This document shows positions 1-64,000 of a stretch of 64,000 bases of DNA, one piece after another (position 1 is the first letter of the stretch; each line of letters opens with the position of its first letter). The DNA is from a virus. A program made the translations under genes and the position numbers. The DNA lies in the IMG/VR virus record IMGVR_UViG_3300022744_000022, positions 124,001-188,000 of that record; one strand, written 5' to 3'. Below the pieces are notes generated by a model, which worked only from the letters and a program-made list of their open reading frames with translations, did no database searches and had not been told where the DNA came from.

Positions 1-40
1 TAAAAAGCAAGAGGCTGTGGGACGGATCCCACAGCCTCTT
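1..40 (-). terminator. Rho-independent terminator of the leftmost minus-strand operon
   Basis: A perfect 14-bp stem (AAGAGGCTGTGGGA and its complement) closes a 4-nt loop at 9-40. On the minus strand it is followed by CTTTTT. It lies just after the stop codon of the gene ending at 61, as expected for an intrinsic terminator. Confidence 0.85.
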
Positions 41-60
41 GGCTCAACCGTTGAGACGTT

Positions 61-396
61 TCAATCGTCGCTGGGCTCGTCCTCGTCATCACCGGCGTCA
101 TCGGAATCGTCGTCCTTCTTGGACTTCTTTTTCCGAGACTTCGGCGCTTCTTTGACGACCGGCGGAGCAACGGCGACCGGGGCAGCCTTCGCTTCGCCCG
201 AACGCACACGCAGCACCTTGTCCACGAGAGCGATCAGGTGATCCGTCGAGTGCTTGGCAGCACCCTCCGGAATAGCAACGGGGCCTGCTTCTGCTTCCAG
301 CTCAGCACAATACCCTGCCGCATTGGCGATCTGTCTGCCGTACTGCTTGGCAGTCTGGCATCGGGCCCGGAACTCAGTCAACGCTTGTGGTGTCAT
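61..396 (-). CDS. Small protein with a charged lysine/aspartate tail
   Basis: No family recognised. The protein has about 111 residues: a helical N-terminal part with two cysteines, an Ala/Val/Pro-rich linker, then a basic block (KSRKKKSKK) and a very acidic end (DDEDEPSDD). I chose an ATG at 396, or its neighbour at 399, behind a GAGGCGG ribosome-binding site rather than a longer reading. It overlaps the 3' end of the upstream lipoprotein-like gene by about 23 nt, so the two are probably co-transcribed and end at the terminator at 1-40. The charged tail suggests nucleic-acid or virion contacts, which is inference only. Confidence 0.7.
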   Translation of the reverse strand: MTPQALTEFRARCQTAKQYGRQIANAAGYCAELEAEAGPVAIPEGAAKHSTDHLIALVDKVLRVRSGEAKAAPVAVAPPVVKEAPKSRKKKSKKDDDSDDAGDDEDEPSDD

Positions 397-1252
397 CATC
401 CGCCTCTTGCTTCTGTTGGGGGATAAGAGAATTCTCGCCCAAGAGCTGCGGGATCCTGTGACGGCGCTGAGCCCTACCCCCTGCAATTGCAGCAGAGAGC
501 AACTTGCTCTTGGTGACCTTCGTCTCGTCAATGGGAAGACACGCCCCTGCGTTAGCGAGATCCCGGGGATCCGCCCAGTATGTGTTTCGCATAGGGCCGC
601 CCACGTTCAGAGGACAGAAGTTACGAGCCTCACCACGCCAGTAATCCATGTCCCCGCCCCACTGGATCGGTTTGCCTGGAAGGGTCTGAGGGACAACACC
701 ACTAAAGTAGAGTTCGCGAGCTTGACTGCGAAAGGCCGTCCACCCCTTGACCGTGGATGCCCAGTTGCCTGTGCAACCCTCTGGCGTCGGCCTCTTAGTT
801 GTCGGGTCTTTACCCGTACACTCTACCCAACCCTTCTCAGGCGGCTCTGTGCCTTGCATAGGCAGGTAGCTGACCCAGATTTGGCGGGTGTCCGTGAAGG
901 GTTCACGTCGCGTAATCTTCGAGGACTGCGCGTACATGGCATTGAGCAGAGACTTGTCGCTCCGCATCTCTCGCATGTTCTCCAACGTCTGGAGCAACTT
1001 CTGGGCTTCTTCAATACTGAATCCGCCCTCGCTCACGCAGATCTTGGTGAACCACTCACTCTCAAGGCGGCTTGTCCGAATAGCCTTCCTAGGTTCGGGA
1101 ACCTTGGGCTGCGCTTCGGCTACCACTACCGTGCTAATGGTCTGAACGACCGCTTGAGGGGCAGCCGTCAAATTAGGTACGCTATCTTGCGCCACCGAAG
1201 TTGAGCAGGCCACCATCGCGAAAGAGATGCTTACGAGCTTCAAACTTTTCAT
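374..1252 (-). CDS. Secreted lipoprotein-like phage protein
   Basis: This 292-residue protein starts with Lys, a short hydrophobic stretch (residues 5-15) and a possible lipobox (MVAC, Cys16), so export and lipid attachment are plausible. A mature domain follows with several cysteines and a conserved-looking CVSEGGF segment near residue 72. The C-terminus is Gln/Asp-rich. An AGGAGACAGGAA ribosome-binding site precedes the ATG. It is the first gene of a two-gene minus-strand operon. No enzymatic family is recognised. A glutamate-centred lysozyme-like role for CVSEGG is possible but unproven. Confidence 0.75.
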   Translation of the reverse strand: MKSLKLVSISFAMVACSTSVAQDSVPNLTAAPQAVVQTISTVVVAEAQPKVPEPRKAIRTSRLESEWFTKICVSEGGFSIEEAQKLLQTLENMREMRSDKSLLNAMYAQSSKITRREPFTDTRQIWVSYLPMQGTEPPEKGWVECTGKDPTTKRPTPEGCTGNWASTVKGWTAFRSQARELYFSGVVPQTLPGKPIQWGGDMDYWRGEARNFCPLNVGGPMRNTYWADPRDLANAGACLPIDETKVTKSKLLSAAIAGGRAQRRHRIPQLLGENSLIPQQKQEADDDTTSVD

Positions 1253-1479
1253 TTCCTGTCTCCTAGTTAGATCGCATCACTCTGAGTGCATGAGCCGTGG
1301 GCATGCCTTTCTTCGGACTCAGATCAGCCACGCTGGTTGGCGTTGTGATTAACGCCTGGACCTGTTGACTACGTTTCTGAGTTCATTGGCTCAAGTTAGA
1401 GATCTTTACACTCATCTGGATGCTGTGAAGTTGACCTTGTAACACTGTGACAAGAGAACTATCGTTTAGGGGTTGAAGT

Positions 1480-1495
1480 TGGCACAGCATTTGCA
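1480..1495 (+). promoter_or_regulatory. Sigma-54-like promoter (-24/-12)
   Basis: TGGCAC, 5 nt, then TTGCA matches the known sigma-54 consensus exactly and lies in an intergenic region about 77 nt upstream of the gene at 1572. A chance match is not excluded in a 64-kb window. Confidence 0.45.
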
Positions 1496-1557
1496 AGACA
1501 GCACTTAGAAGTGCGCCCACTCTATTACACCAGCCGCACAGGTTTTTGTTGGGCCCG

Positions 1558-1565
1558 GTGTATGT
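1558..1565 (+). promoter_or_regulatory. GTGTANNN start-proximal promoter
   Basis: GTGTATGT ends 6 nt before the ATG at 1572, the standard spacing of this window-wide promoter class. Confidence 0.6.
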
Positions 1566-1571
1566 ACCCCC

Positions 1572-2030
1572 ATGGCATCGACTCCCACGATTTCTACTTC
1601 ACAGAATGTTGAGCGTCACCGGACCTTGTTGGGCAAGGAGCCCACTGGGATTCAGGTCCGCCTGTACGAAAACTTCCCTACGTTCCGAGGCTTCTCGGAT
1701 AAGACCCTAAACCCCGAGGTCTTGGAGGCCGTGATCGTTTTGGGTCTGACCTTCGGTACGGCGCAGGATCGAGTCTTTGTGCTAGCCCCTGTAGCGCATG
1801 AGGACTGGGTGCTCGAAGAGTTCAACAAGGTCACGGACCTTGTGTTCAACGAGTGCAAGAAGCACCCGCACCGAGCCCGAGTCGCCAAAGCTTACGGCAC
1901 GCTGTTCAAGAAGATGGCCATCATGGGTCGGCTGTTGCAGTTCAAGGAGGAGCCTGTTCGTTGGGTTTCGTTCGGTTTCTCCGCAGAAGATCCGATCCCT
2001 GAGTGGATGCCGCAACGCTTGCTCAAGTAG
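1572..2030 (+). CDS. Conserved-looking phage protein, function unknown
   Basis: A 152-residue soluble protein of mixed alpha/beta character with no recognised domain. It has a central hydrophobic strand (VLEAVIVLGLTFG) and ends in a basic helix. It is a single gene behind a GTGTATGT box 6 nt from the ATG, without an obvious ribosome-binding site, so its mRNA is probably leaderless. It ends in TAG and overlaps the convergent gene at 2023 by 8 nt. Confidence 0.75.
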   Translation: MASTPTISTSQNVERHRTLLGKEPTGIQVRLYENFPTFRGFSDKTLNPEVLEAVIVLGLTFGTAQDRVFVLAPVAHEDWVLEEFNKVTDLVFNECKKHPHRARVAKAYGTLFKKMAIMGRLLQFKEEPVRWVSFGFSAEDPIPEWMPQRLLK

Positions 2031-2457
2031 GCTCGTCCTCTTTGGCCAAGTGATCAAACAACGTGACCGGCGGTTGAACTGCTGTTGGGACGGGGACCGG
2101 CGGTTGAACTGTCGGGACGGCTTCGGGAGCTGCAACGGGCGTCCTGGTAACTGTTACGGTTCTGGTTTGGAACAGACCCCCGTCCGTTCGCTGCCGACGG
2201 CTTGTTGGCCGCTCACCGAGGAAGCCGTCGAAAACGTCGTCCATCCTGGTGAACACCTCATCCATTCGGTCAAAAGCCTCCGAGGAGATGTCCCTTCGAT
2301 ACAGACGCCGGGGCTGCTCTAGGGGGCGTTCGACCCGAGGTTGAGGGTCAGGGACAGGCTCTTGTCGAGGGGCAGGTTTGGGTCGGGTCCAGAGGTAGAT
2401 CAGGAGCGCCCCCAAAAGGACGCCTGTAATCAACATGCCGATTCCGATCAGGATCAT
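2023..2457 (-). CDS. Membrane-anchored proline-rich protein with C-terminal LFDHL tag
   Basis: 144 residues. An N-terminal membrane helix (residues 2-23) is followed by basic and proline-rich low-complexity sequence containing duplicated VQPPV segments. The protein ends in VTLFDHLAKEDE. That C-terminal motif is shared with several unrelated proteins in this window (3394, 28601, 47464, 60100) and is the only recognisable part. A GTGTACCC box ends 6 nt before the ATG. Membrane topology suggests the tail is cytoplasmic, where the tag could recruit a common partner; this is inference. Confidence 0.75.
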   Translation of the reverse strand: MILIGIGMLITGVLLGALLIYLWTRPKPAPRQEPVPDPQPRVERPLEQPRRLYRRDISSEAFDRMDEVFTRMDDVFDGFLGERPTSRRQRTDGGLFQTRTVTVTRTPVAAPEAVPTVQPPVPVPTAVQPPVTLFDHLAKEDEPT

Positions 2458-2463
2458 CCTCTA

Positions 2464-2471
2464 GGGTACAC
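2464..2471 (-). promoter_or_regulatory. GTGTANNN start-proximal promoter
   Basis: GTGTACCC on the minus strand ends 6 nt before the ATG at 2457. Confidence 0.55.
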
Positions 2472-2513
2472 CGGACGAAAGCTCTTGTGCGCTCTGTACC
2501 TGTAGGAGAGTAG

Positions 2514-3110
2514 ATGGCCGCCCTCATGCTTCAAGTCCCTGCCGAGACTGCTCGTGTTCTGCACGAGCTTCCGGTCCCGGGCAATCGAGAACGTCACGAC
2601 CCTCATGTGACGGTCATGTACCTGGGTAAGGATCTGCCGATCGAACGTATTGGCGAGATGCTGCCCGTAATCTACAACGTGACTTCCAAGACGCTACCCT
2701 TTTCAGTGTCCACGAGCCACGTCACCTGCTTCCCTGGGGGCGATGACGGGGTGCCGGTGATTGCACAGATTGACTCACCGGCGTTGCACCGCTTCCGAGA
2801 GAAACTGGTGCAGGCGTTCGAGGCTGCCGACCTTCCCTACGACAACAAGTTCCCCGAGTACAAGCCGCACACCACTCTCGCGTACGATCCTGATCTCGAT
2901 ACGGAAGTGGACCTCGACATCCCCGAAGTCTCATGGGGGGCCCACGAGCTGGTTCTCTGGGGCGCTGATCGGGGGACGGGCCGTCTAGTGGTCAAGTTCC
3001 CGCTGAGCCTACCTGCGGGGAAGGTAGCGAGCACCGGGTCCCACGATGCGCTGTATCGAGCAGCCGTACGACTCTCACTCTGGGGTCAACGCGATAGGCT
3101 CGTGGGCTGA
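2514..3110 (+). CDS. 2H phosphoesterase (LigT / 2'-5' RNA ligase-like)
   Basis: 198 residues. Two H-x-T-x motifs, HVTV (His31) and HTTL (about His119), are spaced as in the 2H phosphoesterase superfamily, whose members cleave or form 2'-5' and cyclic phosphodiester bonds. Known phage members include Acb1, which degrades the cyclic nucleotides of CBASS defence, and RNA-end-processing enzymes. The sequence does not tell which applies here. TAGGAGAG provides a good ribosome-binding site before the ATG. RNA ligases and NAD-related enzymes elsewhere in the window fit either an RNA-repair or an anti-signalling role. Confidence 0.85.
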   Translation: MAALMLQVPAETARVLHELPVPGNRERHDPHVTVMYLGKDLPIERIGEMLPVIYNVTSKTLPFSVSTSHVTCFPGGDDGVPVIAQIDSPALHRFREKLVQAFEAADLPYDNKFPEYKPHTTLAYDPDLDTEVDLDIPEVSWGAHELVLWGADRGTGRLVVKFPLSLPAGKVASTGSHDALYRAAVRLSLWGQRDRLVG

Positions 3111-3359
3111 ACTCTTTGGGGCAGGCTCTTTTTTGAGCATAACTAGGCAATGCGTGCATTTGGGGATGTGCCGGTCGTGAGACGGGTGTCGCCAAACGAA
3201 GCCGTCAGCCCGTGGTTTGAGTCGGCCACATAGCGGCCCATTGCCCGCGTGGAAGATCCAATGGGCCACAGGTTTACGGGACCCTCGGTAGAACCAAGCC
3301 CCTATACTGCCGATTCCTTGCACACCCTTGAATTCCCACAAGAAAAATCCACCTACCAC
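3075..3359 (-). CDS. Small zinc-site protein (H...LCG...CxxC type)
   Basis: Up to 94 residues. Its core has a spaced His, LCG, a His-rich segment (WRHPSHDRH) and CTHC, which together look like a single zinc site. The same layout appears in the proteins at 38212 and 45165. The start is uncertain: GTG at about 3359 or a downstream GTG, since there is no ATG. It overlaps the convergent 2H gene by 36 nt. No enzymatic role can be assigned. Confidence 0.55.
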   Translation of the reverse strand: MVGGFFLWEFKGVQGIGSIGAWFYRGSRKPVAHWIFHAGNGPLCGRLKPRADGFVWRHPSHDRHIPKCTHCLVMLKKEPAPKSSAHEPIALTPE

Positions 3360-3393
3360 AAAATCTCACGTTGTAGGTGAAGCGCTCTAGCCC

Positions 3394-4074
3394 CTATTCG
3401 TCATCTGCCATGAGCAGGTGATCGAACAACGTGAGGGGTTTGGGGCCGGTGATTGCAGTGAATGCCCCAGGCACCACGGTGATCTGAAAGGCCACAGCTT
3501 CTCGCAGGCTATCGATCTGGTGCGTCTGACTCTTGAGCCGGTAACCCTCAGGCACCGCTTGCTGTGCCACGGCGTTGAGATCTTGCCCCACGATCAACCT
3601 ACGGTCCCGGCTAGCGTGGACGCAGTACGTACCGCATCTGGGGCAGAGCCAAAATGTCGTATTCGAGGGGAGCACCTCATTCAGGACTTCGTTGGTCTCA
3701 ACCCCGGAGCAGGAAGCGGGGTTCCAGCAGAGCTTTCCCAGGAAGGAAGCGGCGGCCACTTTCTGGGTAAGCACTTGGGATTGCACGCCTCTTGGGGCAT
3801 GGTTCGGACACACAACCTCGGGTTCCGCCTGACGGGGACGCTCATATCGCAAGAAGGCATGGTCTGAGCAAAACCGTCTAGAGCACTCTTGCCAGCACTC
3901 AGGGGCGGCCCGCTTGAACTGCCACGTGGTGTACTGCCGGTTGAACCCGACGGCTGCCCGTACCCCCGTCAGACTCACGAACGTTACGGTAGTCCCGTCC
4001 ACCCAAGCCACGATCCCCTCGACTCCCGAATGAGTGTCGGTCCAGGTTTCTCCAACTTTAGGTAAGGGCAGCAT
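3394..4074 (-). CDS. Cysteine-rich protein with C-terminal LFDHL tag
   Basis: 226 residues. The N-terminal half resembles a small beta-barrel (VGETWTD...VEGIVAWVDG). Cys/His pairs follow (CWQEC, FCSDH, CPNH, LCPRCGTYC) that probably bind zinc. The C-terminus is LTLFDHLLMADDE, the tag shared with several other proteins. The start ATG lies 27 nt from a minus-strand GTGTAGCC box within an inverted repeat at 4092-4110, with AAAAGAAG as a weak ribosome-binding site. It ends in TAG. Function unknown; nucleic-acid binding is a guess. Confidence 0.75.
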   Translation of the reverse strand: MLPLPKVGETWTDTHSGVEGIVAWVDGTTVTFVSLTGVRAAVGFNRQYTTWQFKRAAPECWQECSRRFCSDHAFLRYERPRQAEPEVVCPNHAPRGVQSQVLTQKVAAASFLGKLCWNPASCSGVETNEVLNEVLPSNTTFWLCPRCGTYCVHASRDRRLIVGQDLNAVAQQAVPEGYRLKSQTHQIDSLREAVAFQITVVPGAFTAITGPKPLTLFDHLLMADDE

Positions 4075-4091
4075 CTTCTTTTGTTGCGTTT

Positions 4092-4110
4092 GGTGTAGAA
4101 GGGCTACACC
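4092..4110. promoter_or_regulatory. Inverted GTGTAG boxes between divergent genes
   Basis: GGTGTAG, 5 nt, CTACACC: two facing copies of the promoter octamer core make a perfect 7-bp inverted repeat between the genes at 4074 (minus) and 4124 (plus). It may be a bidirectional promoter or an operator. Confidence 0.45.
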
Positions 4111-4123
4111 GAGTCCCGTAACG

Positions 4124-4558
4124 ATGCCTTCCCCGATTCCCCCGCAGGATGTTCAGCGAGCCCTCATGGCTCTCGGTGTGTCCCAGCAAGACTTTGATGC
4201 CATCCGACGGGTTCCGTTTCCGCAAGCTCAGACGCTACTGCAAGAGTTGAAGACGAAAGCTCGCCGCAACTACAAGCGACTGGCTCTTGAGCTGCACCCG
4301 GACCGGACACAAGGCGATGAAATCAAGGCTCAGTTGTTCGTGTTGCTCGGCCAAGTGCTGGGGGAACTCGACAAGACCACGGTGCATCCGCCTCCGCCGC
4401 CCCCACCTATGCCCTTCGTCAACTTCACCGCTGTGAATGTCTCGACATGGCAAGCATGGCAGGCACACGGCGTCCCTATGTCGTCAGCCACTACAGCCAG
4501 CACCGCTGGGTTTAGCCCAGCACAAGTGATCCGCATCGTGAGGATGCGGCCCCGATAA
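4124..4558 (+). CDS. J-domain (DnaJ-like) protein
   Basis: 144 residues. The central helical segment carries the J-domain signature HPD at residues 58-60, preceded by a basic helix (ARRNYKRLALEL) as in helix II of DnaJ proteins. J-domains stimulate the ATPase of Hsp70 (DnaK). A proline run and an unrecognised tail follow. There is no Gly/Phe or zinc-finger part, so this is a minimal co-chaperone that may redirect host DnaK. The ATG at 4124 was chosen because longer readings overlap the divergent gene. Confidence 0.8.
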   Translation: MPSPIPPQDVQRALMALGVSQQDFDAIRRVPFPQAQTLLQELKTKARRNYKRLALELHPDRTQGDEIKAQLFVLLGQVLGELDKTTVHPPPPPPPMPFVNFTAVNVSTWQAWQAHGVPMSSATTASTAGFSPAQVIRIVRMRPR

Positions 4559-4577
4559 CACAGAAGGAGAAAGTACG

Positions 4578-4943
4578 TTGTCAGCATTAGTCGATGAGGA
4601 GAAGGTCTGCCGTGATTGCACGCAGCCCTTCGTGTTTACCGTTCGTGACCAAGAGTTCTTCGCCAAGATGAACTTCACGCCCCCGAATCGCTGCAAGCCT
4701 TGCCGGGATAAGCGTAAAGCCGAGAAGAACGGTGCAGGTGCCTCACCGGGCCGTCCCCCTATGGGCAGGGCTCCGCTTGGTGTGTCCCCCTCGAATCCGA
4801 TCACGGAGTACCGCCAGCGTTTCGAGGGATCAGGTCCGCGTGCCCCGAACCCAGCCACGGTGCCATCGAGAGACGACAAGAACGACGGTCGTCGCCGTCG
4901 GGGCAAGTGGCGCGAGGATTCAGGGGACGGCGCTGATTGGTGA
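4578..4943 (+). CDS. Zinc-ribbon protein (zf-trcl-like)
   Basis: 121 residues beginning at TTG behind a strong AAGGAGA site. CRDC and CKPC flank a segment with FVFTVRDQEFF and TPPNRC, which matches the small probable zinc-ribbon family (D-x-x-L-x-C-x-x-C ... CxxCR). The C-terminal half is basic and low in complexity (RRRRGKWRED), suggesting nucleic-acid contact. Its role in the phage is unknown. Confidence 0.75.
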   Translation: MSALVDEEKVCRDCTQPFVFTVRDQEFFAKMNFTPPNRCKPCRDKRKAEKNGAGASPGRPPMGRAPLGVSPSNPITEYRQRFEGSGPRAPNPATVPSRDDKNDGRRRRGKWREDSGDGADW

Positions 4944-5018
4944 GGCTGGTGTAGGGTGTAGAACTGCTCGATACGTCGAGACACGAACGCCTGGATCGCT
5001 CGTCAACCCGTTGCAAAC

Positions 5019-5231
5019 ATGACGTGGCGGCCCATCAAGACAGCACCCAAGGACACTCGGGTTTTGCTGTACGATCCGACTCGGGCGGAGGGCTTCCGGG
5101 TAGCTTCTGGATGGTGGACGCCGAGTACGAAGTCGTGGCGGGACGATTCGGACCTCGTGTGGCACCCGACTCACTGGCAACCGTTGCCTGAGGAACCCCC
5201 AAGAGTGATCAGGACGCAAGGTTTACTATGA
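5019..5231 (+). CDS. DUF551-like small protein
   Basis: 70 residues. The pattern W-x-P-I near the start, a VLLYD strand and the C-terminal HWQPLPEEPP match DUF551-type proteins, which are common and uncharacterised in phages. Two GTGTAG boxes (4957-4974) lie about 45-60 nt upstream. It overlaps the next gene by ATGA. Confidence 0.75.
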   Translation: MTWRPIKTAPKDTRVLLYDPTRAEGFRVASGWWTPSTKSWRDDSDLVWHPTHWQPLPEEPPRVIRTQGLL

Positions 5232-5440
5232 GCAAGAAAGTCGTTGAGTTCCCAAGGCAGATCCTCAAGGTGGACCTCACCCCGATAGAGCTACGAATGC
5301 TGGCGGACCTCAAGAAGCTGCACGGCTGCAAAACGAACTCGGGCCTCCTGCGCCGTCTACTTCAAGACATCGCCAAGAAGGAAGGGATCAAAGTGCCTCG
5401 GAAGAAAAAGCCGAAGCCCACCGTTGACAGCCCTGCTTAG
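5228..5440 (+). CDS. Small basic protein, possible ribbon-helix-helix DNA binder
   Basis: 70 residues. A short strand (ILKVDLT) is followed by two helices (IELRMLADLKKLHG, SGLLRRLLQDIAKK) and a lysine-rich tail, the layout of ribbon-helix-helix regulators. It starts inside the ATGA overlap with the previous gene. DNA binding is inferred from shape and charge only. Confidence 0.6.
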   Translation: MSKKVVEFPRQILKVDLTPIELRMLADLKKLHGCKTNSGLLRRLLQDIAKKEGIKVPRKKKPKPTVDSPA

Positions 5441-5565
5441 CGGATTTACCTTCCCCACAGATGCAGATCTTCGGCCACCTCTGGTAGATTCGCGGTCTTG
5501 CTCGCGGCCCACCCTGTGACGTGTTCCCCAACCCGGTCGAACACCCAGTCACAGGAGCATTTATC

Positions 5566-5916
5566 GTGAGCAAGAAGAACAAGTTTCCGGAAATTAAAGC
5601 AGAATTGCGGGTTCGAGAGCAAGAGAGCCGCTCGATCCGTAAGCAGATCAACGAGTCCGCAGGCATGGAGCGTTGGGGCTTCTGGGCGGACAAGCGTAGG
5701 TACGGGTCCGAGACCCGTGACCTGCTGCTGGCGTACGGCTTCCTTCGTGGGATGCCGTACCGCGTCATCGAGCCCAAGACGCAGCCGAACAGTGGGCCCT
5801 ACGCAACCTGTATCCAGCGCTGCTTGGCAGCCCGTGGGCACGAGGTGCCGCCAGAAGACATCAAGGCGTGGCTTGAAGCCCAGTTACCGGCTGCTGATGA
5901 GCAGGAGGCGGCATGA
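5566..5916 (+). CDS. Unknown protein
   Basis: 116 residues, start GTG behind AGGAG. The N-terminal basic helical part is followed by a globular segment with WGFWADKRRYGSETRDLLL and PYATCIQRCLAARGH. The layout is reminiscent of small DNA-binding phage proteins, but no family is recognised. It overlaps the next gene by ATGA. Confidence 0.65.
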   Translation: MSKKNKFPEIKAELRVREQESRSIRKQINESAGMERWGFWADKRRYGSETRDLLLAYGFLRGMPYRVIEPKTQPNSGPYATCIQRCLAARGHEVPPEDIKAWLEAQLPAADEQEAA

Positions 5917-6530
5917 GGCCCGAGCCAGTATGTACTTGCGGCTCTGGGGCACACCCACGTGCCTGCAAGTTGCACCCCGAACTATACCGCCTCCACGTTG
6001 CGGAGCTAAACGTGGAGGGCTACCTGCCCGAAGATGAGCCCGCCGCCATGAAGGCGATGGACGAGTTGAACGCAGCAACGCAAGAAGCCTTGAAGAAGCG
6101 GGGAGATGCGATCGAACGACTCACTCGACTCGTGTTCCAAGCCAACCCGAATCTCAAGAGCTACAGCCTGCTCAAGTTCTGGAAGAAACCGCAAGGTGGC
6201 TTTGGGGGCGCTACCGATTACGAGGTGTGGTTGAGATCGCTCGATCATACGCAGCTGGCTAAGCGTTGGCGGGTCCCCTTCCGCTGCCCGGCTCATGCGA
6301 ATGGACATGCTGGTCCACACCATGAAAGCCGAAGACGTGATCGGTTTTTGTTCCCAGCAAGAGGCCCCGACTTTACTCCTGACCGGACTGGCCGAGATCC
6401 ATGCCAACGCGGGGATGTTCGGTGGGGTCGCCTCGGTGTCCTTCAAAATCAAATGGAAGCAACTAGACCGCCGTGGACAGGCGATCTGTCGCCGTCTGTT
6501 TGGAGACTGCCGTGGATAAGCTCTACCTGA
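5913..6530 (+). CDS. Unknown protein, reading frame doubtful after about 6290
   Basis: The first about 125 residues look coding: a CTCGSGAHPRAC cysteine start, then charged helices. From about position 6290 the frame becomes Arg/Pro-rich and the codon pattern improves in another frame, which carries the gene at 6295. Either a frameshift joins the two into one protein, or the first gene is read on through the overlap. The first part may be a helical protein with a small zinc knuckle. Confidence 0.5.
   Translation: MRPEPVCTCGSGAHPRACKLHPELYRLHVAELNVEGYLPEDEPAAMKAMDELNAATQEALKKRGDAIERLTRLVFQANPNLKSYSLLKFWKKPQGGFGGATDYEVWLRSLDHTQLAKRWRVPFRCPAHANGHAGPHHESRRRDRFLFPARGPDFTPDRTGRDPCQRGDVRWGRLGVLQNQMEATRPPWTGDLSPSVWRLPWISST
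6295..6519 (+). CDS. Unknown protein, probable C-terminal part of the preceding frame
   Basis: 74 residues (MRMDMLVHTMKAEDVIGF...) with normal codon use. It is nested inside the 3' end of the frame starting at 5913. The frame is open only from 6235 on, so it either starts at the ATG at 6295/6301 or is reached by a frameshift near 6240-6295. Its stop overlaps the GTG of the next gene. No family recognised. Confidence 0.5.
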   Translation: MRMDMLVHTMKAEDVIGFCSQQEAPTLLLTGLAEIHANAGMFGGVASVSFKIKWKQLDRRGQAICRRLFGDCRG

Positions 6531-6886
6531 TCGTCCGTGAGGATCTGCCGCCTGGGCAACAAGCGGTCCAGGCGGCCCACGCTTTGCGCCTTTTTGTGGC
6601 GCTCCACCCCGAAATTGACCGGGCCTGGTACGAGGAATCGAACACTCTGGCCCTTCTGGGGCTTCCAAACGAGGTCGCGCTCGGTGTAATAGTAGAGAAG
6701 GCTCAGCGCCTTGGTGTCCCGGTGGCCTGCTTCCGGGAACCCGACCGCAACAACGAACTGACCGCAATCGCTCTTGGCCCTCGGGGTAATAACCTGACGC
6801 GGAACCTACCCCTCGCATTACAATGGCCTTCTTCTTCCTTCTCGCAATCCCCCTCGTCCTCGGTGTCCTCGGGTTCATCGTCCTAA
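6512..6886 (+). CDS. PTH2-type peptidyl-tRNA hydrolase
   Basis: 124 residues from a GTG that overlaps the previous stop. The N-terminus KLYLIVREDLPPGQQAVQ followed by AAHA matches the PTH2 fold of archaea and eukaryotes (K-x-VLVVR-x-DL ... GK-x-AAQ-x-HA). These enzymes hydrolyse peptidyl-tRNA to recycle stalled tRNAs. The canonical GK-x-AAQ is altered here (GQQAVQAAHA), so catalysis is not certain. Bacteria normally use the unrelated Pth1. A second PTH2-like gene is at 43998. The Ser-rich C-terminal tail overlaps the next gene by 64 nt. Confidence 0.7.
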   Translation: MDKLYLIVREDLPPGQQAVQAAHALRLFVALHPEIDRAWYEESNTLALLGLPNEVALGVIVEKAQRLGVPVACFREPDRNNELTAIALGPRGNNLTRNLPLALQWPSSSFSQSPSSSVSSGSSS

Positions 6887-7932
6887 AGACGATCACCTGG
6901 AAGGAGTTCATGGTTCAGGTTGGGGTGCAGCTCGTGATCGCTGCGGCCTCCGCTGGAATCATCTACTCGTCCAACACCTGGGATACCGAGATCTGGAACG
7001 GCTACGTCACGGGCAAGAAGAAGGAGTGGGTTTCGTGCTCGCATTCGTACCGCTGTCACTGCCGTAACGTCGAGAGCTGCTCGGGATCAGGTAAAGATCG
7101 TAGCTGCTCTACACACGAGGAATGCGACACCTGTTACGAGCACCCCAACGATTGGGACTGGGAGGTCTACACTTCCCTGTCTGAGACGATCGACATCGCC
7201 CGCATCGATCGGCGTGGATCCGATGAGCCCCCCCGTTGGACTGCCGTACAGTTGAACGAGCCCACCAGCAGCGAGCACAGCTACACGAACTACATCAAGG
7301 CAGCACCCGATACCTTGTTCCGGCATCAAGGCCTGACCGAGAAGTACCGGAAGGTGCTACCCCAATACCCAGATCAGGTTTACGACTACTACCGGATCAA
7401 CCGCCTTGTGCTCGTGAACGGGACTCAGGTTGAAGATCCTGCGGCCTGGAACCAGAAGCTCTCTGAGATCAACGCGAGGCTTGGCCACGTCAAGCAGGCG
7501 AACATGATCGTCGTGCTGGCTCAAGATGTGCCGGACGACTTCTACTACGCTCTCGAAGAAGCGTGGGTTGGCGGTAAGAAGAACGACATCGTGCTCGTGG
7601 TTGGAGTTGATGGTCAGCTCGCCCCGAAGTGGTCCGCTGTGATGGCCTGGACCACGCAGGAGCTGTTCAAGGTTCAGCTTCGGGACAGCATCATGGACCT
7701 ACCCAAGTTGACCCCCGATGCTGTGGTTGGGGTCATGGGCCGATCAGTCCAGCAAGCTTACAAGCGTAAACCGATGGCGGAGTTCGAGTACCTCCAGGCC
7801 AGCATCACGCCTACGACTACGCAATGGGTCGTGTCGATGCTTTTCGGGCTCATGGCGGCTCTTGGCCTCATTTACGCCATGCACAAGCATGACCTGTTCG
7901 ATGAGGAACACTCCTGGCGGAGGCGTAGATGA
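6823..7932 (+). CDS. Membrane protein with TPM-like domain and cysteine-rich loop
   Basis: 369 residues. Two N-terminal membrane helices (about 2-22 and 29-48) and one C-terminal helix (about 334-353) frame a soluble part. That part starts with a cysteine-rich segment of nine Cys within about 40 residues (about 68-107), then a domain with DDFYYALEEAWVGGKKND and VLVVGVDG like the TPM (repair/phosphatase) fold of membrane proteins. TPM proteins neighbour LemA in many bacteria, and a LemA-like gene lies three genes downstream. A role in envelope remodelling is inference. Confidence 0.65.
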   Translation: MAFFFLLAIPLVLGVLGFIVLKTITWKEFMVQVGVQLVIAAASAGIIYSSNTWDTEIWNGYVTGKKKEWVSCSHSYRCHCRNVESCSGSGKDRSCSTHEECDTCYEHPNDWDWEVYTSLSETIDIARIDRRGSDEPPRWTAVQLNEPTSSEHSYTNYIKAAPDTLFRHQGLTEKYRKVLPQYPDQVYDYYRINRLVLVNGTQVEDPAAWNQKLSEINARLGHVKQANMIVVLAQDVPDDFYYALEEAWVGGKKNDIVLVVGVDGQLAPKWSAVMAWTTQELFKVQLRDSIMDLPKLTPDAVVGVMGRSVQQAYKRKPMAEFEYLQASITPTTTQWVVSMLFGLMAALGLIYAMHKHDLFDEEHSWRRRR

Positions 7933-8138
7933 CAGACGCACTAGATAGCGGTGGCCTGCACCCGATCAGGGAAAACCTTGCCGATGCTAAGCGCTGCTGC
8001 GAAACCGGCACGTTGAGCACAGAAGATCGAGGCGATTCCTCGCTGTACGGTCGGACCTACCGGCGGATCGTGTGTTCTTGCGGACGTACTGGCCCGTGGA
8101 GCACAGCTCCAGTGCTCCGGTGGAATCAAGAGGTATGA
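7929..8138 (+). CDS. Small cysteine-containing protein
   Basis: 69 residues, linked by ATGA overlaps to both neighbours in the TPM/LemA operon. Four cysteines (CC at residues 22-23 and CSC) and a C-terminal WNQEV end are visible. No family recognised. Confidence 0.6.
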   Translation: MTDALDSGGLHPIRENLADAKRCCETGTLSTEDRGDSSLYGRTYRRIVCSCGRTGPWSTAPVLRWNQEV

Positions 8139-8296
8139 CTCGTCCCCGGCATGTAGCGTTGGGCCTCGTGGTCCTTGGTGTAGGTGGCTTTGCACTCGTG
8201 CTAGCCGCGAAGATGTTGCTTCGACTCGTAGTCGGGGTGGCCGTCCTAGGGGCGGTAGGTTGGGTCGGCTACAAGCTGACCCGGAAAGCGGAGTGA
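8135..8296 (+). CDS. Small double-spanning membrane protein
   Basis: 53 residues. Almost the whole length is hydrophobic: two helices (about 8-24 and 27-46) separated by a Lys, with a basic C-terminus (KLTRKAE). It starts at the ATG overlapping the previous stop. Placed between the TPM-like and LemA-like genes, it probably belongs to the same membrane module. Confidence 0.65.
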   Translation: MTRPRHVALGLVVLGVGGFALVLAAKMLLRLVVGVAVLGAVGWVGYKLTRKAE

Positions 8297-8297
8297 T

Positions 8298-8861
8298 ATG
8301 AGTACGACAGTTAAGATTCTCTTGGGCTTGAGTGTGGTGTTCTTCCTGATCGGCGGGTCGTTCGTCATGTTCGTCTTCGGGGTGAAGAACACCTGTGTCC
8401 GCATGGAGAACGGAATCGACGCCCAGTACGATCAGAACCAGGCTAATCTCGCGGGCTACACGAACAAGATCATGGACATGGTGCAGGTCCCCGCGATGGC
8501 GAAGAACGCCATCAAAGAGATCGCTCAAGCAGCGATCCAAGGACGGTACGGAGAGAAGGGCTCGCAGGCACTGTTTCAAGCCATCCAAGAACAGAACCCG
8601 ACGGTGGATGCCTCCCTTTACCGCACGCTCATGCAAGGGATGGAGGCCGGACGTAATTCGTTCGATGCGGATCAGAAGACCATTATCGACAAGTGCAACG
8701 TCTACAAGAATTACTACGAAAGCGAACCGCAGGCGTCCTTCGCGGGGTTCTTCGGTTACCCGAAGTACGACAAGACCAAGTGCAAGCCCGTGATCACCGA
8801 GCAGACCGCACAGGACTTCAAGACCAAGCGTACCGGCCCGCTCCAACTCCAAACGCAATGA
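8298..8861 (+). CDS. LemA family protein
   Basis: 187 residues. An N-terminal membrane helix (about 6-27) is followed by a long helical region with IDAQYDQNQANLAGYTNKI and QVPAMAKNAI, and an FFGYPKY segment. These are features of LemA-family proteins, which have one membrane helix and a periplasmic or extracytoplasmic helical bundle. Cellular LemA proteins often neighbour TPM-domain proteins or membrane proteases and are poorly understood. The phage copy probably acts at the inner membrane with the products of 6823 and 8135. Confidence 0.7.
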   Translation: MSTTVKILLGLSVVFFLIGGSFVMFVFGVKNTCVRMENGIDAQYDQNQANLAGYTNKIMDMVQVPAMAKNAIKEIAQAAIQGRYGEKGSQALFQAIQEQNPTVDASLYRTLMQGMEAGRNSFDADQKTIIDKCNVYKNYYESEPQASFAGFFGYPKYDKTKCKPVITEQTAQDFKTKRTGPLQLQTQ

Positions 8862-9043
8862 ACCGGCCCGAGCCCACACCGGAGCAATTGAGGGCCCTCT
8901 GGGACCGCGTGGTCACCTACGTGGACGAGGTTCACCTCTCGTGCGAGGAAGCGTACTCGCAAAGTGATACGCCTCAAGAGAAGGCGTACGACCTGATTCC
9001 GGACATCGCTGCAATCGTGGGCTTCTACACCTGGGAAGACTGA
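8858..9043 (+). CDS. Small acidic protein
   Basis: 61 residues beginning at the ATGA overlap with lemA. It is mostly helical and acidic (TPEQLRALWDRVVTYVDEV). No family recognised. It overlaps the next gene by one base. Confidence 0.65.
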   Translation: MNRPEPTPEQLRALWDRVVTYVDEVHLSCEEAYSQSDTPQEKAYDLIPDIAAIVGFYTWED

Positions 9044-9321
9044 TGGCCGCTACCTGCAATTTCTGCAAACAGACCATGACCCCTGAGCACGGCTGCACCT
9101 TGGCGGTGTATGACGACATCCCTGGCAGTGGTCCGCTGCCCCGTGTTTGCTACGGAGACGAACCCGGAGACTGGGGTGCTGGGGACGGTCGGCCCTGCTC
9201 CGATTGTGCAACCCCACCCGGACATTTCCATCACCCGGGGTGCGACATAGAACGTTGCCCCAAGTGCGGCGGGCAGGCAATCAGTTGCGGTTGCCAAACC
9301 CAGGAGGAATCCGATGGCTGA
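9043..9321 (+). CDS. Cysteine-rich small protein (two zinc sites)
   Basis: 92 residues with CNFC, CSDC, CPKC and CGC clusters plus His pairs (GHFHHPGC), consistent with two zinc-binding knuckles. Function unknown. It is part of the plus-strand run from 6512 to 10700. Confidence 0.7.
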   Translation: MAATCNFCKQTMTPEHGCTLAVYDDIPGSGPLPRVCYGDEPGDWGAGDGRPCSDCATPPGHFHHPGCDIERCPKCGGQAISCGCQTQEESDG

Positions 9322-10174
9322 CGAAACGACGCCCCCGAACCCGCAGGAAGCTTCCGTTGCTCTGACCTCACCTGAGGGTCAAGCCCTGGCCGCAGAGCCT
9401 CCCGCACCGCCCCAGGAGGCCCCGCTACCCGTGGCCGAAGACATCGTGGTGGTGGCCAAGACCCGCGAGGAAATGGAGACGGCACAGCGAAGTCTCGTTG
9501 CGTGGATTGAGCCCAAGATCCAGGGGCTTGAACTCGATGTGGCGGAAGCCCAGACCAACCTGGACACAGCGACAAAGCGCAAGTGGGCCACCGCTTCGTT
9601 CAGGAAGGCTCTGACGCTAGCTCAAGGGCGAGTCGCCTACTACCAGCGGATCAAGGCTGCGTTGCTGGCTGGGTACGTGATCATGCCGGACATGCCGGGG
9701 GTCACGATCGCAGTCCGTACCTCGCAGTCCCGTCCCCGTGCCATCACGCACAAGAGCACGCATTGGGGCAAGACACTGCCCTCAGCAACTTCGGATGGCA
9801 GTCCGCCGGGTAAGGGCCGGTACGTGGACCCTGCCATCAAATACGCGACTTGGCAGGAGCAAAGCAAAGACGCACAGGGTCGGGACAAGACCACGCACAT
9901 TGCGAGGGCTCGGAGCTTCGACCCGGAGTTCGAGTTCCCGATCACGCTCGTGAAGCCTCAGATTCTGGACGAGACGAGCCGGGCGATGGTCCACAAGATC
10001 TTCGATGAGATCGGCATCATTGGTGCCGGGTCACCCAAACCGGGGCAGAAGCTCCACGCTACCACGCTTCACGGTGATCCCATCGTGCTCGGGCGAGTGG
10101 TTCGCTACGAGGGGACCAAGCGTTTCTCGTGTGCGTTCCTGATCACGTGGTGGCTCGACACCAAGACAATCTAA
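9314..10174 (+). CDS. Unknown phage protein
   Basis: 286 residues. A Pro/Ala/Glu-rich N-terminus (about 45 residues) leads into a coiled-coil-like stretch (EMETAQRSLVAW...RVAYYQRIKAALLAG), then a beta-rich C-terminal domain ending in WWLDTKTI. AGGAGG precedes the ATG within the previous gene. No family recognised. Its position in a long operon with HTH and zinc proteins suggests an intracellular role. Confidence 0.7.
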   Translation: MADETTPPNPQEASVALTSPEGQALAAEPPAPPQEAPLPVAEDIVVVAKTREEMETAQRSLVAWIEPKIQGLELDVAEAQTNLDTATKRKWATASFRKALTLAQGRVAYYQRIKAALLAGYVIMPDMPGVTIAVRTSQSRPRAITHKSTHWGKTLPSATSDGSPPGKGRYVDPAIKYATWQEQSKDAQGRDKTTHIARARSFDPEFEFPITLVKPQILDETSRAMVHKIFDEIGIIGAGSPKPGQKLHATTLHGDPIVLGRVVRYEGTKRFSCAFLITWWLDTKTI

Positions 10175-10175
10175 T

Positions 10176-10700
10176 ATGGCTACCACGCAAGCAGATATCC
10201 TCACCTGGCTGAAACAAGGCAAGAAGGAGAAGGCCACGCACCTGATCGTTGTGTGCGACACCTTCAATCACGATGACTACCCGGTCTTCGTGAAAGCGAG
10301 CCAGAACGTCCGGCACGAATACGCCAGTTACAACTCCAAACCCATGCAGCGGGTCATGGAGGTATACGCGATTCACGCGGATTGGGATCAACAGCTAAAA
10401 ACGGGTCGAGTCCTCAATTTCGACCCCCCGCCGTTACCCGCAAAACCCAAGCCAAAGAAGCGGGCCAAGCCCCGCACTCAGCCTAAGACCATCGCCAAAG
10501 CGTTTCTTGCCGACATCCAGAAAGCCATGGAGAGGCAAGCGGTGACCCGTGCGGAACTAGCTTCTAGGCTCGGGTGCAGTCGAGCGCACGTCACTCAACT
10601 GCTCAAAGGCAACTCCGATATGACGACCCTCAGCATGGTGCAGCTTGCCGATGCTCTGGGTTTGACGGTAACTGTTGCGGTTAAGAAAGCAGGCCGCTGA
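10176..10700 (+). CDS. XRE-type helix-turn-helix regulator with N-terminal domain
   Basis: 174 residues. The N-terminal about 90 residues (ILTWLKQGKKEKATHLIVV...) resemble the small sensory-type domain with a conserved cysteine (VVCD) found in many phage proteins. After a Pro/Lys linker comes an XRE-like HTH (TRAELASRLGCSRAHVTQLL, then TTLSMVQLADALGLTV). That part resembles antitoxin or transcriptional repressor HTHs. Target unknown. Confidence 0.75.
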   Translation: MATTQADILTWLKQGKKEKATHLIVVCDTFNHDDYPVFVKASQNVRHEYASYNSKPMQRVMEVYAIHADWDQQLKTGRVLNFDPPPLPAKPKPKKRAKPRTQPKTIAKAFLADIQKAMERQAVTRAELASRLGCSRAHVTQLLKGNSDMTTLSMVQLADALGLTVTVAVKKAGR

Positions 10701-10710
10701 AAACTCACTA

Positions 10711-10782
10711 GTCCTCGAAGCTCAACGGTCGAGCAGGCGTTTCTAAAGCGCTGGGAAGCGGGTTCGACTCCTGCCGAGGACG
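10711..10782 (+). tRNA. tRNA with best-fit CUA anticodon (amber suppressor-like)
   Basis: The acceptor stem GTCCTCG/CGAGGAC is a perfect 7 bp. The D-arm is GCTC/GAGC with GG in the loop. The anticodon stem GGCGT/GCGCT (wobbles at both ends) encloses the loop TTCTAAA, giving anticodon CTA. The T-arm GCGGG/CCTGC carries the canonical TTCGACT loop. CCA is not encoded, so it must be added; the window carries a CCA-adding-type enzyme. Shifted anticodon registers pair badly and lack U33. CUA would decode UAG, yet many genes here end in TAG, so suppression may be partial, late or absent. Confidence 0.85.
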
Positions 10783-10817
10783 CAGATGGCTGGACCAAAA
10801 TCCCGCCGGGGCGCTGT

Positions 10818-10991
10818 ATGCAAGAAAACTTGGCCGATGTGTTGTTGAAGACCGCTGATGTGCTGCACTGGCTCGGCAAGTACGACTCGGCCAACGCCTT
10901 GATCCTGCTGTCCCGGTTGCTGCGGGCGCACAAGATCGAGAACCTGGACCAGCTTGAGAGGTTGGTTGTGGATCAAGAAGCTAACGTTTGA
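10818..10991 (+). CDS. Short helical protein
   Basis: 57 residues (MQENLADVLLKTADVLHWLG...), entirely helical and leucine-rich, beginning 36 nt after the tRNA. Codon use resembles its neighbours. The end overlaps the convergent SprT-like gene by 11 nt. Function unknown. Confidence 0.6.
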   Translation: MQENLADVLLKTADVLHWLGKYDSANALILLSRLLRAHKIENLDQLERLVVDQEANV

Positions 10992-11703
10992 GGGCTTCTC
11001 GAAAGCGCTCTGCAACCTTCGCAGCGAGTCGGATCTTCGCTGAGTCGTAGAGCTGCTGGAGCTTGGCCCGATCCTCGGCGGCGTGGGGCATCGCGAAGCC
11101 GCCTTCACCGATACGAGGTCCGTTGGCCCAACGAGGATCGTCGGTTTTGACCAGGCGGCCCTCGTACCCACTCACGTACTTGTCGATGTACTTCTGCATC
11201 TTGGGCGTGATACGGACACCCAAGGCGTACCCAAGGTTACCCCCAGGACCCATGGGGCTCACGAGCAGAAAGTAGGGCTTGGTCTTCTGCTCCAGCACGT
11301 AGGTGGAGTCTGACTTCTCGGTGACGAAGTTGGCACCCGCTACGCTGTTGACCTTCCGAGCAAGCTCTTGAAAACGGTCCCCGTGCTCCCTGGGCTTGAT
11401 GCCCATCTTCACGAGGGCGACGGCCTCTGCATCCTCGTTGAACTCCAAGAACTCGACGTGGTGGACCATCTCGTGAGCGACAACCCGTTCGAGGGTGCTC
11501 TCATCTGAGAAAATGCTGCTTTGCAGCTCCATCACATTCTGCTGGCCATTACGCCAGATCAACCGCCCCAGCCACTTGGCTCCGAGGTTGTCCCGCACTA
11601 CGATCTTGGGAAGCTCAGTGACGCCCAACATGCGGGCGTACTTGGCCGCCACCCTGGCTGCCACCGAGGCGTCGGCTTTCGCTGTGAACTGGCGCTGCGT
11701 CAC
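10981..11703 (-). CDS. SprT-like zinc metalloprotease
   Basis: 240 residues. The motif HEMVHH (residues 77-82) is a zincin HExxH, followed by a downstream His (HGDRFQE), as in SprT/Spartan-like proteases. The N-terminus carries SVAARVAAKYARM, a version of the RVAxRYLxA motif found in other proteins here. It is the last gene of a minus-strand operon that also encodes CoaD. The start is GTG. It could process phage or host proteins, including DNA-protein crosslinks by analogy with Spartan. Ends in TAG. Confidence 0.75.
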   Translation of the reverse strand: MTQRQFTAKADASVAARVAAKYARMLGVTELPKIVVRDNLGAKWLGRLIWRNGQQNVMELQSSIFSDESTLERVVAHEMVHHVEFLEFNEDAEAVALVKMGIKPREHGDRFQELARKVNSVAGANFVTEKSDSTYVLEQKTKPYFLLVSPMGPGGNLGYALGVRITPKMQKYIDKYVSGYEGRLVKTDDPRWANGPRIGEGGFAMPHAAEDRAKLQQLYDSAKIRLAAKVAERFREALKR

Positions 11704-11729
11704 GCTCTAGCCCGGGCACAAGAAAAGAC

Positions 11730-12281
11730 TCACGCGGGGTGGTGCCCGAGCTTCTCCCTCAAGGCCCTGAGCACAGCCTTCGTGACGTACTTGTCCAGGC
11801 TGTCCCAGCCCGTGGGGCTTGGGTGCCGGGCAATCTCCCGGACCGTGGAGCTGGACACGAACGAGAACTTGGGCTTTGTGGGCAGGAAGAAGGTGTCGAG
11901 GTTGGGGGCGAGGCTCGCGTTGGCGTGGGCAATCCCTAGCTCGGCCTCGAAGTCCGTGACGGCCCGCAGACCACGGACGATGACTGTGGCGTGTTCCCGC
12001 TTGCAGAAGTCCACCAGCAGGTCGTCAAAGCTCGTGACCGTGATGGCCCCTGGGTCGATCACGTTCTTGGTTCCCCAGGCTTCGTGGGCCTCTTGCCATT
12101 GCTCGTCAATGCTCGCCTGGATCATCGCGATGCGTTCTTCAAGCGTGAACAACGGCTTCTTGGCCGAGTTCACACCCACAGCGACGACAAGCCTCTCGAA
12201 GGTCTTGGTTGCCCGGTAGATCAGATCCAGGTGACCCTTTGTGATGGGGTCGAAGCTTCCTGCGTAGACGGCTGTGGTCAT
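11730..12281 (-). CDS. coaD: Phosphopantetheine adenylyltransferase
   Basis: 183 residues, close to the 160-170 of cellular CoaD. Diagnostic features are GSFDPITKGHLD (nucleotidyltransferase T/HxGH site), VVAVGVNSAKKPLFTLEER, VIVRGLRAVTDFEAE and a C-terminal SSSTVREIA (ISSTxVR). The enzyme transfers AMP from ATP to 4'-phosphopantetheine, the penultimate step of coenzyme A synthesis. It starts in an ATGA overlap with the gene upstream. A full CoaD is unusual for a phage; with NAD salvage at 15-24 kb it points to broad cofactor maintenance. Confidence 0.93.
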   Translation of the reverse strand: MTTAVYAGSFDPITKGHLDLIYRATKTFERLVVAVGVNSAKKPLFTLEERIAMIQASIDEQWQEAHEAWGTKNVIDPGAITVTSFDDLLVDFCKREHATVIVRGLRAVTDFEAELGIAHANASLAPNLDTFFLPTKPKFSFVSSSTVREIARHPSPTGWDSLDKYVTKAVLRALREKLGHHPA

Positions 12282-13570
12282 GAGTTGTCTTCCTGCTCAA
12301 GAGCATTTGTGTGGGCGATACGGAGCATCACCTCGAAAAACTTCACGTGGTCTATGAAGTCCCCAACCTGAGGACCACACGAAGACGATGGTCGCCAGAT
12401 GAAACGGATGGGTTGCAGGACACTCTGCACGTAGGCCAGCTCGGCCACCGAGTCGATGAAACCCTGCGCATCTTCGAGAGGCGTACCCTTCTCGATCAGG
12501 TACTGCCACTGTTGTGCCAAACCAACGCACGGCCCAAGGACCGAACGGCGATCAATGATCCACAGGGTGTCCGACGGCACGAAGTCCATGTCGGCGATCA
12601 TCTCGTCTTGCATATCAGCGTACAGCTTGTCGCGGGCCTCCCCCTTTGCTGTTTTGAGGGCAGCGATTCTAGCAGTCTTCTTGTGCTGAGCTTCAAGCCC
12701 CTTTGCGTACGCTTCGGTCAGGGACGCTTTGTACTGATCCGGAACCGGCGAAGGCTTGCCTGAGTAGTCGTTCTGCCCCGGCATCGTGAGCAACGCCTGC
12801 CACACATCCTCACGAATCATCGCGTATGAGACCATGAGGGGCGGATCTTCGTCCCGCAGCCCCGGGAGGTGGTGATCTTTCCCGGACTTCGGCAGAACAA
12901 GCAGCTCTGGATTCCCGTGCGAGTAACTACCTGAACCCGCCGTGACGACCGTAGCGAATCCGGGCAGAAGCTCTTGAAGCTTGGCGAGCTGCGGAGCTGT
13001 GTCGCGGCCGAACGTAGGGTCCACCCAACGCACACGAACGGTCCCGTACGCCAATTCGTCTACGAGCCACCCTTCTGCGCCGTACGACGAGGACTCCGGG
13101 AGAGTTTTGAGAGCCTTTCGCACGCGGCCTAACGTCGGAAGCCACTTGGGCTTACCCTCGTCTGGGTTCGGCTGTTCCGTGAGACGAGCCGTGTTGGAAC
13201 GCAAACGGCGAGAAACCTGCACACGGCCTTCCCACAATGCCTCAAGGAACGTCGCGAAGTCCATATCGAGACCGGCCGACACATCATGCGCCGTATTGTC
13301 GCCGGTACCTTTCGGGATCAGATCGATCTTGAGCGTGTCGAGCCAAAGATCGCGACCCGCGCCTTCCTCAACATCTTCGATGCTGCCGTAATCGTTGTAC
13401 GCGGCCCTAAGAGGGAAAGTTCGCGGCATCCACCAGCTATGCATGTGAAGCCCGCGATGCCCTACGGACTCATCGGCTCGGGAGTTCTCGGTCAAGAGAA
13501 GAACACGCACCCGATCCCCAGCTTGGATGGGCAGGCCTGAGACAACACAGGTGAAGTTGAAGGAACCCAT
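12278..13570 (-). CDS. Large conserved-type phage protein, unknown function
   Basis: 430 residues. The N-terminus (MGSFNFTCVVSGLPIQAGD..RVRVLLLTEN) contains a Cys and a small beta-domain, then HSWWMPRTFPLRAAYNDYGSI, a layout seen in uncharacterised large-phage proteins. The middle is helical with many charged residues; the C-terminus contains SSSCGPQVGDFIDHVKFFEVM. The ATG at 13570 overlaps the TAA of the gene before it; a longer reading would overlap that gene. No catalytic motif recognised. Confidence 0.75.
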   Translation of the reverse strand: MGSFNFTCVVSGLPIQAGDRVRVLLLTENSRADESVGHRGLHMHSWWMPRTFPLRAAYNDYGSIEDVEEGAGRDLWLDTLKIDLIPKGTGDNTAHDVSAGLDMDFATFLEALWEGRVQVSRRLRSNTARLTEQPNPDEGKPKWLPTLGRVRKALKTLPESSSYGAEGWLVDELAYGTVRVRWVDPTFGRDTAPQLAKLQELLPGFATVVTAGSGSYSHGNPELLVLPKSGKDHHLPGLRDEDPPLMVSYAMIREDVWQALLTMPGQNDYSGKPSPVPDQYKASLTEAYAKGLEAQHKKTARIAALKTAKGEARDKLYADMQDEMIADMDFVPSDTLWIIDRRSVLGPCVGLAQQWQYLIEKGTPLEDAQGFIDSVAELAYVQSVLQPIRFIWRPSSSCGPQVGDFIDHVKFFEVMLRIAHTNALEQEDNS

Positions 13571-13848
13571 TACCCCCGAGCCCCCTGAGCGCGGTACAGC
13601 TCCACGCACTTCTTGCAAGCGTGTCCCAAGTGGTGCTCGGTGATCCTGGCCTCCAGGTCCCAACCCTTACCTACGGGCACACGTCCGCAAAGCGACGGCG
13701 TATCCACGCCACCGCCGAACTTAGGCCCCACAGGACTCGGCTTACGTATACACCACGGGCTCGGTCCCGGGACCCAGACGGGCTCACAAAACGTGAACTC
13801 AGGCCGTTCTCCGGGAAGGAGGGACAAAGACGGGAGAGCGCTGGACAT
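13570..13848 (-). CDS. Small protein with CxxC, first gene of the CoaD operon
   Basis: 92 residues; ends HACKKCVELYRAQGARG with a possible HxCxxC metal site. It lies 7 nt behind a minus-strand GTGTAATG box, so the mRNA of the five-gene operon (13848 to 10981) is probably near-leaderless. No family recognised. Confidence 0.6.
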   Translation of the reverse strand: MSSALPSLSLLPGERPEFTFCEPVWVPGPSPWCIRKPSPVGPKFGGGVDTPSLCGRVPVGKGWDLEARITEHHLGHACKKCVELYRAQGARG

Positions 13849-13855
13849 GCGGCAA

Positions 13856-13863
13856 CATTACAC
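13856..13863 (-). promoter_or_regulatory. GTGTANNN start-proximal promoter (CoaD operon)
   Basis: GTGTAATG on the minus strand ends 7 nt before the ATG at 13848. Confidence 0.6.
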
Positions 13864-13886
13864 CGACCGAATCCTAAGATCAAGTG

Positions 13887-13894
13887 GTGTAACC
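13887..13894 (+). promoter_or_regulatory. GTGTANNN start-proximal promoter
   Basis: GTGTAACC ends 6 nt before the ATG at 13901, back to back with the minus-strand box at 13856. Confidence 0.6.
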
Positions 13895-13900
13895 GCTGCA

Positions 13901-14092
13901 ATGCCTGTCAAGAAGGTCCTGCCCTACAAGACGCTCGTGCGGAATCTGATCGCCTCGAAGAAGCTTACTCGGGCGGAACAGACGGCCTTTGAGAAGTTGG
14001 CCACCAAATTCACGCCTACCTACGAACTCGATACCCACGAAAAGCTGTGGGTCGAGACCCTAAACACCAAGTACCTGGCGAAGAAAAACTAG
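13901..14092 (+). CDS. Short basic helical protein
   Basis: 63 residues, Lys-rich and helical (TLVRNLIASKKLTRAEQTAF). The ATG at 13901 was chosen for its 6-nt spacing to the GTGTAACC box; longer upstream readings overlap the divergent operon. Its TAG stop and the TAG of the convergent amidase share one CTAG. Confidence 0.65.
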   Translation: MPVKKVLPYKTLVRNLIASKKLTRAEQTAFEKLATKFTPTYELDTHEKLWVETLNTKYLAKKN

Positions 14093-14796
14093 ACGATCCC
14101 TCGGGCCACTTCTTCGGGGAGCTTGCCCGTCTTCATGAACTCAGCCAAGTGGCCCATGAAGCGAGTCCCCGGATCGATCTTCTCGTTCGTGATGTTGTAG
14201 TGCCCGATCGCCCCCTTGACGGTCGCCAAGTCCACAACCCCGGGAACGGTGCAGACATCCTTGGCGTACCCCTGGAGAGCCTCGGTCATCACTTTGTTGA
14301 GGGCACACGCGGTTGCGGTCTGTGCCGGGTAGAAGTCGTAGCAGTTCAGCTTCTTGCCGTGCAACACGGTGTCGTAGGCCGGGCGGGGGCCTAGGGGCGG
14401 CTTCCGATACCGGGGCTCTTGCCACAGGGTGTTTAGGCGGCGAACGCCAGCGTTGACGATCTCCACGCCCCAGGACCTGGAGTTGGCGATCCCTGCGTCG
14501 GCGGTATCGACCACCGTCGGGTCACAGAACTGGTAGAGCACACCAAACGGGGAGATCGCGAACTCGACCCCGAGTTTCCGGGCTCGGAGCGTCTCCACCA
14601 TGTTCTCCACCGAGTTCTCGGATCCGGTCCAGTGGAAGACCCCGAGATCAATCGGTTTTACCCGCTTTTTGTTGTACCCGTCGCCCGGCTTGAACTCGAC
14701 CTTGTGGTCCTGGGGTCCAAGCACAGGGATGGGGTGTCCCGTCACCGGGTGCAGCACAGGGTAGACTTTTCCGCCAATCAGGATGCCTTGAGCCAT
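14089..14796 (-). CDS. N-acetylmuramoyl-L-alanine amidase (endolysin)
   Basis: 235 residues. The Amidase_2/PGRP fold is indicated by FHWTGSE (first zinc His), a strand FAISPFGVLYQF, GVEIVN, and GHYNITNEKIDPG (second His and the lysine/aspartate of the active site). These zinc enzymes cut the bond between MurNAc and L-Ala of peptidoglycan. No signal peptide or cell-wall-binding domain is seen, so a holin would be needed for lysis; none is recognised next to it. ATG 14796 chosen. Confidence 0.88.
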   Translation of the reverse strand: MAQGILIGGKVYPVLHPVTGHPIPVLGPQDHKVEFKPGDGYNKKRVKPIDLGVFHWTGSENSVENMVETLRARKLGVEFAISPFGVLYQFCDPTVVDTADAGIANSRSWGVEIVNAGVRRLNTLWQEPRYRKPPLGPRPAYDTVLHGKKLNCYDFYPAQTATACALNKVMTEALQGYAKDVCTVPGVVDLATVKGAIGHYNITNEKIDPGTRFMGHLAEFMKTGKLPEEVARGIV

Positions 14797-14863
14797 GCCC
14801 AAGGTGGGCTATCAAAGGGACCTCGATCAGCGGGCTGAGGTTTCGGTGTAATTGGGCCTGGTG

Positions 14864-15073
14864 CTACTCGCGGTCCATCCACTCGGCAGAGCTTTGAGCC
14901 AAGCCGCTCATCTTCTTTCGAGCCGCCGCAACCCGCTCCACGATGTAGTGGTCGTTCAGGTTGCGGTGTCTCCAGCCCGTGCAGCACTCGCACTGGCTGG
15001 AGCTGTTGTCCAAAGTGCCAAGAATTTCGCCAAACAGGCGGTCAATCTCACGCAAACGATCTCGGTTGGTCAT
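14864..15073 (-). CDS. Small cysteine-containing helical protein
   Basis: 69 residues, ATG behind a strong GGTGGAGG site. Charged helices (DRLREIDRLFGEILGTL, IVERVAAARKKMSG) surround a CECC-GW knuckle. Single gene between amidase and the NAD operon. Function unknown. Confidence 0.7.
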   Translation of the reverse strand: MTNRDRLREIDRLFGEILGTLDNSSSQCECCTGWRHRNLNDHYIVERVAAARKKMSGLAQSSAEWMDRE

Positions 15074-15201
15074 CGTGGCCTCCACCTAGTCATGTGCGTG
15101 AGCGGGCTGAAAATTGCAGACGACCTGCGTTTTCTTTCGAGCCCCACAACCTGGTTGCCGAATACCAAAGTCCTTTCGGGGGTTTGTGAAATAGTTTCGA
15201 T

Positions 15202-15222
15202 TTTTGGTTGCCTGTACCAAAA
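15202..15222 (+). promoter_or_regulatory. Palindromic operator upstream of the NAD-salvage operon
   Basis: TTTTGGT, 7 nt, ACCAAAA: a perfect 7-bp inverted repeat ending 6 nt before the GTGTAAGT box that precedes the regulator gene at 15244. Position and symmetry suit a repressor site, perhaps for the winged-helix protein encoded immediately downstream. Confidence 0.55.
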
Positions 15223-15228
15223 GACATG

Positions 15229-15236
15229 GTGTAAGT
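15229..15236 (+). promoter_or_regulatory. GTGTANNN start-proximal promoter (NAD operon)
   Basis: GTGTAAGT ends 7 nt before the ATG at 15244. Confidence 0.6.
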
Positions 15237-15243
15237 AACCAAT

Positions 15244-16410
15244 ATGCAATCGGCAGAACTAACGCTGTACCCCGAAACAGCAGCGATTTACTTCCTGCTC
15301 GACGGGGTGCAGGTCGTCTACGTGGGGCAAACCCAAGATCTACGGAATTCCTTTCAAATTCAGCGCCACCTGGAGAAAACCTATCAACGGGTGCGGTATG
15401 TGCCTGTTGGTAAAGCCGACTTAGATGCCGTCGAGATGGCCTGCATCGTGTACTTCAAGCCAAAGTACAACCGTATGCGCCATACGAAAAAGATCTCCGC
15501 TGAACAAGCTGAGACCAAAGTGCGGCGATTGCTCTCTGACGACGATCTTGACCAACTCGGAGTGACTCGCCGTGCTCCTTGTAAGTACGAGTATGATTAC
15601 CCACGCCCCTCAGTCACCGTAGACTGTGTGGTGTTTGGTTTCGATCTTGCCGACAAGAGAGACCCCCTCAAGGTTCTCCTGATCCAGCGTAACTCGGAGC
15701 CTTACGCAAAATGCTGGGCTATCCCCGGAGGATTCGTTGAAACCAACGATATTGGTGGGGGTGAGAGCCTTGAAAGGGCTGCTCAGCGTGAGTTGGAAGA
15801 GGAAACTGGCCTTCGTTTAGAGTTTGAACAACTCCCCCCTTCCTCACAGACACATGTACCGCATGTGTTAAAAGACGGGACGACCCTTCCCCCTAACTGG
15901 TACCCCGATGACGAACCGCGACACGTGCCCGCCTATTTAGAGCAACTCTACACTTTCGGTGCGCCTCGACGTGATCCGCGTGGTCGGGTGATCTCAGTAG
16001 CCTATCTCGTATTGGTGCGTGCCGCAGACTACGTACCACAGGGTGGATCAGATGCGAGCCAAGCCAAGTGGGTGGGCATTCAGGACGCTCTAACTCGAAA
16101 CTTAGCGTTTGATCACGCTGAGGTTCTAAGTAAAGCGATCACCCGACTCCAAGGTAAGATCCGCTACGAACCGATCGGATTCAATTTGTTACCCGACGAA
16201 TTCGCACTCTCGGACTTGCGGGATCTCTACGCGGGCGTTTTGCAACGCGAACTGGACCTGTCGAACTTTCGCAAGCGCGTGTTGGCCACCGGGGTGCTAT
16301 CGGAGACAGGCCACCTGACCGAAGGTTCTGGGCGGCCCGCAGCACTCTACCGCTTCAACAAGACCGCATACGACCAAGCCGTCAAAACCGGCTTCAACTT
16401 CGAGATCTGA
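15244..16410 (+). CDS. GIY-YIG / Nudix / winged-helix (NrtR-like) fusion regulator
   Basis: 388 residues with three parts. Residues 1-80 resemble a GIY-YIG domain (AAIYFLL...VVYVGQTQDLR, then RHLE). Residues about 120-290 are a Nudix domain with GGFVE and RELEEETGL (Nudix box R-E-U-x-E-E-x-G-U). Residues about 300-388 are a winged helix with GVLSETGHL. Nudix plus winged helix is the architecture of NrtR, the ADP-ribose-sensing repressor of bacterial NAD genes. It heads an operon with NadV and an NMNAT, behind a palindrome. The Nudix part could also hydrolyse ADP-ribose. The GIY-YIG addition is unusual. Confidence 0.85.
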   Translation: MQSAELTLYPETAAIYFLLDGVQVVYVGQTQDLRNSFQIQRHLEKTYQRVRYVPVGKADLDAVEMACIVYFKPKYNRMRHTKKISAEQAETKVRRLLSDDDLDQLGVTRRAPCKYEYDYPRPSVTVDCVVFGFDLADKRDPLKVLLIQRNSEPYAKCWAIPGGFVETNDIGGGESLERAAQRELEEETGLRLEFEQLPPSSQTHVPHVLKDGTTLPPNWYPDDEPRHVPAYLEQLYTFGAPRRDPRGRVISVAYLVLVRAADYVPQGGSDASQAKWVGIQDALTRNLAFDHAEVLSKAITRLQGKIRYEPIGFNLLPDEFALSDLRDLYAGVLQRELDLSNFRKRVLATGVLSETGHLTEGSGRPAALYRFNKTAYDQAVKTGFNFEI

Positions 16411-16423
16411 AAGAGGTGTGATC

Positions 16424-17866
16424 ATGGCGTGGGAAGACCAAGTGATCGAGGGTAATGTCGCGGGGGATCCCGACGATCCGTACGCGATGGAATACAACCC
16501 CATCACCGACACGGACTCGTACAAGTTCAGTCACCCCATGCAGTATCCGACAGGGCTGACTTCGGTGTTCAGCTACATCGAGTCGAGGGGTGGCCACTAC
16601 GGGGTGACCCAGTGGGCTGGCATGCAGATGATCCTCAAGCGTGCGTTGTGTCGCCGCGTGACGATGAAGCACGTCATCAAGGCCGCAGCGTTCGCGGCAG
16701 CTCACGGCGAACCCTTCCCCTTCGAGGGTTGGAAGCGCGTCGTGGAAGTCCACAACGGCTGGCTCCCGCTGCGCATTCGTGCGGTCGCGGAAGGCACCGT
16801 GGTTCCGACCGGCAACATCCTGGCCGCCATCGAGAGCACCGATCCGCAGTTGCCGTGGATGAACTCGTGGCAAGAGCCCAGGCTCATGCGTACCTGGTAC
16901 CCCACTGCGGTCGGGACCAAGAGCTTCTTCGCCAAGAAAGAGATCTTGGCGGCCCTCAAGCGGTCCGCTAACGATGCGATGACCGAGCTGTACTTCAAGC
17001 TCCACGACTTCGGTGCGCGGGGTGTCAGCTCGTGGGAATCGGCGGGCCTTGGCGGTGCATCCCACCTGTTCAACTTCAAGGGCTCAGACACTGTGACTGG
17101 CATCGAGTTTGCCAATCACTACTACAACGAGCCGATGGCCGGATTCTCGATCCCTGCGGCCGAACACAGCACCATGACCATTCGTGGCTTGAGTCACGAG
17201 CTGGATCAGATGCGGCACATGCTCAACCAGTTCGCTAAACCCGGGGCAACGCTTGCTTGCGTCTCGGACTCGAAGGACGTTTTCTACGCCGTCGAGAATT
17301 ACTGGGGCGACATCTTGCACGATCAGGTCCGCAACTCGGGTGCGACCGTCGTGATCCGGCCGGACTCGGGTGACCCGTCAGAGGTCAACCTCAAGTTGCT
17401 CCAAATCTTGGAGCGCAAAATCGGCATGAGCACGAACCTCAAGGGCTACAAGGTTCTGCCGAAATACTTCCGGCTCATCCAAGGCGATGGTAACGACGAC
17501 GAGATCTCGATCCGCAAGGTGCTCAACACCCTGATGGACAATGGGTACTCGGCCTCAAACATCGCGTTCGGCATGGGCGGCGGGCTCTTGCAGAAGGTCG
17601 ATCGCGACATGCAAAAGTTCGCCATGAAGGCGTCACAGTCGATCATCGACAACGAAGTGATCGATGTTTACAAAGACCCGATCACCGACCAAGGCAAGAA
17701 GTCCAAGCGCGGCCGTCTCGACCTCGTGTTCCGCGACGGCGAGTACAAGACCGTGCAAGGTGACCAGCCGGACAGCTTGCTCATTCCCGTGTTCGAGAAC
17801 GGCAAGCTGCTCAAGGACTGGACGCTCGCTGAGGTGCGTAAGAACGCCGAAGCGACCCTGCTCTAA
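16424..17866 (+). CDS. nadV: Nicotinamide phosphoribosyltransferase (NAMPT/NadV)
   Basis: 480 residues, the normal NAMPT length. Features are DSYKFSHPMQYPTG near the start, AAEHST with the catalytic His at about 248, VIRPDSGDP (PRPP/phosphate site) and FGMGGGLLQKVDRD. It makes NMN from nicotinamide and PRPP, the first step of two-step NAD+ salvage. The second step (NMNAT) is encoded at 22705 in the same operon. The ATG at 16424 is preceded by AGAGGTG. Phages use NadV to rebuild NAD+ after host defences consume it (the known NAMPT-NMNAT reconstitution pathway). Confidence 0.96.
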   Translation: MAWEDQVIEGNVAGDPDDPYAMEYNPITDTDSYKFSHPMQYPTGLTSVFSYIESRGGHYGVTQWAGMQMILKRALCRRVTMKHVIKAAAFAAAHGEPFPFEGWKRVVEVHNGWLPLRIRAVAEGTVVPTGNILAAIESTDPQLPWMNSWQEPRLMRTWYPTAVGTKSFFAKKEILAALKRSANDAMTELYFKLHDFGARGVSSWESAGLGGASHLFNFKGSDTVTGIEFANHYYNEPMAGFSIPAAEHSTMTIRGLSHELDQMRHMLNQFAKPGATLACVSDSKDVFYAVENYWGDILHDQVRNSGATVVIRPDSGDPSEVNLKLLQILERKIGMSTNLKGYKVLPKYFRLIQGDGNDDEISIRKVLNTLMDNGYSASNIAFGMGGGLLQKVDRDMQKFAMKASQSIIDNEVIDVYKDPITDQGKKSKRGRLDLVFRDGEYKTVQGDQPDSLLIPVFENGKLLKDWTLAEVRKNAEATLL

Positions 17867-17884
17867 CCCAGGATCCGTGTAACC

Positions 17885-18811
17885 ATGATGAAGACACGCC
17901 GAATCGATTCTCGGGACGAAAACGTTTCTAAGTACGTTTTCGATTTCGACTCAGCCGTAGCTGAGTCGGTGCTGTACAAGTACCCGACCTACGAAGCTCG
18001 TACGGTCATCTGCTGCTCCACGCAGAGCGGTTGCCCAGTGGGCTGCCGTTTCTGCGGGGCAGGAGATGCCTTCGTCCGCTCTCTGACAGCAGACGAAATC
18101 GTGGGACAGGTCCAGCACTTGTTTGCGGACCGCAACATCGACCCCACCAAGGTCGAACGCTGCCAGATCATGTTCATGAGCATGGGCGAGCCGCTCTTGA
18201 ATCTCGCGGGGCTCGCACCTGCAATTCGACGGCTGAACCAACTCTACCCTAAGGCTGCTCTGCTTATCAGCACCTCAGCCCCCAAGGTGGACTACGCTCA
18301 GGTGCGTGACCTCTCGGTAGAGGTTGACAAGGTGGGGCTCCAGTTCTCAGTGCATGAGAGTCTGGATGAGCGCCGTAACGCTCTTGTCCCGTTCAAGGCG
18401 AAGCTGACGCTTGCCGAGATTGCGGTTGAAGGTGAGGCCTGGTTCGAGGCCACGGGCCGTCAGCCCTTCTTCAACTACTGTGCGCATTCCGAGAACGTGT
18501 CGGATCAAGATGCCGACCGGCTCATGGCGCTCTACAAGCCGGGGATCTGGCAAGCCACGATCAGTGTTGTGTGTGAACGCGACGAATCGGTGGCGGCAGC
18601 CAACCAACGGCAACGAGAACTCGCTGCAAACTTCATGACGAAGTTGAGTGAACGAGGCTTCTCCACGCGGTGCTTTGACCCGGCGGGTCAAGACGATATC
18701 GGGGGCGGGTGCGGCCAACTTTGGTTCGTCCAAGATTGGATGCGCCGTCACCCCAAGCTTGCCAAACGCAGTGTGGGTCACGGCCTGCCTGTGATCCACA
18801 CCCCAACCTAA
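17885..18811 (+). CDS. RlmN/Cfr-like radical SAM methyltransferase
   Basis: 308 residues. The [4Fe-4S] motif is C-x3-C-x2-C (Cys50, 54, 57) within SGCPVGCRFCGAG, followed by MSMGEPLLN, and a C-terminal QDDIGGGCGQLW whose Cys (about 277) matches the second catalytic Cys of RlmN and Cfr. These enzymes methylate adenosine 2503 (C2 or C8) of 23S rRNA, and RlmN also tRNA. It is shorter than cellular RlmN (about 380) and lacks most of the N-terminal accessory domain. It lies 18 nt behind nadV. Possible roles are ribosome or tRNA modification during infection. Confidence 0.85.
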   Translation: MMKTRRIDSRDENVSKYVFDFDSAVAESVLYKYPTYEARTVICCSTQSGCPVGCRFCGAGDAFVRSLTADEIVGQVQHLFADRNIDPTKVERCQIMFMSMGEPLLNLAGLAPAIRRLNQLYPKAALLISTSAPKVDYAQVRDLSVEVDKVGLQFSVHESLDERRNALVPFKAKLTLAEIAVEGEAWFEATGRQPFFNYCAHSENVSDQDADRLMALYKPGIWQATISVVCERDESVAAANQRQRELAANFMTKLSERGFSTRCFDPAGQDDIGGGCGQLWFVQDWMRRHPKLAKRSVGHGLPVIHTPT

Positions 18812-18825
18812 CAACGGAGAACACC

Positions 18826-18963
18826 ATGGGCGGAGATACGTACCTCGACAAGATTGCAGAAGGCGAAGCAGCGCCGGAACCTCAAACCCCCGAACCCGAG
18901 CCCCAGCCGGTCGGGACGGCGGCACCCCTCGAAACCCCCGAGGCTGAGACCCCTCAGCCGTAA
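18826..18963 (+). CDS. Short proline/glutamate-rich peptide
   Basis: 45 residues starting MGGDTYLDKIAEGE, then Pro-Glu-Thr repeats. A GGAG site precedes the ATG. It begins with the same MGG-x-x-Y/W pattern as the VWA gene that follows. Probably an unstructured operon member; function unknown. Confidence 0.6.
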   Translation: MGGDTYLDKIAEGEAAPEPQTPEPEPQPVGTAAPLETPEAETPQP

Positions 18964-18992
18964 GTCAACAACCAACCTGAAAGGCAACTACC

Positions 18993-19970
18993 ATGGGCGG
19001 CACAATGTGGAGCAGTGAGCTGTACGAAGATCGTGCAGCAACCAGAGCAAAGACGGGGACCCCGACGTTTGCTCATGACGCAGCAGTGCGTACGGGCCGA
19101 ACGGCCAAGAAGGCTCACGCCTCGCTTGAGCCGCACGGAGTCAAGGTGCGGGAGTCCAGGGACTCGGACGCACACCCGAATTCGTTGGCTATCGGCGTCG
19201 TCTTTGACGAGACGGGTTCGATGCACACGATTCCGGGCATCGTGCAGAAGAAGCTGACCAAGCTCATGGAGATCCTGCTCGACAAGAAATACTGCGAGGA
19301 CCCTCAGATCCTCGTGGGCGCTGTCGGTGATGCACGCTCGGACAGCGTGTCGTTGCAGATGGGGCAGTTTGAGTCGGGCATCGAGATCGATGAGCAGCTC
19401 GGGCACATCTACCTCGAAGCCAACGGTGGTGGCGGGGAACCCCAGGAAAGCTACCAGAACGCGCTGTACTTCTTCGCCAACAAGACCAGCATCGATTGCT
19501 GGGAGAAGCGGGGCAAGAAGGGCTTCCTGTTCATCATCGGAGACGAGAAGCCCTACGGGGCATCCACGCCGGAGGAGATCAACCGGATCTTCGGCGACGT
19601 GGTGCAAGAGAACGTGCTGACCACGGACTTGGTTCGCAAGGTCAAGGAGCGCTACCACGTCTTCTACCTGATGCCCAGCGGCACCATGCACTACAAGGAG
19701 CCGGGCATCGTCAACGCCTGGAACAGCCTTCTGGGTGCTGAGAACGTGATCATGCTCGATGACCCCAACCTCGTGGCTGAGACCATCGGGGCTACCGTGG
19801 GTATGGTTGAGAATGCGATCTCGCTCGATGCGATGACCACCGATCTCGGTGGCGGCAAGGATGCCCTGGTGGTCCGTGCAGCTCTGGATCGTCTCGCCCC
19901 GGCCGCTGCATCGGCCAAGGGTGGCGTCCCGGCGGCAACGACCAAGGGCGGCTCGAACGTTCGTCTGTGA
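18993..19970 (+). CDS. VWA-domain protein
   Basis: 325 residues. A MIDAS motif D-x-T-G-S (Asp72: DETGSM) opens a von Willebrand A domain, with further pieces in ILVGAVGDARSD, a Gly-rich GGGGEPQESYQ and FLFIIGDEKPYG. The first about 65 residues are basic and unstructured, and the C-terminus has Gly/Ala/Lys low complexity. VWA proteins bind a metal ion and a protein partner, often an AAA+ ATPase; none is seen here. Its position between RlmN-like and PurA-like genes does not explain its role. Confidence 0.85.
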   Translation: MGGTMWSSELYEDRAATRAKTGTPTFAHDAAVRTGRTAKKAHASLEPHGVKVRESRDSDAHPNSLAIGVVFDETGSMHTIPGIVQKKLTKLMEILLDKKYCEDPQILVGAVGDARSDSVSLQMGQFESGIEIDEQLGHIYLEANGGGGEPQESYQNALYFFANKTSIDCWEKRGKKGFLFIIGDEKPYGASTPEEINRIFGDVVQENVLTTDLVRKVKERYHVFYLMPSGTMHYKEPGIVNAWNSLLGAENVIMLDDPNLVAETIGATVGMVENAISLDAMTTDLGGGKDALVVRAALDRLAPAAASAKGGVPAATTKGGSNVRL

Positions 19971-19972
19971 TC

Positions 19973-20008
19973 CCTAGGGGCCGGGGGCAAGCACCTCCGG
20001 CCCCTTCA
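19973..20008 (+). terminator. GC-rich hairpin after the VWA gene
   Basis: AGGGGCCGG pairs with CCGGCCCCT across a 12-nt loop, directly after the VWA stop codon. There is no T-tract, so it may attenuate rather than terminate, leaving the downstream operon genes partly expressed. Confidence 0.45.
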
Positions 20009-20014
20009 AACCCT

Positions 20015-20200
20015 ATGCCAAAACGCAAGTTCAAGAACCCGAAAGCTAAAGCCTGGGACGTTGCCGCTCATGGCCTAGCGGTGTGGCTGGGTGAACGTTG
20101 TTTGGCGAACGACGAAACGGTCCAGCACATCAAAGACCACATCCTCCCGTCCATGAGGCGACGGGCTGAGATCATCGAGAGGAACACCAAACATGGGTAA
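20015..20200 (+). CDS. Small basic protein
   Basis: 61 residues, Lys/Arg-rich N-terminus (MPKRKFKNPKAKAW) then a helix pair. Its stop overlaps the start of the PurA-like gene by 8 nt, so the two are translationally coupled. No family recognised. Confidence 0.65.
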   Translation: MPKRKFKNPKAKAWDVAAHGLAVWLGERCLANDETVQHIKDHILPSMRRRAEIIERNTKHG

Positions 20201-21521
20201 CGCGATTCTTCTGGCTGGTCTTGGCTTCGGGGATGAGGGCAAGGGCTCCGTCATCGACCACCTTACGCACACCACCGGCGCTACCCTGGTCGTTCGCTAC
20301 AACGGCGGGGCACAAGCGGCCCACAACGTGATTACGAACCGAGGCTTCCACCACACGTTCGCTCAATTTGGATCCGGCACCTTCGCAGGGGCCAAGACTC
20401 ATCTGAGTCGGCACATGCTCGTGAACCCCAACAACCTCTTGAACGAGGCCAAGGCTCTTGAGGGGCTCGGGTTCGACCCCCTGGACCTGATCACTCTTGA
20501 ACGAGACGCCCTCGTCACGAACATGTTCCAGGTAACCGCGAACCGTCTTCGTGAGGCTCACCGTGGGAAAGGGCGTCACGGGTCCTGTGGCCTTGGAATC
20601 GGGGAAACGGTGGCGGATGCTCTCCAGCACCCGGATCAAGCGTTGCGTATCGGTGACCTCCAGGATCGCGAGCTGACCCGCAAGAAGCTCACGTTTTCCC
20701 GTGACCTAAAGTTCGCCGAGTTCGGTGGACGAGGACCTTCTGTAGATCACCCCTTCAGCGATCAGCGTCTTGAATTCTACCTAGACCTCTACGCGGACTT
20801 CGCCAAACGCTATCAAATCGTGGACCGGCAGTACCTTGAGCAGCAGCTCAAGCAAGAAGGCACCGTGATCTTCGAGGGGGCTCAGGGCGTCCTATTGGAT
20901 CAGGACTACGGATTCCACCCGTACACAACGTGGTCCGACACGACCTTCGGCAATGCCCACGACCTGCTCCAAGGGTTCGATGGGCCGGTACGTAAGATTG
21001 GCGTGCTCCGGGGCTACATGACCCGGCACGGTGCGGGACCTTTCCCGACCGAGCTACCTGACGACGTTCGATTGGACTGCGACATCCAAACGGACCTGCA
21101 CAACAAGTGGGGTGAATTTCAACGGCACTTCAGGGTCGGGCATTTCGATGCCGTGTTGGCCCGTTACGCCTTGGAAGTCATTGGGGGTGTGGACGAGTTG
21201 GCGATCACCAACCTCGATAAGCTCGGGGCAAAGCCGCAGATCTGCCCAAGCTACCGTGACGACTTCGGTCGCAAAGTTCACCGCATCGCGCCCAAGAAGC
21301 TCGATGACTTCATGTTGGAACAAGGTGCCCACCACTGGACGCGGATCTTACCCACCTTGAAGCCCAACTACGTGACGCTGCCTGATCGAGTCAGCATCGT
21401 AGACTGCATCGCCGAAGAACTTAGAACCTCTGTGACGCTGTGCTCAGTCGGACCCAAGACCCAGCATAAGTGGCCAACCCGTTACCTCCGAGACCTACAG
21501 GCGAGCCAATGGAACTCCTGA
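20193..21521 (+). CDS. Adenylosuccinate synthetase-like enzyme (PurA/PurZ family)
   Basis: 442 residues, usual PurA length. GFGDEGKGSVID carries the family P-loop with the catalytic Asp kept (PurZ enzymes of 2-aminoadenine phages usually replace it). Other marks are NGGAQAAHNV with the active-site His, FEGAQGVLLDQDYG and ITNLDKL. The substrate-contact segment (HHTFAQFGSGT) departs from housekeeping PurA. The reaction joins aspartate to IMP or a related nucleotide using GTP. No MazZ, DatZ or PurB is visible, so a role in modified-base synthesis cannot be claimed. Sits in the NAD operon. Confidence 0.88.
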   Translation: MGNAILLAGLGFGDEGKGSVIDHLTHTTGATLVVRYNGGAQAAHNVITNRGFHHTFAQFGSGTFAGAKTHLSRHMLVNPNNLLNEAKALEGLGFDPLDLITLERDALVTNMFQVTANRLREAHRGKGRHGSCGLGIGETVADALQHPDQALRIGDLQDRELTRKKLTFSRDLKFAEFGGRGPSVDHPFSDQRLEFYLDLYADFAKRYQIVDRQYLEQQLKQEGTVIFEGAQGVLLDQDYGFHPYTTWSDTTFGNAHDLLQGFDGPVRKIGVLRGYMTRHGAGPFPTELPDDVRLDCDIQTDLHNKWGEFQRHFRVGHFDAVLARYALEVIGGVDELAITNLDKLGAKPQICPSYRDDFGRKVHRIAPKKLDDFMLEQGAHHWTRILPTLKPNYVTLPDRVSIVDCIAEELRTSVTLCSVGPKTQHKWPTRYLRDLQASQWNS

Positions 21522-22705
21522 CCATCGCCACCAACATCAAGGCTGCCAAGTGCCCTGAGGACATCTTCGGTGGCCCTCCGGATGGCAGCACCGTTACGCC
21601 GGTCTACCGCCAGCTCATCCTCGTGATCCACCCTGATCACTTCGATGGAAAGCCCACAGAGCTGGCCACTGCCACGGAAGCATTCCGGCTCCTGGCTCAG
21701 CTCCGGGGTGAGGCCGAACGCAAGATCAAGGCGGGCAAGTACGGCCAGAAGAAGGTCAAGGCACCGCCACCCAAAGAGCCCTTCCGCCCCTCAGTGGTTG
21801 AGGCCAACGGCAAGCGCTACATCTTGACGGATCAGGTTGCCTCGGGGGACCTGTGCGACATCTTCCTGTGTACGATCTCCAACGGATCTGCCGACCACAA
21901 AGCCATTTTTAAGATCGTCAAGAACGGGGCTGACAACGATCTCGTTGAAAACGAGATCAAGGTACTTGCGAAGCTCCACGCGCCTGGGGTCAAGTTCGAC
22001 GAACGCTTTTTCCCGAAAACGAACGACTCGTTCGTCATCCGGGGACCCGGGTTTCAACGTCAAGTCAACGTCCTGTCGTGGTTTCCAGAGCACCGAGGAC
22101 TTGACGAGGTGCTGAGAGTCTTCCCGGACGGCATCGACTACCGTGACATGGTGTGGATGTTCAAACGCATCCTGCACGGCGTAGGGTTCGCCCACGAGAA
22201 CCAGATCGTACACGGGGCCCTGATCCCGCCTCACATCCTGATCCACCCGGTGGACCACGGGGCCAAAATCATCGATTGGTCGTATGCGGTGGACATTACG
22301 CCTAAAGTCAAGGCGGTCAAACCCAAGACTCACCGCAGCCTTTACGACCTCTTGGACGCGGACGACATCCTTACTCCAGACCCGCACGTCAAGGCAATCA
22401 GCGCCGACTACAAGTTGTATTACCCGCCGGAGATCCTTAAGAAAGAGATCCCGACGCCCGCCAGCGACATTTACATGGCAGCCAAGTGTGCGGTAGCCTT
22501 GGTGGGTGGTGACTTGAAAACGAACGCAATGCCCAACGAGATCCCTGGAACTGTCCGGGCCTTCTTTGAGCGTTGCCTTCATGCGGTTCCGGCCAAGCGT
22601 CCGCAGAACATGTGGGACGCCCATGAGGAGCTGGACCGAATCTTGAAAGCAGCCGTGGGCAAACGAACTTACCGACCCTTCCCCATGCCTGAGGTACGCC
22701 CGTGA
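21509..22705 (+). CDS. J-domain / protein-kinase-like fusion (probable pseudokinase)
   Basis: 398 residues from the ATG at 21509, which overlaps purA by 13 nt. Residues about 20-75 form a J-domain-like segment with HPD (His41). Residues about 95-390 resemble a Ser/Thr kinase: AIFKIVK (Lys135), a VHGALIPPHILI catalytic loop (about 233-244) that lacks the usual Asp after His, and IIDWS in place of DFG (Asp256). The missing catalytic Asp suggests a pseudokinase or altered chemistry. It could target DnaK clients or act as a scaffold. Confidence 0.75.
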   Translation: MELLTIATNIKAAKCPEDIFGGPPDGSTVTPVYRQLILVIHPDHFDGKPTELATATEAFRLLAQLRGEAERKIKAGKYGQKKVKAPPPKEPFRPSVVEANGKRYILTDQVASGDLCDIFLCTISNGSADHKAIFKIVKNGADNDLVENEIKVLAKLHAPGVKFDERFFPKTNDSFVIRGPGFQRQVNVLSWFPEHRGLDEVLRVFPDGIDYRDMVWMFKRILHGVGFAHENQIVHGALIPPHILIHPVDHGAKIIDWSYAVDITPKVKAVKPKTHRSLYDLLDADDILTPDPHVKAISADYKLYYPPEILKKEIPTPASDIYMAAKCAVALVGGDLKTNAMPNEIPGTVRAFFERCLHAVPAKRPQNMWDAHEELDRILKAAVGKRTYRPFPMPEVRP

Positions 22706-23904
22706 TGATCCGTTATGAAGACCGCCTCGCACAGCTCCGAGAGCTGCCCGTACGGATCTACTGTGCGGCAGCCGGGGCAGGAGCTGGGATTCAACAGATC
22801 CTCTGGAACCCCGTCGGAGCATCGGCCTATCTGGCTGGGGCTGCCTTCCCGTACTCCAAGGAGTTGTCCACAGACTTCTTGGGTTTCCAGCCCCCGAGCT
22901 TTGTGTGCCTTGATGAAGCCATCGACCTCGCGATCTCGTCCTATCTCAAGGCCGACAACGGGGATCCGACCAAGCAGCCCATCGGCCTAGGTTTGACCGC
23001 TGCGGTCGCCACGGCAGTGCAGCACCGTGGGGATCACCGAGTTCACGCGGTCGTGATCACGAGGGATCGTGTGCTTGCCTCGGAGATGACGCTCCCCAAA
23101 GAGGGTCCGCACGTTCGTAACCGAGACGGCAGCATCGCGGACACGCTCGGGATCGAATTGATTTTGGCGGCAGCCAACCTGATCCCCGAGCCCGTCCGAG
23201 AGGCATACTTGGAAGCCACCGACGGACAGTGCCTCAAAGACATCACGCAGAGGGCCCGCCAGCACTTCCTGAGCCGACCGCTGTTTACCCGGTACGGTCA
23301 ACGCCTTGAGGCACCTGCGGGGAACCTGACGCTGTTCCCGGGCAACTTCGACCCGCCTCACGAGGGGCACTTCGCCAACGCGGGCGAAGAAGTGACGTTC
23401 CAGATCACCGCGAGCCCGCCGCACAAGCCGGGTTTGAGCCTCACGGACATGTTGGGCCGCGTTCGCCACTTCCGGCACAAGCGGGACGTGCTGTTCATGG
23501 AAGGCGGGGCACTCTACCTGGAGAAGGCCCGGAGGTTCCCTGGTTCGACTATCATCCTGGGGAGCGATGCCCTCGAACGGATGCTTGATCCCAAGTGGGG
23601 CGTGGAAGTGCTGCCGTTGCTGACCGAGTTCCGCGAGCTGGGGACCAGGTTCAGGGTTGCGACACGTGAGGGGGACGAGTTCGCACGGCTCCCGATCCCA
23701 GGGACCTTCCGAGACATGTTCACTGAGCTGCCCAAAACCCCGTACGCGGGCTTGAGTTCGACGCAGATCAGAGAGGGCGTATTGGCCCCCACCTCTCACG
23801 CGCCCCCCGGCACGGGCCAAGTGTGTGGTGCCGCTAATGATTGCACCCGGTTCAAAGGACACACAGGGCAGCACGCCAATCTCTACAACCAGCGTGTTTG
23901 GTAA
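22705..23904 (+). CDS. CinA-C-like / nicotinamide-nucleotide adenylyltransferase fusion
   Basis: 399 residues. The first about 165 resemble the CinA C-terminal (PncC) fold, with GLGLTAAVATAV and HAVVITRDRV; family members deamidate NMN or are inactive. From about residue 205, LFPGNFDPPHEGH (HxGH at 219-222) and a C-terminal SSTQIREG mark a NadD/NadM-type adenylyltransferase that makes NAD+ from NMN and ATP. With nadV it completes a two-step salvage route. Ends at the convergent gene 23905. Whether the CinA part is active is unknown. Confidence 0.85.
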   Translation: MIRYEDRLAQLRELPVRIYCAAAGAGAGIQQILWNPVGASAYLAGAAFPYSKELSTDFLGFQPPSFVCLDEAIDLAISSYLKADNGDPTKQPIGLGLTAAVATAVQHRGDHRVHAVVITRDRVLASEMTLPKEGPHVRNRDGSIADTLGIELILAAANLIPEPVREAYLEATDGQCLKDITQRARQHFLSRPLFTRYGQRLEAPAGNLTLFPGNFDPPHEGHFANAGEEVTFQITASPPHKPGLSLTDMLGRVRHFRHKRDVLFMEGGALYLEKARRFPGSTIILGSDALERMLDPKWGVEVLPLLTEFRELGTRFRVATREGDEFARLPIPGTFRDMFTELPKTPYAGLSSTQIREGVLAPTSHAPPGTGQVCGAANDCTRFKGHTGQHANLYNQRVW

Positions 23905-24531
23905 TCACAAGTCGTCTTCGTCCTCTAGAGCAGCCCACAAGCCGCCGCCGCTGCCCCGGAGTTGGTTCTGCATCACACGTTGAAGTGGTGTGACGGCTTT
24001 GAACATGGCCTCCCGTCCAGAGTCATCGGGGACGGTCAGCGTAAAGAGCATCACGGAGTGCGTTTCATCGAGTAGCGTCAGAAGCCGGGTGCCTTCTTTG
24101 GGGCCAGGATCGAAGATGAAGTGGAGCCGCCAAACCCCACCGCCCGCACCCTGCTGGTTCTGGAACCCAGTCACCACGTGGTAGGGCTCGTCCGAGAGGG
24201 GCTCTGCTTGATACTGCGTCCCAATGGCTCGCAACCGAACGGCGAGATCCGACGAGTTTGCCAGCCCGAGGTTCCGCTCTCTAGTTTCTTGTATCACCTG
24301 CTCGGGGGTCTTCTTCACGGGGACGTGCAGGATCGTCTCCATGTATTCGTGGACACCCTGCGTCACTTTCGCTTTTGGGGTGGCCGTGTAGCTGATCGTC
24401 CGATTCCGTGGGTGCTCTTGGTGTAGTAACCCATTAGCCTTGCCCTGGACCCCCATGGTCCGGATCACGATCACCGTCGGACATTCCTCAGGGTTCAACC
24501 GAATCGGCCTACGTGTGACATCGATGAGCAC
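23905..24531 (-). CDS. Unknown protein with acidic LW-type C-terminus
   Basis: 208 residues from a GTG exactly 6 nt after a GTGTAGTA box. The sequence is beta-rich with a central Gly-rich VTGFQNQQGAGGGVWRLHF. It ends GGGLWAALEDEDDL, a divergent match to the C-terminal L-F/W-x-x-L plus acidic tag of other proteins here. No family recognised. The TGA lies next to the stop of the NMNAT gene on the other strand. Confidence 0.7.
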   Translation of the reverse strand: MLIDVTRRPIRLNPEECPTVIVIRTMGVQGKANGLLHQEHPRNRTISYTATPKAKVTQGVHEYMETILHVPVKKTPEQVIQETRERNLGLANSSDLAVRLRAIGTQYQAEPLSDEPYHVVTGFQNQQGAGGGVWRLHFIFDPGPKEGTRLLTLLDETHSVMLFTLTVPDDSGREAMFKAVTPLQRVMQNQLRGSGGGLWAALEDEDDL

Positions 24532-24537
24532 CCCCTG

Positions 24538-24545
24538 TACTACAC
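24538..24545 (-). promoter_or_regulatory. GTGTANNN start-proximal promoter
   Basis: GTGTAGTA on the minus strand ends 6 nt before the GTG at 24531. Confidence 0.65.
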
Positions 24546-24555
24546 CGAACGGACT

Positions 24556-25110
24556 ATGAAAGACCTCCGGACAACCGAATTTGTGCGCGCCTGGGGCGTC
24601 AAGGATGTGCCCACGGCGTCAGTCTCCCACGGGGCTGTACGTCCAGGCAGTTACCCGGCGTTCGCCTTGCTGGGCTGGGTGGAGCAGCGGAAAGCGGGCT
24701 GGCCCGTCGTGGGGCTCCGCCTGACCTTGCTCCAGAACGAGCTAGACGAGCCTGCTGGCGGGCTCACGATGGGCCTACCGCTCACGCCAAAGAGCGAGCG
24801 GCACGTCTGCTGCTTCTTGCAGGACCTAGGCTGGGATGGCCGCGTGTGGCCGTACAAGGACCATGGGTGGCCCGAGGGTACGCCCGATGAGGACGGCTTG
24901 CTACTCCTACTCAAGGCATCCAAGCTCGGGGCCACCCTGACGTTCCCCTCGGACCCCGAGAAGGGTACCCCGACAGTCAGGATCCCAGTGCTGCAACGAA
25001 CCGGGACCTTCTCGGTGGCACCCTTCGGCGAAGAAATCGTGCCCCGGTACCTCGATGCTCTCAGGACCCTTGCGGCAAACCCCACACCATTCAAATCGGA
25101 TTGGGCATGA
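24556..25110 (+). CDS. Unknown protein upstream of NADAR
   Basis: 184 residues, mixed alpha/beta, with WPVVGLRLTLLQNELDEP and VCCFLQDLGWDGRVW. No family recognised. Its TGA overlaps the ATG of the NADAR gene, so the two are coupled and may act together. Confidence 0.7.
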   Translation: MKDLRTTEFVRAWGVKDVPTASVSHGAVRPGSYPAFALLGWVEQRKAGWPVVGLRLTLLQNELDEPAGGLTMGLPLTPKSERHVCCFLQDLGWDGRVWPYKDHGWPEGTPDEDGLLLLLKASKLGATLTFPSDPEKGTPTVRIPVLQRTGTFSVAPFGEEIVPRYLDALRTLAANPTPFKSDWA

Positions 25111-25613
25111 CCATCAGCTTCTATGGGGAGACCAACGAGCGGTACAGTTGGCTCTCGAACTTCCACGTGGCGATCTTCACACTCCAAGGGCACCAATGGG
25201 CTTCGACGGAACACTTCTACCAAGCCATGAAGTCTGAGGACCCCGAGGTTCAGCTCCAGATCAGGAGCGCCGCGACCCCGGGACAGGCTAAGCGGTTGGG
25301 TTCCAAGTGTGAACGGCGTGCTGATTGGGAAGAACCCGTAGGTACCCCTGCGTTGCACGACATTTTTCGAGATGACCGGGGGATCGTGGTGGAACTCGTG
25401 AAGGACCACTTCATGTACCAAGCGCTCACCGCGAAGTTCACGCAACGTCCCGAGCTACGTGAGGCGTTGATCTTGACGGGCACTGAGGAGCTGCAAGAAG
25501 CCTCACCCAAGGACTACTACTGGGGCGTGGGAGCCGACGGTTCGGGGCAGAACAAGCTCGGTCGAATGCTCCAGCTCGTGCGGGCTCAACTACCGAACCG
25601 CTGGTCACCGTAG
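25107..25613 (+). CDS. NADAR-domain protein (YbiA-like N-glycosidase)
   Basis: 168 residues. The fold is marked by GETNERYSWLSNF, WASTEHFYQAMK, GQAKRLGSKC and DYYWGVGADGSGQNKLG. NADAR proteins act on riboflavin intermediates or remove ADP-ribose from guanine in DNA, countering DarT-type toxins. In this phage, downstream of an NAD-salvage operon, reversal of ADP-ribosylation is an attractive inference. Coupled by ATGA to the gene at 24556. Confidence 0.92.
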   Translation: MTISFYGETNERYSWLSNFHVAIFTLQGHQWASTEHFYQAMKSEDPEVQLQIRSAATPGQAKRLGSKCERRADWEEPVGTPALHDIFRDDRGIVVELVKDHFMYQALTAKFTQRPELREALILTGTEELQEASPKDYYWGVGADGSGQNKLGRMLQLVRAQLPNRWSP

Positions 25614-25880
25614 GCGTTGAGCCGTGAAACCGTTCAGGTAGACTTTCGCCTGAGCCCCGCCAAGTGTCCCGATTTGAATGTACGCCTTGCAGCAAGGGAC
25701 CGCGACGATCTCTGCTTCGCGCAAAATCCCGCGAGACGCCACATCGATCAAAACCTCTACGGGTTGAGTGAACCCCGAGGGCCATCGGATGTAGAGGCGA
25801 TCCCCGGCCTTGAGTGTTACCCCATCGAGGCTGTCATGGTACCCATCGTCCTGTTGGACAGTCACGACCTTGCTCGCCAA
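25605..25880 (-). CDS. Small beta-rich protein
   Basis: 91 residues from a TTG start that follows directly after the TAG of the upstream gene. A beta-barrel-like pattern (LKAGDRLYIRWPSG, VEVLIDVASRG, AKVYLNGF). No family recognised. Confidence 0.55.
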   Translation of the reverse strand: MASKVVTVQQDDGYHDSLDGVTLKAGDRLYIRWPSGFTQPVEVLIDVASRGILREAEIVAVPCCKAYIQIGTLGGAQAKVYLNGFTAQRLR

Positions 25881-25882
25881 AA

Positions 25883-26254
25883 CTAGCCCTCGTCATCATC
25901 TCGCCGCCGGTCTTTGACACGGGGCATTGGCGTAGTGCTACGGGGTCTGGGTTGTGGGGTTGGGATCCGTTGCGTGGGCTGGGACGGGGTGCGAGGCCGA
26001 ACAACAGGCATCGGCCCGGCCGGTGTCGGGGTTCTGACTGCCTGCATACCACGTGGGGGTGTCAACGAGCGTACTGGGGGTTCGGTGGGGCGATCATGCT
26101 CGTGTTCACCCCCACGCTTGAACGCCTCCAGCAAACCCCGGGTGACGACGGACTCGACCTCAACCGACAGATGCTCCTGCGTGGTGCGCGCCTCTTGAGC
26201 CACCGCGTTGAGCACGATCTCGATCAGGTCTGCGATGTGACTGTGGGCAGTCAT
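25883..26254 (-). CDS. Helical protein with Thr/Pro-rich tail
   Basis: 123 residues. The N-terminal about 55 residues form a helix pair (IADLIEIVLNAVAQEAR...). The rest is Pro/Thr/Arg-rich with repeats (TPTPAGPMP, RTPSQPTQ), ending in RRRDDDEG. ATG at 26254; a GTG 27 nt upstream is possible. Unstructured tails like this are common in virion proteins, but no role is assigned. Confidence 0.55.
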   Translation of the reverse strand: MTAHSHIADLIEIVLNAVAQEARTTQEHLSVEVESVVTRGLLEAFKRGGEHEHDRPTEPPVRSLTPPRGMQAVRTPTPAGPMPVVRPRTPSQPTQRIPTPQPRPRSTTPMPRVKDRRRDDDEG

Positions 26255-26344
26255 AGCCGGTCTTTCCCGGCGGTCAGGCACGGACTTGAGTCGTCGGTAT
26301 GGCCGCTCGACTTACCAGACGCGACCGTGCCAGGGGCGTGCTGG

Positions 26345-27529
26345 TTACGCTTTGCCTCCGAACCGTGCTTTGGCTTGTTCTTCAACTTGCGACTCCAACT
26401 CACGGGGATTCAGGGCTAACTCAGGGTTTTGCAGAAGCAGCGACCGGGCCATGGGTACAAGCGCTCCGCGATCTTGCCCCTTAAGCTGATACACCTCAAA
26501 CAGACGCACCTGATCGATCTCCGGCTTCTTTAGCATCTCAAGAAAACGCTTCTCGAAGGCGGGATCATCTGCGTGGGACAACAGAACTTCCCTGAGTCGC
26601 GCAAGCCCGTCCTGCGACAAGAATGACACAGGCGTGCGAACGGTCCACCCCAGATCCAGCAGGTCCAGTAGTAGGTGGATTTCTTGTTCGGGCAGCCCAC
26701 GGCTGAGCGCTGTGGCGAACCCGGGTTCTTCCGCGAGCATTTCCTTGAGCACTTCTCCGAGCCCCAAGTCATGTAGCAGCTCTACTGAGCGGCGAGGCTG
26801 TGGCGACTCCAAGATGTCCTCGACAAGGATTTTGCGAACCGCATCCCAAGGCATCTGTTTAAGCTTGTGCGCGTTCTGCTGAATGCTCGTCCGCACATCG
26901 GGCGAGATTTTGAACCCGTACTTCGCCACGAACTTGACAGCACGAAGCATCCGGGTCGGGTCATCCGAGAACGTCTTGTCGGGGTCCACCGGCGTGGTGA
27001 GCAGGCGATCCTCAAGGTGCTGTCGGCCGTTGCCGAGAAGGTCCAGCACTTCGGCACGATCAGGTCCGTGCTCCAGGTCTAGAAGCCGCCAGAGTAGCGT
27101 GTTGAACGTGAACTCGCGACGCTGCAAGTCTTCTTGGATGGTCGCAGGTTCGACCATGTGCGGCTTGTAACCTTTGCCCGAGGGATCGCCGTAGCTCTCT
27201 TTGCGAGCGTTGGCGATCTCCAGGACTTCACCCTTGAGATCATGCCCGTCAAGGACCCACGAGTCCGCGACGGTGAGGATCGCCACCCCATATTGGTTAG
27301 TCGTCAAATTCGTGCGGGTCGGAATGATCCGTTGGAGCTGCTCCGCGAACCACGCAGAGTCCTTCCTACCCCCGAGAGCTACGGAATCGACCACTACGTC
27401 CACGTCTTTAGGCGCAAGGCCCATCAAGTGGTTTCGTACTGCGCCACCGACGATGTAGACGTGTTCTCCAACGCCAAGGCGCTTGGTGGCCAAGGACAAG
27501 AAACGTAGGAGTGCCGTTATTTTTGTCAT
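26345..27529 (-). CDS. CCA-adding tRNA nucleotidyltransferase / poly(A) polymerase head
   Basis: 394 residues. The class II nucleotidyltransferase signature is GGAVRNHLMG (residues 28-37) with D-x-D (42-44); RREFTFNTLLWR and DDPTRMLRAVKFVAKYGF follow, the flexible-loop and neck motifs that choose CTP/ATP. CCA enzymes add CCA to tRNA 3' ends; the phage tRNA at 10711 lacks an encoded CCA. The C-terminal half has no HD motif. A separate HD protein at 57632 resembles the body of E. coli-type CCA enzymes, so the function may be split over two genes. Confidence 0.88.
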   Translation of the reverse strand: MTKITALLRFLSLATKRLGVGEHVYIVGGAVRNHLMGLAPKDVDVVVDSVALGGRKDSAWFAEQLQRIIPTRTNLTTNQYGVAILTVADSWVLDGHDLKGEVLEIANARKESYGDPSGKGYKPHMVEPATIQEDLQRREFTFNTLLWRLLDLEHGPDRAEVLDLLGNGRQHLEDRLLTTPVDPDKTFSDDPTRMLRAVKFVAKYGFKISPDVRTSIQQNAHKLKQMPWDAVRKILVEDILESPQPRRSVELLHDLGLGEVLKEMLAEEPGFATALSRGLPEQEIHLLLDLLDLGWTVRTPVSFLSQDGLARLREVLLSHADDPAFEKRFLEMLKKPEIDQVRLFEVYQLKGQDRGALVPMARSLLLQNPELALNPRELESQVEEQAKARFGGKA

Positions 27530-27557
27530 GCTAGCGCTTTACTGAAAAGGAAACGAC

Positions 27558-27755
27558 ATGCCCCCAAAGCCACCGCCGATACCGCTACAAGCCGTTGCTT
27601 GGGAGTACAAGGCCTTGTCCTTGGATCCTAAGTACGTGGCAGACTACGAGCGTACCCTAAACAATCTGGGCGAACAAGGCTGGGAACTGGTTTCAATGGT
27701 CCCTGATTCGGGGAAAGCCATCGCGACCCTGAAGCGTAGGAAGCGAGTTACTTGA
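27558..27755 (+). CDS. DUF4177-like small protein
   Basis: 65 residues. WEYKALSL, an LNNLGEQGWELVSMV core and a basic TLKRRKR end match DUF4177, a small uncharacterised family common in phages. AAGGAAACG precedes the ATG. Confidence 0.8.
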   Translation: MPPKPPPIPLQAVAWEYKALSLDPKYVADYERTLNNLGEQGWELVSMVPDSGKAIATLKRRKRVT

Positions 27756-28464
27756 CCTTTGCCTCAAGCTGCTGAAACGCTTTCCCGAGAGCCCCGTTGC
27801 CGCCCTTGTCCCCCATCGCGTAAGGGACATCCTTGACTTTGCAGGCGGCTGAGATCTTCCGAAAATCCTTGTGGGTCATGAGCCCTTCGAGGATGATCAC
27901 CGCCCCGACTTTGCCGTTCTTGATTCGAGCCTCAATGGAGTCGATGATGCGAGGACTCCCCTTCTCGAAGACCACCCAATCCAGGTGGATCCCGTAGTTT
28001 GCGACGATAGACTCCAACTTGCCCGGGACCTTGAAGCCACCGACCATCATGATTCCCTTGGTTGGGAAAGCCTTTTGAAGTCTGGGGTAGGGGGAAGACT
28101 TGGGGACCACCACCGGCTTGGGGGCTTCCACCTTGGGAGCCGCCTCCGGTTTAGGGTTAGGCGGGGTGGGGTCCAGAATCCGGGGCTCGGTTCTTTCAAC
28201 CCGTTCCGCTGCCTCCGTCTGATCCAACAGGCCCAAAGCCCGTGTCAGAGCTTGCTTGAACGCTTGCCGTTCAAAACTCAGGTCCACGACGGGATCAGGC
28301 CCCAGGCCCAGGCGGACCGCCATCGGGGCCTCTACGACCTGCTGGCACTGCGCCAGGAATGCACCTTCGTAGTCCTGGAGCGTTCTGCGCAGCGCCTCCA
28401 GGACCTCCCGGGTTGGACGTGACGCCGTTTCAACTTTGCCTTGAATTACCGCCGAAATGCTCAT
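27748..28464 (-). CDS. DUF2325-type protein
   Basis: 238 residues from the ATG at 28464. An N-terminal helical part and a Pro/Lys-rich linker are followed by a C-terminal domain with GIMMVGGFKV, HLDWVVFEKG, VGAVIILEGLMTHK and CKVKDVPYA. That is the pattern of DUF2325, a Rossmann-like domain of unknown role. Promoter GTGTAGTA lies 9 nt upstream, with AAGGAGA between them. Confidence 0.75.
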   Translation of the reverse strand: MSISAVIQGKVETASRPTREVLEALRRTLQDYEGAFLAQCQQVVEAPMAVRLGLGPDPVVDLSFERQAFKQALTRALGLLDQTEAAERVERTEPRILDPTPPNPKPEAAPKVEAPKPVVVPKSSPYPRLQKAFPTKGIMMVGGFKVPGKLESIVANYGIHLDWVVFEKGSPRIIDSIEARIKNGKVGAVIILEGLMTHKDFRKISAACKVKDVPYAMGDKGGNGALGKAFQQLEAKVK

Positions 28465-28473
28465 GTCTCCTTG

Positions 28474-28481
28474 TACTACAC
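28474..28481 (-). promoter_or_regulatory. GTGTANNN start-proximal promoter
   Basis: GTGTAGTA on the minus strand ends 9 nt before the ATG at 28464. Confidence 0.6.
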
Positions 28482-28546
28482 CGACAAGCCAAGGGCTAGG
28501 GGCAAACGGGCAAGAAACGATTCCCTGGACGCCACAGGACGATCCG

Positions 28547-28554
28547 GTGTAAAG
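28547..28554 (+). promoter_or_regulatory. GTGTANNN promoter with leader
   Basis: CCGGTGTAAAG lies 46 nt before the GTG at 28601; unlike most copies it leaves room for a leader with a GTGAGGTG site. Confidence 0.4.
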
Positions 28555-28600
28555 CAGAAACAGGGAACCCATCGCTAGCTGTGGGTGAGGTGCGTACAGA

Positions 28601-29029
28601 GTGGCCCGGACCAGACAACGATTCACGAGCAAGGTGACGGTTAGGACAACGCTGCCGTTAGGTCGTAGTGAAACGCTCGGTTCGGTGCAGAACAAGCAAA
28701 TCCGGCGTCCCGATGCCCCCGGGTACATCACGGGGATGCTGGGTAAGTGGTTCCTCGTGTTGCATGAGGGGGAAACGACCCCCGCTATCTACAACCCAGA
28801 GGAACTCAGGCTTGAGCCGCACGCCTACTGGCGGGTCACCCACACCCTGGCAGGACAGCCCTACTTCAAGGAATTCGGAACCTACCGCGAGGTCGAGAAG
28901 CATTTGAAAGCGCTGGGCAAGTTGGGCGGTGTAGCCCTTGGTATCGAAGGCCCTTTCTACTCCGCAAAGGAGTTGGAAGAGGGGCCTGTCCCCACCCGAA
29001 ATCTTTTTGATCATTTGAACGACGCATGA
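28601..29029 (+). CDS. Unknown protein with C-terminal LFDHL tag
   Basis: 142 residues, GTG start. A basic N-terminus is followed by a beta-rich central domain (GKWFLVLHEGETTPAIYN). It ends PTRNLFDHLNDA, one of the shared C-terminal tags. Its TGA overlaps the next gene by ATGA. No family recognised. Confidence 0.7.
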   Translation: MARTRQRFTSKVTVRTTLPLGRSETLGSVQNKQIRRPDAPGYITGMLGKWFLVLHEGETTPAIYNPEELRLEPHAYWRVTHTLAGQPYFKEFGTYREVEKHLKALGKLGGVALGIEGPFYSAKELEEGPVPTRNLFDHLNDA

Positions 29030-29409
29030 CCCAACCCTCAACGAATTGTGCCTTTCATTGTGGGCGTCCAGCCTATCGAGGAAAGCGCTTGTGCAAGACG
29101 CATCTGGAGCACCAGCGCCAAAAAATGGCGGAGTACCGCCTCAAGCGAAAGCAAGAGGGGCTTTGTTCGAGATGCGATAACCCGGCTCGCGTCATGCCCA
29201 ACGGGACCGTCAGTACGTTGTGCGAGAGGTGCCGAACTCGTGTCCGTACGTTGGAGCAGCTTGAGCGTAACAAGGTAAGTCGCTTGGTACGGTCTATCCT
29301 CAAGGCCAAGGCTGAGGGCAAGACGCTCAAAGAAATCGGAGCCCGCAAGAAGCTCACCGTCGAGCAGATACGGCAACTGCTTGCAGACGCAAAAGCTAAG
29401 ACCGACTGA
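29026..29409 (+). CDS. Zinc-knuckle protein with C-terminal HTH-like helix
   Basis: 127 residues. CAFHC and CKTH, then CSRC and CERC, give two probable zinc sites, followed by a long basic helix and a helix-turn-helix-like end (GKTLKEIGARKKLTVEQIRQ). The style resembles the N-terminal part of the HNH protein at 58881 and of homing-type nucleases. A separate HNH nuclease follows at 29442. DNA binding is likely. Confidence 0.7.
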   Translation: MTQPSTNCAFHCGRPAYRGKRLCKTHLEHQRQKMAEYRLKRKQEGLCSRCDNPARVMPNGTVSTLCERCRTRVRTLEQLERNKVSRLVRSILKAKAEGKTLKEIGARKKLTVEQIRQLLADAKAKTD

Positions 29410-29426
29410 TCCCGTACGCACGCCCG

Positions 29427-29434
29427 GTGTACTG
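29427..29434 (+). promoter_or_regulatory. GTGTANNN start-proximal promoter
   Basis: GTGTACTG ends 7 nt before the ATG at 29442. Confidence 0.55.
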
Positions 29435-29441
29435 GCCCGGG

Positions 29442-29837
29442 ATGCCGCACAACAAAGGGATGGATTGGGTACGGCTGCCGAAAAGGATGTCGGTCTATTT
29501 TCGCGACTCCTTTGACTGCGTATGGTGCCGGGGTGTGTTCCCCTTGGACCATCTCGGGTATGGCTTGACCCTGGATCACGTGGACCCTACCCAAGGGCAT
29601 GACGCGGCCAATCTCGTGACCTGCTGTGGGCCTTGCAACAGCGCCAAAAAAGATCTGTCGCCCGACGAGTGGTACAAACGTCTGGCTGAGCGGGGCTACA
29701 ACACTCGACGCATCAAAGAACGGGTGGCTCGGCTAACACGCAAAACCCTGAACCTGCATGCCGGTGCTTGGCTCGCAAGTCTTCGCCGTCCGAACTACAA
29801 GAACTACGCCACCCCTAAGAAAAACCGTAAGCCATGA
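29442..29837 (+). CDS. HNH endonuclease
   Basis: 131 residues. CVWC, LTLDHVDP (the HNH His pair region), HDAANLVTCC and CNSAKK form a standard beta-beta-alpha-metal HNH domain with a structural zinc. The ATG at 29442 suits the GTGTACTG box 7 nt upstream. The C-terminal tail is basic. It could be a homing or free-standing nuclease, or a DNA-processing enzyme. Confidence 0.88.
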   Translation: MPHNKGMDWVRLPKRMSVYFRDSFDCVWCRGVFPLDHLGYGLTLDHVDPTQGHDAANLVTCCGPCNSAKKDLSPDEWYKRLAERGYNTRRIKERVARLTRKTLNLHAGAWLASLRRPNYKNYATPKKNRKP

Positions 29838-30217
29838 ACGATGATTACGTTGATGACGACCCTGAGGGGGTACTGGACGAGGCCGACCTACTGCTTGAGG
29901 TAGTCCGATCTATCGTGCGTAACCCTCAGAAGGTTGAGGTCTCAGCCAAACGCGGCCCCACCACCACCGTGCTCACAATCACCGTGGATCCTTCGGATCG
30001 CGGTCATGTGATCGGCCGAGATCGCAAGACGATGGACGCGCTCATTCACCTTTTCTGTAAATCTGCTACTATTGAAGGCCGCCGAACCCTCATCCATCTG
30101 GGCGGTGCCGACCTTCGACCCCGGCATCCGCAGCAGCGCGGCCCCCAACAGCGCTCTCAACGTGATGGCCGTCCAGACCAAACCAGGCCGCCCCAGCAGC
30201 CCAGACACCGACGATAG
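29834..30217 (+). CDS. KH-domain RNA-binding protein (KhpA-like)
   Basis: 127 residues. The first about 90 match the single-KH KhpA/YlqC fold: LLLEVVRSIVRNP, VLTITVDPSDRGHVIGRDR (the GxxG loop as GRDR) and a following helix. KhpA-type proteins bind RNA. The C-terminus is an Arg/Gln/Pro-rich disordered tail. Translationally coupled to the HNH gene; it may bind phage transcripts. Confidence 0.85.
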   Translation: MNDDYVDDDPEGVLDEADLLLEVVRSIVRNPQKVEVSAKRGPTTTVLTITVDPSDRGHVIGRDRKTMDALIHLFCKSATIEGRRTLIHLGGADLRPRHPQQRGPQQRSQRDGRPDQTRPPQQPRHRR

Positions 30218-30220
30218 AAC

Positions 30221-31198
30221 ATGCGACTCCTTTGGGCCACAGACATCCATCTGAACTTCTTGAAGGCCCCCGGAGCTGCTCAAACCTTCGGAGCGTATCT
30301 CGGGGTTGAGCAAGAGTTCGACGCTGTGGTGGTCACAGGGGACATCGCGGAAGCCCCTTCGGTCCGGGTGCTCCTGGAGAGCTTCGCTCGCGGGGTGGGT
30401 AAACCGATCTACTTCGTGCTGGGCAACCACGACTTCTACTTCGGCAGCATCGCGGGTGTCGAGAAAGAGCTGAGCGAGATTCTGTTGCCCAACCTCGTGT
30501 GGTTGGACCAGGCCCCCGATCCCATTCTGCTTGATCCTGACACGGCACTTGTTGGGCAGGGCGGGTGGTACGACGGCCTTTTGGGTGACGCTGAAAAGTC
30601 TAGGGTCTTGCTGTCGGACTTCGAGCTGATCCGAGACTTCAAGCCGCTGTTTCACGAGCAGACCTGGCTCTTTGAGTACGGGGGCCGTGCGGACCTGTTG
30701 GACAAGATCAGGACGCTGAGCAAGCAGCACGCCGGGGCAGCCAGAGCCAAGCTGCTTGAGGCCGTGAAGCTCCGCAAACACGTGATCCTAGCCACCCACT
30801 ACCCACCGTTCGCGGGGGCGTGCTGGCACGAGGGCAAAATCTCGGACCAACACTGGATGCCCTGGTTCACCTCGGGGGCCATGGGGGCGATGCTTGGGGA
30901 GGTGGCGGCAGAGCACCCGGACCATCGCTTCCTGGTTCTCTGCGGGCACACGCACAGCCCTGGGGTCTACGAGCACCTGCCCAACCTGCTTGTATTGACC
31001 GGCAAAGCGGTCTACGGGGCTCCCGATGTGGCTGGCCTACTGGAACTGCCCCTAGACCCCCTCTGGGCTAGACCTGAGCGTTGTGATCGCTGCGACACCG
31101 CTGACTTCCGAAGCTCGGCAACGATCATGGAATGCAAGCTCTGCACCAGGGTCTGGGAGCGGGTCGGTGGGGCTTGGGTCCTTGACCCCAAGTCATGA
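30221..31198 (+). CDS. Calcineurin-like metallophosphoesterase with C-terminal zinc ribbon
   Basis: 325 residues. Motifs DIH, GDIAE, GNHDFYF, ATHYP and CGHTHS are those of binuclear metallophosphoesterases. After about residue 280, CDRC and CKLC form a small zinc ribbon. The substrate (nucleotide, RNA end or protein phosphate) cannot be told from sequence; RNA-end repair is conceivable given two RNA ligases in the window. Confidence 0.9.
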   Translation: MRLLWATDIHLNFLKAPGAAQTFGAYLGVEQEFDAVVVTGDIAEAPSVRVLLESFARGVGKPIYFVLGNHDFYFGSIAGVEKELSEILLPNLVWLDQAPDPILLDPDTALVGQGGWYDGLLGDAEKSRVLLSDFELIRDFKPLFHEQTWLFEYGGRADLLDKIRTLSKQHAGAARAKLLEAVKLRKHVILATHYPPFAGACWHEGKISDQHWMPWFTSGAMGAMLGEVAAEHPDHRFLVLCGHTHSPGVYEHLPNLLVLTGKAVYGAPDVAGLLELPLDPLWARPERCDRCDTADFRSSATIMECKLCTRVWERVGGAWVLDPKS

Positions 31199-31437
31199 GC
31201 TACCAGGCTCAGTACCGCTGCGTTCGCTGCCAGCAGCGGTTCGAGGTCACACAGGGCGTCTTCGGGTGCCCTCCGGGGCACCAAGCAGACCCTGATAGCC
31301 CGTGCGGGCGTAGCCAGCGCCAGTACCGTTGTGCGAGCTGCGCCAAAGCCCAGAGGTGCCCCCAATGCGAACACCTCTGGGTCGAGTGGCTCAACTACCA
31401 GACCCTCGTGGCAACGCATAAACTTCCTGTGCTGTAG
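31195..31437 (+). CDS. Cysteine-rich zinc protein
   Basis: 80 residues with CVRC, CPPGH, CGRS, CASC and CPQC pairs, suggesting two zinc fingers. It starts in an ATGA overlap with the phosphoesterase and ends in TAG. Function unknown. Confidence 0.7.
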   Translation: MSYQAQYRCVRCQQRFEVTQGVFGCPPGHQADPDSPCGRSQRQYRCASCAKAQRCPQCEHLWVEWLNYQTLVATHKLPVL

Positions 31438-31444
31438 CCAAGGT

Positions 31445-33163
31445 ATGCTCCCCGAACGAGTGCTTCGCAGGTACCTGCGAGCGAAAAGCACCAAGAAGCG
31501 CATGGTCGTCATGATGGGCCCACCCGCAGCGGGTAAAGGCTTCTTCTTGGGCGAGCCGCCGCCGAAGTTCGGCTGGAAACTCCCCAAGATGCTCGTGGAC
31601 GACAAGGGCAACCCGCTCTTGACCGAGGACGACATCCCGGAACGTCCGCACTCAGAGGAATCCGACAACCACCTGCGAGCTATCCAGTTCGAGGAAGCAA
31701 AGAAGCACTTCGACACGCTCAAGGCGGCACACGAAGAAGGTCCGGAAGCCTTCAAGAAGGCGCTCTCCGACCACTGGTACGCGACCAAGGATGGGGATCG
31801 CGTAGACCTCAGCAAGACGGTCAACTACGACGATTTCCCTGAGACCTTGAAGGACTACCACGCCAAGACGAACAAGGATTTCTACGTCTCGATGCGGGGT
31901 TGGCACGACGACGCGAAAGAAAAGAACGAGGTTACGGGTAAGCCCAAGGAGCGCTTCAAGGACGAGGCGAGGCACCGCTTCGAGGAGACGCTGCACAAGA
32001 AGATCGAAGAAATCGAGGACATGTTGATCGTGGACTCGGCAGGCGAGGACATCGACGCCCAAGACTACAAGGGCCAGATCGCTGCCGCCAAAGAGGCTGG
32101 ATACGAAGTTACGGTCATCTTCCTGCATCCTGAGCAAGCCGACACCGAGCTGTCCAACCTGGCTCGCGGTAAGGTGCAGGGCAAGCGCATGGTGGACCAG
32201 TCGGATATCTCGAACTGGTACGAGAAGAACGCTGAGGCTCTCAAGGACATCCAAGAAGCAGCCCCCGACAACTTCGTGCATTACCGGAAAGGGCCGCCTG
32301 ACGCGGACCCCAAGAAGGCGGCTGAGTTGCGGGCCAAGGCTCGCGACATGATGAACAAGCTCTCGGGCCTAGAGGGCGAAGAAAAAGAGAAGGCCAAGCA
32401 GGAGATCAATCAAGTCTTGTACGGGGCTGCTTCGTACAAGCTGCACAAGCCTACGTCGTACGGCTCGGCTGTGAGCGGGCTTCCTGAGAAGCCCGAGGAA
32501 AGTAGCATCGCCGACGCCGTAGAGGCCATGAACACCGAGGCTGAGAAGCGATCAGGTTCAGGCCAGCCCAAGAAGGTCAAGCCTGAGGGTGAGCAGACTC
32601 CGGAGAAGCAGACTCCGGAGAAGCAGCCTCCGGAGAAGCCCGAGGGTAAAGCCAAACCGGAGGCCGGGTCGGAGAAAACCCGGATGAACTTCCTACGGGA
32701 GCTGGGGGATCAGAAGGTCAAGAACCCCAACCCGGAGTCGCGGGATCGCTTCCCTCAAATTAAGATCAGGTCGCTACCCTGGACATACCAGAAGCCCTAC
32801 TACGAAAAGTGGCGGGGCAAACAGGCAGCGCAACGTGTGGCAAAACGCTACCTGGAGGCAACGATGGCTGGTAAGGGATGGCTCGCAGGTTGGATGCATG
32901 AGCTTGCGGACGAGCTTGGGAAGACCAAGGTCGAGGGCTACAAAGTTTCTGCTGAGGCCGGTAAAGGTCCGCTGGTCCTGGTGACCATCAAGGGTGCTAC
33001 CGAGGACTCAACGACTGCCCGCAAGGCCAAACAATCGATCGAGAAGGTGATGGAGCACTCCATCAAGAAGCACTCAGAGGGTGTCCCCGGGTTCAAGCAC
33101 CGCGTCAAGAGCTTCAACAAAGGTGCGGATCTCATACTTGAGTGCGAGGTCTTGTTTCCTTGA
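31445..33163 (+). CDS. Zeta-toxin-like P-loop protein with long charged tail
   Basis: 572 residues from the ATG at 31445. The N-terminus LPERVLRRYLRAK is a version of the RVAxRYL motif. It is followed by a P-loop VVMMGPPAAGKGFFLG and a helical kinase-like region (MLIVDSAGEDID, VTVIFLHPE), as in zeta-toxin-type nucleotide or UDP-sugar kinases. The middle is Lys/Glu/Pro-rich with a threefold PEKQ repeat; AAQRVAKRYLEA precedes a C-terminal domain (about 470-572). Length and style resemble large-phage virion proteins. Kinase activity is uncertain. Confidence 0.7.
   Translation: MLPERVLRRYLRAKSTKKRMVVMMGPPAAGKGFFLGEPPPKFGWKLPKMLVDDKGNPLLTEDDIPERPHSEESDNHLRAIQFEEAKKHFDTLKAAHEEGPEAFKKALSDHWYATKDGDRVDLSKTVNYDDFPETLKDYHAKTNKDFYVSMRGWHDDAKEKNEVTGKPKERFKDEARHRFEETLHKKIEEIEDMLIVDSAGEDIDAQDYKGQIAAAKEAGYEVTVIFLHPEQADTELSNLARGKVQGKRMVDQSDISNWYEKNAEALKDIQEAAPDNFVHYRKGPPDADPKKAAELRAKARDMMNKLSGLEGEEKEKAKQEINQVLYGAASYKLHKPTSYGSAVSGLPEKPEESSIADAVEAMNTEAEKRSGSGQPKKVKPEGEQTPEKQTPEKQPPEKPEGKAKPEAGSEKTRMNFLRELGDQKVKNPNPESRDRFPQIKIRSLPWTYQKPYYEKWRGKQAAQRVAKRYLEATMAGKGWLAGWMHELADELGKTKVEGYKVSAEAGKGPLVLVTIKGATEDSTTARKAKQSIEKVMEHSIKKHSEGVPGFKHRVKSFNKGADLILECEVLFP
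32594..32638 (+). repeat. 15-nt tandem repeat (three copies)
   Basis: CAGACTCCGGAGAAG is repeated three times, the last with one change, encoding QTPEK units in the linker of the P-loop protein. Confidence 0.8.
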
Positions 33164-33169
33164 AATGAA

Positions 33170-33197
33170 CAGGGGCCCTGGTTGCCCAAGGCCCCTG
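33170..33197. terminator. Bidirectional hairpin between convergent genes
   Basis: CAGGGGCC and GGCCCCTG pair across a 12-nt loop between the stop codons of the genes ending at 33163 and 33206. No T-tract, but the location suits a shared terminator. Confidence 0.6.
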
Positions 33198-33205
33198 TCG
33201 CTCAC

Positions 33206-33373
33206 CTAGTTCTTGGAACGCTTACGTTCGAGCGCTACGAGGTAGCGTTCGTTGCGTTCAACGAGGCCCGGGAGCTTCTGGATTACGGCCAGCACCACAG
33301 CAAGCTGGCCGTTCAAGGCGTGGTTGTGCTTGGCCCAAGTCTGAGCCAAACCGTTCGATTTTACCCCAGGCAT
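33206..33373 (-). CDS. Short helical protein
   Basis: 55 residues (MPGVKSNGLAQTWAKHNHAL...), helical with a basic end (LERKRSKN). It begins three bases after the stop of the upstream gene and ends in TAG before the hairpin at 33170. Codon use matches its neighbours. Function unknown. Confidence 0.6.
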   Translation of the reverse strand: MPGVKSNGLAQTWAKHNHALNGQLAVVLAVIQKLPGLVERNERYLVALERKRSKN

Positions 33374-33376
33374 GGT

Positions 33377-34222
33377 TCACCCGGAAACCGTGCAGCCGTG
33401 GGGCAAGGAAGGATCGAACATGACGCGCCGCTGGTTGATCTGCTTCCACGACCTCGGGTCCTTCGGGTCCATCAACTCCGAAATGAAGAGACGGACCGTG
33501 GTCCCCAGCGTGAGGTGGAAGGCACGGACGTAGTAGGTACGCCCGTCACCAACGTGATCGTAGCTCTCCACGACCACGCTATCGTTCTCGAACAACAAGT
33601 GATCAGGACCGAGCTTGTTGAGCGTGATGCTGCCAATAGCGCAGTTGAGGTTGGTCTTCTCGCCCGTAGCCTTGGCGGTACCCACACTGGTGGGGATCAA
33701 CATGACCGTAGGGTTAGCGACTGACCGACGAACGAAAAACGGCTTGTCCTTCGTCCACTTCGAGGCAACGTCTCGCACGTAAGCGTGCATCTCAGCACGA
33801 AGTGGGGACGGGGCGGCCGTAGGCTTTTCCGCCGCAGACGGAGGGGCCTCGTTGAGATCCAGGTCATCCAAGAACCCGAAGTCGATCTCAGCCGCCGCTT
33901 GCTGCGTCACGTTGGGCTCAGCAGCCACCTGCGTAGTCTCTTGACGAGCAGCCGCTTGAAGCGAAAGCGCCTTGCTAAGCTGCTTGCACGCTGCGATCAC
34001 TTCCGGTTTAGCGCCGGACAAGGTAAGCACCTGGTCCACCGTCTCTCGGAACTCGCTCATCCCAATCTGGGGCTTGTCGTAGTAGTGCAGGGAGTAGTCC
34101 CCGTGCATCCGGGTAATCTCCGCAGGCCAAGCATCGGGGCCCAACAGTTGAAAGTGCCGCAAATGGCTCGGCATCAGACTCTGGGCGTACTTGGACCGCG
34201 AACCCACAGGTTCTCTGGGCAT
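33377..34222 (-). CDS. Unknown protein, probable virion or accessory
   Basis: 281 residues behind a strong GAAGGAGAG site. A helical N-terminal part, an Ala/Gln/Pro-rich linker (about 95-150), and a beta-rich C-terminal domain with TYYVRAFHLTLGTTVRLFIS. No family recognised. A minus-strand GTGTACGG box and a leader hairpin lie upstream. Confidence 0.7.
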   Translation of the reverse strand: MPREPVGSRSKYAQSLMPSHLRHFQLLGPDAWPAEITRMHGDYSLHYYDKPQIGMSEFRETVDQVLTLSGAKPEVIAACKQLSKALSLQAAARQETTQVAAEPNVTQQAAAEIDFGFLDDLDLNEAPPSAAEKPTAAPSPLRAEMHAYVRDVASKWTKDKPFFVRRSVANPTVMLIPTSVGTAKATGEKTNLNCAIGSITLNKLGPDHLLFENDSVVVESYDHVGDGRTYYVRAFHLTLGTTVRLFISELMDPKDPRSWKQINQRRVMFDPSLPHGCTVSG

Positions 34223-34278
34223 TGTCAGCTCTCCTTCGCGCTAGAACGCGCTTTCGTTTTCAGTTCGCTTCGTTCGCA

Positions 34279-34318
34279 TTGGCGGGGGTTACCCCTCGCC
34301 AACAACCCCCCGTACACC
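34279..34318 (-). promoter_or_regulatory. Promoter box and leader hairpin
   Basis: On the minus strand GTGTACGG (34311-34318) is followed by a hairpin, TTGGCG/CGCCAA plus GGGG/CCCC (34279-34302), in the 90-nt leader of the gene at 34222. The rest of 34223-34387 shows nothing coding. Confidence 0.4.
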
Positions 34319-34387
34319 AACGAAATGCGAATCTCGGACGAAAACGACCAAGCCCGTACGAATTCGGAAAGCCTTTGTACCAGCCCT

Positions 34388-34597
34388 TCAAGCCTTTAAG
34401 GTTGAAGGGAATCCGTTGACGCTGATCCGGAAAGCCGCAGTCAAGATGGCGGCTTGCACCGCCTGGGGAACCGCGATATCTAGGGCCCGCATGGCTTGGT
34501 CCAAGGCATCCCCGTAACGAAGTCCGGGGTCCTTTGAGACCAGATCAACCACCCGCTCCAGGACGGGCGCATAGCGCTGCATGTCAGCATCAGACAT
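34388..34597 (-). CDS. Small helical protein
   Basis: 69 residues (MSDADMQRYAPVLERVVDLV...), amphipathic helices, ATG at 34597 with AAGGTGGAG upstream. Function unknown. Confidence 0.6.
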   Translation of the reverse strand: MSDADMQRYAPVLERVVDLVSKDPGLRYGDALDQAMRALDIAVPQAVQAAILTAAFRISVNGFPSTLKA

Positions 34598-34629
34598 CGA
34601 GGTCTCCACCTTGAAAGGGTAGGGCTAGC

Positions 34630-34908
34630 ATGAAACTTACAGGACGTATCCCCGCACTCCAGACTTGCATAACCCAACAATGGACCGCTGGGCAACAGTT
34701 GGGTAGCAAGAGCTGGAAGACGCCTCGCAAATTGATGGGGTCCATCACATTCGATGCGAAGGCCGCCAAGGACTCGACTCAAGCCGTACGGGTCGTGGTT
34801 TTGAAACCTGACGGGACCATGCTGCGAGAAGAATTCCTCTATACCCTCCCTGAGGATGTCTACCCTCTCCCACTAAAGGGAACCAATGGCATCGGCTCAA
34901 TGGCGTGA
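34630..34908 (+). CDS. Small protein
   Basis: 92 residues. Basic N-terminus (KLTGRIPALQTC) and a strand-rich end (VRVVVLKPDGTMLREEFLY). Divergent from the gene at 34388; overlaps the next gene by 23 nt. No family recognised. Confidence 0.6.
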   Translation: MKLTGRIPALQTCITQQWTAGQQLGSKSWKTPRKLMGSITFDAKAAKDSTQAVRVVVLKPDGTMLREEFLYTLPEDVYPLPLKGTNGIGSMA

Positions 34909-35194
34909 AGTCCTCAAGGATAAAGTGTACGCGCTCTATGTGTACGAGCATCATCGCGTAGCGATTGCGCAACTCCTGGATCAGAATTGGGTCGTCACAC
35001 TACCCGACGATCCCACAACCAAGCATTCGGCTAAAGATCAAGAGGACGCCTTCAAAATCGGGCGTCGGATCTCGGTCGCTTGGTTGCAGGGTGCCCTCAA
35101 ACAGCTCGCCCCCGAGGTTGTCCCCCGACGCGACCTAACCCCAACCGAGGCCCAGGCCGAAATCAAGCGGCGGCAGAGGCGTTCAAAAAACTAG
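34886..35194 (+). CDS. Small basic protein
   Basis: 102 residues. An alpha/beta N-terminal part (VYALYVYEHHRVAIAQLL) and a basic C-terminal helix (AEIKRRQRRSKN). Ends in TAG. No family recognised. Confidence 0.6.
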   Translation: MASAQWREVLKDKVYALYVYEHHRVAIAQLLDQNWVVTLPDDPTTKHSAKDQEDAFKIGRRISVAWLQGALKQLAPEVVPRRDLTPTEAQAEIKRRQRRSKN

Positions 35195-35231
35195 CGTTTC
35201 CGGCGATTTACCTGGGGCAGATCAGAGACTC

Positions 35232-35275
35232 TTGACGTTCTGCGGTCATCCGGTGTAATAGTGGACGGTGTAGTA
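35232..35275 (+). promoter_or_regulatory. Tandem GTGTANTA promoters with leader
   Basis: GTGTAATA (35253-35260) and GTGTAGTA (35268-35275). TTGACG lies 18 nt before the first TAATAG, a near-standard -35/-10 pair. The downstream gene has a leader with CGAAGGGA. Confidence 0.65.
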
Positions 35276-35307
35276 GTAACCGTTCACCTAACTCGAAGGG
35301 ACCGCCT

Positions 35308-35793
35308 GTGACCGTCAAAGCCACTCTTGCTACGAAGCTGAAAGACATCCGTGACCTCAAGTCCAAAGGGGCGGGCTTTGAGGTTCAGGCCATGTACGAG
35401 GTCCTCGCCCTGGAGAAAGCCTCGGTGTTGTGGCGTCGAGACGGTACCGAGACGTTCACCACCGTGCTCAAGGAAGAGGTCGGGGTCTGCACCCCGACAC
35501 GGTTCAAGGCCTTCAAGAAGGCCGCCGAATACTTCACGCAGGACACCATCGAGAAGCTCGGTGTTCCGTGCGTGTGCCTGATCGCCACGCAGAACCAAAG
35601 CGTCCGGCAACGGATGCTCAAGGACGCGCTCACGTACCGGAAGGATCACGGGTCTGAGCCCACCTACCAATACTTCTCGCGCTTCTTGCGCAAGCCTGGA
35701 AAGGCCGTGTCACGGACCCGGCTTCTCAAGTACGTCGAAGTGCTCAAGGCCGAGATCAAGAGCCTCGGTGGGCGCGTTCCGGTGATGGAGTAA
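35308..35793 (+). CDS. Unknown basic helical protein
   Basis: 161 residues, GTG start behind CGAAGGGA. Mostly helical and basic (ATLATKLKDIRDLKSKG; SVRQRMLKDALTYRKDHG); may bind DNA. Driven by tandem promoters, so probably strongly expressed. No family recognised. Confidence 0.75.
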   Translation: MTVKATLATKLKDIRDLKSKGAGFEVQAMYEVLALEKASVLWRRDGTETFTTVLKEEVGVCTPTRFKAFKKAAEYFTQDTIEKLGVPCVCLIATQNQSVRQRMLKDALTYRKDHGSEPTYQYFSRFLRKPGKAVSRTRLLKYVEVLKAEIKSLGGRVPVME

Positions 35794-35831
35794 CCGACCC
35801 GATCTCGGGTCCCAGATGAAAGACAGATCAG

Positions 35832-36380
35832 ATGAAAAAGAGCAAGCTACGGTTCCTGTTGAGTCTGCACGAGAACATCAATCAAGGCTGCGAGATCCTC
35901 GCCGTCGATCGTGCCACCTTCATGCCGACTCTGGATCGCTTCTTCGAGACCGTCAGTCTCGGCATCGAGATGGGACTCAAGATGAAGGGCTCGAAGTCCT
36001 CACTGGCCGCCAAGAAGCCGGTGGCCGCCAAGGGGAAGGCCAAGAAGTCGGTGGCCGCCAAGGGGGAGGCCAAGGCCAAGAAGTCAGGGAAGGGCGGCAG
36101 CAGGAAGCACGACCCTCAACGAACCCTCAACGTGCTGACGGCCGTCAAGACCCACCTGGGGAAGACTTCCCCGATGCGTTTGAAGGACATCATCGAGGCG
36201 GTCAAGCCGCTCTTGAAGGGGATCAAGGACCCGCAGCAAGCCGTCTGGAAGATGCTCACGGACTGCCCTGAGATCGAGAGCGTCCCCAAGCAGCGTGGCT
36301 TCTACCGTTTGAAGCCCTCGAAGAAGGTCTTGAACGGCAAAGCCAATGGCAAGGCGACGCACGCCGTTGCCTTGAACTAG
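35832..36380 (+). CDS. Histone H1-like AKK-repeat protein with winged-helix end
   Basis: 182 residues. A helical start (RFLLSLHENINQGCEILAV) is followed by a Lys/Ala-rich repeat block (about 55-95, units like VAAKGKAKK) as in histone H1-like proteins. The C-terminal domain (LNVLTAVKTHLGKTSPMRLKDI ... AVWKMLTDC) has winged-helix (HARE-HTH-like) character. It probably binds and compacts DNA or recruits factors to it. Ends in TAG, sharing bases with the convergent gene. Confidence 0.75.
   Translation: MKKSKLRFLLSLHENINQGCEILAVDRATFMPTLDRFFETVSLGIEMGLKMKGSKSSLAAKKPVAAKGKAKKSVAAKGEAKAKKSGKGGSRKHDPQRTLNVLTAVKTHLGKTSPMRLKDIIEAVKPLLKGIKDPQQAVWKMLTDCPEIESVPKQRGFYRLKPSKKVLNGKANGKATHAVALN
36000..36083 (+). 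repeat. Imperfect GCCGCCAAG repeats
   Basis: Repeated GTGGCCGCCAAG units encode the AAK-rich block of the histone H1-like protein. Confidence 0.65.
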
Positions 36381-37456
36381 GTTCGGGACGCGAGATAGCG
36401 GCTCACCACAGCGGCGGCAGTTTTCTTGTCCTTTGCTTCCGCTCCCATGGAGTTGAGGACTTCTTGGAAGTCCTCATCGGTGAGCTGCTCGATCTCTTTG
36501 GCCACCGCTGCCATCATGAACTTGGCCATTGCGTCCTCGGCAGAGTCGCCTTTTGCGTCCTTGTCCTCGGAAGCGATGTGCTGAATCAGGTGGGCCACGC
36601 CATGTCCAACGTGCCCCAGCTCTTCTAGCATGTGCAGGTCCCCAAGGTGTTTAGACACCGACTTCATCGCCACATGCCTAGCCAGATTTTTGGCGAACAC
36701 CCCAGCGGCCATCAACGGGCCTGACGCAGCAAACGCAGCGGCAGCTCCGCCAATCGCCATGTGGGTGGCTACTTCCTTGAAGGCGGATTTCTGCTTCTTG
36801 GTCATCTTGCCGCCCTGCATCACGGCCTTGACGCCCTCTGCGGCAGTTTTGAACTCGTGAACCTCGTGCTTGGCGGTAGTCACGAGGTTCGTGATCATCT
36901 TCTTGGGGGCGTTCACCAGGGCGTCTTTCGCTTCACCCAACGCCTTCTTGCGGAACTCATCGTCCCCGAAGAAGTGCTTGACCGCTTTCGGGGCTGCCTC
37001 CACGAACTTCGTGGCTGACTCAGAGAGGCCTTTGAACCGGGCCTTCCAAGCGTCGAACTTGCCCGCAGGCTTGGCGGTCTCCTTGGGGGCCTCGGGAGCC
37101 TTGGCTTTGGCGGGCGGGGCCTTGGGCTGAGGCTTGGCCTCTGGCTTGGACTCAGGCTTCTTCTTGGCCTTGTCCGGGATGGGCGGCGGGGTGCTCTTAG
37201 GAGCCTTAGGCGGAGTGCTCTTGGGGCCAGCCGGGGGCGGGGGCTTGGGGGGCGTCTTACCGCCCGCTGGCGGGGGTGCTTTGGGCTTCTTGACCCCGGG
37301 CTTCTCAGCCGGGCCGCCTTTGGCCTTGTTCTCGTTGACCGAGTGCTGGGTCCTGTCGGCGTCCGGGTGTTCCTTGAGGTACTCGTTCAAGGCCTTCTCG
37401 GAGGGGAACTCCTTGGCTTGACGGTACCTGGACGCGACTCGTGCTGCTAGACCCAT
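36377..37456 (-). CDS. Proline/lysine-rich virion-type protein with RVAxRYL motifs
   Basis: 359 residues. The N-terminus LAARVASRYRQAK is followed by FPSEKALNEYLKEHPDADR-x-QHSV, a pattern I associate with large-phage structural proteins. A Pro/Lys/Ala linker spans about 45-135. The C-terminal helical part contains a Gly/Ala-rich hydrophobic stretch (MAIGGAAAAFAASGPLMAA) and ends AAAVVSRYLASR, a second copy of the motif. Possibly virion-packaged or membrane-active. No enzyme motif. Confidence 0.65.
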   Translation of the reverse strand: MGLAARVASRYRQAKEFPSEKALNEYLKEHPDADRTQHSVNENKAKGGPAEKPGVKKPKAPPPAGGKTPPKPPPPAGPKSTPPKAPKSTPPPIPDKAKKKPESKPEAKPQPKAPPAKAKAPEAPKETAKPAGKFDAWKARFKGLSESATKFVEAAPKAVKHFFGDDEFRKKALGEAKDALVNAPKKMITNLVTTAKHEVHEFKTAAEGVKAVMQGGKMTKKQKSAFKEVATHMAIGGAAAAFAASGPLMAAGVFAKNLARHVAMKSVSKHLGDLHMLEELGHVGHGVAHLIQHIASEDKDAKGDSAEDAMAKFMMAAVAKEIEQLTDEDFQEVLNSMGAEAKDKKTAAAVVSRYLASRT

Positions 37457-37488
37457 GCAGACGCGAGATCATCGAAGGATCTTTTGGA

Positions 37489-37767
37489 TCAGTCCCGGAT
37501 CACGCTCAGCGTCAAGTCCGCCGGGGCCTTGCAATGCACGGCCCGCTCCACCTTCCGGATCGCCACCACCGCCTCCCCTGACCACCCCCGAGGCAACACC
37601 TGCCCTCGACCGCACAGGTTGAAGCGAGTGTCCTGACGAGACGATGTGGCCCAAGAGCCTGGCGCGAGGTTCCCTAATTCGGATTCAGGGGGCCGTGGGA
37701 CAGGGTACGCCACCATCATAAACAGCTCACCCGTAGGCAAAACAGGAAGTTCATCGCTTTCAGACAT
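37489..37767 (-). CDS. Small protein, own GTGTAATC box
   Basis: 92 residues from the ATG at 37767, 9 nt after a GTGTAATC box located inside the end of the upstream gene. Pro-rich start (VPRPPESELGNLAPGSW) and a strand-rich end (AVVAIRKVERAVHC). No family recognised. Confidence 0.6.
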   Translation of the reverse strand: MSESDELPVLPTGELFMMVAYPVPRPPESELGNLAPGSWATSSRQDTRFNLCGRGQVLPRGWSGEAVVAIRKVERAVHCKAPADLTLSVIRD

Positions 37768-37776
37768 GATGGACCA

Positions 37777-37784
37777 GATTACAC
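37777..37784 (-). promoter_or_regulatory. GTGTANNN start-proximal promoter
   Basis: GTGTAATC on the minus strand ends 9 nt before the ATG at 37767. Confidence 0.5.
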
Positions 37785-37787
37785 CAG

Positions 37788-38219
37788 TCACGCCGCAACG
37801 TGTCGCACACCCTCGGCAATAGCCCGCTCAATGTCTTCTTCGGTCAACTCCCACCCATCGTAGGGTAGCCGGGCCACCACTCTGGTCTTGAACTTCTGGA
37901 AGTAACGGATCGCTAGGTACTCATGAAGTTGGAGCCCCAGCCACTCATCTTCGGGCGGCAGCACACTGATCCCCAGAGCGGCCAGCACGATCCGATGGTT
38001 CTCGGGATCGATCAGGTGCGAGACCAAGATGGCCAACGCGGTTTGTCCGGGACCCGATCCATGATACCCCCACTCGAAACCCGTCGGACTTTTGGTCAAG
38101 AGGTCGAGCCTGGGATTCAGAGCCCACCCACTGCCCGAGTTCAGATCCTCGACAGTAATCGAACAGACCTTCGTCTCGGGGTCACGGCGACCCGTGTACT
38201 TGAAGTAAGCTCTAGACAT
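37788..38219 (-). CDS. DUF6166-like protein
   Basis: 143 residues. FEWGYHGSGPGQTALAIL followed by a helix and the C-terminal WELTEEDIERAI match the small DUF6166-type family, whose function is unknown. Fourth gene of a minus-strand operon from 39042. Confidence 0.65.
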   Translation of the reverse strand: MSRAYFKYTGRRDPETKVCSITVEDLNSGSGWALNPRLDLLTKSPTGFEWGYHGSGPGQTALAILVSHLIDPENHRIVLAALGISVLPPEDEWLGLQLHEYLAIRYFQKFKTRVVARLPYDGWELTEEDIERAIAEGVRHVAA

Positions 38220-38619
38220 TCTTCAACGTCCCTTCGATCAACTTGAGGCACCGTTTGCAGGTAACCTCCGCTTCGTTGGAGGTCAAATTCTTGTACGAGA
38301 CGTGCGGCGTCTCGCAGATCTGTGCTGACCTGCCGTTGACCTTATGGGCCATGTGAATCTTGCGAGGAAGGATCGAGAGCAGTTCCTCTTGCGTCATAGG
38401 CTTCACGAGCCCGGCCCGCATGTAGAGCTTGAAGCCCTCTTTCGCAAAACGCTTCTCCAGGTCCAGGATGGCCTTTTCGATGACTTGCTCCAAGACACCC
38501 GCCTCCGAGATCTTGGCACTCGTTGCAAACGACAGCTCAACCGACATTGGGACATTCAGGTCTTGAATGTCCTCATCGGGTTGAAGCCGTTTCAGCAAGG
38601 GTCGGGGCCGATCAGGCAT
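38212..38619 (-). CDS. Unknown protein with C-terminal zinc-type CKRC
   Basis: 135 residues. Helical body, then ICETPHVSYK and VTCKRCLKLIEG at the end, a His/Cys arrangement like that in the proteins at 3075 and 45165. Overlaps both neighbours by 8 nt. Confidence 0.7.
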   Translation of the reverse strand: MPDRPRPLLKRLQPDEDIQDLNVPMSVELSFATSAKISEAGVLEQVIEKAILDLEKRFAKEGFKLYMRAGLVKPMTQEELLSILPRKIHMAHKVNGRSAQICETPHVSYKNLTSNEAEVTCKRCLKLIEGTLKNV

Positions 38620-38854
38620 TCAGCAACTCACGCAGATGCGCTGCAAGAAAGCGCCCGGTGGGCTGGTTCTCCATGCTCGCCGCTGACTGCTCGATGCGTT
38701 CCTTCAGCGCTACGAACGCTCGCAGTTCCTCGATCGCAGCCTTGAACGCATCCCCGTCAACCTCAAAGTAGGTTGGGCTCATGTCCTCGGTTGCCGACCC
38801 GTCTTGAAGCTCAGTGACTTGTTCAAGACGATCCAGAAGTTGTTGCGTGGTCAT
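38612..38854 (-). CDS. Small helical protein
   Basis: 80 residues, charged helices (LLDRLEQVTELQDG, AIEELRAFVALKERIEQ) likely to form a coiled coil. ATGA overlap with the gene upstream. Unknown function. Confidence 0.65.
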   Translation of the reverse strand: MTTQQLLDRLEQVTELQDGSATEDMSPTYFEVDGDAFKAAIEELRAFVALKERIEQSAASMENQPTGRFLAAHLRELLNA

Positions 38855-39042
38855 GTGCGCGTTGCTCCCGTGAACTTGCGATCCAAGTAGTCCCCATCAT
38901 CCTCGGGCTCGGGGGTCGGTTCCTCCGCCACCTTGGGCATCCGCTGCTTGAGCCAATCGGCGGCATCGTAGAGGCCGTTCTGGTTGGCCAACCCCAAAAG
39001 GGTCTGGAGTTGGTCGGTGACTGAACGTTGGTCGGGCATCAT
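38851..39042 (-). CDS. Small acidic protein, first gene of a five-gene operon
   Basis: 63 residues; helical with an acidic PEPEDDGDYLDRKF end. Lies 5 nt behind a full CTAGAGTTT-N12-GTGTAGTA promoter (39048-39076), so the transcript is essentially leaderless. Unknown function. Confidence 0.65.
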   Translation of the reverse strand: MMPDQRSVTDQLQTLLGLANQNGLYDAADWLKQRMPKVAEEPTPEPEDDGDYLDRKFTGATRT

Positions 39043-39047
39043 GCGGG

Positions 39048-39076
39048 TACTACACCGGGGCTTGGGAAAACTCTAG
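39048..39076 (-). promoter_or_regulatory. Full CTAGAGTTT-N12-GTGTAGTA promoter
   Basis: Perfect copy of both elements on the minus strand; the octamer ends 5 nt before the ATG at 39042 (8 before the second ATG). Confidence 0.8.
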
Positions 39077-39096
39077 AAACGGGTTACGCTTCTCAG

Positions 39097-39381
39097 GTGA
39101 AAACCTTACGCGAACGCCTTCAAGACTGGCACGATTGCGATGTTGCCGAATATGAACTCGGCGTAACTCTTGGGCTTTGGCCAGAATGGGGCGGCGGGCC
39201 TCCTGGGGAAGACCCTTGGCATGGGCACAAAGGCGTCTTTTGGACCGCCAACCCCCTGGGGACCATGCTTCACGAGACCTTGGTGAGCCTGACTACACTC
39301 GGGATGCTGGAATCGAGGGAAGACGGGTTGAGCTTCCGGTGGAACCCTGCTTGGGACTCGAATTCGTTGAAGGGTGCCTAG
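39097..39381 (+). CDS. Small protein
   Basis: 94 residues from GTG 39097. Segments WHDCDVAEYELG, WHGHKGVFWTANPLG and RWNPAWDS. No family recognised. Its TAG stop forms part of the -35-like element of the next promoter. Confidence 0.6.
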   Translation: MKTLRERLQDWHDCDVAEYELGVTLGLWPEWGGGPPGEDPWHGHKGVFWTANPLGTMLHETLVSLTTLGMLESREDGLSFRWNPAWDSNSLKGA

Positions 39382-39406
39382 AGTTTCTCTGCTCTCCGGT
39401 GTAGTA
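39378..39406 (+). promoter_or_regulatory. Full CTAGAGTTT-N12-GTGTAGTA promoter
   Basis: Both elements perfect; the octamer ends 5 nt before the ATG at 39412. Confidence 0.8.
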
Positions 39407-39411
39407 CCAAC

Positions 39412-39696
39412 ATGTACCGCACCGTCGAAGAACTGGCAACAGACCTCGTGGACGACGACCGTACCTCTTTCACGTTCGCGGAAGCGGACGAGCTGGCGGA
39501 GACGCTTCAAGTCACGACCGCCAAGGTGATCCGTGACCTCAAGGCGTATGGGCTGACTTACGAAGGCCGTCCGAACGAGAAGTCGGTTCGCGGGTTCACC
39601 TCAAACCCGCATGACCGTTGGTACGGTCCGGGCTCAAGTCCCACGCATGGCGGCTCGGGCTGGGAACAGATCGCTGGTTTCGGAGGTCGGGAATGA
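39412..39696 (+). CDS. Phage protein with SP/GGSG end
   Basis: 94 residues. An N-terminal helix-turn-helix-like part (FTFAEADELAETLQVTTAKV) precedes a flexible PHDRWYGPGSSPTHGGSGW segment that recurs in phage small proteins. Probably leaderless (5 nt from the promoter octamer). Unknown function. Confidence 0.7.
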   Translation: MYRTVEELATDLVDDDRTSFTFAEADELAETLQVTTAKVIRDLKAYGLTYEGRPNEKSVRGFTSNPHDRWYGPGSSPTHGGSGWEQIAGFGGRE

Positions 39697-40022
39697 AACT
39701 CCGGATGTTCACTCGGGTTGGGGTCATCAGTGCGACCGGGAAGCGCCGAAGCCGCAATGTGAGCGCTCGCAAGTGCGTCTCGATCGAAGACCTCGTTCGA
39801 TGCTTTGAGCACAACCTCCGGTTCGTGACGGACCCTACGATTCAATCCATCCGTATCGATGTTCGCCGTCCGAGCAGCAACCCCGAACTGAAAGAGTTCG
39901 AGAACGACCCGGACGGGGACTTCTCCTGGCAGCACGACGCAAAGCTTTCGGCAGAAGTGGCCGGTGTGCTCAAGAACAAGTACCCCGAGCTGCCCGTGAC
40001 CATCGGGTACATTTTCGTATGA
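39693..40022 (+). CDS. Small alpha/beta protein
   Basis: 109 residues beginning in the ATGA overlap. Basic start (KLRMFTRVGVISATGKRRSR), later IRIDVRRPS and VTIGYIFV strands. Unknown. Confidence 0.65.
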   Translation: MKLRMFTRVGVISATGKRRSRNVSARKCVSIEDLVRCFEHNLRFVTDPTIQSIRIDVRRPSSNPELKEFENDPDGDFSWQHDAKLSAEVAGVLKNKYPELPVTIGYIFV

Positions 40023-41590
40023 AGCGCAAACCTAAAGAGACCAAGAAAGAGCGCAAGCAGCGCCTGGTCCAAGGGATCAAGGCGGCTCGCAACGCCCAGC
40101 CCGCAGCACCCCTGCACTTGGCCGATTCCGCCTACGTGGAAGCGATGCTGGACGGTTCCACTCGTCTGAATGTGGCTGCCGAAGTGGCGGCCGATCCCCG
40201 AGTCTCGATCTGGCTGCAACAGCTCGACAAGCGCATGGACCTGATCGCGAGTCGGGGCAGCGTTACCCGCAAGCAGTGTGACGTGATCCTGAGCATCGTC
40301 CAAGAGTGGGAGAACGCCAACGCCACCAATCGGTTCAAGTCCAAGGCGGAGGCCTCTGTCTCGGTGGCCCGGATGCTCGATAGCGTGATCAAAGCGCTCC
40401 CGAAATCCAAAGTCCCGCTCACCCCTGAGCAGATACGACGCGAGGCCGAAGACATCGGAGAGCTGTCTGACGCGATCCTAGACACCAAGTCCAACTTCGT
40501 GAAGACCGCCGGTCGGGTTGTACTCCCCGAGGGTCAAGCTGCCGTTGAAACTTACCTCTACTGCATGCAGAAGCTCATGGAGGGGGCCAACGGCATCGTC
40601 AAGGACTTGGACGACAAGGGTAAGCGTGCAGGTATCGAGGCAGCCCGGCAGATTTGGGCTCAAGCTCGGGACGCGAGGGTGTTCGAGATCCCCGCTCAGA
40701 TCTGGCAGAGCCAGCACCGCATTCACGAACAGCACTTCATGATGGCGATTGCCAAGCAACAGATCCCCCAAGAGGAAGCGCTGGAATTCCTGCGTGTGAA
40801 CGCACAGGTCCAACCCTTCCCGGAGAAGCTCCCGTTCGACTACTGCTACATCGGGCTCGGGGCTGGGGTCATGCTCGACTTGGCGCTGGCGAAGATGCGG
40901 ATCTCCGGTTCGGACAAGAAAGAGAACGTGGTGGGGGTGTGCTTACTCGGGTACCTGATCTGCGGTCCGAACAAGCAAGTCTACGAGATGCTCCACGTCA
41001 TCTTGGAGGACACCGACTTCTTTCTGCCGTTGGCCCAGCGCTACGATGGTTCATGGCCTTTCGGTGAGACTCTCGCGGCATGGCTCGTGGCTCAGATGGT
41101 GGACCTGATCAACGAGCACAACACCGTGGTAATCAACCACGAGCCCTCGCAGAAGATGAAGGCCGCTTACCGTAAGACCGGCAAAGGCGCTCCAGGCTTC
41201 CTCCCCCGGCCCTACTACACACTGCACCTGAAGCACTCGATCATTGACGAGTCCGAGCTTGAGCCCCGGAGCGAGAACGGTTTTGGCCGGACCCTGGCGT
41301 ACCGCTACGACCGACGGGGGCATGAACGCTGCTACGTGGCACGCGGCCCTCTACCCATTGACGAGAAGACCGAGAAGAAGCTGCTCAAGTACGGGTACCG
41401 CTTCATCGTGGGCAAGCCTGACGCTGAGGATGCCGCTCGGCTGGCCTACCGCAACTTCCCACCCAAACGCTCGGACGAGTGGATGGCGGTCAAGGTTCGC
41501 TGGATCGAAGACGTAGTGGTGGGAGACGAGAAGCTACCGTACATCCCGGCGGTCAGAGTTCCCGAGAAGCCTCAGGTGCTAGCCCCATGA
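40019..41590 (+). CDS. Large helical phage protein, unknown function
   Basis: 523 residues. A very basic N-terminal helix (KRKPKETKKERKQR), a long helical body (about 60-400), and a compact C-terminal domain with RPYYTLHLKHSIIDESEL and RRGHERCYVARGPLP. No conserved catalytic motif is recognised. It is the core of a gene group (39412 to 42323) joined by stop-start overlaps; a DNA- or RNA-associated role is a guess from the basic N-terminus. Confidence 0.7.
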   Translation: MKRKPKETKKERKQRLVQGIKAARNAQPAAPLHLADSAYVEAMLDGSTRLNVAAEVAADPRVSIWLQQLDKRMDLIASRGSVTRKQCDVILSIVQEWENANATNRFKSKAEASVSVARMLDSVIKALPKSKVPLTPEQIRREAEDIGELSDAILDTKSNFVKTAGRVVLPEGQAAVETYLYCMQKLMEGANGIVKDLDDKGKRAGIEAARQIWAQARDARVFEIPAQIWQSQHRIHEQHFMMAIAKQQIPQEEALEFLRVNAQVQPFPEKLPFDYCYIGLGAGVMLDLALAKMRISGSDKKENVVGVCLLGYLICGPNKQVYEMLHVILEDTDFFLPLAQRYDGSWPFGETLAAWLVAQMVDLINEHNTVVINHEPSQKMKAAYRKTGKGAPGFLPRPYYTLHLKHSIIDESELEPRSENGFGRTLAYRYDRRGHERCYVARGPLPIDEKTEKKLLKYGYRFIVGKPDAEDAARLAYRNFPPKRSDEWMAVKVRWIEDVVVGDEKLPYIPAVRVPEKPQVLAP

Positions 41591-41874
41591 TCTCTCATGC
41601 CCGCAAGCTTCATATCAACGGAGAGACCTACCACTGGACGGGCTCCAAAAACGGGATTGTGCTCGATCTCGGGGCACACGGTCGGTTCGAGGTCGGGCTC
41701 GAAGTGATCAATCCCGAGAATTACTGCTGGAGCGGCTGTTGCGATCCGGCCCCTCATCCGACACCTGGCCTCGCAAGTCACATCGCACGCATTCAACTGG
41801 CAACGGATCTCGTGTTGGAACCTGGTGTCGAGATTGACCACGTGTGGAAAGTCACATCCGTGAGGAAGCTGTGA
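41587..41874 (+). CDS. Small beta-rich protein
   Basis: 95 residues in ATGA overlap with the gene before it. Strand-rich, with CWSGCCDPAPHP in the middle, possibly a metal site. Unknown. Confidence 0.65.
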   Translation: MISHARKLHINGETYHWTGSKNGIVLDLGAHGRFEVGLEVINPENYCWSGCCDPAPHPTPGLASHIARIQLATDLVLEPGVEIDHVWKVTSVRKL

Positions 41875-42323
41875 CGGTACGGATCCTCACGAACTTCCTG
41901 ACTCAAGTGGACATTGAGCAGCTCTTGCTCTTTGCTGAACAAGGTAACTTCGAGCCCGGCCGTCAAGGCACTGGCTACGTCAAGGCGTGCATCCCGCCCC
42001 AACTCTTTCCCGAGCTACGCAAAGACTCGCTCAAGCAGCTCGGGGCAACCCTGGACGTTGGGCACGACTGCTATCTCGTACGGTACGGGGTGAACACCTG
42101 GATCCCGTCTCACAAGGATGATGCCCCGCTTGCTCAAGAGCACCACCGCCTCAATGCCATGGTCACGATGCCCGAACGAGGTGGCCAGCTCATCGTGGAA
42201 GGCCAGTCCATCGAGCTTGCAGTCCGCGATGCCTACGTTTTCCGACCGGACCTTCAGGAGCACGAGGTGCAACGTGTCGAAGCCGGTGTACGGCTCATTT
42301 GGTCCGTTGGCGTTCTGGTCTAA
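41871..42323 (+). CDS. 2OG-Fe(II) dioxygenase-like protein
   Basis: 150 residues from the GTG at 41871. YLVRYGVNTWIPSHKDD (H-x-D), RLNAMVTMPERGGQLIVEG and LQEHEVQRVEAGVRLIWS (second His and Arg) follow the double-stranded beta-helix pattern of prolyl-4-hydroxylase-type dioxygenases. The substrate (protein, nucleic acid) is unknown. Coupled to the gene before it by GTGA. Confidence 0.75.
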   Translation: MTVRILTNFLTQVDIEQLLLFAEQGNFEPGRQGTGYVKACIPPQLFPELRKDSLKQLGATLDVGHDCYLVRYGVNTWIPSHKDDAPLAQEHHRLNAMVTMPERGGQLIVEGQSIELAVRDAYVFRPDLQEHEVQRVEAGVRLIWSVGVLV

Positions 42324-42337
42324 CCCCTGAGCCCTTC

Positions 42338-42727
42338 ATGAAACCCAACCAACTCTTGGTTCACCGTCTCTGGTCCCTCTGGAACCCCGTGGCAGCCCTG
42401 GGCTTACGCCCCAAGGACGTAGGGCGCTTTGGCCAAGTAGAGCCTCTGACGACCTTCCGAGAAGACCGCCGGGGCATCAAGTACCATCAGGGCCGGATCC
42501 ACTACTTCGTGCAGTGTCTCCGAGACGGCATCGAGTTGGATCCGATTTCCATCGACAACGATTGTGGGCACAACCTGATCCTGCCTATCCCCGTTGTGCT
42601 CGACGGCAACCACAGATTCATCGCGCACATCCTCCTGGGGATCCCCCGGATCCCCGCCCATTACGGAGGTCGAGTGGACCTTCTGCGCTACCTGGAGGGG
42701 AAGCGGATGACGCCCCCGAAAGACTAG
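42338..42727 (+). CDS. ParB/Srx-like fold protein
   Basis: 129 residues. LPIPVVLDGNHRFIAHILLG and PAHYGG recall the ParB/sulfiredoxin-like fold (D-G-x-H-R segment), used for nucleotide or phosphate chemistry and DNA binding. Starts at an ATG 14 nt after the dioxygenase stop and ends in TAG. Function unproven. Confidence 0.65.
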   Translation: MKPNQLLVHRLWSLWNPVAALGLRPKDVGRFGQVEPLTTFREDRRGIKYHQGRIHYFVQCLRDGIELDPISIDNDCGHNLILPIPVVLDGNHRFIAHILLGIPRIPAHYGGRVDLLRYLEGKRMTPPKD

Positions 42728-42951
42728 CCAGCGTGGCAGTCGTAAGCGCCCGAGAATGTGGCGAGAATTCGTTCCGTGAATGTGGTGGGACGCCCTTCGG
42801 GGCACTGTGCCAAGGGGATGGGCAGGCTTTTCACTTGCTCGGCATCGAGCCCAACAGAGCTACCGCATGCCTCACAACGATACATTGACCAGCGGTAACC
42901 CTCGGTCTGAATCTGCGAATCTAGCTTGAACAGGTGTACTCGTTTGGCCAC
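42724..42951 (-). CDS. Small zinc-type protein
   Basis: 75 residues from a GTG exactly 6 nt after a GTGTAGTC box. CEACGSS and CPEG form a probable zinc ribbon, and a second His/Cys end is at YDCHAG. The longer TTG reading is disfavoured by promoter spacing. Unknown function. Confidence 0.65.
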   Translation of the reverse strand: MAKRVHLFKLDSQIQTEGYRWSMYRCEACGSSVGLDAEQVKSLPIPLAQCPEGRPTTFTERILATFSGAYDCHAG

Positions 42952-42957
42952 AGACAA

Positions 42958-42965
42958 GACTACAC
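42958..42965 (-). promoter_or_regulatory. GTGTANNN start-proximal promoter
   Basis: GTGTAGTC on the minus strand ends 6 nt before the GTG at 42951. Confidence 0.6.
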
Positions 42966-43010
42966 CAAAAGCGCTTGGATCTGGTGCTGCCGTGCGCTAC
43001 AGAGCACAGA

Positions 43011-43139
43011 AGGTGGGTTTGAGGCGGGATAGCGCCCCACGGTCGAGACTCCCCAGTCCTTGGCCCGGCCGCTATTCCGCCTCAAACCCATCTAGACGCT
43101 TGACGCCTCGTTCTGGACCGTGTTAGGCAGGGAACACGG
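43011..43139 (+). ncRNA. Candidate structured RNA: 24-bp stem plus a second hairpin
   Basis: 43011-43034 pairs with 43070-43093 over 24 bp (two G-U wobbles, no mismatches). The 35-nt apical part can form GACT-CCCC-AGTC. A second perfect 7-bp hairpin, CCGTGTT/AACACGG, lies at 43118-43139. No coding frame is visible in the about 225-nt gap between divergent genes. It could be a small RNA, a structured leader of the gene at 43183 or a DNA cruciform site. Strand is not determined. Confidence 0.55.
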
Positions 43140-43182
43140 ATCGCGCCCTACGGGCCCCGTCCGCACAACCTAAGGACACCAG

Positions 43183-43734
43183 ATGGGCCACCCCGCAGGT
43201 AGCTTCTGTTCCCTTTGTCTCAAATCTGAGTCAGAGGTCCCCCGCTTGATTGTGAGCGGCACGATGGCAGCGGTTTGCACCGAGTGCATTCAGCTCTGCA
43301 ACGAGATTTTGGAGGGGGACGACGAGCCTTTCACAGAGGAACCCCCGCCCCGCTACGTGGGTGGCGAGAGACCCCCTGTGCTCCCCGATACGCTCTCGAT
43401 CGAGCTGTTCTACCACGCCACCGAGGTGATGCTGAACACGTTGGTGCTCTCGGGAGAACCCCAGCCCTATAGTACGGTGGCCCCCATCGTGGGCTACCAC
43501 CACCGGGACCGGAACTTCTATCGCATGCTCGGGCGGTCCCTACGTGAGGACCACGCCGCTGGACGCCCCCTCAGGGCCTCCATGGTCATCAACAAGGCTC
43601 TGGGGATGCCTGGGCAGGCCTACTTCATGGTCTGCCGTGAGCTGGGCCTGGAAGTCCCCAAGGGCGGTGAAGCGGCCTTCTGGACTGCCCAGCTCGACCG
43701 CCTCGCCCTAGAGTTTTCCGAAGTCCAAGTGTAG
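43183..43734 (+). CDS. ClpX-type zinc-finger protein
   Basis: 183 residues. The first about 45 match the ClpX N-terminal zinc-binding domain: CSLC, EVPRLIVSG and VCTECIQLCNEIL. No AAA+ domain follows. Instead a helical/beta domain carries YHHRDRNFYRMLG and RASMVINKALGMPGQAYF. In ClpX this domain dimerises and binds adaptors such as SspB, so a free copy could decoy or recruit adaptors of the host ClpXP protease. AAGGA precedes the ATG. The last codons and TAG stop form the next promoter. Confidence 0.8.
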   Translation: MGHPAGSFCSLCLKSESEVPRLIVSGTMAAVCTECIQLCNEILEGDDEPFTEEPPPRYVGGERPPVLPDTLSIELFYHATEVMLNTLVLSGEPQPYSTVAPIVGYHHRDRNFYRMLGRSLREDHAAGRPLRASMVINKALGMPGQAYFMVCRELGLEVPKGGEAAFWTAQLDRLALEFSEVQV

Positions 43735-43736
43735 TA
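43708..43736 (+). promoter_or_regulatory. Full CTAGAGTTT-N12-GTGTAGTA promoter inside a coding end
   Basis: Both elements perfect; the TAG stop of the ClpX-finger gene is part of the octamer, which ends 6 nt before the ATG at 43743. Confidence 0.8.
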
Positions 43737-43742
43737 CCCTCC

Positions 43743-43961
43743 ATGAAAGCCCTCTTGAACACGGTCTTTGCAGACGCCGCCAAGTGCCTGCACCCCAAGG
43801 CTCAGACCAAGAAGTACGTGGGCTCCACCGAGACCTACCACTACTGTCCGGACTGCATGACGACCTGGGGCGGCGAAGAGGGCCCCCGGAAGGTTGCGTT
43901 GATCGCGGCGGCGGCCCGGTACGAAGAAAGCCTTCCGATCTGGGAGTCGAGTCTGCTCTAG
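43743..43961 (+). CDS. Small zinc-type protein
   Basis: 72 residues with CLHP and HYCPDCMTTWGG, a probable single zinc site. Near-leaderless (6 nt). Ends in TAG. Unknown. Confidence 0.7.
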   Translation: MKALLNTVFADAAKCLHPKAQTKKYVGSTETYHYCPDCMTTWGGEEGPRKVALIAAAARYEESLPIWESSLL

Positions 43962-43983
43962 GTGCGGATTTAGGGCGGCGGCG

Positions 43984-43991
43984 GTGTAGCC
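43984..43991 (+). promoter_or_regulatory. GTGTANNN start-proximal promoter
   Basis: GTGTAGCC ends 6 nt before the ATG at 43998. Confidence 0.6.
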
Positions 43992-43997
43992 TAAAGG

Positions 43998-44399
43998 ATG
44001 AGCACAGGCGTCAAACAAGTGATCGTGGTCCGTAAAGACCTCAACATGCGCAAGGGTAAAATTGCTGCCCAGGTTGCGCACGCGGCCATGATGTTCCTGA
44101 TCAAGCCCGCCGAGGTCTACTGGGCTACAGACACTGTGGCTTCGTTCAAGACCCTGGTGACCCCACACCAACACGCTTGGCTCACCGGGTCCTTCACGAA
44201 GGTCGTGCCTTACTGCAACTCCGAGGCCGAGTTACGCGACCTAATCCAGAAAGCCCGAGATGCAGGAGTTGTGGTTCACGAGTGTACAGACAACGGTCTC
44301 ACCGAGTTCCACGGGGTCAAGACGCTCACCTGTGCCGCTTTTGGTCCCGATCTACCGGCAGTTCTCGACCCGATCACCGGCCACCTGTCCTTGTTGTGA
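43998..44399 (+). CDS. PTH2-family peptidyl-tRNA hydrolase
   Basis: 133 residues. QVIVVRKDLNMRKGKIAAQ followed by VAHA is the full PTH2 signature, and a C-terminal DNGLTEF and TCAAFGPD match the active-site region (D-x-G-x-T). This copy keeps the residues that the paralogue at 6512 has changed, so it is the more likely active enzyme. It releases tRNA from peptidyl-tRNA. Near-leaderless behind GTGTAGCC. Confidence 0.88.
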   Translation: MSTGVKQVIVVRKDLNMRKGKIAAQVAHAAMMFLIKPAEVYWATDTVASFKTLVTPHQHAWLTGSFTKVVPYCNSEAELRDLIQKARDAGVVVHECTDNGLTEFHGVKTLTCAAFGPDLPAVLDPITGHLSLL

Positions 44400-44409
44400 T
44401 CAGAAACCC

Positions 44410-44438
44410 CTAGAGTTCTACCCTTCCCATGTGTAGTA
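44410..44438 (+). promoter_or_regulatory. CTAGAGTTC-N12-GTGTAGTA promoter with leader
   Basis: One change in the -35-like element; 18 nt follow the octamer before the ATG at 44457, including a GGGAGAGG site. Confidence 0.7.
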
Positions 44439-44456
44439 CCGGGAGAGGTTACGGCC

Positions 44457-45104
44457 ATGTCTCCCAAGTACCCCCGCACCTTTCATCTCCCGTACAGCCC
44501 TGGCGGCACGTCGGATGACCGTCGCCTGACGGACACCCGGTCGCTGATCGGTCGTCCGTTGGTCATCACTGAGAAAATGGACGGATCCAACGTGTCGATG
44601 GAGCGCCAAGGGTGCTTCGCTCGAAGCCACGCTTCGGCTCCGAACCACCCGAGCTTCGATGCCTTCAAGGCGTCCCATGCAGCGGTCAAACACCTGATCC
44701 CGGAAGGGGTCCAGGTGTTCGGTGAGTGGCTGTACGCCCTGCACAGCATCGGCTACCAGGCTCTCCCGAGCTACTTCCAGGTGTTCGGAGTGCGGGCCAA
44801 CGGGCTGTGGGCCTCGTGGGCGGAAGTCGAGCTGTGGGCTCAAGAGCTGGGCACCGTGACGGCCCCGCTGCTAGTCGGTCCCCGCTGCTTCGAGAACCAG
44901 AACGACCTTCAGGACTGCGTAGAGCAGTTGGTCCGCAAGCCCTCGGCCTGCGGGGGCGAGCGGGAAGGCTGTGTGGTTCGCCTGGCTGGCGAGTTCGCGG
45001 ATCAGGACTTCGGTACCTCGGTAGCGAAGTGGGTCCGAAAAGATCACGTCAACACGGACGACCACTGGAGCACCCAAGAGATCGTCAAGAACCGCTTGGG
45101 GTAA
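44457..45104 (+). CDS. RNA ligase (Rnl2-like family)
   Basis: 215 residues. Motif I ITEKMDGSN (nucleotidyl lysine), FGEWLYALHSI (motif III region), REGCVVRLAGEF (motif IV) and AKWVRKDHV (motif V) identify a covalent nucleotidyltransferase RNA ligase. It is short, as in compact phage ligases. It would seal RNA nicks, for instance after anticodon nucleases cut tRNAs. It has a leader with a ribosome-binding site, unlike its neighbours. Confidence 0.88.
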   Translation: MSPKYPRTFHLPYSPGGTSDDRRLTDTRSLIGRPLVITEKMDGSNVSMERQGCFARSHASAPNHPSFDAFKASHAAVKHLIPEGVQVFGEWLYALHSIGYQALPSYFQVFGVRANGLWASWAEVELWAQELGTVTAPLLVGPRCFENQNDLQDCVEQLVRKPSACGGEREGCVVRLAGEFADQDFGTSVAKWVRKDHVNTDDHWSTQEIVKNRLG

Positions 45105-45114
45105 AAACAACGAA

Positions 45115-45154
45115 ACACCGGAGAGGGGGCTAGAGTTTAGCCTCTCTCCGGTGT
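45115..45154 (+). terminator. Hairpin overlapping the next promoter
   Basis: ACACCGGAGAG pairs with CTCTCCGGTGT (11 bp), with GGGC/GCCT extending it. The right arm contains the promoter octamer start. It may end the RNA-ligase transcript and also hide or expose the promoter. Confidence 0.5.
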
Positions 45155-45158
45155 AGTA
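45130..45158 (+). promoter_or_regulatory. Full CTAGAGTTT-N12-GTGTAGTA promoter
   Basis: Both elements perfect; the octamer ends 6 nt before the ATG at 45165. Confidence 0.8.
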
Positions 45159-45164
45159 GTAATC

Positions 45165-45563
45165 ATGGGCCTGCCGCAACACCGCGTCGTTCACATTCTG
45201 CACCAAGGGCTTGCGCTCTGCGGCGCTGGACTGCCCAACAGTTGGCCCACAGCTCACCGCTGGGTGTCGATTGCGGACTACCCGAACGAGATCGGCAAGA
45301 ACAGCTTCTGTCACGAGTGTGAGGCGGTCATGACCATCCCGATCAAACAGCAAGAAGACCCTGAGCCCCCTTTCGAGGAGTGCTGCTTCTGCTTCAAATC
45401 CACACGGTTCTGGACCGTGCTGCCGGACCGCAAGGGCGGGGAGCAGGTAGCGTGCTGCCAACCGTGTTCCAAGCTCCACATCCCGTCGCAGGTGCCCTCA
45501 AAGCCCGACTGGTGTGCGGAAGCGCGTAAGAGGCGTCCCAGACTCTACCCGGGGCAACCATGA
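45165..45563 (+). CDS. Zinc-site protein (H...LCG...CxxC type)
   Basis: 132 residues. VVHILHQGLALCG and FCHECE repeat the layout of the proteins at 3075 and 38212, followed by CCFCF and CCQPC sites, so at least two zincs are likely. A Trp-rich segment lies between them. Near-leaderless. Ends in an ATGA overlap. Unknown role. Confidence 0.7.
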   Translation: MGLPQHRVVHILHQGLALCGAGLPNSWPTAHRWVSIADYPNEIGKNSFCHECEAVMTIPIKQQEDPEPPFEECCFCFKSTRFWTVLPDRKGGEQVACCQPCSKLHIPSQVPSKPDWCAEARKRRPRLYPGQP

Positions 45564-45853
45564 CCCGCCGTTCCGCAGTCATGCAGATCAGCTCGCAAGA
45601 GGTCTTCTGGGTCCCTGAGTCCAAGTGTGTGGACCTACCGGGGAAGCCGCTCAGGGTGTGGACCCTGGCGTCCCACTCGGACCCCAACACGAAGCCGAAG
45701 TTACCCATCACCCCACAGCACGGGTTCAACGCCTTCCTCGAAGACGAGAGGCATGACTGGACCTACCACATGCTCGGGGGAGAGCCTTGGCTCAGGTACA
45801 ACAGCCGAGTGCGAGATCACTCGGTCTGGATCCTCTGCGAGTTCAAGCCGTGA
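45560..45853 (+). CDS. Small Trp-rich protein
   Basis: 97 residues (VFWVPESKCVDLPGK; HDWTYHMLGGEPW). No family recognised. Overlaps both neighbours. Confidence 0.65.
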   Translation: MTRRSAVMQISSQEVFWVPESKCVDLPGKPLRVWTLASHSDPNTKPKLPITPQHGFNAFLEDERHDWTYHMLGGEPWLRYNSRVRDHSVWILCEFKP

Positions 45854-46275
45854 CCCCACAAGCCATCGATCAGGAACTCCGCCACCTTCGCTTGAAGTTC
45901 GAGCGCGAGCCCTCGGAGTTTCTCAAAGGACGCATCGCCCTCATGGAGCGGGTCCAAGAGGCGTGCCGAGCAGTCCAACCCGCTTCGATTCTAGAGGGGA
46001 GTTTGGCTGAGTGCCGTGATTGCAAAGGTTATGTGCCTGGCTTCATGGTCTTTGATTGGGTGTGGTTGGAGGGGTGGCCCTCGTACCCAGCCGAAAAGAA
46101 CGCTTTGGAGGAACGCTTTGGGAGTGGGGATCTCAGGGCAATTCTAGAGTTGTGTGTGCCTTGCCTAGAGGCTCGTTTGAAGCGCCCCCTCAGGACAGAG
46201 GATGTCTTGGCGATCCCTTTCAACGCTTGGCTTCTTACTCGACTTTATATCGCGAAATTGGGGCAAAATGATTGA
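45850..46275 (+). CDS. Helical protein with CRDCKG knuckle
   Basis: 141 residues, GTG start. Helical N-terminus, AECRDCKGYVPG and CVPC sites, and LEERFGSGDLRAILELC. Unknown function. Confidence 0.65.
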   Translation: MTPQAIDQELRHLRLKFEREPSEFLKGRIALMERVQEACRAVQPASILEGSLAECRDCKGYVPGFMVFDWVWLEGWPSYPAEKNALEERFGSGDLRAILELCVPCLEARLKRPLRTEDVLAIPFNAWLLTRLYIAKLGQND

Positions 46276-46588
46276 CCCTCACCTGTTCACGGTCGAGAGC
46301 TTGCTCAAAGCGTTGCTTGACGACGCATACGGCAACCGCGACATGTGGCGGCAGTTGGCAGAGATCATTCCGAACTACTTCCCGCCAAGCCCAAGACCTG
46401 AGGTCGAGGTTCAGCAAGTCCTACCTGAGTTGCAACCTAAATGCGTGGTGCGGGTAGGATCGTCGTTCTTGCGTTACTCAAAAGGGCCCCGCCAGGGTTT
46501 CTTTTGGGACCTATACGGGGACGACTTCCAGACTCCTGAACTGGCATTGCTTGCCCTTCTACAAGCGCCCGTTCCACCTATGCCTTAG
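46268..46588 (+). CDS. Unknown protein
   Basis: 106 residues. Helical start (FTVESLLKALLDDAYG), then a small domain with VVRVGSSFLRYSKGPRQGFFW. ATG in overlap with the gene before it. Unknown. Confidence 0.65.
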   Translation: MIDPHLFTVESLLKALLDDAYGNRDMWRQLAEIIPNYFPPSPRPEVEVQQVLPELQPKCVVRVGSSFLRYSKGPRQGFFWDLYGDDFQTPELALLALLQAPVPPMP

Positions 46589-46619
46589 AGATTCGTGAGG
46601 CGCGAGCCAGAGCCCTACG

Positions 46620-46979
46620 ATGAGCTACTCGTACACAGAACCACCCCCGTGTAACGAGTGCGGGATCTGTTGCACCACCAACCTGGAGTTTGGGCGAGGG
46701 GGCTACGTCCAGCTCACCGAAGCAGACTACGCACGGTTGCCTGAGAAGTATCGGCTCAAGGTCGTTCTTGAATCCGACCTCAATGTGGACCGGCTAGGGA
46801 TCAAAGGAACGCCTGAGACGGGGTACCGTTGCACGGCCCTCAAAGGGATCCCTAATCACAAGACTTCGTGCGACATTTACGAACAGCGCCCTACGGTTTG
46901 CCGGACCTTCGAGCGAGGATCACCGGATTGCCGTAAAGAACGTGCCAACTGGCTCTTCAACGATCGGAATCGTCCATGA
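46620..46979 (+). CDS. YkgJ-family cysteine cluster protein
   Basis: 119 residues. The start CNECGICC and later YRCTALKG, SCDIYEQRPTVCRTF match the YkgJ/CxxCxxCC zinc- or iron-chelating family, whose function is unknown. Overlaps the next gene by ATGA. Confidence 0.85.
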   Translation: MSYSYTEPPPCNECGICCTTNLEFGRGGYVQLTEADYARLPEKYRLKVVLESDLNVDRLGIKGTPETGYRCTALKGIPNHKTSCDIYEQRPTVCRTFERGSPDCRKERANWLFNDRNRP

Positions 46980-47467
46980 CCACTGACACCAAACCTCGGA
47001 TCAACACCATCCACAATCTCGGGCCCATCGACCCCGTGGAGCCCGGACACACGTACGAGTTCCTGTTTGGCATGAGCACACGAGCCGGTCACGTACACGA
47101 GCGGGGCTCGCTCCTGCACGTCGAAGACCGCACCACCCGAACCCCGCATGGGGAGATCAGTGAATCCGGAAGCAACTGGGTGTGCCGAACCCAGCACGGC
47201 ACGTCCGTGTGGGCTACTCTTGAGCAGTGCCTGTCCCGGGGCATGCTCAAACGCCTGAGGGACTACACGGTTTACTTCTGGAACGGGGAGCTGGGGGCAG
47301 ACCCCAAGGACCGTCGGGGACGCCCTCTCGTACACAACACCGTCATGGGCTTCACAGCCGACGACCTCGAAAATCTGACGGGCCACTACGACGTGATGAT
47401 CACGACGAGCACTTGCCCGCCCGTCCTATACCTCAACAAGGTCGGTGGGAAATTCGGCCAGCGCTAG
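46976..47467 (+). CDS. Unknown protein
   Basis: 163 residues. Segments TYEFLFGMSTRAGHVHERG and MGFTADDLENLTGHYDVMI. Ends in TAG, convergent with the next gene. Unknown. Confidence 0.65.
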   Translation: MTTDTKPRINTIHNLGPIDPVEPGHTYEFLFGMSTRAGHVHERGSLLHVEDRTTRTPHGEISESGSNWVCRTQHGTSVWATLEQCLSRGMLKRLRDYTVYFWNGELGADPKDRRGRPLVHNTVMGFTADDLENLTGHYDVMITTSTCPPVLYLNKVGGKFGQR

Positions 47468-47946
47468 TCGTCTGCCAGATGATCCCAAAGGGTCACTGGC
47501 TTAGCAGCGGTCTCCGGCGTAGGGGTGTCTCGCCTGTAGAGACGACGCTGATACAGGGGTTGCAGATCAGGCTCAACCCGTTCCCCAAACCGGGTGAGCG
47601 CTTCGATCATCCCACGTGAGATCCTGGCATCCGAACGTATACGGATCCTGACCCTGGAGGGGTGGACTTCCACACCGTGAAATCCGATCTCGGCGGCGAG
47701 CGCTTGGATCGTTTGAACGAGGTGCCGATCCAGATCCCGTTCACCGGCCACGTGATCCTCGACCTCAAGCCACCCTTCACGATCTCGGGAGCGTGCAGGG
47801 TTCACGATGAGCCGACGCAGGTAGCTTAGCGCCAAGACCGTGGAACGCCCTGTACGGCGGTAGTCCTCGGTCCCATCATGGAGCCAGTCCAAGGCTTCCA
47901 GAGCCCTGCGTTGAGGCGGCGTGAGCGAGAAGACGGGTGGGGGCAC
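47464..47946 (-). CDS. Unknown protein with C-terminal LWDHL tag
   Basis: 160 residues from a GTG exactly 6 nt after a GTGTACTC box. A basic helical and beta body (VLALSYLRRLIVNPARSRDR, VEVHPSRVRIRIRS). It ends AAKPVTLWDHLADD, the shared tag. No family recognised. Confidence 0.75.
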   Translation of the reverse strand: MPPPVFSLTPPQRRALEALDWLHDGTEDYRRTGRSTVLALSYLRRLIVNPARSRDREGWLEVEDHVAGERDLDRHLVQTIQALAAEIGFHGVEVHPSRVRIRIRSDARISRGMIEALTRFGERVEPDLQPLYQRRLYRRDTPTPETAAKPVTLWDHLADD

Positions 47947-47952
47947 TCTGTA

Positions 47953-47960
47953 GAGTACAC
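47953..47960 (-). promoter_or_regulatory. GTGTANNN start-proximal promoter
   Basis: GTGTACTC on the minus strand ends 6 nt before the GTG at 47946. Confidence 0.6.
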
Positions 47961-47965
47961 CGGGT

Positions 47966-48199
47966 TCAGTCGAGCAGCCGGTGGGCGCTCAGCACCGATC
48001 CATCCGGCTTGAAGACAACGAGCACGGGGGTCCCATTCTCAATCGCCCGTTTGGAGTGCCCGTTTGCGTACACGACCAACGGGAAACGAACCGAGGTATC
48101 GTCGTCCAGCCGCACCTGTATCGAGAGCGACCTCGGGTAGACGTTGAGGATCACGCCTCGCTGGGTCTTGACCTCAGGGGTTTTCGGCTTCTTTGCCAC
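47966..48199 (-). CDS. Small basic beta-rich protein
   Basis: 77 residues, GTG start. Basic N-terminus (AKKPKTPEVKTQRG) then strands (SIQVRLDDDTSVRFPLVVY). Possibly nucleic-acid-binding. Unknown. Confidence 0.6.
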   Translation of the reverse strand: MAKKPKTPEVKTQRGVILNVYPRSLSIQVRLDDDTSVRFPLVVYANGHSKRAIENGTPVLVVFKPDGSVLSAHRLLD

Positions 48200-48239
48200 C
48201 CCTACGCCTGTGCCTTATGAAGTGTGTCCACCAAAGGGC

Positions 48240-48425
48240 CTACACCACCAAAAGCCAGTAGGCGATCCCTGCGAAGACCGCGACGGTGATTCCAAACAAC
48301 GCCCCCACAACCAGCCGATCCCCAAGCTGCAAGCTACGCCCCACAGGACAGACGCAGTAGCGGTACCGATCATCATCTGGTCCCACAGGAAGCGAGCCCG
48401 AATCTTGGCACCAGCGGCATGTCAT
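48240..48425 (-). CDS. Small membrane protein with N-terminal zinc knuckle
   Basis: 61 residues. CRWC and CVCP near the N-terminus, then one membrane helix (LVVGALFGITVAVFAGIAYW). ATGA overlap with the upstream gene. Unknown. Confidence 0.65.
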   Translation of the reverse strand: MTCRWCQDSGSLPVGPDDDRYRYCVCPVGRSLQLGDRLVVGALFGITVAVFAGIAYWLLVV

Positions 48426-48760
48426 GTGTGCCTGGTCTTGATATCCGTAGCCACAACCTGCACGAACCGCTGGTACGCCTCAGGGTCCTTTTCTTTGAAG
48501 AGTTCCAGGGCGCGATAGAGATTCATGTACGCGGGGTTGAACACGGGGACCCCCTGCACCTCAACCAAGATAGCGGCCATCACCGTGTGGTTCCCGAGGA
48601 TGCGAATGTCTGTCGCATCCTCAAGAACTTGACGACTTGTCCACACTCTTGTGTCCCCAGGGAGGGCTTCAACCCGAGTGGCGGGGTACCGCTCTGCGAT
48701 AGCTTCCTCGGCCTGTACTTGCTCTCTGGAGTGTTGGAGCCCCTCTTGGATCGTGGTCAT
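48422..48760 (-). CDS. Unknown protein
   Basis: 112 residues from an ATG overlapping the upstream stop. Helical, with ILGNHTVMAAILVEVQGVPVF. Unknown. Confidence 0.65.
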   Translation of the reverse strand: MTTIQEGLQHSREQVQAEEAIAERYPATRVEALPGDTRVWTSRQVLEDATDIRILGNHTVMAAILVEVQGVPVFNPAYMNLYRALELFKEKDPEAYQRFVQVVATDIKTRHT

Positions 48761-49113
48761 GACGCAACCGCCCACTTGAGGTTGCTGAATCGAACCTCGA
48801 TAGACGAGGTAAGGTGATGCCGCAACACCTTATCCTCACTGACCTGGAGTTCCCGGTTGGACATCTTCGATAGGTACTCGAAGATGTTACCGTCCTGATC
48901 AAGAAGCTTGAGCACCGTTCCAGGGTCGGGATCCGCAGGCAAGTCCACCGTGATCTCATCGTGCGTCATCATCACGATACGGGGCTCTTGGAGCGAGAAC
49001 CCGAGCGGTGCAACAGGGGCCTTTGCGGAAATCTTGCGACGGGGCGCTTGGCCCACAACAAGGCCAACAGCCACTGCGCCCAAGGCGGTCAAGAATCGTC
49101 TTCGCGTGGTCAT
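48757..49113 (-). CDS. Exported protein with twin-arginine-type signal
   Basis: 118 residues. TTRRRFLTALGAVAVGLVVG at the start is a twin-arginine-like signal (R-R-x-F-L, then a hydrophobic core), with a likely cleavage after GQA. The mature part is beta-rich and unrecognised. Phage proteins with twin-arginine signals are rare. A Sec signal is an alternative reading. Confidence 0.65.
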   Translation of the reverse strand: MTTRRRFLTALGAVAVGLVVGQAPRRKISAKAPVAPLGFSLQEPRIVMMTHDEITVDLPADPDPGTVLKLLDQDGNIFEYLSKMSNRELQVSEDKVLRHHLTSSIEVRFSNLKWAVAS

Positions 49114-49637
49114 AGGGTGTCCCTTTTCATGTCAGGCCCACGCGGGGTTTCGACTGCTTTCAACCACGGGGTAATGCACTGCCCCTCAGCAAGATCTTCT
49201 GTGTCTGGGGGGACCCAACAAGCCCAAAAGCTGTCTAGGGTAGCGGCACCGCCCACCCCCTCGGTGATGCAGCTCGTCTCCCACTCTTTACCGCAGCAGG
49301 CATACGCGAAGAGCGTTGTTCTTTGTTCCGCAGCTAGAATGCGAAGGGGGCGACACGGTTTTTGACAACTAGGGCAAAATCGACAGTATTGGTTCCAAGC
49401 ACGACGTACATACAGGTAAGCACGTCGTAGGATCCCCCAGTTGTCCTCCATCCGTCCGATCGTTTGATTGCACCGGCCACAAAGCAAACCCCGCACCTGC
49501 CCCGTTTGATGATCGTGATCTACAGCGAGCGAACGGTTTTCAACCCGTTCTGGTTTCAAACAGATCCAACAGCGATCACCGCTGATCTCAACCATTTGAG
49601 CACGATCATCCTTGGACACTTTAGCCTGTACCCTCAC
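49110..49637 (-). CDS. Endonuclease VII-type HNH protein
   Basis: 175 residues, GTG start. CWICL, AVDHDHQTGQVRGLLCGRCN and a Cys-rich C-terminal part match the recombination endonuclease VII fold of phage T4 (DHDH-x-TG-x-VRGLLC-x-x-CN). Such enzymes resolve branched DNA. The extra C-terminal zinc segment (CPSCQKPC) is unusual. Overlaps neighbours by GTGA/ATGA. Confidence 0.85.
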   Translation of the reverse strand: MRVQAKVSKDDRAQMVEISGDRCWICLKPERVENRSLAVDHDHQTGQVRGLLCGRCNQTIGRMEDNWGILRRAYLYVRRAWNQYCRFCPSCQKPCRPLRILAAEQRTTLFAYACCGKEWETSCITEGVGGAATLDSFWACWVPPDTEDLAEGQCITPWLKAVETPRGPDMKRDTL

Positions 49638-50443
49638 AGCGACACCTCGTGAAAGCCGTTGGGGAAGATCCGCTTAGGCTTGGATCCCTGACGAACCCAG
49701 AAGTCGCCGTTCGGTTGCTGTCCGTTGGGACGTAGCGCACTCAACCTCGGAACGATCAAGGGCAAGATAGTCGGGGGCAACGGTTGACGCTGGCTCGGGG
49801 CTTGGTTCATCGGGCCCACAAGGTTCGACTCGAACTCGCCCGCTGGGTCGCCCCAGATCAACGTGTGGTCTACTCGAACATCACCGGGGACAGGCGGCCG
49901 ACCATCATGGGCATCGACCGTCGGGAAGAACAACCACTTCGGGAACCGGGGCCGGTACCACCAAAGCAAGGGTTCAGCCTTGATCGTGCCCGACCAGCAG
50001 CACACCGCGATGGGCCACCCCGGGTAAAGCTTCTGGTACTCCGTGAAGAAGCCGGGGGCCACCGTCGGGCGCTTGTGCTCCGCCACGTACCCGAGGGCCT
50101 GCGGGATCGCTTCAGCGTCGGTCGCGAGCACCACTGTGTACGAACCTGAATCGAAGATCTGGACCCCAGCCCCAATGAGCGGGCCACCCTTGGTCATCGA
50201 CCGGGACCGCATCCGGCACATCATGTCCATGTCTTCGAGAAGCCAAGGGGTCGCCCGAGTGTCCACGAGGTTGTGGGGCCCCATGGCCTCAAGAGTCGGG
50301 ATCGGGAGGATCATCGCGTTGGGTCCGCGAGAGTTGGCCCGGTTCTGGTACCCGAGCACATGGGCCTCAGCCCCCTCGTGCTGGACAGAGGCCGTGTAGA
50401 TGATGGTGCCGGAGAGGGTGGCTTGGCCGAGCGTGACGCACAT
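49634..50443 (-). CDS. Unknown protein, first gene of a minus-strand operon
   Basis: 269 residues, strand-rich with many Pro and Gly. Segments TIIYTASVQHEGAEAHVLGY and VCCWSGTIKAEPLLWWYRP. It heads a run of overlapping genes down to 48240, promoter GTGTAGAT 7 nt upstream. No family recognised. Confidence 0.65.
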   Translation of the reverse strand: MCVTLGQATLSGTIIYTASVQHEGAEAHVLGYQNRANSRGPNAMILPIPTLEAMGPHNLVDTRATPWLLEDMDMMCRMRSRSMTKGGPLIGAGVQIFDSGSYTVVLATDAEAIPQALGYVAEHKRPTVAPGFFTEYQKLYPGWPIAVCCWSGTIKAEPLLWWYRPRFPKWLFFPTVDAHDGRPPVPGDVRVDHTLIWGDPAGEFESNLVGPMNQAPSQRQPLPPTILPLIVPRLSALRPNGQQPNGDFWVRQGSKPKRIFPNGFHEVSL

Positions 50444-50450
50444 GGCTCTT

Positions 50451-50458
50451 ATCTACAC
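50451..50458 (-). promoter_or_regulatory. GTGTANNN start-proximal promoter
   Basis: GTGTAGAT on the minus strand ends 7 nt before the ATG at 50443. Confidence 0.6.
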
Positions 50459-50655
50459 CGGCTGGCTCTGTTGAAAAAGGCTCTTGACGCCCCACTAGGT
50501 CTTCTGTCAGTCTCCTGCCTGTAGTGGGCTCAGTGGCTGCTGGCCCGGTACGCAACGAAAAGTGGTCTCCGTTCGGCCTCCCGAACTGGATCTGACCGCT
50601 CGCCCTGTCGTGCGTCCTGAAACTGCCGGTGAACCCGGCTTGCCAGTAGCCAAAA
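50459..50655. other. Intergenic region before RtcB
   Basis: About 200 nt without a convincing gene. It holds TTGACG (50483-50488) and a 7-bp inverted repeat, CCCACTA/TAGTGGG (about 50490-50528). No GTGTANNN box sits close to the RtcB start. Confidence 0.4.
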
Positions 50656-52074
50656 ATGTCCAAGACCCTTGGGGCCCTGCGTGCCCTGTTGCGTGAGGGG
50701 TTGTCCGTCGAACAAGACGGCAACCTCGTGTGTGTTCGGCCTCTAAACCACCCTGACGGCCTCCCGGCGGAAGTGCTGCTTCCCCGGGATCACCCGCTCG
50801 AACCGAAGGCTCTCAAACAGCTCTCGGATTTCGCACAGGTGCGTCACCCGGCAGGCGGGGAGGTCCTGCAAGCGTTCGCCACCCCGGACTTCCACCCGGG
50901 ATCCGTGGTGCCGATCGGGTGCGTCTTGGCCACCAGCCAAGACATCGTGATCCCCGATGCCATTGGGACCGATATCAACTGCGGAATGCGTATGCATATT
51001 GCGGACTTGACGGTCGATCAGCTCATGGCCAAAAAGCCCGAGTGGCTCAAGGCCATGAAGGGCGACCTGTTGATGAGCACTCGGGACCTTCCGATGTCGG
51101 TGGCTCAGATCAGGGCGATGTTCCGCACAGGACCGTTTGGGTGGCTCGAAGAAGTCGGGAAGCGGCCCTTGGGTATGCTGGGGCGCTCGGACCTCAGGCA
51201 GCTCCAGGGGGAGCTAGACCAGAGCTTCGGGCTCGGGAGCCTCGATGGGGATGACCGTTACGCCCCACAGGAAATGATGCCGGAGGACCGGGACACCATC
51301 CGGGACTGCTTCATCGGCACCATTGGGGGCGGCAACCACTTCGTGGAACTCCAGGTTGTCGAGGAGATCTTGGACAAGGGTTGGGCGTTCCGGTGGGGGA
51401 TCAGGAAGAACCAGATCGCCGTGATGGCCCACTCAGGGTCCCGTCGAGTTGGCATCATCGTGGGGCAGTCCTGGATGCAGCATGCCCGGGAGCGGTGGCC
51501 CCAAGGAGTCCCGCACCCTGAGAACGACATCTTCGCCCTGCACGGCAAGGATGCCTTGGCCTACGTGACCGCGATGAACACGGCAGCCAATTACGCGGCG
51601 GTGAACCGGCTCTTGCTTGTGGAGATGGTCCGGGACCGGCTCCGCCAGAGCTTCCCCGGGCTTGAGCTACCGCTGGTGTTCGACGCCCCGCACAACATCG
51701 TGACCCAAGAGAACGGGTTCATGATCCACCGGAAGGGCGCTACGCCTGCCCACCTGAATCAGCCGGTCCTGATCCCGGGCTCCATGGGACAACCGAGCTT
51801 CTTGATGGTCGGGCACGGCAACCAACGCTTTCTACAGTCAGCCTCGCACGGGGCGGGTCGGAAACTGTCCAGGCGAGACATGCACCGGCTCGACAAGCAA
51901 GGCCTGGACCTTGGGCTCGATGCCGTGGAGTGCATCACGCTCAAGAATGAGCGGCTCGTGCAAGAAGCGCCCGCTGCCTACAAGGACATCGGTCCCGTGG
52001 TGCAGGTGCAGGCTGAGGCGGGGATTGCTTCGCCGGTAGCGAGGATGCGGCCGTTGCTGACGTTCAAGGGGTAA
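50656..52074 (+). CDS. rtcB: RNA-splicing ligase RtcB
   Basis: 472 residues, usual RtcB length. Metal and GTP-site motifs GTDINCGMR, GTIGGGNHFVE, HSGSRRVG, HRKGAT, PGSMG and the catalytic SHGAGR are all present. RtcB joins RNA 2',3'-cyclic phosphate or 3'-phosphate ends to 5'-OH ends using GTP and Mn, repairing cleaved tRNAs or rRNA. With the classical RNA ligase at 44457 the phage can seal both kinds of break. Confidence 0.96.
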   Translation: MSKTLGALRALLREGLSVEQDGNLVCVRPLNHPDGLPAEVLLPRDHPLEPKALKQLSDFAQVRHPAGGEVLQAFATPDFHPGSVVPIGCVLATSQDIVIPDAIGTDINCGMRMHIADLTVDQLMAKKPEWLKAMKGDLLMSTRDLPMSVAQIRAMFRTGPFGWLEEVGKRPLGMLGRSDLRQLQGELDQSFGLGSLDGDDRYAPQEMMPEDRDTIRDCFIGTIGGGNHFVELQVVEEILDKGWAFRWGIRKNQIAVMAHSGSRRVGIIVGQSWMQHARERWPQGVPHPENDIFALHGKDALAYVTAMNTAANYAAVNRLLLVEMVRDRLRQSFPGLELPLVFDAPHNIVTQENGFMIHRKGATPAHLNQPVLIPGSMGQPSFLMVGHGNQRFLQSASHGAGRKLSRRDMHRLDKQGLDLGLDAVECITLKNERLVQEAPAAYKDIGPVVQVQAEAGIASPVARMRPLLTFKG

Positions 52075-52078
52075 GCAC

Positions 52079-52300
52079 ATGAACTGCATTGTTAAATGGA
52101 CTGGCTGGGTCATGAACGAAGAAAAACGGTGGCTTCGTGTTGAGTACCGCCACACGCAAGTGAGCGTACGCTTGGTGTCGCAACAGGAGGCCACCGTCTT
52201 TCCCATGCGCCGCGATGCTACGGCATTCTGCAAAAAGCACATACGCAAAGGGCGGTTCGGCGGTGATCTCAAGGGGCTAGAGTTTCTCCCGGCCGGGTGA
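52079..52300 (+). CDS. Small basic protein
   Basis: 73 residues (WTGWVMNEEKRWLRVEYRH), ends GLEFLPAG. The last codons contain CTAGAGTTT without a good octamer following. Unknown. Confidence 0.6.
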   Translation: MNCIVKWTGWVMNEEKRWLRVEYRHTQVSVRLVSQQEATVFPMRRDATAFCKKHIRKGRFGGDLKGLEFLPAG

Positions 52301-52341
52301 TCGGGATTGCTTCTATCGGGAACCCTCAGTGGAGGTCCCCG

Positions 52342-52527
52342 ATGGTGAACCTGTTCAACTTCAACCCCGCTCAACCCGCGACCCCGCCATCTGCGCCCCA
52401 ACCCGCAGCCCCTGGGGACACGCCCCCACTCATGGCTCAGGACGAGAACGGGAAGTGGAAGTTCCACCGTAACCCTGTGAGCGCTTTGTTCTGGGATCGC
52501 CTCCCCGCCTCTTTGAAACACGAGTGA
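52342..52527 (+). CDS. Small Pro-rich protein
   Basis: 61 residues from the ATG at 52342 behind GTGGAGG. Pro/Ala-rich first half, then GKWKFHRNPVSALFWDRLP. Upstream of the fibre gene; a virion role is possible. Unknown. Confidence 0.6.
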   Translation: MVNLFNFNPAQPATPPSAPQPAAPGDTPPLMAQDENGKWKFHRNPVSALFWDRLPASLKHE

Positions 52528-52570
52528 ATCTCGCCAGACAGCAGCAGCGCCTTACGCCGGAGAAAGCCTC

Positions 52571-54505
52571 ATGGGACTTAAAAAGTACGTTGTTGAGAAC
52601 CTGATCAGCAACACCACGGAATTTCACCTCTACATCCATGAGGCACACGCTAACGCGAGTGACAGCAACTCAGGTCTAGATCCTAACTTCCCGTTAGCCT
52701 CCTGGGCGGCGGCAGAAGCCAAGACCCCGCTCGACACCAAAGCCCATTTGTTCTGGCACATGGGCCCCCACTCGGGAAGCGGCTACACCCTGACCCCGTG
52801 CCGACAGCGCATCCTACGCAACTGCAACTGGTACATCCTGGGTGACGGCGGCGGAAACGATGCACTGGCCCGTAACGTCTTGACCAGCGGCTCCGTAGCC
52901 AGTTCGGCAGACAATGCAATCTTCATCCCCGTCAGTGTTCCGGCGGCCCACGCTTGGAAGGGTAAGTCGCTGCGTTGGACCTCAGGCGCTAACTCGGGGG
53001 CCGGGTTCGATCAAGAACTGCGAACCATCACATCACAGACGGGTGGCATCATTTTGGCCAACCCGGTCGCGAATACGATCCAACCGGGCGACACCTTCGA
53101 GGTCTTCATCGGGACCACGAACCTGTTGCTGCTCGATAGTAGCGCAAACCCGCCGAGCGCCGACCTAGAACCTATATTCAACGCAACAGGGCTCATCCCG
53201 TCTCAAGCTCCCCGAGATATCAGTGCCCCGCCAACCCCCAACTACGTTTCGCAAGACAACTCTACGGGACGTATCGTTCTAGTGAACGTCAATTTGCTGG
53301 GCACCCTGGCGCTACCCAGCTCGCACTTCTTGGTCATCCGCGAGAGCGCTCTTGTCATGTACGGCGTCACCAACATGACAGGGCTTGGGGACGATACTGG
53401 AGGTTCGTACCAAGGCTTCTATCAAGGGGCGGACATCTTGATGGGGTACGATACGGTGCTCACTTACGTCGGAGCAACATTCTCCGCCAAAAACGGACCC
53501 TTTACAGGTTTGGCCTCAACGGACTCACAGTGGGTGGGCTGGGGACGTGGCCACGGTCACGGAAATCAAGCGGTCAGCCAAGATACCCCTTTCCTACTGT
53601 GTCTCGGTGGAAACCACCGGGGCTTCGTATCCTCACCTTCCTTTGTCATCACCAACGGTAGATTGGGTCTCTATGGGAACTCGATCGTTGAGCCCGGAAG
53701 CATCATGGGCTTTGGGGTATCCGGTTTGGGTGGGGTGCTTGAACTCGGCCTGTTTGCCGGAGGGATTTGGGACTACACAACGATCACTGGCGACGGCCCC
53801 TTGGCGTTGGACCTCAGCTCTGCTGTTAACGCAGGGTTTGATTTGGTGAGCAACTTATCTGGTTCCCCTGCGTTGGAGCTGGGAAGTGGGAGCCACGTCC
53901 TTTGGTTGGGAGGCGACATCACTTGTACCCCCGCCACGGCCAACACCGAAGTAGTGCGCCTCTTAGAGGGGTCGAGCTTCACCACTAGCGCCAATCTTAG
54001 CATCACCGACGGTAATGGAGCGCAAGACGTGATGACCATCGGGGGTATCACCAGGTTGACTCAAATCCCGGGCATAAATTATGCCGATGCAGGGTGCAGG
54101 TGGACCACAGAAGTGGGTACACCTGCTGGGGGTACAATCGCGGACTACTCAGACTCCCGTACCGTCCAGACCACGGACGCCACGGTCACCACTATCCTGA
54201 CCTACACAACCCGTTCAGATCTCAGCGTGATCTCAATTCACGCAACCGTCTGGGGCATCGCAACTGGAACAGGGGACGCCGCCAAGTACGTGATCGAAGC
54301 CACGTTCTACCGCGATGGGTCCAGTGTGGTAACCCAGAAAAACGTGGCCTTCCTCTCGACCTACGAATCGCAAGCCGCTTGGAACGCGAGTTTCACCATC
54401 TCGGGGCAAGACATTTGGATGCAAGTGCAAGGCGACGTTGGAACAGTCGTTGACTGGCGCTGCAAAGCCACCATCGATGAGAGCGTCGGCACGGGTGGTG
54501 CCTAA
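52571..54505 (+). CDS. Beta-helix tail fibre / spike-like protein
   Basis: 644 residues. Low in charge, rich in Gly/Ser/Thr/Asn with short repeated strands and turns (about 100-500), typical of right-handed parallel beta-helix adhesins. The C-terminal domain (TTDATVTTILTYTTRS..., VDWRCKATID) looks like a phage receptor-binding or trimerisation head. A CGGAGAAAG site precedes the ATG. It is the only clear candidate virion adhesin in the window. Confidence 0.75.
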   Translation: MGLKKYVVENLISNTTEFHLYIHEAHANASDSNSGLDPNFPLASWAAAEAKTPLDTKAHLFWHMGPHSGSGYTLTPCRQRILRNCNWYILGDGGGNDALARNVLTSGSVASSADNAIFIPVSVPAAHAWKGKSLRWTSGANSGAGFDQELRTITSQTGGIILANPVANTIQPGDTFEVFIGTTNLLLLDSSANPPSADLEPIFNATGLIPSQAPRDISAPPTPNYVSQDNSTGRIVLVNVNLLGTLALPSSHFLVIRESALVMYGVTNMTGLGDDTGGSYQGFYQGADILMGYDTVLTYVGATFSAKNGPFTGLASTDSQWVGWGRGHGHGNQAVSQDTPFLLCLGGNHRGFVSSPSFVITNGRLGLYGNSIVEPGSIMGFGVSGLGGVLELGLFAGGIWDYTTITGDGPLALDLSSAVNAGFDLVSNLSGSPALELGSGSHVLWLGGDITCTPATANTEVVRLLEGSSFTTSANLSITDGNGAQDVMTIGGITRLTQIPGINYADAGCRWTTEVGTPAGGTIADYSDSRTVQTTDATVTTILTYTTRSDLSVISIHATVWGIATGTGDAAKYVIEATFYRDGSSVVTQKNVAFLSTYESQAAWNASFTISGQDIWMQVQGDVGTVVDWRCKATIDESVGTGGA

Positions 54506-54834
54506 TGCAGTAGGCGCTGGACCTCGGTGAAACGCACCGTACCCTCGTGGGTACGGTGCAGGTCCAGGATCACTTTCACGTTGGGCCGTTCGTAGATAGA
54601 AGCGAGGAACGTGGCCTCGTCTTGGATCTGCTTGATCGTCTCCCACGTAATGTTCCCCGCCTCCAGCACTTCCCTGAGCTTCTCAGCGGATGAAAAGCAC
54701 GGGAGGTACAGGTCAGGGCTACCCGGCAGCTTGAGAAAAACGGGCTCTGTCCCGGCCCAAGGAAAGACAGCGCCCGTAAGTGTGATAACACTGGGCTCTC
54801 TACCTGTGGGCTGTGGGCCATCGCCTTCGTTCAC
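54502..54834 (-). CDS. SseB-like small protein
   Basis: 110 residues from GTG 54834 behind AGAAGGCGG (TTG 54867 is an alternative). PVFLKLPGSPDLYLPCFSSA and TWETIKQIQDEATFL recall SseB N-terminal-type domains, a weak assignment. Overlaps the fibre gene end by 4 nt. Confidence 0.55.
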   Translation of the reverse strand: MNEGDGPQPTGREPSVITLTGAVFPWAGTEPVFLKLPGSPDLYLPCFSSAEKLREVLEAGNITWETIKQIQDEATFLASIYERPNVKVILDLHRTHEGTVRFTEVQRLLH

Positions 54835-54849
54835 ACTTGCCGCCTTCTC

Positions 54850-55035
54850 GTGATAGCCGTGGATCAAAAAGTTCGCGATCGTAAGACGCTATATCGTAAA
54901 GCCCGCTCATGGGCGCGTCACCATAAAAGCGCTGCAAGCTTCGAGGATTTCATCCGCAGCCGCTGGCCCACAGTAATCGAACGGCTTGGCGAGGTTGAGT
55001 TCCAGCACCTGATCGCCTACGTGTGGAAGCTCTAA
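54850..55035 (+). CDS. Small basic helical protein
   Basis: 61 residues from GTG (54850 or 54859), basic and helical (RDRKTLYRKARSWARHHK). Divergent from the gene at 54502. Unknown. Confidence 0.5.
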   Translation: MIAVDQKVRDRKTLYRKARSWARHHKSAASFEDFIRSRWPTVIERLGEVEFQHLIAYVWKL

Positions 55036-55427
55036 CGTTTGGGGAGCGCTGCAACAAGAACCCGAAGGGCCTCACGGGCCCGCTTCCCGGGCTTGAGCCC
55101 CAGCTCGGTATCCTCGAAGTCTTCGATGAACTCCCCGCAAGGACGATCTGGGAAGAACCCGATCGCCACATAGGACTCGGGATCCGCGTAGAACTGAACC
55201 GCGTGGATCAGGAGCCCTTGTTGATCCGCCACGATCGTGTGGACCAACGCTGCATCGAGCGCCCTGATTTCGCTCAACAGGCCTTTGCACAAGGTTCTGA
55301 GCCCGCTGGTCCGAACCCCTGCGGTCCTCAGCCCTAAAGCGTCCTGGAGGGCCTTGTACCGTTGATCACGCAACGCCTGAAGCACCTGAACGTGCTTCGA
55401 TTGCGGACCGGCAGTCGTGTCCCCCAT
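55032..55427 (-). CDS. Unknown protein
   Basis: 131 residues, ATG at 55427 chosen over a longer basic reading. Helical N-terminus (HVQVLQALRDQRYKALQDAL), later IHAVQFYADPESYVAIGFF. Unknown. Confidence 0.6.
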   Translation of the reverse strand: MGDTTAGPQSKHVQVLQALRDQRYKALQDALGLRTAGVRTSGLRTLCKGLLSEIRALDAALVHTIVADQQGLLIHAVQFYADPESYVAIGFFPDRPCGEFIEDFEDTELGLKPGKRAREALRVLVAALPKR

Positions 55428-55440
55428 GGCGGTACCTCGC

Positions 55441-55731
55441 TTATGCTTTTGGAATGAAGCTTTCCACGTCAAGCATTTGGATGTCTTCCACTGAGGCCAA
55501 ACCGAGCTGAACCAGTGAGCCTTCGATGAACCCAAGCCAACGTGCGGCTCGCTCCAAACGACCTTGCTCCAGCACGCTTCGCGTTTCAGCGATCATCCAC
55601 CGCAGGTGGCTCGCTTCTCCCAAGATAGGGATCACGGCATCGGGCTTCCGAGAAACAGTGGCGCTAGGGAACGTCGCGATTAACCGCGAGTCGTAGTGGT
55701 CCAGAAGGCGGCGGATGTGAGGGGCGTTCAT
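55441..55731 (-). CDS. Small helical protein
   Basis: 96 residues (MNAPHIRRLLDHYDSRLIATF; LERAARWLGFIEGSLVQLGL), a fold like small phage regulators; ends SFIPKA. ATGA overlap with the upstream gene. Unknown. Confidence 0.65.
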   Translation of the reverse strand: MNAPHIRRLLDHYDSRLIATFPSATVSRKPDAVIPILGEASHLRWMIAETRSVLEQGRLERAARWLGFIEGSLVQLGLASVEDIQMLDVESFIPKA

Positions 55732-55946
55732 GGTTTGCCCTTACACCGTCGCAGCCACTGATCGACCCAGAGTGTCCACCGTGTCAGGCGCGAGAGATCC
55801 CCGTGGGCTTGCAGCCACTTGGCATTCTCGACGTGGTACACCCACACCCAGGGCAACCAGATCGTGAAGAAAAAAGCCACGACGCCCAGGCAACCAAGCA
55901 GGATAAGGGCACCGCCGAACGCTTCCATCAACTTAGCTCTGTCCAC
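55728..55946 (-). CDS. Small membrane protein
   Basis: 72 residues from GTG 55946 behind GGAGGG. One membrane helix (ALILLGCLGVVAFFFTIWLP), then a Trp-rich amphipathic tail (LWVDQWLRRC). It could be holin-like in size and layout, unproven. Confidence 0.6.
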   Translation of the reverse strand: MDRAKLMEAFGGALILLGCLGVVAFFFTIWLPWVWVYHVENAKWLQAHGDLSRLTRWTLWVDQWLRRCKGKP

Positions 55947-56118
55947 CGGCGGCCCTCCAGGCATCCCGAGCCATCGCGACGAAGCCTTCGGCAGTGATGT
56001 CCGCTTCGGTTTCAGCGAACCGGACGATACCGCGAAGCGCTTCAAGGACTGCCTCAGCAGGCGGGCATTCCGAATTGAGCAACGCGGCCTCGACCTCTTG
56101 GTACACGGGATGCGCCAT
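55933..56118 (-). CDS. Small acidic helical protein
   Basis: 61 residues, near-leaderless (6 nt after GTGTAGTG). Unknown. Overlaps the next gene. Confidence 0.6.
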   Translation of the reverse strand: MAHPVYQEVEAALLNSECPPAEAVLEALRGIVRFAETEADITAEGFVAMARDAWRAAGGQS

Positions 56119-56124
56119 CCCCTG

Positions 56125-56132
56125 CACTACAC
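56125..56132 (-). promoter_or_regulatory. GTGTANNN start-proximal promoter
   Basis: GTGTAGTG on the minus strand ends 6 nt before the ATG at 56118. Confidence 0.6.
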
Positions 56133-56142
56133 CAACCCGTAA

Positions 56143-56676
56143 TCAGTCCCCGCTGGATCCGCCACTGCCCCCGTCGTAACCCCCACCGCCGCTATCGTGA
56201 GACGAATAGGACGACGAATCGTGGGAGTGGCTTGGGGTGTCGTGGTGATAGGACGGTTCATGATGATGCACCGCCGGAGTATGCGGCGCAGGCTCGTAAT
56301 GGTGGTGCGTCGCGACAGGGTGCTGCCGCACAGGTTCAGGGTCGTTAGAGAAGGCACTGAGGGGCACCAAATCCACCGCATCGGGCAGCGAATAGGGCAA
56401 CGGATCCTCGACTGGTTGTGCCAGAGGCCGCGCCGACGAGTACAAGGGCTTTGAGGGTCTCGCCCTCTGTACACTCAAAGCTAGCGTAAGAGCTTGCGGA
56501 GTCCCCGAAGGCCGAACTGCGAAAGAGCTGCCCTGATCTTCGTCCTGATCCTCGTCCCCCTCCGCAGGATCTTCCGTGAAGGGTTGCTCAAGGTTGCGTC
56601 GGCGAGTCCGCTGATACAGCGCAAACCCGCCAAAGATTACGGTCACTAGAGTTACGAGTAGAACGACGTTTTCCAT
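56143..56676 (-). CDS. Membrane-anchored protein with His/Ser/Gly-rich tail
   Basis: 177 residues. An N-terminal membrane helix (residues 2-20), an acidic linker (PAEGDEDQDEDQ), then a long tail rich in His and Ser (HHHYEPAPHTPAVHHHEP) ending in Gly/Ser. The tail may bind metals. Paired with the small membrane protein encoded upstream. Unknown function. Confidence 0.65.
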   Translation of the reverse strand: MENVVLLVTLVTVIFGGFALYQRTRRRNLEQPFTEDPAEGDEDQDEDQGSSFAVRPSGTPQALTLALSVQRARPSKPLYSSARPLAQPVEDPLPYSLPDAVDLVPLSAFSNDPEPVRQHPVATHHHYEPAPHTPAVHHHEPSYHHDTPSHSHDSSSYSSHDSGGGGYDGGSGGSSGD

Positions 56677-56684
56677 CAAGCCCC

Positions 56685-56870
56685 TCAATCAAGATCAATG
56701 TCGATATCTGAGACTGCATCCGCGACGGCTTCGATTACAGCCACCGCACCATCCGCCACAACGTCCGCCCCCAGGTCAGCGGCCACGGAATTCTTGGACG
56801 AACGCCTGGTACTGGCGATCAAGATCCAGGTCACTACGCCAATGCCGAGAAGCCACCACACCCACGCCAT
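56685..56870 (-). CDS. Small membrane protein
   Basis: 61 residues. One membrane helix (VWWLLGIGVVTWILIAS) then an Ala/Asp-rich acidic tail (DIDIDLD). Probably the partner of the gene at 56143. Unknown. Confidence 0.6.
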   Translation of the reverse strand: MAWVWWLLGIGVVTWILIASTRRSSKNSVAADLGADVVADGAVAVIEAVADAVSDIDIDLD

Positions 56871-56879
56871 AGCCTAACC

Positions 56880-57569
56880 TCAACGTTGCAAGAACGGTTG
56901 CAGTGCTGCGAGGCGCTGGAACATCTCAGCCTCACGTTTCTCAATCCCATGGTAGTGCTCACGCCACTTCTTGGACAGAGCCTCATACAGCTCTTGGTCA
57001 CGAGCATCGCCAGCCTTCCGCATCTCGGCGGACATCAAGTTGTCAGCCTCGTGCTCAGCTTTCCGCTCTACCGTCCAGTAGCGATAGAGCGCTTGAGCTT
57101 CATCGTAACGAGCCTTGTCCTCTGCGTACCAGGGCTCCGCCTTATCCTCATCGGTGAAACCCCTGAGTGCCGGATCCTTGGGCTTTTCCTGCTCGATGTA
57201 GAGCATGAGCGCTTTCCAGGATGCGAGCCACATGACAGCGGAAGGGAGCAAGTGATCGTACTCGTACGGCCACAGGTTATCCACACCCCTCAGGTCCACC
57301 AAATGGTCCCGGTAGATCCAACGCGACTTGAACCGACGAAACCGATGCCCCGCGAAGCTGGCTTGAAGGGAGAGCCACTTCCCGACTCGCTCAGACAGGA
57401 AGTAACGGACCGGGTACTCTCGCTTCACCCGTTCATCCCAGTCTTCCCACGTCGGACCTTCTTGGAACGGCGTCAGTCTGCGACACCCGAGGGCGTCACA
57501 ATCGGACATCCCGAGCGCTTGAGGGCCCGGGACTTCGAGCAGCTTGCGAATCTTGAGGCGAAGACTCAT
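56880..57569 (-). CDS. Unknown charged helical protein
   Basis: 229 residues from the ATG at 57569, 8 nt behind GTGTACAA. A CDALGCR site, a central YRDHLVDLRGVDNLWPY part and a charged C-terminal coiled-coil-like stretch. Unknown. Confidence 0.65.
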   Translation of the reverse strand: MSLRLKIRKLLEVPGPQALGMSDCDALGCRRLTPFQEGPTWEDWDERVKREYPVRYFLSERVGKWLSLQASFAGHRFRRFKSRWIYRDHLVDLRGVDNLWPYEYDHLLPSAVMWLASWKALMLYIEQEKPKDPALRGFTDEDKAEPWYAEDKARYDEAQALYRYWTVERKAEHEADNLMSAEMRKAGDARDQELYEALSKKWREHYHGIEKREAEMFQRLAALQPFLQR

Positions 57570-57577
57570 TGGCCCCT

Positions 57578-57585
57578 TTGTACAC
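57578..57585 (-). promoter_or_regulatory. GTGTANNN start-proximal promoter
   Basis: GTGTACAA on the minus strand ends 8 nt before the ATG at 57569. Confidence 0.5.
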
Positions 57586-57591
57586 CGAAAG

Positions 57592-57620
57592 CTAGAAGTT
57601 TTCTGCCAGTTGGTGTAATG
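57592..57620 (+). promoter_or_regulatory. CTAGAAGTT-N12-GTGTAATG promoter
   Basis: Variant of the two-element promoter with correct 12-nt spacing; 11 nt before the ATG at 57632. Confidence 0.6.
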
Positions 57621-57631
57621 TTTATTCAGCC

Positions 57632-58408
57632 ATGACTTTGACTCGCCACGACTGGGACATGCTCTTGATTGCTCAAGATGCCGACGTGCGTCTTGAGGCG
57701 ATTCAGCAAGAGGGCCTTCTCCAGGCCACATTCCCGGCATTACAGACTCTTGTGGGCTTTGGGGGCCAGGATTCCGGGCATAAAGACCTCTGGGCACACA
57801 CCAAGCAAGTGGTGATCCAAACGGTCCCTCAGGTGTTGTGTCGGTGGGCAGCCCTGTTTCACGATGTAGGGAAGCCACAGTCGTTCACTCGCGTGGACGG
57901 TAAGATCGCCTTCCACCATCACGAGGAAACGTCGGCTCGCATTTTCAAGCGGGTTGCACGTGAAACCGCGCTATTTCAGCCCGGAGAGCTTGACGAGATC
58001 ACGTTCGTGATCCGGCATTTGGGGCATGTAGAGGCCTACGAGTCTGATTGGACCGATTCGGCGATCCGGCGGCTCACCCGCGAACTCGGTACCCACCTTG
58101 ATTCTGTGTTTGCGGTGGCAAGGGCGGACTGCACAACTGCCCGACCTGAGAAGCGGCAACGGCAGCTCAAGCGAGTTCACGAGCTTCGGACGCGCATCGA
58201 CACTCTTGCGGCCTTGGACGCAGTGCCACCGGCGCTCCCCACGGGGCTTGGGGACGTGCTGATGCAGCGGTTGGGCATGCAGCCCGGCCCCGAGTTTGGA
58301 GCCGTCATGCGGGGGCTCAAGGCCCGTGTCGAGGCTGGGGAACTGCCCCGCAACGCGGACTTTGAAGTTTACCTCGCGACCTTGGACAAGCAACGTGGCG
58401 GACTCTAG
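57632..58408 (+). CDS. HD-domain phosphohydrolase (CCA-enzyme-body-like)
   Basis: 258 residues. HKDLWAHTKQVVIQTVP, AALFHDVGKP and FHHHEETSARI form the HD metal-binding set, as in the HD part that follows the nucleotidyltransferase head in E. coli-type CCA enzymes. That domain has 2',3'-cyclic phosphodiesterase and phosphatase activity. With no head domain here and a headed gene at 26345, this looks like a separated RNA-end-processing hydrolase. A nucleotidase role cannot be excluded. Confidence 0.8.
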   Translation: MTLTRHDWDMLLIAQDADVRLEAIQQEGLLQATFPALQTLVGFGGQDSGHKDLWAHTKQVVIQTVPQVLCRWAALFHDVGKPQSFTRVDGKIAFHHHEETSARIFKRVARETALFQPGELDEITFVIRHLGHVEAYESDWTDSAIRRLTRELGTHLDSVFAVARADCTTARPEKRQRQLKRVHELRTRIDTLAALDAVPPALPTGLGDVLMQRLGMQPGPEFGAVMRGLKARVEAGELPRNADFEVYLATLDKQRGGL

Positions 58409-58733
58409 GCACTGGCGTCGTATTGGACGCAACCTGATCTTCCGCGTGATCCTTGATCGACGGGACTTCGCGTGGGAGTCCCGCATGACTGTCCGGGGCT
58501 GGCTCCGCACGTGGGCGGCCCCGGACATCACGCTCTTGGGCTGGCCCGGGAAACGGTTCTGGCACGCCCACCTACGGTACCGGCTTCTCTACGGTGATGC
58601 AGATTGGCAGCACCACCGAGAGTACGCTCAGAAGCGTCACGCCGAGTGGGTTCAGAAGGCCAAGCCTCTGGAGCTACGGCGCAACGGCCTGGGATCGCTC
58701 TACGTGCATGCCCCTCAAGACGACGCCCGCTAA
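58395..58733 (+). CDS. Small basic protein
   Basis: 112 residues, GTG start inside the end of the HD gene. Arg/Trp-rich (SRHWRRIGRNLIFRV; WPGKRFWHAHLRYRLLYG). Unknown; RNA or DNA binding is possible. Confidence 0.6.
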   Translation: MADSRHWRRIGRNLIFRVILDRRDFAWESRMTVRGWLRTWAAPDITLLGWPGKRFWHAHLRYRLLYGDADWQHHREYAQKRHAEWVQKAKPLELRRNGLGSLYVHAPQDDAR

Positions 58734-58918
58734 CCGTTCGTGAAGCGCTTCCAGAGTGTCTGGGGCTGTACGCCGACCGCTTCGGCGTCGTTTGGTCCTG
58801 GGGTTGGGATCAAACGCCCGTGCTCGATGGCGAGGTAGACCACCTTACCGCTGGGATCCAGGGTGCAGAGGCGATCTTCCTCATCGACGTACAGGTTCAA
58901 CACTCGTAGCTCGGGCAT
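58730..58918 (-). CDS. Small protein
   Basis: 62 residues ([20 protein letters not shown]), beta-rich. GTGTAGCG ends 7 nt upstream. Unknown. Confidence 0.6.
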   Translation of the reverse strand: MPELRVLNLYVDEEDRLCTLDPSGKVVYLAIEHGRLIPTPGPNDAEAVGVQPQTLWKRFTNG

Positions 58919-59522
58919 GCTCTTGCGCTACACCATCGGCCATGGCCTGCGCTTGGAAGAAAGCCCGCTTCTTAGCACAAGAGGTGCCTTCCAAGGGACA
59001 TGTAGGTCCCGTTCGCTTAGCCCAATTACAATTTGCGCACAAAGTCTGAAAGCCTGGGGGAAATTTCTGCGCCACCAACCAAGAAAAAATCTGCGTGACT
59101 TTCTTACGGTGCTCTCTACCCCCACCGGCTACATGATCAATTTGCAGTAACCTCTCTTCTGGCTCTCCACAACAAGCACAAGCCTTCCCGTAATGTGCAA
59201 AGCATGCTAAACGGTCACGTTCGTAACGAGCTGTGGCCCAACGTCGAGCAGCAAATCGGTGATCCGCGTAATACCTGTTGTTGTAGTCAAAACACCTAGG
59301 GCATTTCCGATACCCCTCTTTGACTGGACGCCCGCACTCGCAAATCCCGCGATCCCGTAGTTTCTTCTTGCGGTTAGCCCGGTATTCATTCTGGACCAGA
59401 TTACAAGGGTCACAATGATTCTTGGATACGCCCGGCTGAAATGGCTGGCGGCACTTCATACAGAGCCCCGCCTCTTTGAAGCGTTTTCTACGTGCCTTCT
59501 CTGCTTCAGATGCGGCTGACAT
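58881..59522 (-). CDS. HNH endonuclease with N-terminal zinc ribbons
   Basis: 213 residues. Four CxxC-type zinc pieces (CMKC, CDPC, CECG, CPRC) precede an HNH domain, [20 protein letters not shown] with [10 protein letters not shown]. The region looks less GC-rich than its surroundings. This is the typical build of free-standing phage homing-type nucleases. Its end overlaps the start and promoter of the gene at 58730, suggesting late insertion. Confidence 0.88.
58926..58933 (-). promoter_or_regulatory. GTGTANNN start-proximal promoter
   Basis: GTGTAGCG on the minus strand ends 7 nt before the ATG at 58918, inside the HNH coding end. Confidence 0.5.
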
Positions 59523-60063
59523 TCTCCTGAAGCATCTTTATAAATAGTTCCCCCTGTTCCTGTGCATCGGACAGGGCGACATGGGTATGGGGGTTCTTGG
59601 AAAACCAACGCTTGGGCATGTTCCGCTTAGTAGCCTTTCGGAAGTCGCTCTTGAGCATGCACATGGCGAACGTCTTGATGTCTAGGCCGGAGAACGAGAA
59701 GGGGCTCTCGCCCGCGAACCTGATCAAGTACCAGTACACGAACATGAAGTCGTACGTGGCGGGGTACCCGACGAACACAGGCTTGCCAGGAAGGCCCTTG
59801 AGCCACTCTAGGTAGCCCTTCATGGCATCCACGGGGGTCACAAGGCCTTGACGGCACGCTGCCCAAGCCTCGGGCTGCCCCGCCCACCATTCGGCGGTTT
59901 TGGGGTCTGCGGAGGCCCCTGGTAGCGTTTCTAGATTCCGCGTGAAGGTGTCGAGCAACGTGCCCTCTGACGAGAAGGCAGCGGATCCGAAGCTCAGCAT
60001 CGAGTTGGGGCCGGGGATTGGGCCGTCGGATTTAATGTCTGTGGAGACGTAGATTTCTTGCAT
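59506..60063 (-). CDS. DEDDh 3'-5' exonuclease-like protein
   Basis: 185 residues. STDIKSDG (first acidic residue pair region), an inner [13 protein letters not shown] segment and [11 protein letters not shown] (H-x-A-x-x-D-A) match the three motifs of DnaQ-type exonucleases. The first motif is D-x-K rather than D-x-E, so activity may be reduced. GTGTAGCG ends 6 nt before the ATG. Confidence 0.8.
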
Positions 60064-60069
60064 CCTGGC

Positions 60070-60077
60070 CGCTACAC
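60070..60077 (-). promoter_or_regulatory. GTGTANNN start-proximal promoter
   Basis: GTGTAGCG on the minus strand ends 6 nt before the ATG at 60063; back to back with the plus-strand box at 60085. Confidence 0.65.
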
Positions 60078-60084
60078 CAAGCCG

Positions 60085-60092
60085 GTGTACTC
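60085..60092 (+). promoter_or_regulatory. GTGTANNN start-proximal promoter
   Basis: GTGTACTC ends 7 nt before the GTG at 60100. Confidence 0.6.
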
Positions 60093-60099
60093 TGCCCGG

Positions 60100-60522
60100 G
60101 TGCTCATCAACCTACTCGGCCCGATCATCCTTGCACCGTACGCGGATCGGGATGAACTCAGCTTCTTGACCAAGGACACGCGCCCTAAGGGCCTCGTGAC
60201 TGTGATCCACGACGGCCTTGTGTACAAACAGCAAGGGGGCGAGCGGCAGGTCTTGGTTGAGGCGTACTGGCAAGTCCAAGAAGGTGTGATCCGAACCGCA
60301 ATCCCGCTCAACCAAGCCTGTGGGCATAAGTTCTACTGTGGACACGTCTGGACCTCAGAACACGGCGAGTTCAACGTCAACAACCGCATCGTCTCAGTGT
60401 GCCTCAATGACGACATCTTGATCGTTACCCCTACGGGCGGGCAACCGCTGATGCTTGACCTTGGGCTAAAGATGGAAATCACGCAGGAAAAGCGAACCCT
60501 CTGGGATCTCTTGGCTGACTAG
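60100..60522 (+). CDS. Unknown protein with C-terminal LWDLL tag
   Basis: 140 residues from a GTG 7 nt after GTGTACTC; a longer reading would cross the divergent start. Beta-rich ([31 protein letters not shown]). It ends [11 protein letters not shown], a member of the shared C-terminal tag family. Unknown function. Confidence 0.7.
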
Positions 60523-60530
60523 GACGCCTG

Positions 60531-60538
60531 GTGTATAG
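60531..60538 (+). promoter_or_regulatory. GTGTANNN start-proximal promoter
   Basis: GTGTATAG ends 6 nt before the ATG at 60545. Confidence 0.6.
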
Positions 60539-60544
60539 AGCGCC

Positions 60545-60925
60545 ATGCCAGATATCAATCCAGGGATCCGCCTTACCGTCGGGATGTTGAACGCAGCCGG
60601 ACACAAAACCACTGACTCGGGGGATGGCGAAACCCGCGACTTCACGTGCGATCGTGAAAAACCCTACGTGGTCGTGGTTTCGACCCCCGAGCGCCTCGTT
60701 CAAGAAGCTCAAGAGATCGTCCAACTCTTGAAGGCCAACGGGATCTTGGTTTCGCCCATCGGGGACGACGAAGCCGGTGGCGTACAAATCCAAGCTACCT
60801 ACGACCCCAGCATGGGGCAGGAACACGGCGCAGCACTGATCGATCTTTCCGGGATTCACGACCGGATGCTGCCGCCGGTCATCATTTTCATGGGGCCCTG
60901 CGTGCCCTTTTGCACAGGCAGTTGA
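60545..60925 (+). CDS. Phage protein, unknown function
   Basis: 126 residues. GIRLTVGMLNAAGHKTTDSG with GETRDFTCDRE, then VVVVSTPERLVQEAQEI and a strand-rich end. The G-D-G-x-T segment recurs in phage small proteins. Near-leaderless. Unknown. Confidence 0.7.
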   Translation: MPDINPGIRLTVGMLNAAGHKTTDSGDGETRDFTCDREKPYVVVVSTPERLVQEAQEIVQLLKANGILVSPIGDDEAGGVQIQATYDPSMGQEHGAALIDLSGIHDRMLPPVIIFMGPCVPFCTGS

Positions 60926-60952
60926 AAACAAGCCTTGCGCCCTTCTCGGTCG

Positions 60953-60989
60953 GTGTAGTAGAACCGGGTGTCCTTGAATCGGTGTAGTA
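60953..60989 (+). promoter_or_regulatory. Tandem GTGTAGTA promoters with leader
   Basis: Two perfect octamers (60953-60960, 60982-60989) lie 34-63 nt before the ATG at 61024, followed by a leader with GAGAAAGAG. The double box and leader resemble the arrangement at 35232-35275. Confidence 0.65.
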
Positions 60990-61023
60990 AGGGGACCCGG
61001 ACTACCCGGCGAGAAAGAGTCGA

Positions 61024-61707
61024 ATGACGAACGCATTCTGGAAGGGTCTGGCCAAGGTCGGACTTGTTGAGATCAACGAAGACGCCCCCGCCGCCTCTCA
61101 AGGCGAGACGGCTGCACAGCATACGGCGGTCACGGCTCGCCCTGCGGCCACACCGGCGGCACCTCCTGTCGGCGACCCTGGGCTCGTGGCAACCCTAGAC
61201 GAGTCATCCAGGGCACAGCTCGTGGCTTCGATGGAGGCATCGGGGGCACAGCTCGTAGAAGACCTGATGGACATGCTCGGGACGCTCCGGGAGAACATCA
61301 CCGATGAAGCGGCGCTCTACAAGGCGGCGCTCAAGATCCTGATCAAGCAGGGCAACACAGTCCTGGCGATTCGTCAGGACTTCGACAAGTGCATCGGGGC
61401 CCTCGAAACCACAAACCGCGAGTTTGCGGCTCAACTCAAGAGCCAACTTGACAAGCGGGTGGGTGGTAAGCTCAAGACCGCTCAAGACTGCAAGGCTCAG
61501 ATAGCTGCCAAGCAGCAACAGATCGAAGCACTTCAGAACGAAGTGGCCAACCTTGCGGCCCAAGCTCACGAAGCTGAGGGCAGTGTGGCCGATGAACAGG
61601 CCAAGCTCGATCTCGCTCAACAGCGGTTCACACACAACTACACAGCGATTCGCGGAGAAATTGAAGCCAACTGCGCGAAGGTCGCCCAGTACGGGGAGAA
61701 GCTATGA
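61024..61707 (+). CDS. Coiled-coil protein of the envelope module
   Basis: 227 residues. An Ala/Pro-rich N-terminal part is followed by long coiled coil (about 70-220: QNEVANLAAQAHEAEGS, AKLDLAQQRFTHNY). It resembles the helical partners that accompany PspA/TelA-type proteins in bacterial envelope-stress operons. Overlaps the next gene by ATGA. No catalytic part. Confidence 0.65.
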   Translation: MTNAFWKGLAKVGLVEINEDAPAASQGETAAQHTAVTARPAATPAAPPVGDPGLVATLDESSRAQLVASMEASGAQLVEDLMDMLGTLRENITDEAALYKAALKILIKQGNTVLAIRQDFDKCIGALETTNREFAAQLKSQLDKRVGGKLKTAQDCKAQIAAKQQQIEALQNEVANLAAQAHEAEGSVADEQAKLDLAQQRFTHNYTAIRGEIEANCAKVAQYGEKL

Positions 61708-62768
61708 ACGAGATCACGACCAGTCAGCCAAAGAAGTGGTACGAGAAGCCGGAGAACGTCCTGGTCTACGGCGTGCTTGGGGGCGTGGCTGTCTACAGCA
61801 TCAAGCACATCGAGTCGATCGTTGCCTCGATCGTCCACATCATCGAGATGGGGGTCTGGGGGCTCGCGTTGCTGCTGGTGGGTTCCGTGCTGGGCTTCAT
61901 GCTCGTCAACGGCGACTTCCACCGTGCCGCATGGCTGCTGTACGAAAACGCCATGCGTAAGGTTACGGGCCTGATCGTTGAGCTGGACCCTATTGGGTCC
62001 ATGAAGTCCTTCCTCAAGAGCTTAGGCAAGTACCAACAACAGCTCAAGACGAGTTTGCAAGCCATGCGTGGGCAGGCTGAGAAGCTCACGGACAAGCTCT
62101 CTCGTTCGGATCAGGCACAAGAGCACAGCCTCAAGCTGATGTCGCAGGCTCAGTCCCGTTCAACCGAAAAGGGCATGGCCCTTGAGATGCGCAAGCAAGG
62201 TCGGAAAGCCTCTCGCGCCGAAGATCTCTCGATCACGTACCAAGGCCTACTCAACAAGGTCCGCATGATGATCGCGGTCATGGAGAAGGTCGAGGAAGCC
62301 ACGGACTTCATGGTCGTGGACATCGCGGAAACCATCGAGACGGAATCCGAAAAGCGGGAGACCATCAACGAAGCTTGGAAGGCTATGAACGCCGCCAAGC
62401 GTATCCTTGCCAAGAACAAGCAGCGTGAGATCTACGACATGGCGTTGGAAGCGACGCAGCGTGACTACGCCTTCAAGGTCGGCGAGATCAAACAGTTCAT
62501 GCGGGACACCGAGAGCTTCATCAACACGATGGATCTCGAAAACGGTGTGGCAGACGCCGATGCCCTCAAGATGCTTGAGCGTTGGGAGCAACGTTCCCTT
62601 GCTCTGCTCGAAGGCGGCTCGGGTAAGACCAAGTACCGTGTGGCCCCCGTCACAGCGGGCAGCTCACGCATGCTCGTGTCCAGCACCGGCGCTCAAGTGA
62701 TCGATGCCGAGATAGTTGAAGGCGACCGGCCTTCGTTCGCCACTCTCTTCGACAAGCTCGACAAGTAG
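61704..62768 (+). CDS. Membrane protein with PspA-like coiled coil
   Basis: 354 residues. Two hydrophobic stretches (VLVYGVLGGVAVYSI; VWGLALLLVGSVLGFML, about 19-75) are followed by long helical coiled coils (about 95-290) like PspA/IM30. It ends PSFATLFDKLDK, possibly related to the LFDHL tag. Ends in TAG; the next gene is in the same frame 24 nt on, so TAG read-through would fuse them. Probably works with 61024 and 62793 at the membrane. Confidence 0.7.
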   Translation: MNEITTSQPKKWYEKPENVLVYGVLGGVAVYSIKHIESIVASIVHIIEMGVWGLALLLVGSVLGFMLVNGDFHRAAWLLYENAMRKVTGLIVELDPIGSMKSFLKSLGKYQQQLKTSLQAMRGQAEKLTDKLSRSDQAQEHSLKLMSQAQSRSTEKGMALEMRKQGRKASRAEDLSITYQGLLNKVRMMIAVMEKVEEATDFMVVDIAETIETESEKRETINEAWKAMNAAKRILAKNKQREIYDMALEATQRDYAFKVGEIKQFMRDTESFINTMDLENGVADADALKMLERWEQRSLALLEGGSGKTKYRVAPVTAGSSRMLVSSTGAQVIDAEIVEGDRPSFATLFDKLDK

Positions 62769-62792
62769 ACCTCAGGAAAGAAGGCTATTGTT

Positions 62793-64000
62793 ATGAAAGA
62801 CGTTACGTTCAAGAAAGGCCCACTTTTTACCCTACTCGGTATCCTGGGGGCAGGTTTCGGGCTCTACTACGCCTACAACCACGGCTACCTCGGGCCCTCC
62901 AGTGCTGGTCCCGCTTCGATCCCTCAGGTGGCGGCCCTTCCGGATGCCCCCGAAGCGGTGATCCCGCAGGTGGCGGTCCCGATTGCTCCACTACCGTCGG
63001 CCACCCCGGCGGCCGTTCCTGGACCTAGCGTCCGGTTCCTCGGGATGGCGTGGAACTCGCAGATGGGTCTGGCGTTCGCCAATGGCGGCCCCAAGACCAC
63101 CGTGGGCAGTCTCATGGAGCAGCACAAGGTCAACCTGACCTTCACCCGTGAGGATGACTGCGGCAAGATGCAGACGCAGCTCATTGCGTTCGCCAAGTCC
63201 CTCAAGGACGGGGATCCCAACCCTACGGACGGCGCTCACTTCGTCGCTGTGATGGGCGATGGTTCCGCAGCCTTCATTGCAGGCATGTGGGACGAGTTGA
63301 AGAAGCTCGGTCCCGAGTACCTGCCCGAAGTGATCGGCTCCGCTGGTTACTCGCGTGGCGAAGACAAGCTCATGGGGCCCGCCGCATGGAAGCAAACCCC
63401 CAAGCTCATGCGGGGCAGCCTGATCGCTGGCTACCTGCGGGATGGTGACTGGAACATCGCCCTCAAGTTCGGTGCGGACAACGGGGTCAAGAACAACCCG
63501 GATGAACGGACCTGGGACCCGGATGCCATGAACTGGTACTCCACCAGCGACTTTATCGCGGCGGGTGACGCCTACATCAACGGCGTTTGCGAAGATCGTC
63601 CTGTAGTCCGTGACGGCAAGCGTACGGGCGAGACCAAGCACATTTGCGTCAACGGTGTCGTGACGTGGACCCCGGGTGACGTGAACATCGCGACTCAAAA
63701 GGGTGGCCTCGTCTCGATCGTCTCGACGGCTGACGGTCGTTTTGGCCCAGGGTCAATCGGTTACCGTTCGCAGATGCCCAACACCATCATCGGTATCAAG
63801 AAGTGGAACCAGGCCAATCGTAAGACGGTCGAGAACTTCCTGGCCGCCATGTACGAAGGCGGAGATCAGGTGAAGGCCAGCCCGGCGGCTTTGACCCGGG
63901 GTGCTCAGGCCTCAGCGGTCATCTACCACGACAAGGATGCAGCGTACTGGGAGAAGTATTTCAAGGGCGTCGTGGAGAACGACAAGACGGGTGTGCCGGT
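62793..64000 (+). CDS. Membrane-anchored substrate-binding-protein-like domain (partial)
   Basis: At least 402 residues, running off the window edge. A membrane helix (about 10-30), a Pro/Ala linker with AVIPQVAVP repeats, then a domain like periplasmic solute-binding proteins (TFTREDDCGKMQTQLIAFAK; HFVAVMGDGSAAFIAG; FGPGSIGYRSQMPNTIIG). In bacteria, phosphate-binding-like domains fused to OmpA occur beside PspA and TelA proteins. Whether an OmpA part follows lies beyond the window. AGGAAAG precedes the ATG. Confidence 0.7.
   Translation, partial: MKDVTFKKGPLFTLLGILGAGFGLYYAYNHGYLGPSSAGPASIPQVAALPDAPEAVIPQVAVPIAPLPSATPAAVPGPSVRFLGMAWNSQMGLAFANGGPKTTVGSLMEQHKVNLTFTREDDCGKMQTQLIAFAKSLKDGDPNPTDGAHFVAVMGDGSAAFIAGMWDELKKLGPEYLPEVIGSAGYSRGEDKLMGPAAWKQTPKLMRGSLIAGYLRDGDWNIALKFGADNGVKNNPDERTWDPDAMNWYSTSDFIAAGDAYINGVCEDRPVVRDGKRTGETKHICVNGVVTWTPGDVNIATQKGGLVSIVSTADGRFGPGSIGYRSQMPNTIIGIKKWNQANRKTVENFLAAMYEGGDQVKASPAALTRGAQASAVIYHDKDAAYWEKYFKGVVENDKTGVP

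Follow-up and report, generated by a model that had tools for sequence, protein, structure and literature searches.

How would a phage rebuild NAD+ from nicotinamide, and which of its genes take part? The question is raised by a window of 64,000 nucleotides from a 208-kb linear virus record, where a contiguous run of plus-strand genes with short gaps or overlaps occupies positions 15244-23904 (Table 1). The genes encode, in this order, a GIY-YIG-like/Nudix/winged-helix protein (gene 1), NadV, an RlmN/Cfr-like protein, a VWA-like protein, a PurA-like protein, a pseudokinase and a CinA-NMNAT fusion. A reading made from the letters of the window (hereafter the sequence-only reading) had placed most of these genes in one operon at these positions; every gene that it named was confirmed there, all on one strand. 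It was silent on the kinase-like gene and on the NADAR gene. We consider the run likely to be an operon by which the phage salvages NAD+ under control of its own regulator, with a pseudo-deamidase attached to its NMNAT and with a second module of VWA, PurA-like and pseudokinase genes. Counting against a salvage operon, a promoter scan of the region found no sigma-70-like promoter. Amber recoding, prompted by a CUA tRNA, was ruled out because TAG terminates 51 of the 246 predicted genes.

Table 1. Features of the gene run and its surroundings (positions in the window)
Feature	Position	Strand	Evidence or remark
CoaD-like gene, separate	11730-12281		family match
Inverted repeat TTTTGGTTGCCTGTACCAAAA	15202..15222	.	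just 5´ of gene 1; candidate autoregulatory operator
GIY-YIG-like N-terminal domain, gene 1	15244..15560	+	weak UvrC GIY-YIG fold match
Nudix + winged-helix (NrtR-type) regulator part, gene 1	15561..16410	+	profile matches
NadV, Nampt-type nicotinamide phosphoribosyltransferase	16424..17866 (alternative start 16418)	+	profile matches and motif
RlmN/Cfr-like radical SAM protein	17885..18811	+	TIGR00048; outside conserved core
Small ORF, 45 aa	18826..18963	+	precedes VWA; L036 and L046 have small ORFs at same place
VWA-like protein	18993..19970	+	MIDAS-like motif DETGSM; PHROG 2971 E=4e-60
Small ORF, 61 aa	20015..20200	+	VWA/PurA interval; phage Gizmo also has small ORF there
PurA-like adenylosuccinate synthetase	20193..21521	+	PF00709 E=3.9e-66; catalytic-Asp motif GDEGKG
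Kinase-like protein (pseudokinase)	21509..22705 (alternative start 21470)	+	non-canonical catalytic loop HGALIPPHIL
CinA/PncC-like N-terminal domain of fusion	22705..23325	+	fold, residue tally
NadD/NMNAT-type nucleotidyltransferase domain	23326..23904	+	motifs GNFDPPHEGH, GSD, W, SSTQIR; extra low-confidence tail
NADAR protein (N-glycosidase family)	25107..25613	+	just downstream of run; associated gene

Regulator, NadV and the role of the operon

Family matches uphold the proposal that NadV and an NMNAT stand behind a regulator of NrtR type. In gene 1 they cover a Nudix domain (NUDIX, E=3e-17) and a winged helix (NrtR_WHD, E=2.7e-21), and its top NCBIfam match is "ADPR responsive transcriptional repressor" (E=1.3e-43, below the equivalog cut-off). 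The GIY-YIG domain that had also been read into gene 1 is less certain. Pfam search of this part gave no match, hhalign gave a weak one to GIY-YIG, and the four best Foldseek matches of its model (pLDDT 66) are all UvrC GIY-YIG domains with E about 0.7-1.1. In two other phage sequences (L046 and L036) this part is a separate overlapping ORF. The inverted repeat in front of gene 1 has perfect arms of 7 bp; a shared operator motif was not found, as L002, L027 and L032 carry unlike inverted repeats at the same place. NadV is matched by NAPRTase (2e-49), NAMPT_N (6e-20) and PHROG 448 (E=5e-136).

We suggest that the Nudix/winged-helix protein represses the operon and would be released as ADP-ribose rises, for example upon firing of an NADase effector. 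The REUXEEXGU part of its Nudix box is intact, and such a near-intact box suggests that the protein may also split ADP-ribose to ribose-5-phosphate, a precursor of PRPP. NadV would then convert nicotinamide and PRPP into NMN, which the last gene's NMNAT domain would adenylylate to NAD+, as judged from families and conserved motifs. The regulator, NadV and the fusion occur together in L002, L003, L027, L032, L033, L049 and L101, so that a regulator-NadV-NMNAT module recurs among several diverged phages. This recurrence supports the earlier comparison of the locus with NAD+ reconstitution by Nampt and Nmnat.

An anti-NADase role of the operon is plausible. The operon could also boost metabolism in general, so that the phage replicates in starved hosts, and be no counter-defence at all, a view that we find a little less than evenly probable. 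Among phages of medium and large size NadV is common (PMC9503650), the PurA-like and RlmN-like genes of the run fit nucleotide and translation support, and the fusion is present in some bacterial genome bins. On the other hand, a sensor family of ADP-ribose type heads the operon, and the phage NAD+ pathways NARP1 and NARP2 replenish NAD+ against NADases, according to the summary in PMC11984713. A NADAR gene adjoins the run as well; such genes near NadV/NadM in phages have been described (PMC9503650). PADLOC returned kinase-type and NADAR-type matches alone, both weak.

VWA, PurA-like and pseudokinase genes

Are the genes between nadV and the NMNAT gene part of the same unit? For the RlmN-like enzyme, which had been suggested as a possible member, the comparison gives no support, as it is absent from the corresponding operons of a 512-kb phage (L036/L215) and a 10.8-kb contig (L046). 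Its best match is TIGR00048 (E=3.5e-29; 102 bits against a curated cut-off of 290), with CPVGCRFC and CGQL motifs in the sequence. The VWA-like protein has a conserved MIDAS-like DxTGS motif and gave no match in Pfam. For its neighbor, PurZ/Z-genome (2-aminoadenine) identity was ruled out. PurZ has Ser in place of the catalytic Asp, which is retained here; the PurZ model scores 39.6 bits against a cut-off of 300 and the PurA model 185 bits.

Alternatively, the genes for the VWA, PurA-like, pseudokinase and RlmN-like proteins could be passengers, unrelated to their neighbors nadV and the NMNAT gene and placed between them by insertion. Our first idea was indeed a mere insertion of the VWA-PurA-kinase set, since L002, a close relative, has nadV directly next to the fusion gene and no VWA, PurA, kinase or RlmN-like genes between them. 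Moreover, most loci with the set, including the whole genome of phage Gizmo, are without NadV. The idea was revised because L046 and L036 show the same operon: the 512-kb phage and the 10.8-kb contig share the order regulator, NadV, VWA, PurA, pseudokinase, fusion, and the middle genes are therefore not random. Three further loci (L047, L144 and L147) mix NadV and the regulator with VWA-PurA-kinase, and in L031 the kinase adjoins the fusion without NadV. Of the 80 VWA loci, 9 have NadV nearby, where a rough estimate would lead one to expect about 2.4. Passengers thus seem to us a somewhat doubtful explanation, with about one chance in three in their favor.

The recurrence of this gene order in two other phage contigs lends comparative support to the earlier suggestion that VWA and PurA may belong with the NAD genes; the suggestion has to be modified in that the set also exists without NAD genes. 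For this reason VWA-PurA(-kinase) is a separate module joined to the NAD module. VWA and PurA form an uncharacterised, widespread phage pair (78/80 VWA loci), on which literature searches limited to open papers gave nothing on point. We imagine that VWA, PurA-like protein and pseudokinase act as a second conserved phage module in the same run, possibly sustaining the purine pool; this is the least certain step of our model. A widespread VWA and PurA-like pair, often with the pseudokinase, is tied to NAD+ metabolism in some phages, and its function thereby becomes testable.

The CinA-NMNAT fusion

The last gene was taken in the sequence-only reading as the step from NMN to NAD+. The fusion itself and its NMNAT motifs stand, whereas the CinA-like part, having lost Ser and Lys, is probably no enzymatic step. 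The C-terminal half matches CTP_transf_like (1.1e-4, residues 211-358), and the folds of both halves agree with a CinA-NMNAT fusion. It might act on another substrate, such as phosphopantetheine, in the manner of CoaD: NadD and CoaD are mixed among PDB profile matches with similar E-values, and a separate CoaD-like gene lies upstream of the run. We find this improbable, as the half carries a NadD-like GxD, an aromatic site and the SSTxIR motif, is fused to a domain with an NMN site and repeatedly adjoins NadV. Its NadD-type motifs are conserved, and the adjacency to NadV is seen in many phages.

Structure prediction with Foldseek likens the N-terminal half to CinA/PncC proteins of solved structure (A. 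tumefaciens 2a9s, E=9e-6, TM 0.76 on the target). Against PF02464 it gave E=0.007, under the cut-off, and in profile comparison with proteins of that family E about 1e-7. Over 15 fusions the PncC positions that contact NMN are kept, namely G46, S48, T105 and R145 in all of them and Y58 in 14. The catalytic dyad is not: Lys63 is found in 0/15, and in the window protein Ala stands in for Ser31 and Ser for Lys63, although some members keep Ser or carry Thr at the nucleophile. Seven columns are invariant, and five of these are ligand positions in PncC (hypergeometric P=1.6e-7); the test is circular in part, the alignment itself being driven by conserved columns. In A. tumefaciens PncC, S31A/K63A is dead (PMC5384747). 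The E. coli mutants S29A and K61Q do not turn NMN over but bind it with a Kd of 37-125 uM, and binding is lost in Y56A and R142A (PMC8231969). With the residues that hold NMN kept and the catalytic Ser/Lys missing, the CinA-like half is probably, to judge from sequence, an NMN-binding pseudo-deamidase; most likely it binds NMN without destroying it, holding the substrate for the NMNAT or acting on the NMNAT allosterically. The attached domain would be a natural version of the hand-made mutations that convert PncC into an NMN binder, which makes for a clear prediction of NMN binding.

Were the CinA half an active NMN deamidase, the route would lead from nicotinamide over NMN and NaMN to NaAD, with host NAD synthase finishing it. 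The CinA/PncC fold, the Ser or Thr kept by some members and the resemblance of the other half to NadD, which prefers NaMN, speak for such a route. Yet the nucleophile is Ala in the window protein, the Lys base is missing in 15/15, and either single change kills PncC activity (PMC5384747, PMC8231969). A search of the 208-kb record for the NAD_synthase domain was negative, and the same search was positive in each of 14 control genomes, which further disfavors the deamidated route; the record is linear and maybe incomplete, so the missing NadE is no proof. We regard the deamidated route as very improbable. A pathway of NARP1 type, making NAD+ directly from ADP-ribose-pyrophosphate and nicotinamide, is rejected: the locus encodes an NMNAT, and the Adps/PRPP-synthetase domain (Pribosyltran_N, PF13793), present in 14/14 controls, is absent from the 208-kb record. 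NadV does belong to the Nampt superfamily, which takes in Namat (PMC12774641), but its motif GMGGGLLQKVDRD is of Nampt type and without the GSX..TRD and aromatics that mark Namat (PMC12774641).

Returning to the pseudo-deamidase, it is conceivable, though unlikely, that the CinA-like domain acts as a natural sensor of NMN gating NMNAT and that the whole cassette (ADP-ribose-sensing repressor, NadV, VWA, PurA-like ligase, pseudokinase and gated NMNAT) is a coordinated response that detects NAD+ breakdown and restores pyridine and purine pools. If this were true, VWA, PurA and pseudokinase would make up a phage system of their own, so far undescribed. The fusion occurs without NadV in two records (L030, 485 kb, and L031, a 37-kb fragment), and bacterial genome bins also carry such fusions, most with a separate canonical NadD. 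The fusion may therefore have a role outside phage salvage. Literature searches limited to open papers gave nothing on point for it.

Comparison with known systems

Gene 1 resembles NrtR, the ADP-ribose-responsive Nudix-related repressor of NAD genes, in its Nudix and winged-helix domains and in heading a NAD operon. It differs by its GIY-YIG-like N-terminal domain and phage origin, and it retains the REUXEEXGU that M. smegmatis NrtR has lost (PMC6800001). The N-terminal half of the fusion shares fold and NMN-contact residues with PncC/CinA NMN deamidases, including inactive paralogues like E. coli YfaY. Unlike them it is devoid of the Ser/Lys dyad and fused to NMNAT, whereas PncC/CinA stands alone or is fused to MocF/COG1058 (PMC3855486). 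In Bixzunavirus (e.g. phage Gizmo gp267-270), homologous kinase, VWA and PurA-like genes are adjacent; their order is kinase-VWA-PurA, in contrast to VWA-PurA-kinase here, and Gizmo has no NadV.

NARP1 (Adps and Namat) shares with our locus the rebuilding of phage NAD+ by an enzyme of the Nampt superfamily, but not the Adps domain or the Namat signature (PMC12774641). As far as sequences tell, the operon appears NARP2-like: as in that reconstitution by phage Nampt and Nmnat, NadV/Nampt and an NMN adenylyltransferase are encoded together in a phage. Here, in distinction from NARP2, a NadD-type domain is joined to a seemingly dead CinA domain, and an NrtR-type regulator and the VWA-PurA-pseudokinase set accompany it. 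The phage adenylyltransferases named in a survey of phage NAD genes are NadM (with Nudix) and NadR (PMC9503650). The operon would represent a further route by which phages turn nicotinamide into NAD+, and the architecture of its adenylyltransferase is unnamed in that survey.

The gene run and its predicted NAD+ route

The window lies at 124001-188000 of a virus record of 208,486 bases, and a codon-usage gene caller placed 101 genes on 84% of it. Elsewhere the phage encodes a DNA polymerase, helicases, a thymidylate synthase-like protein, a DNA methyltransferase and a ClpX-like protein, as expected for a large tailed phage. The plus strand carries every gene between 15244 and 23904; neighbours overlap slightly or stand a short gap apart, and the genes may be co-transcribed. 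Domain searches recovered NadV, a protein with Nudix and NrtR winged-helix domains, and a CTP_transf_like domain; they also placed the VWA-like protein in PHROG 2971 and found a PurA-like enzyme, a kinase-like protein and a radical SAM protein closest to RlmN. Every gene named in the sequence-only reading was thereby confirmed; the kinase-like gene had been left unnamed.

The glycine motif of NadV is of the Nampt type, and the Namat signature (PMC12774641) is missing. The NMNAT half of the last gene, a CinA-NMNAT fusion, retains GxFDPPHxGH, GxD, an aromatic site and SSTxIR. Neither NAD synthase nor the Pribosyltran_N (PRPP-synthetase/Adps) domain was found in the virus record by searches that each ring in 14/14 control genomes. 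The simplest predicted route is thus Nam to NMN to NAD+. All enzymatic activities assigned to the run are putative, and the operon might act against NADase defences. A stand-alone glutaminase-like protein at G000 84572-85336 (locus L008:6572-7336) has a best PHROG named NAD synthetase, without a synthetase domain.

A CinA/PncC fold without the catalytic dyad

Sequence models detect only the nucleotidyltransferase half of the fusion; PF02464 reaches E=0.007 on the other half. An AlphaFold2 model built from 15 sequences (mean pLDDT 84) has CinA/PncC proteins as all of its best 21 PDB matches, and profile comparison with four PF02464 templates, of which L037 alone carries the full Ser/Lys dyad, gives E about 1e-7. 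When PncC residues are placed through the PF02464 profile alignment, the general-base Lys is absent from 15/15 fusions; at the position of the nucleophile Ser the window has Ala, and the other fusions have Ser, Thr, Ala or Val. The NMN-contact residues G46, S48, T105 and R145 are kept in all 15 and Y58 in 14. PncC ligand positions account for 5/7 invariant columns of the domain, an enrichment whose P value is generous because conserved columns drive the alignment itself. Replacing the Ser or the Lys abolishes PncC activity (PMC5384747). Of the E. coli mutants, S29A and K61Q still bind NMN (37-125 uM), and binding is lost in Y56A and R142A (PMC8231969). Judged from its residues, the domain in the window thus appears to be a naturally occurring NMN binder of the S29A type, and the fusion may bind NMN.

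The fusion occurs in about a dozen further viral contigs. Regulator, NadV and fusion are grouped in L002, L003, L027, L032, L033, L049 and L101; in the close relative L002 exactly these three genes make up the group, and nadV overlaps the fusion gene. Full-length relatives are also present in several bacterial genome bins. Because canonical NadD exceeds the cut-off in 4/5 such hosts tested, the fusion is an extra gene there. Bacterial MAGs/SAGs L015-L019 (Opitutaceae, SAR202, SAR86, Bythopirellula, Pseudomonadales) hold full-length or near-full-length fusions, most with a separate NadD.

The VWA-PurA-kinase module and other phage genes

The order GIY-like, Nudix-winged-helix, NadV, small ORF, VWA, PurA, kinase, fusion is found in L046 and in the 512-kb phage behind L036, both operons lacking the radical SAM gene, probably a passenger. 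L047 reads regulator-VWA-NadM-NadV-PurA-kinase, then NADAR; L144, L147 and L167 read regulator-NadV-VWA-PurA-kinase. In a scan for VWA relatives, a PurA-like gene is near VWA in 78/80 loci, a kinase in 45/80, and NadV within 9 kb in 9/80, with about 2.4 expected by a rough estimate built on 33% NadV prevalence (PMC9503650); the nine include near-duplicates, and counted as seven they give P about 0.01 by that estimate. In Bixzunavirus phages the genes read kinase-VWA-PurA, as in Gizmo, whose genome has no NadV. VWA-PurA-kinase is thus a separate, widespread, uncharacterised phage module, which appears to have joined NAD salvage more than once. The HRD Asp is missing from most kinases examined, whose loop is of the HGAxxPPH type; in the PurA-like proteins the catalytic-Asp motif is retained wherever readable. 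VWA and PurA-like genes (with or without the pseudokinase) form a strongly conserved phage gene set at 18993-22705 and in loci L136-L214.

TAG is a normal stop in this phage (51/246 predicted genes), and the CUA-anticodon tRNA is a possible amber suppressor. The same phage carries two RNA repair genes, a nucleotidyltransferase and a ligase.

Further features of the window
Feature	Position	Strand	Remark
tRNA, CUA anticodon	10711-10783	+	ARAGORN: tRNA-Pyl; Rfam: tRNA
CoaD-like nucleotidyltransferase	11730-12281	-	97% identity in relative L002
Precedes NADAR gene	24556-25110
NADAR protein	25107-25613	+	Close to NAD operon; 89% conserved in L002
Poly(A) polymerase/CCA-type nucleotidyltransferase	26345-27529	-
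RtcB-type RNA ligase	50656-52074	+

The regulator compared with known NrtR

The best-scoring model for gene 1 is ADP-ribose-responsive NrtR, and ADP-ribose may control the operon. A GIY-YIG-like domain probably makes up the first ~105 residues of gene 1 (the fold match is weak); in L036 and L046 this domain is an overlapping ORF of its own. Inverted repeats lie upstream of the regulator in several loci; no common motif was found among those of the compared loci. The window protein has an intact REUXEEXGU part in its Nudix box, and so, small variations aside, do those of L002, L027, L032, L021 and L014. In this the phage protein differs from M. smegmatis NrtR, in which three box residues are changed and hydrolase activity is undetectable (PMC6800001).
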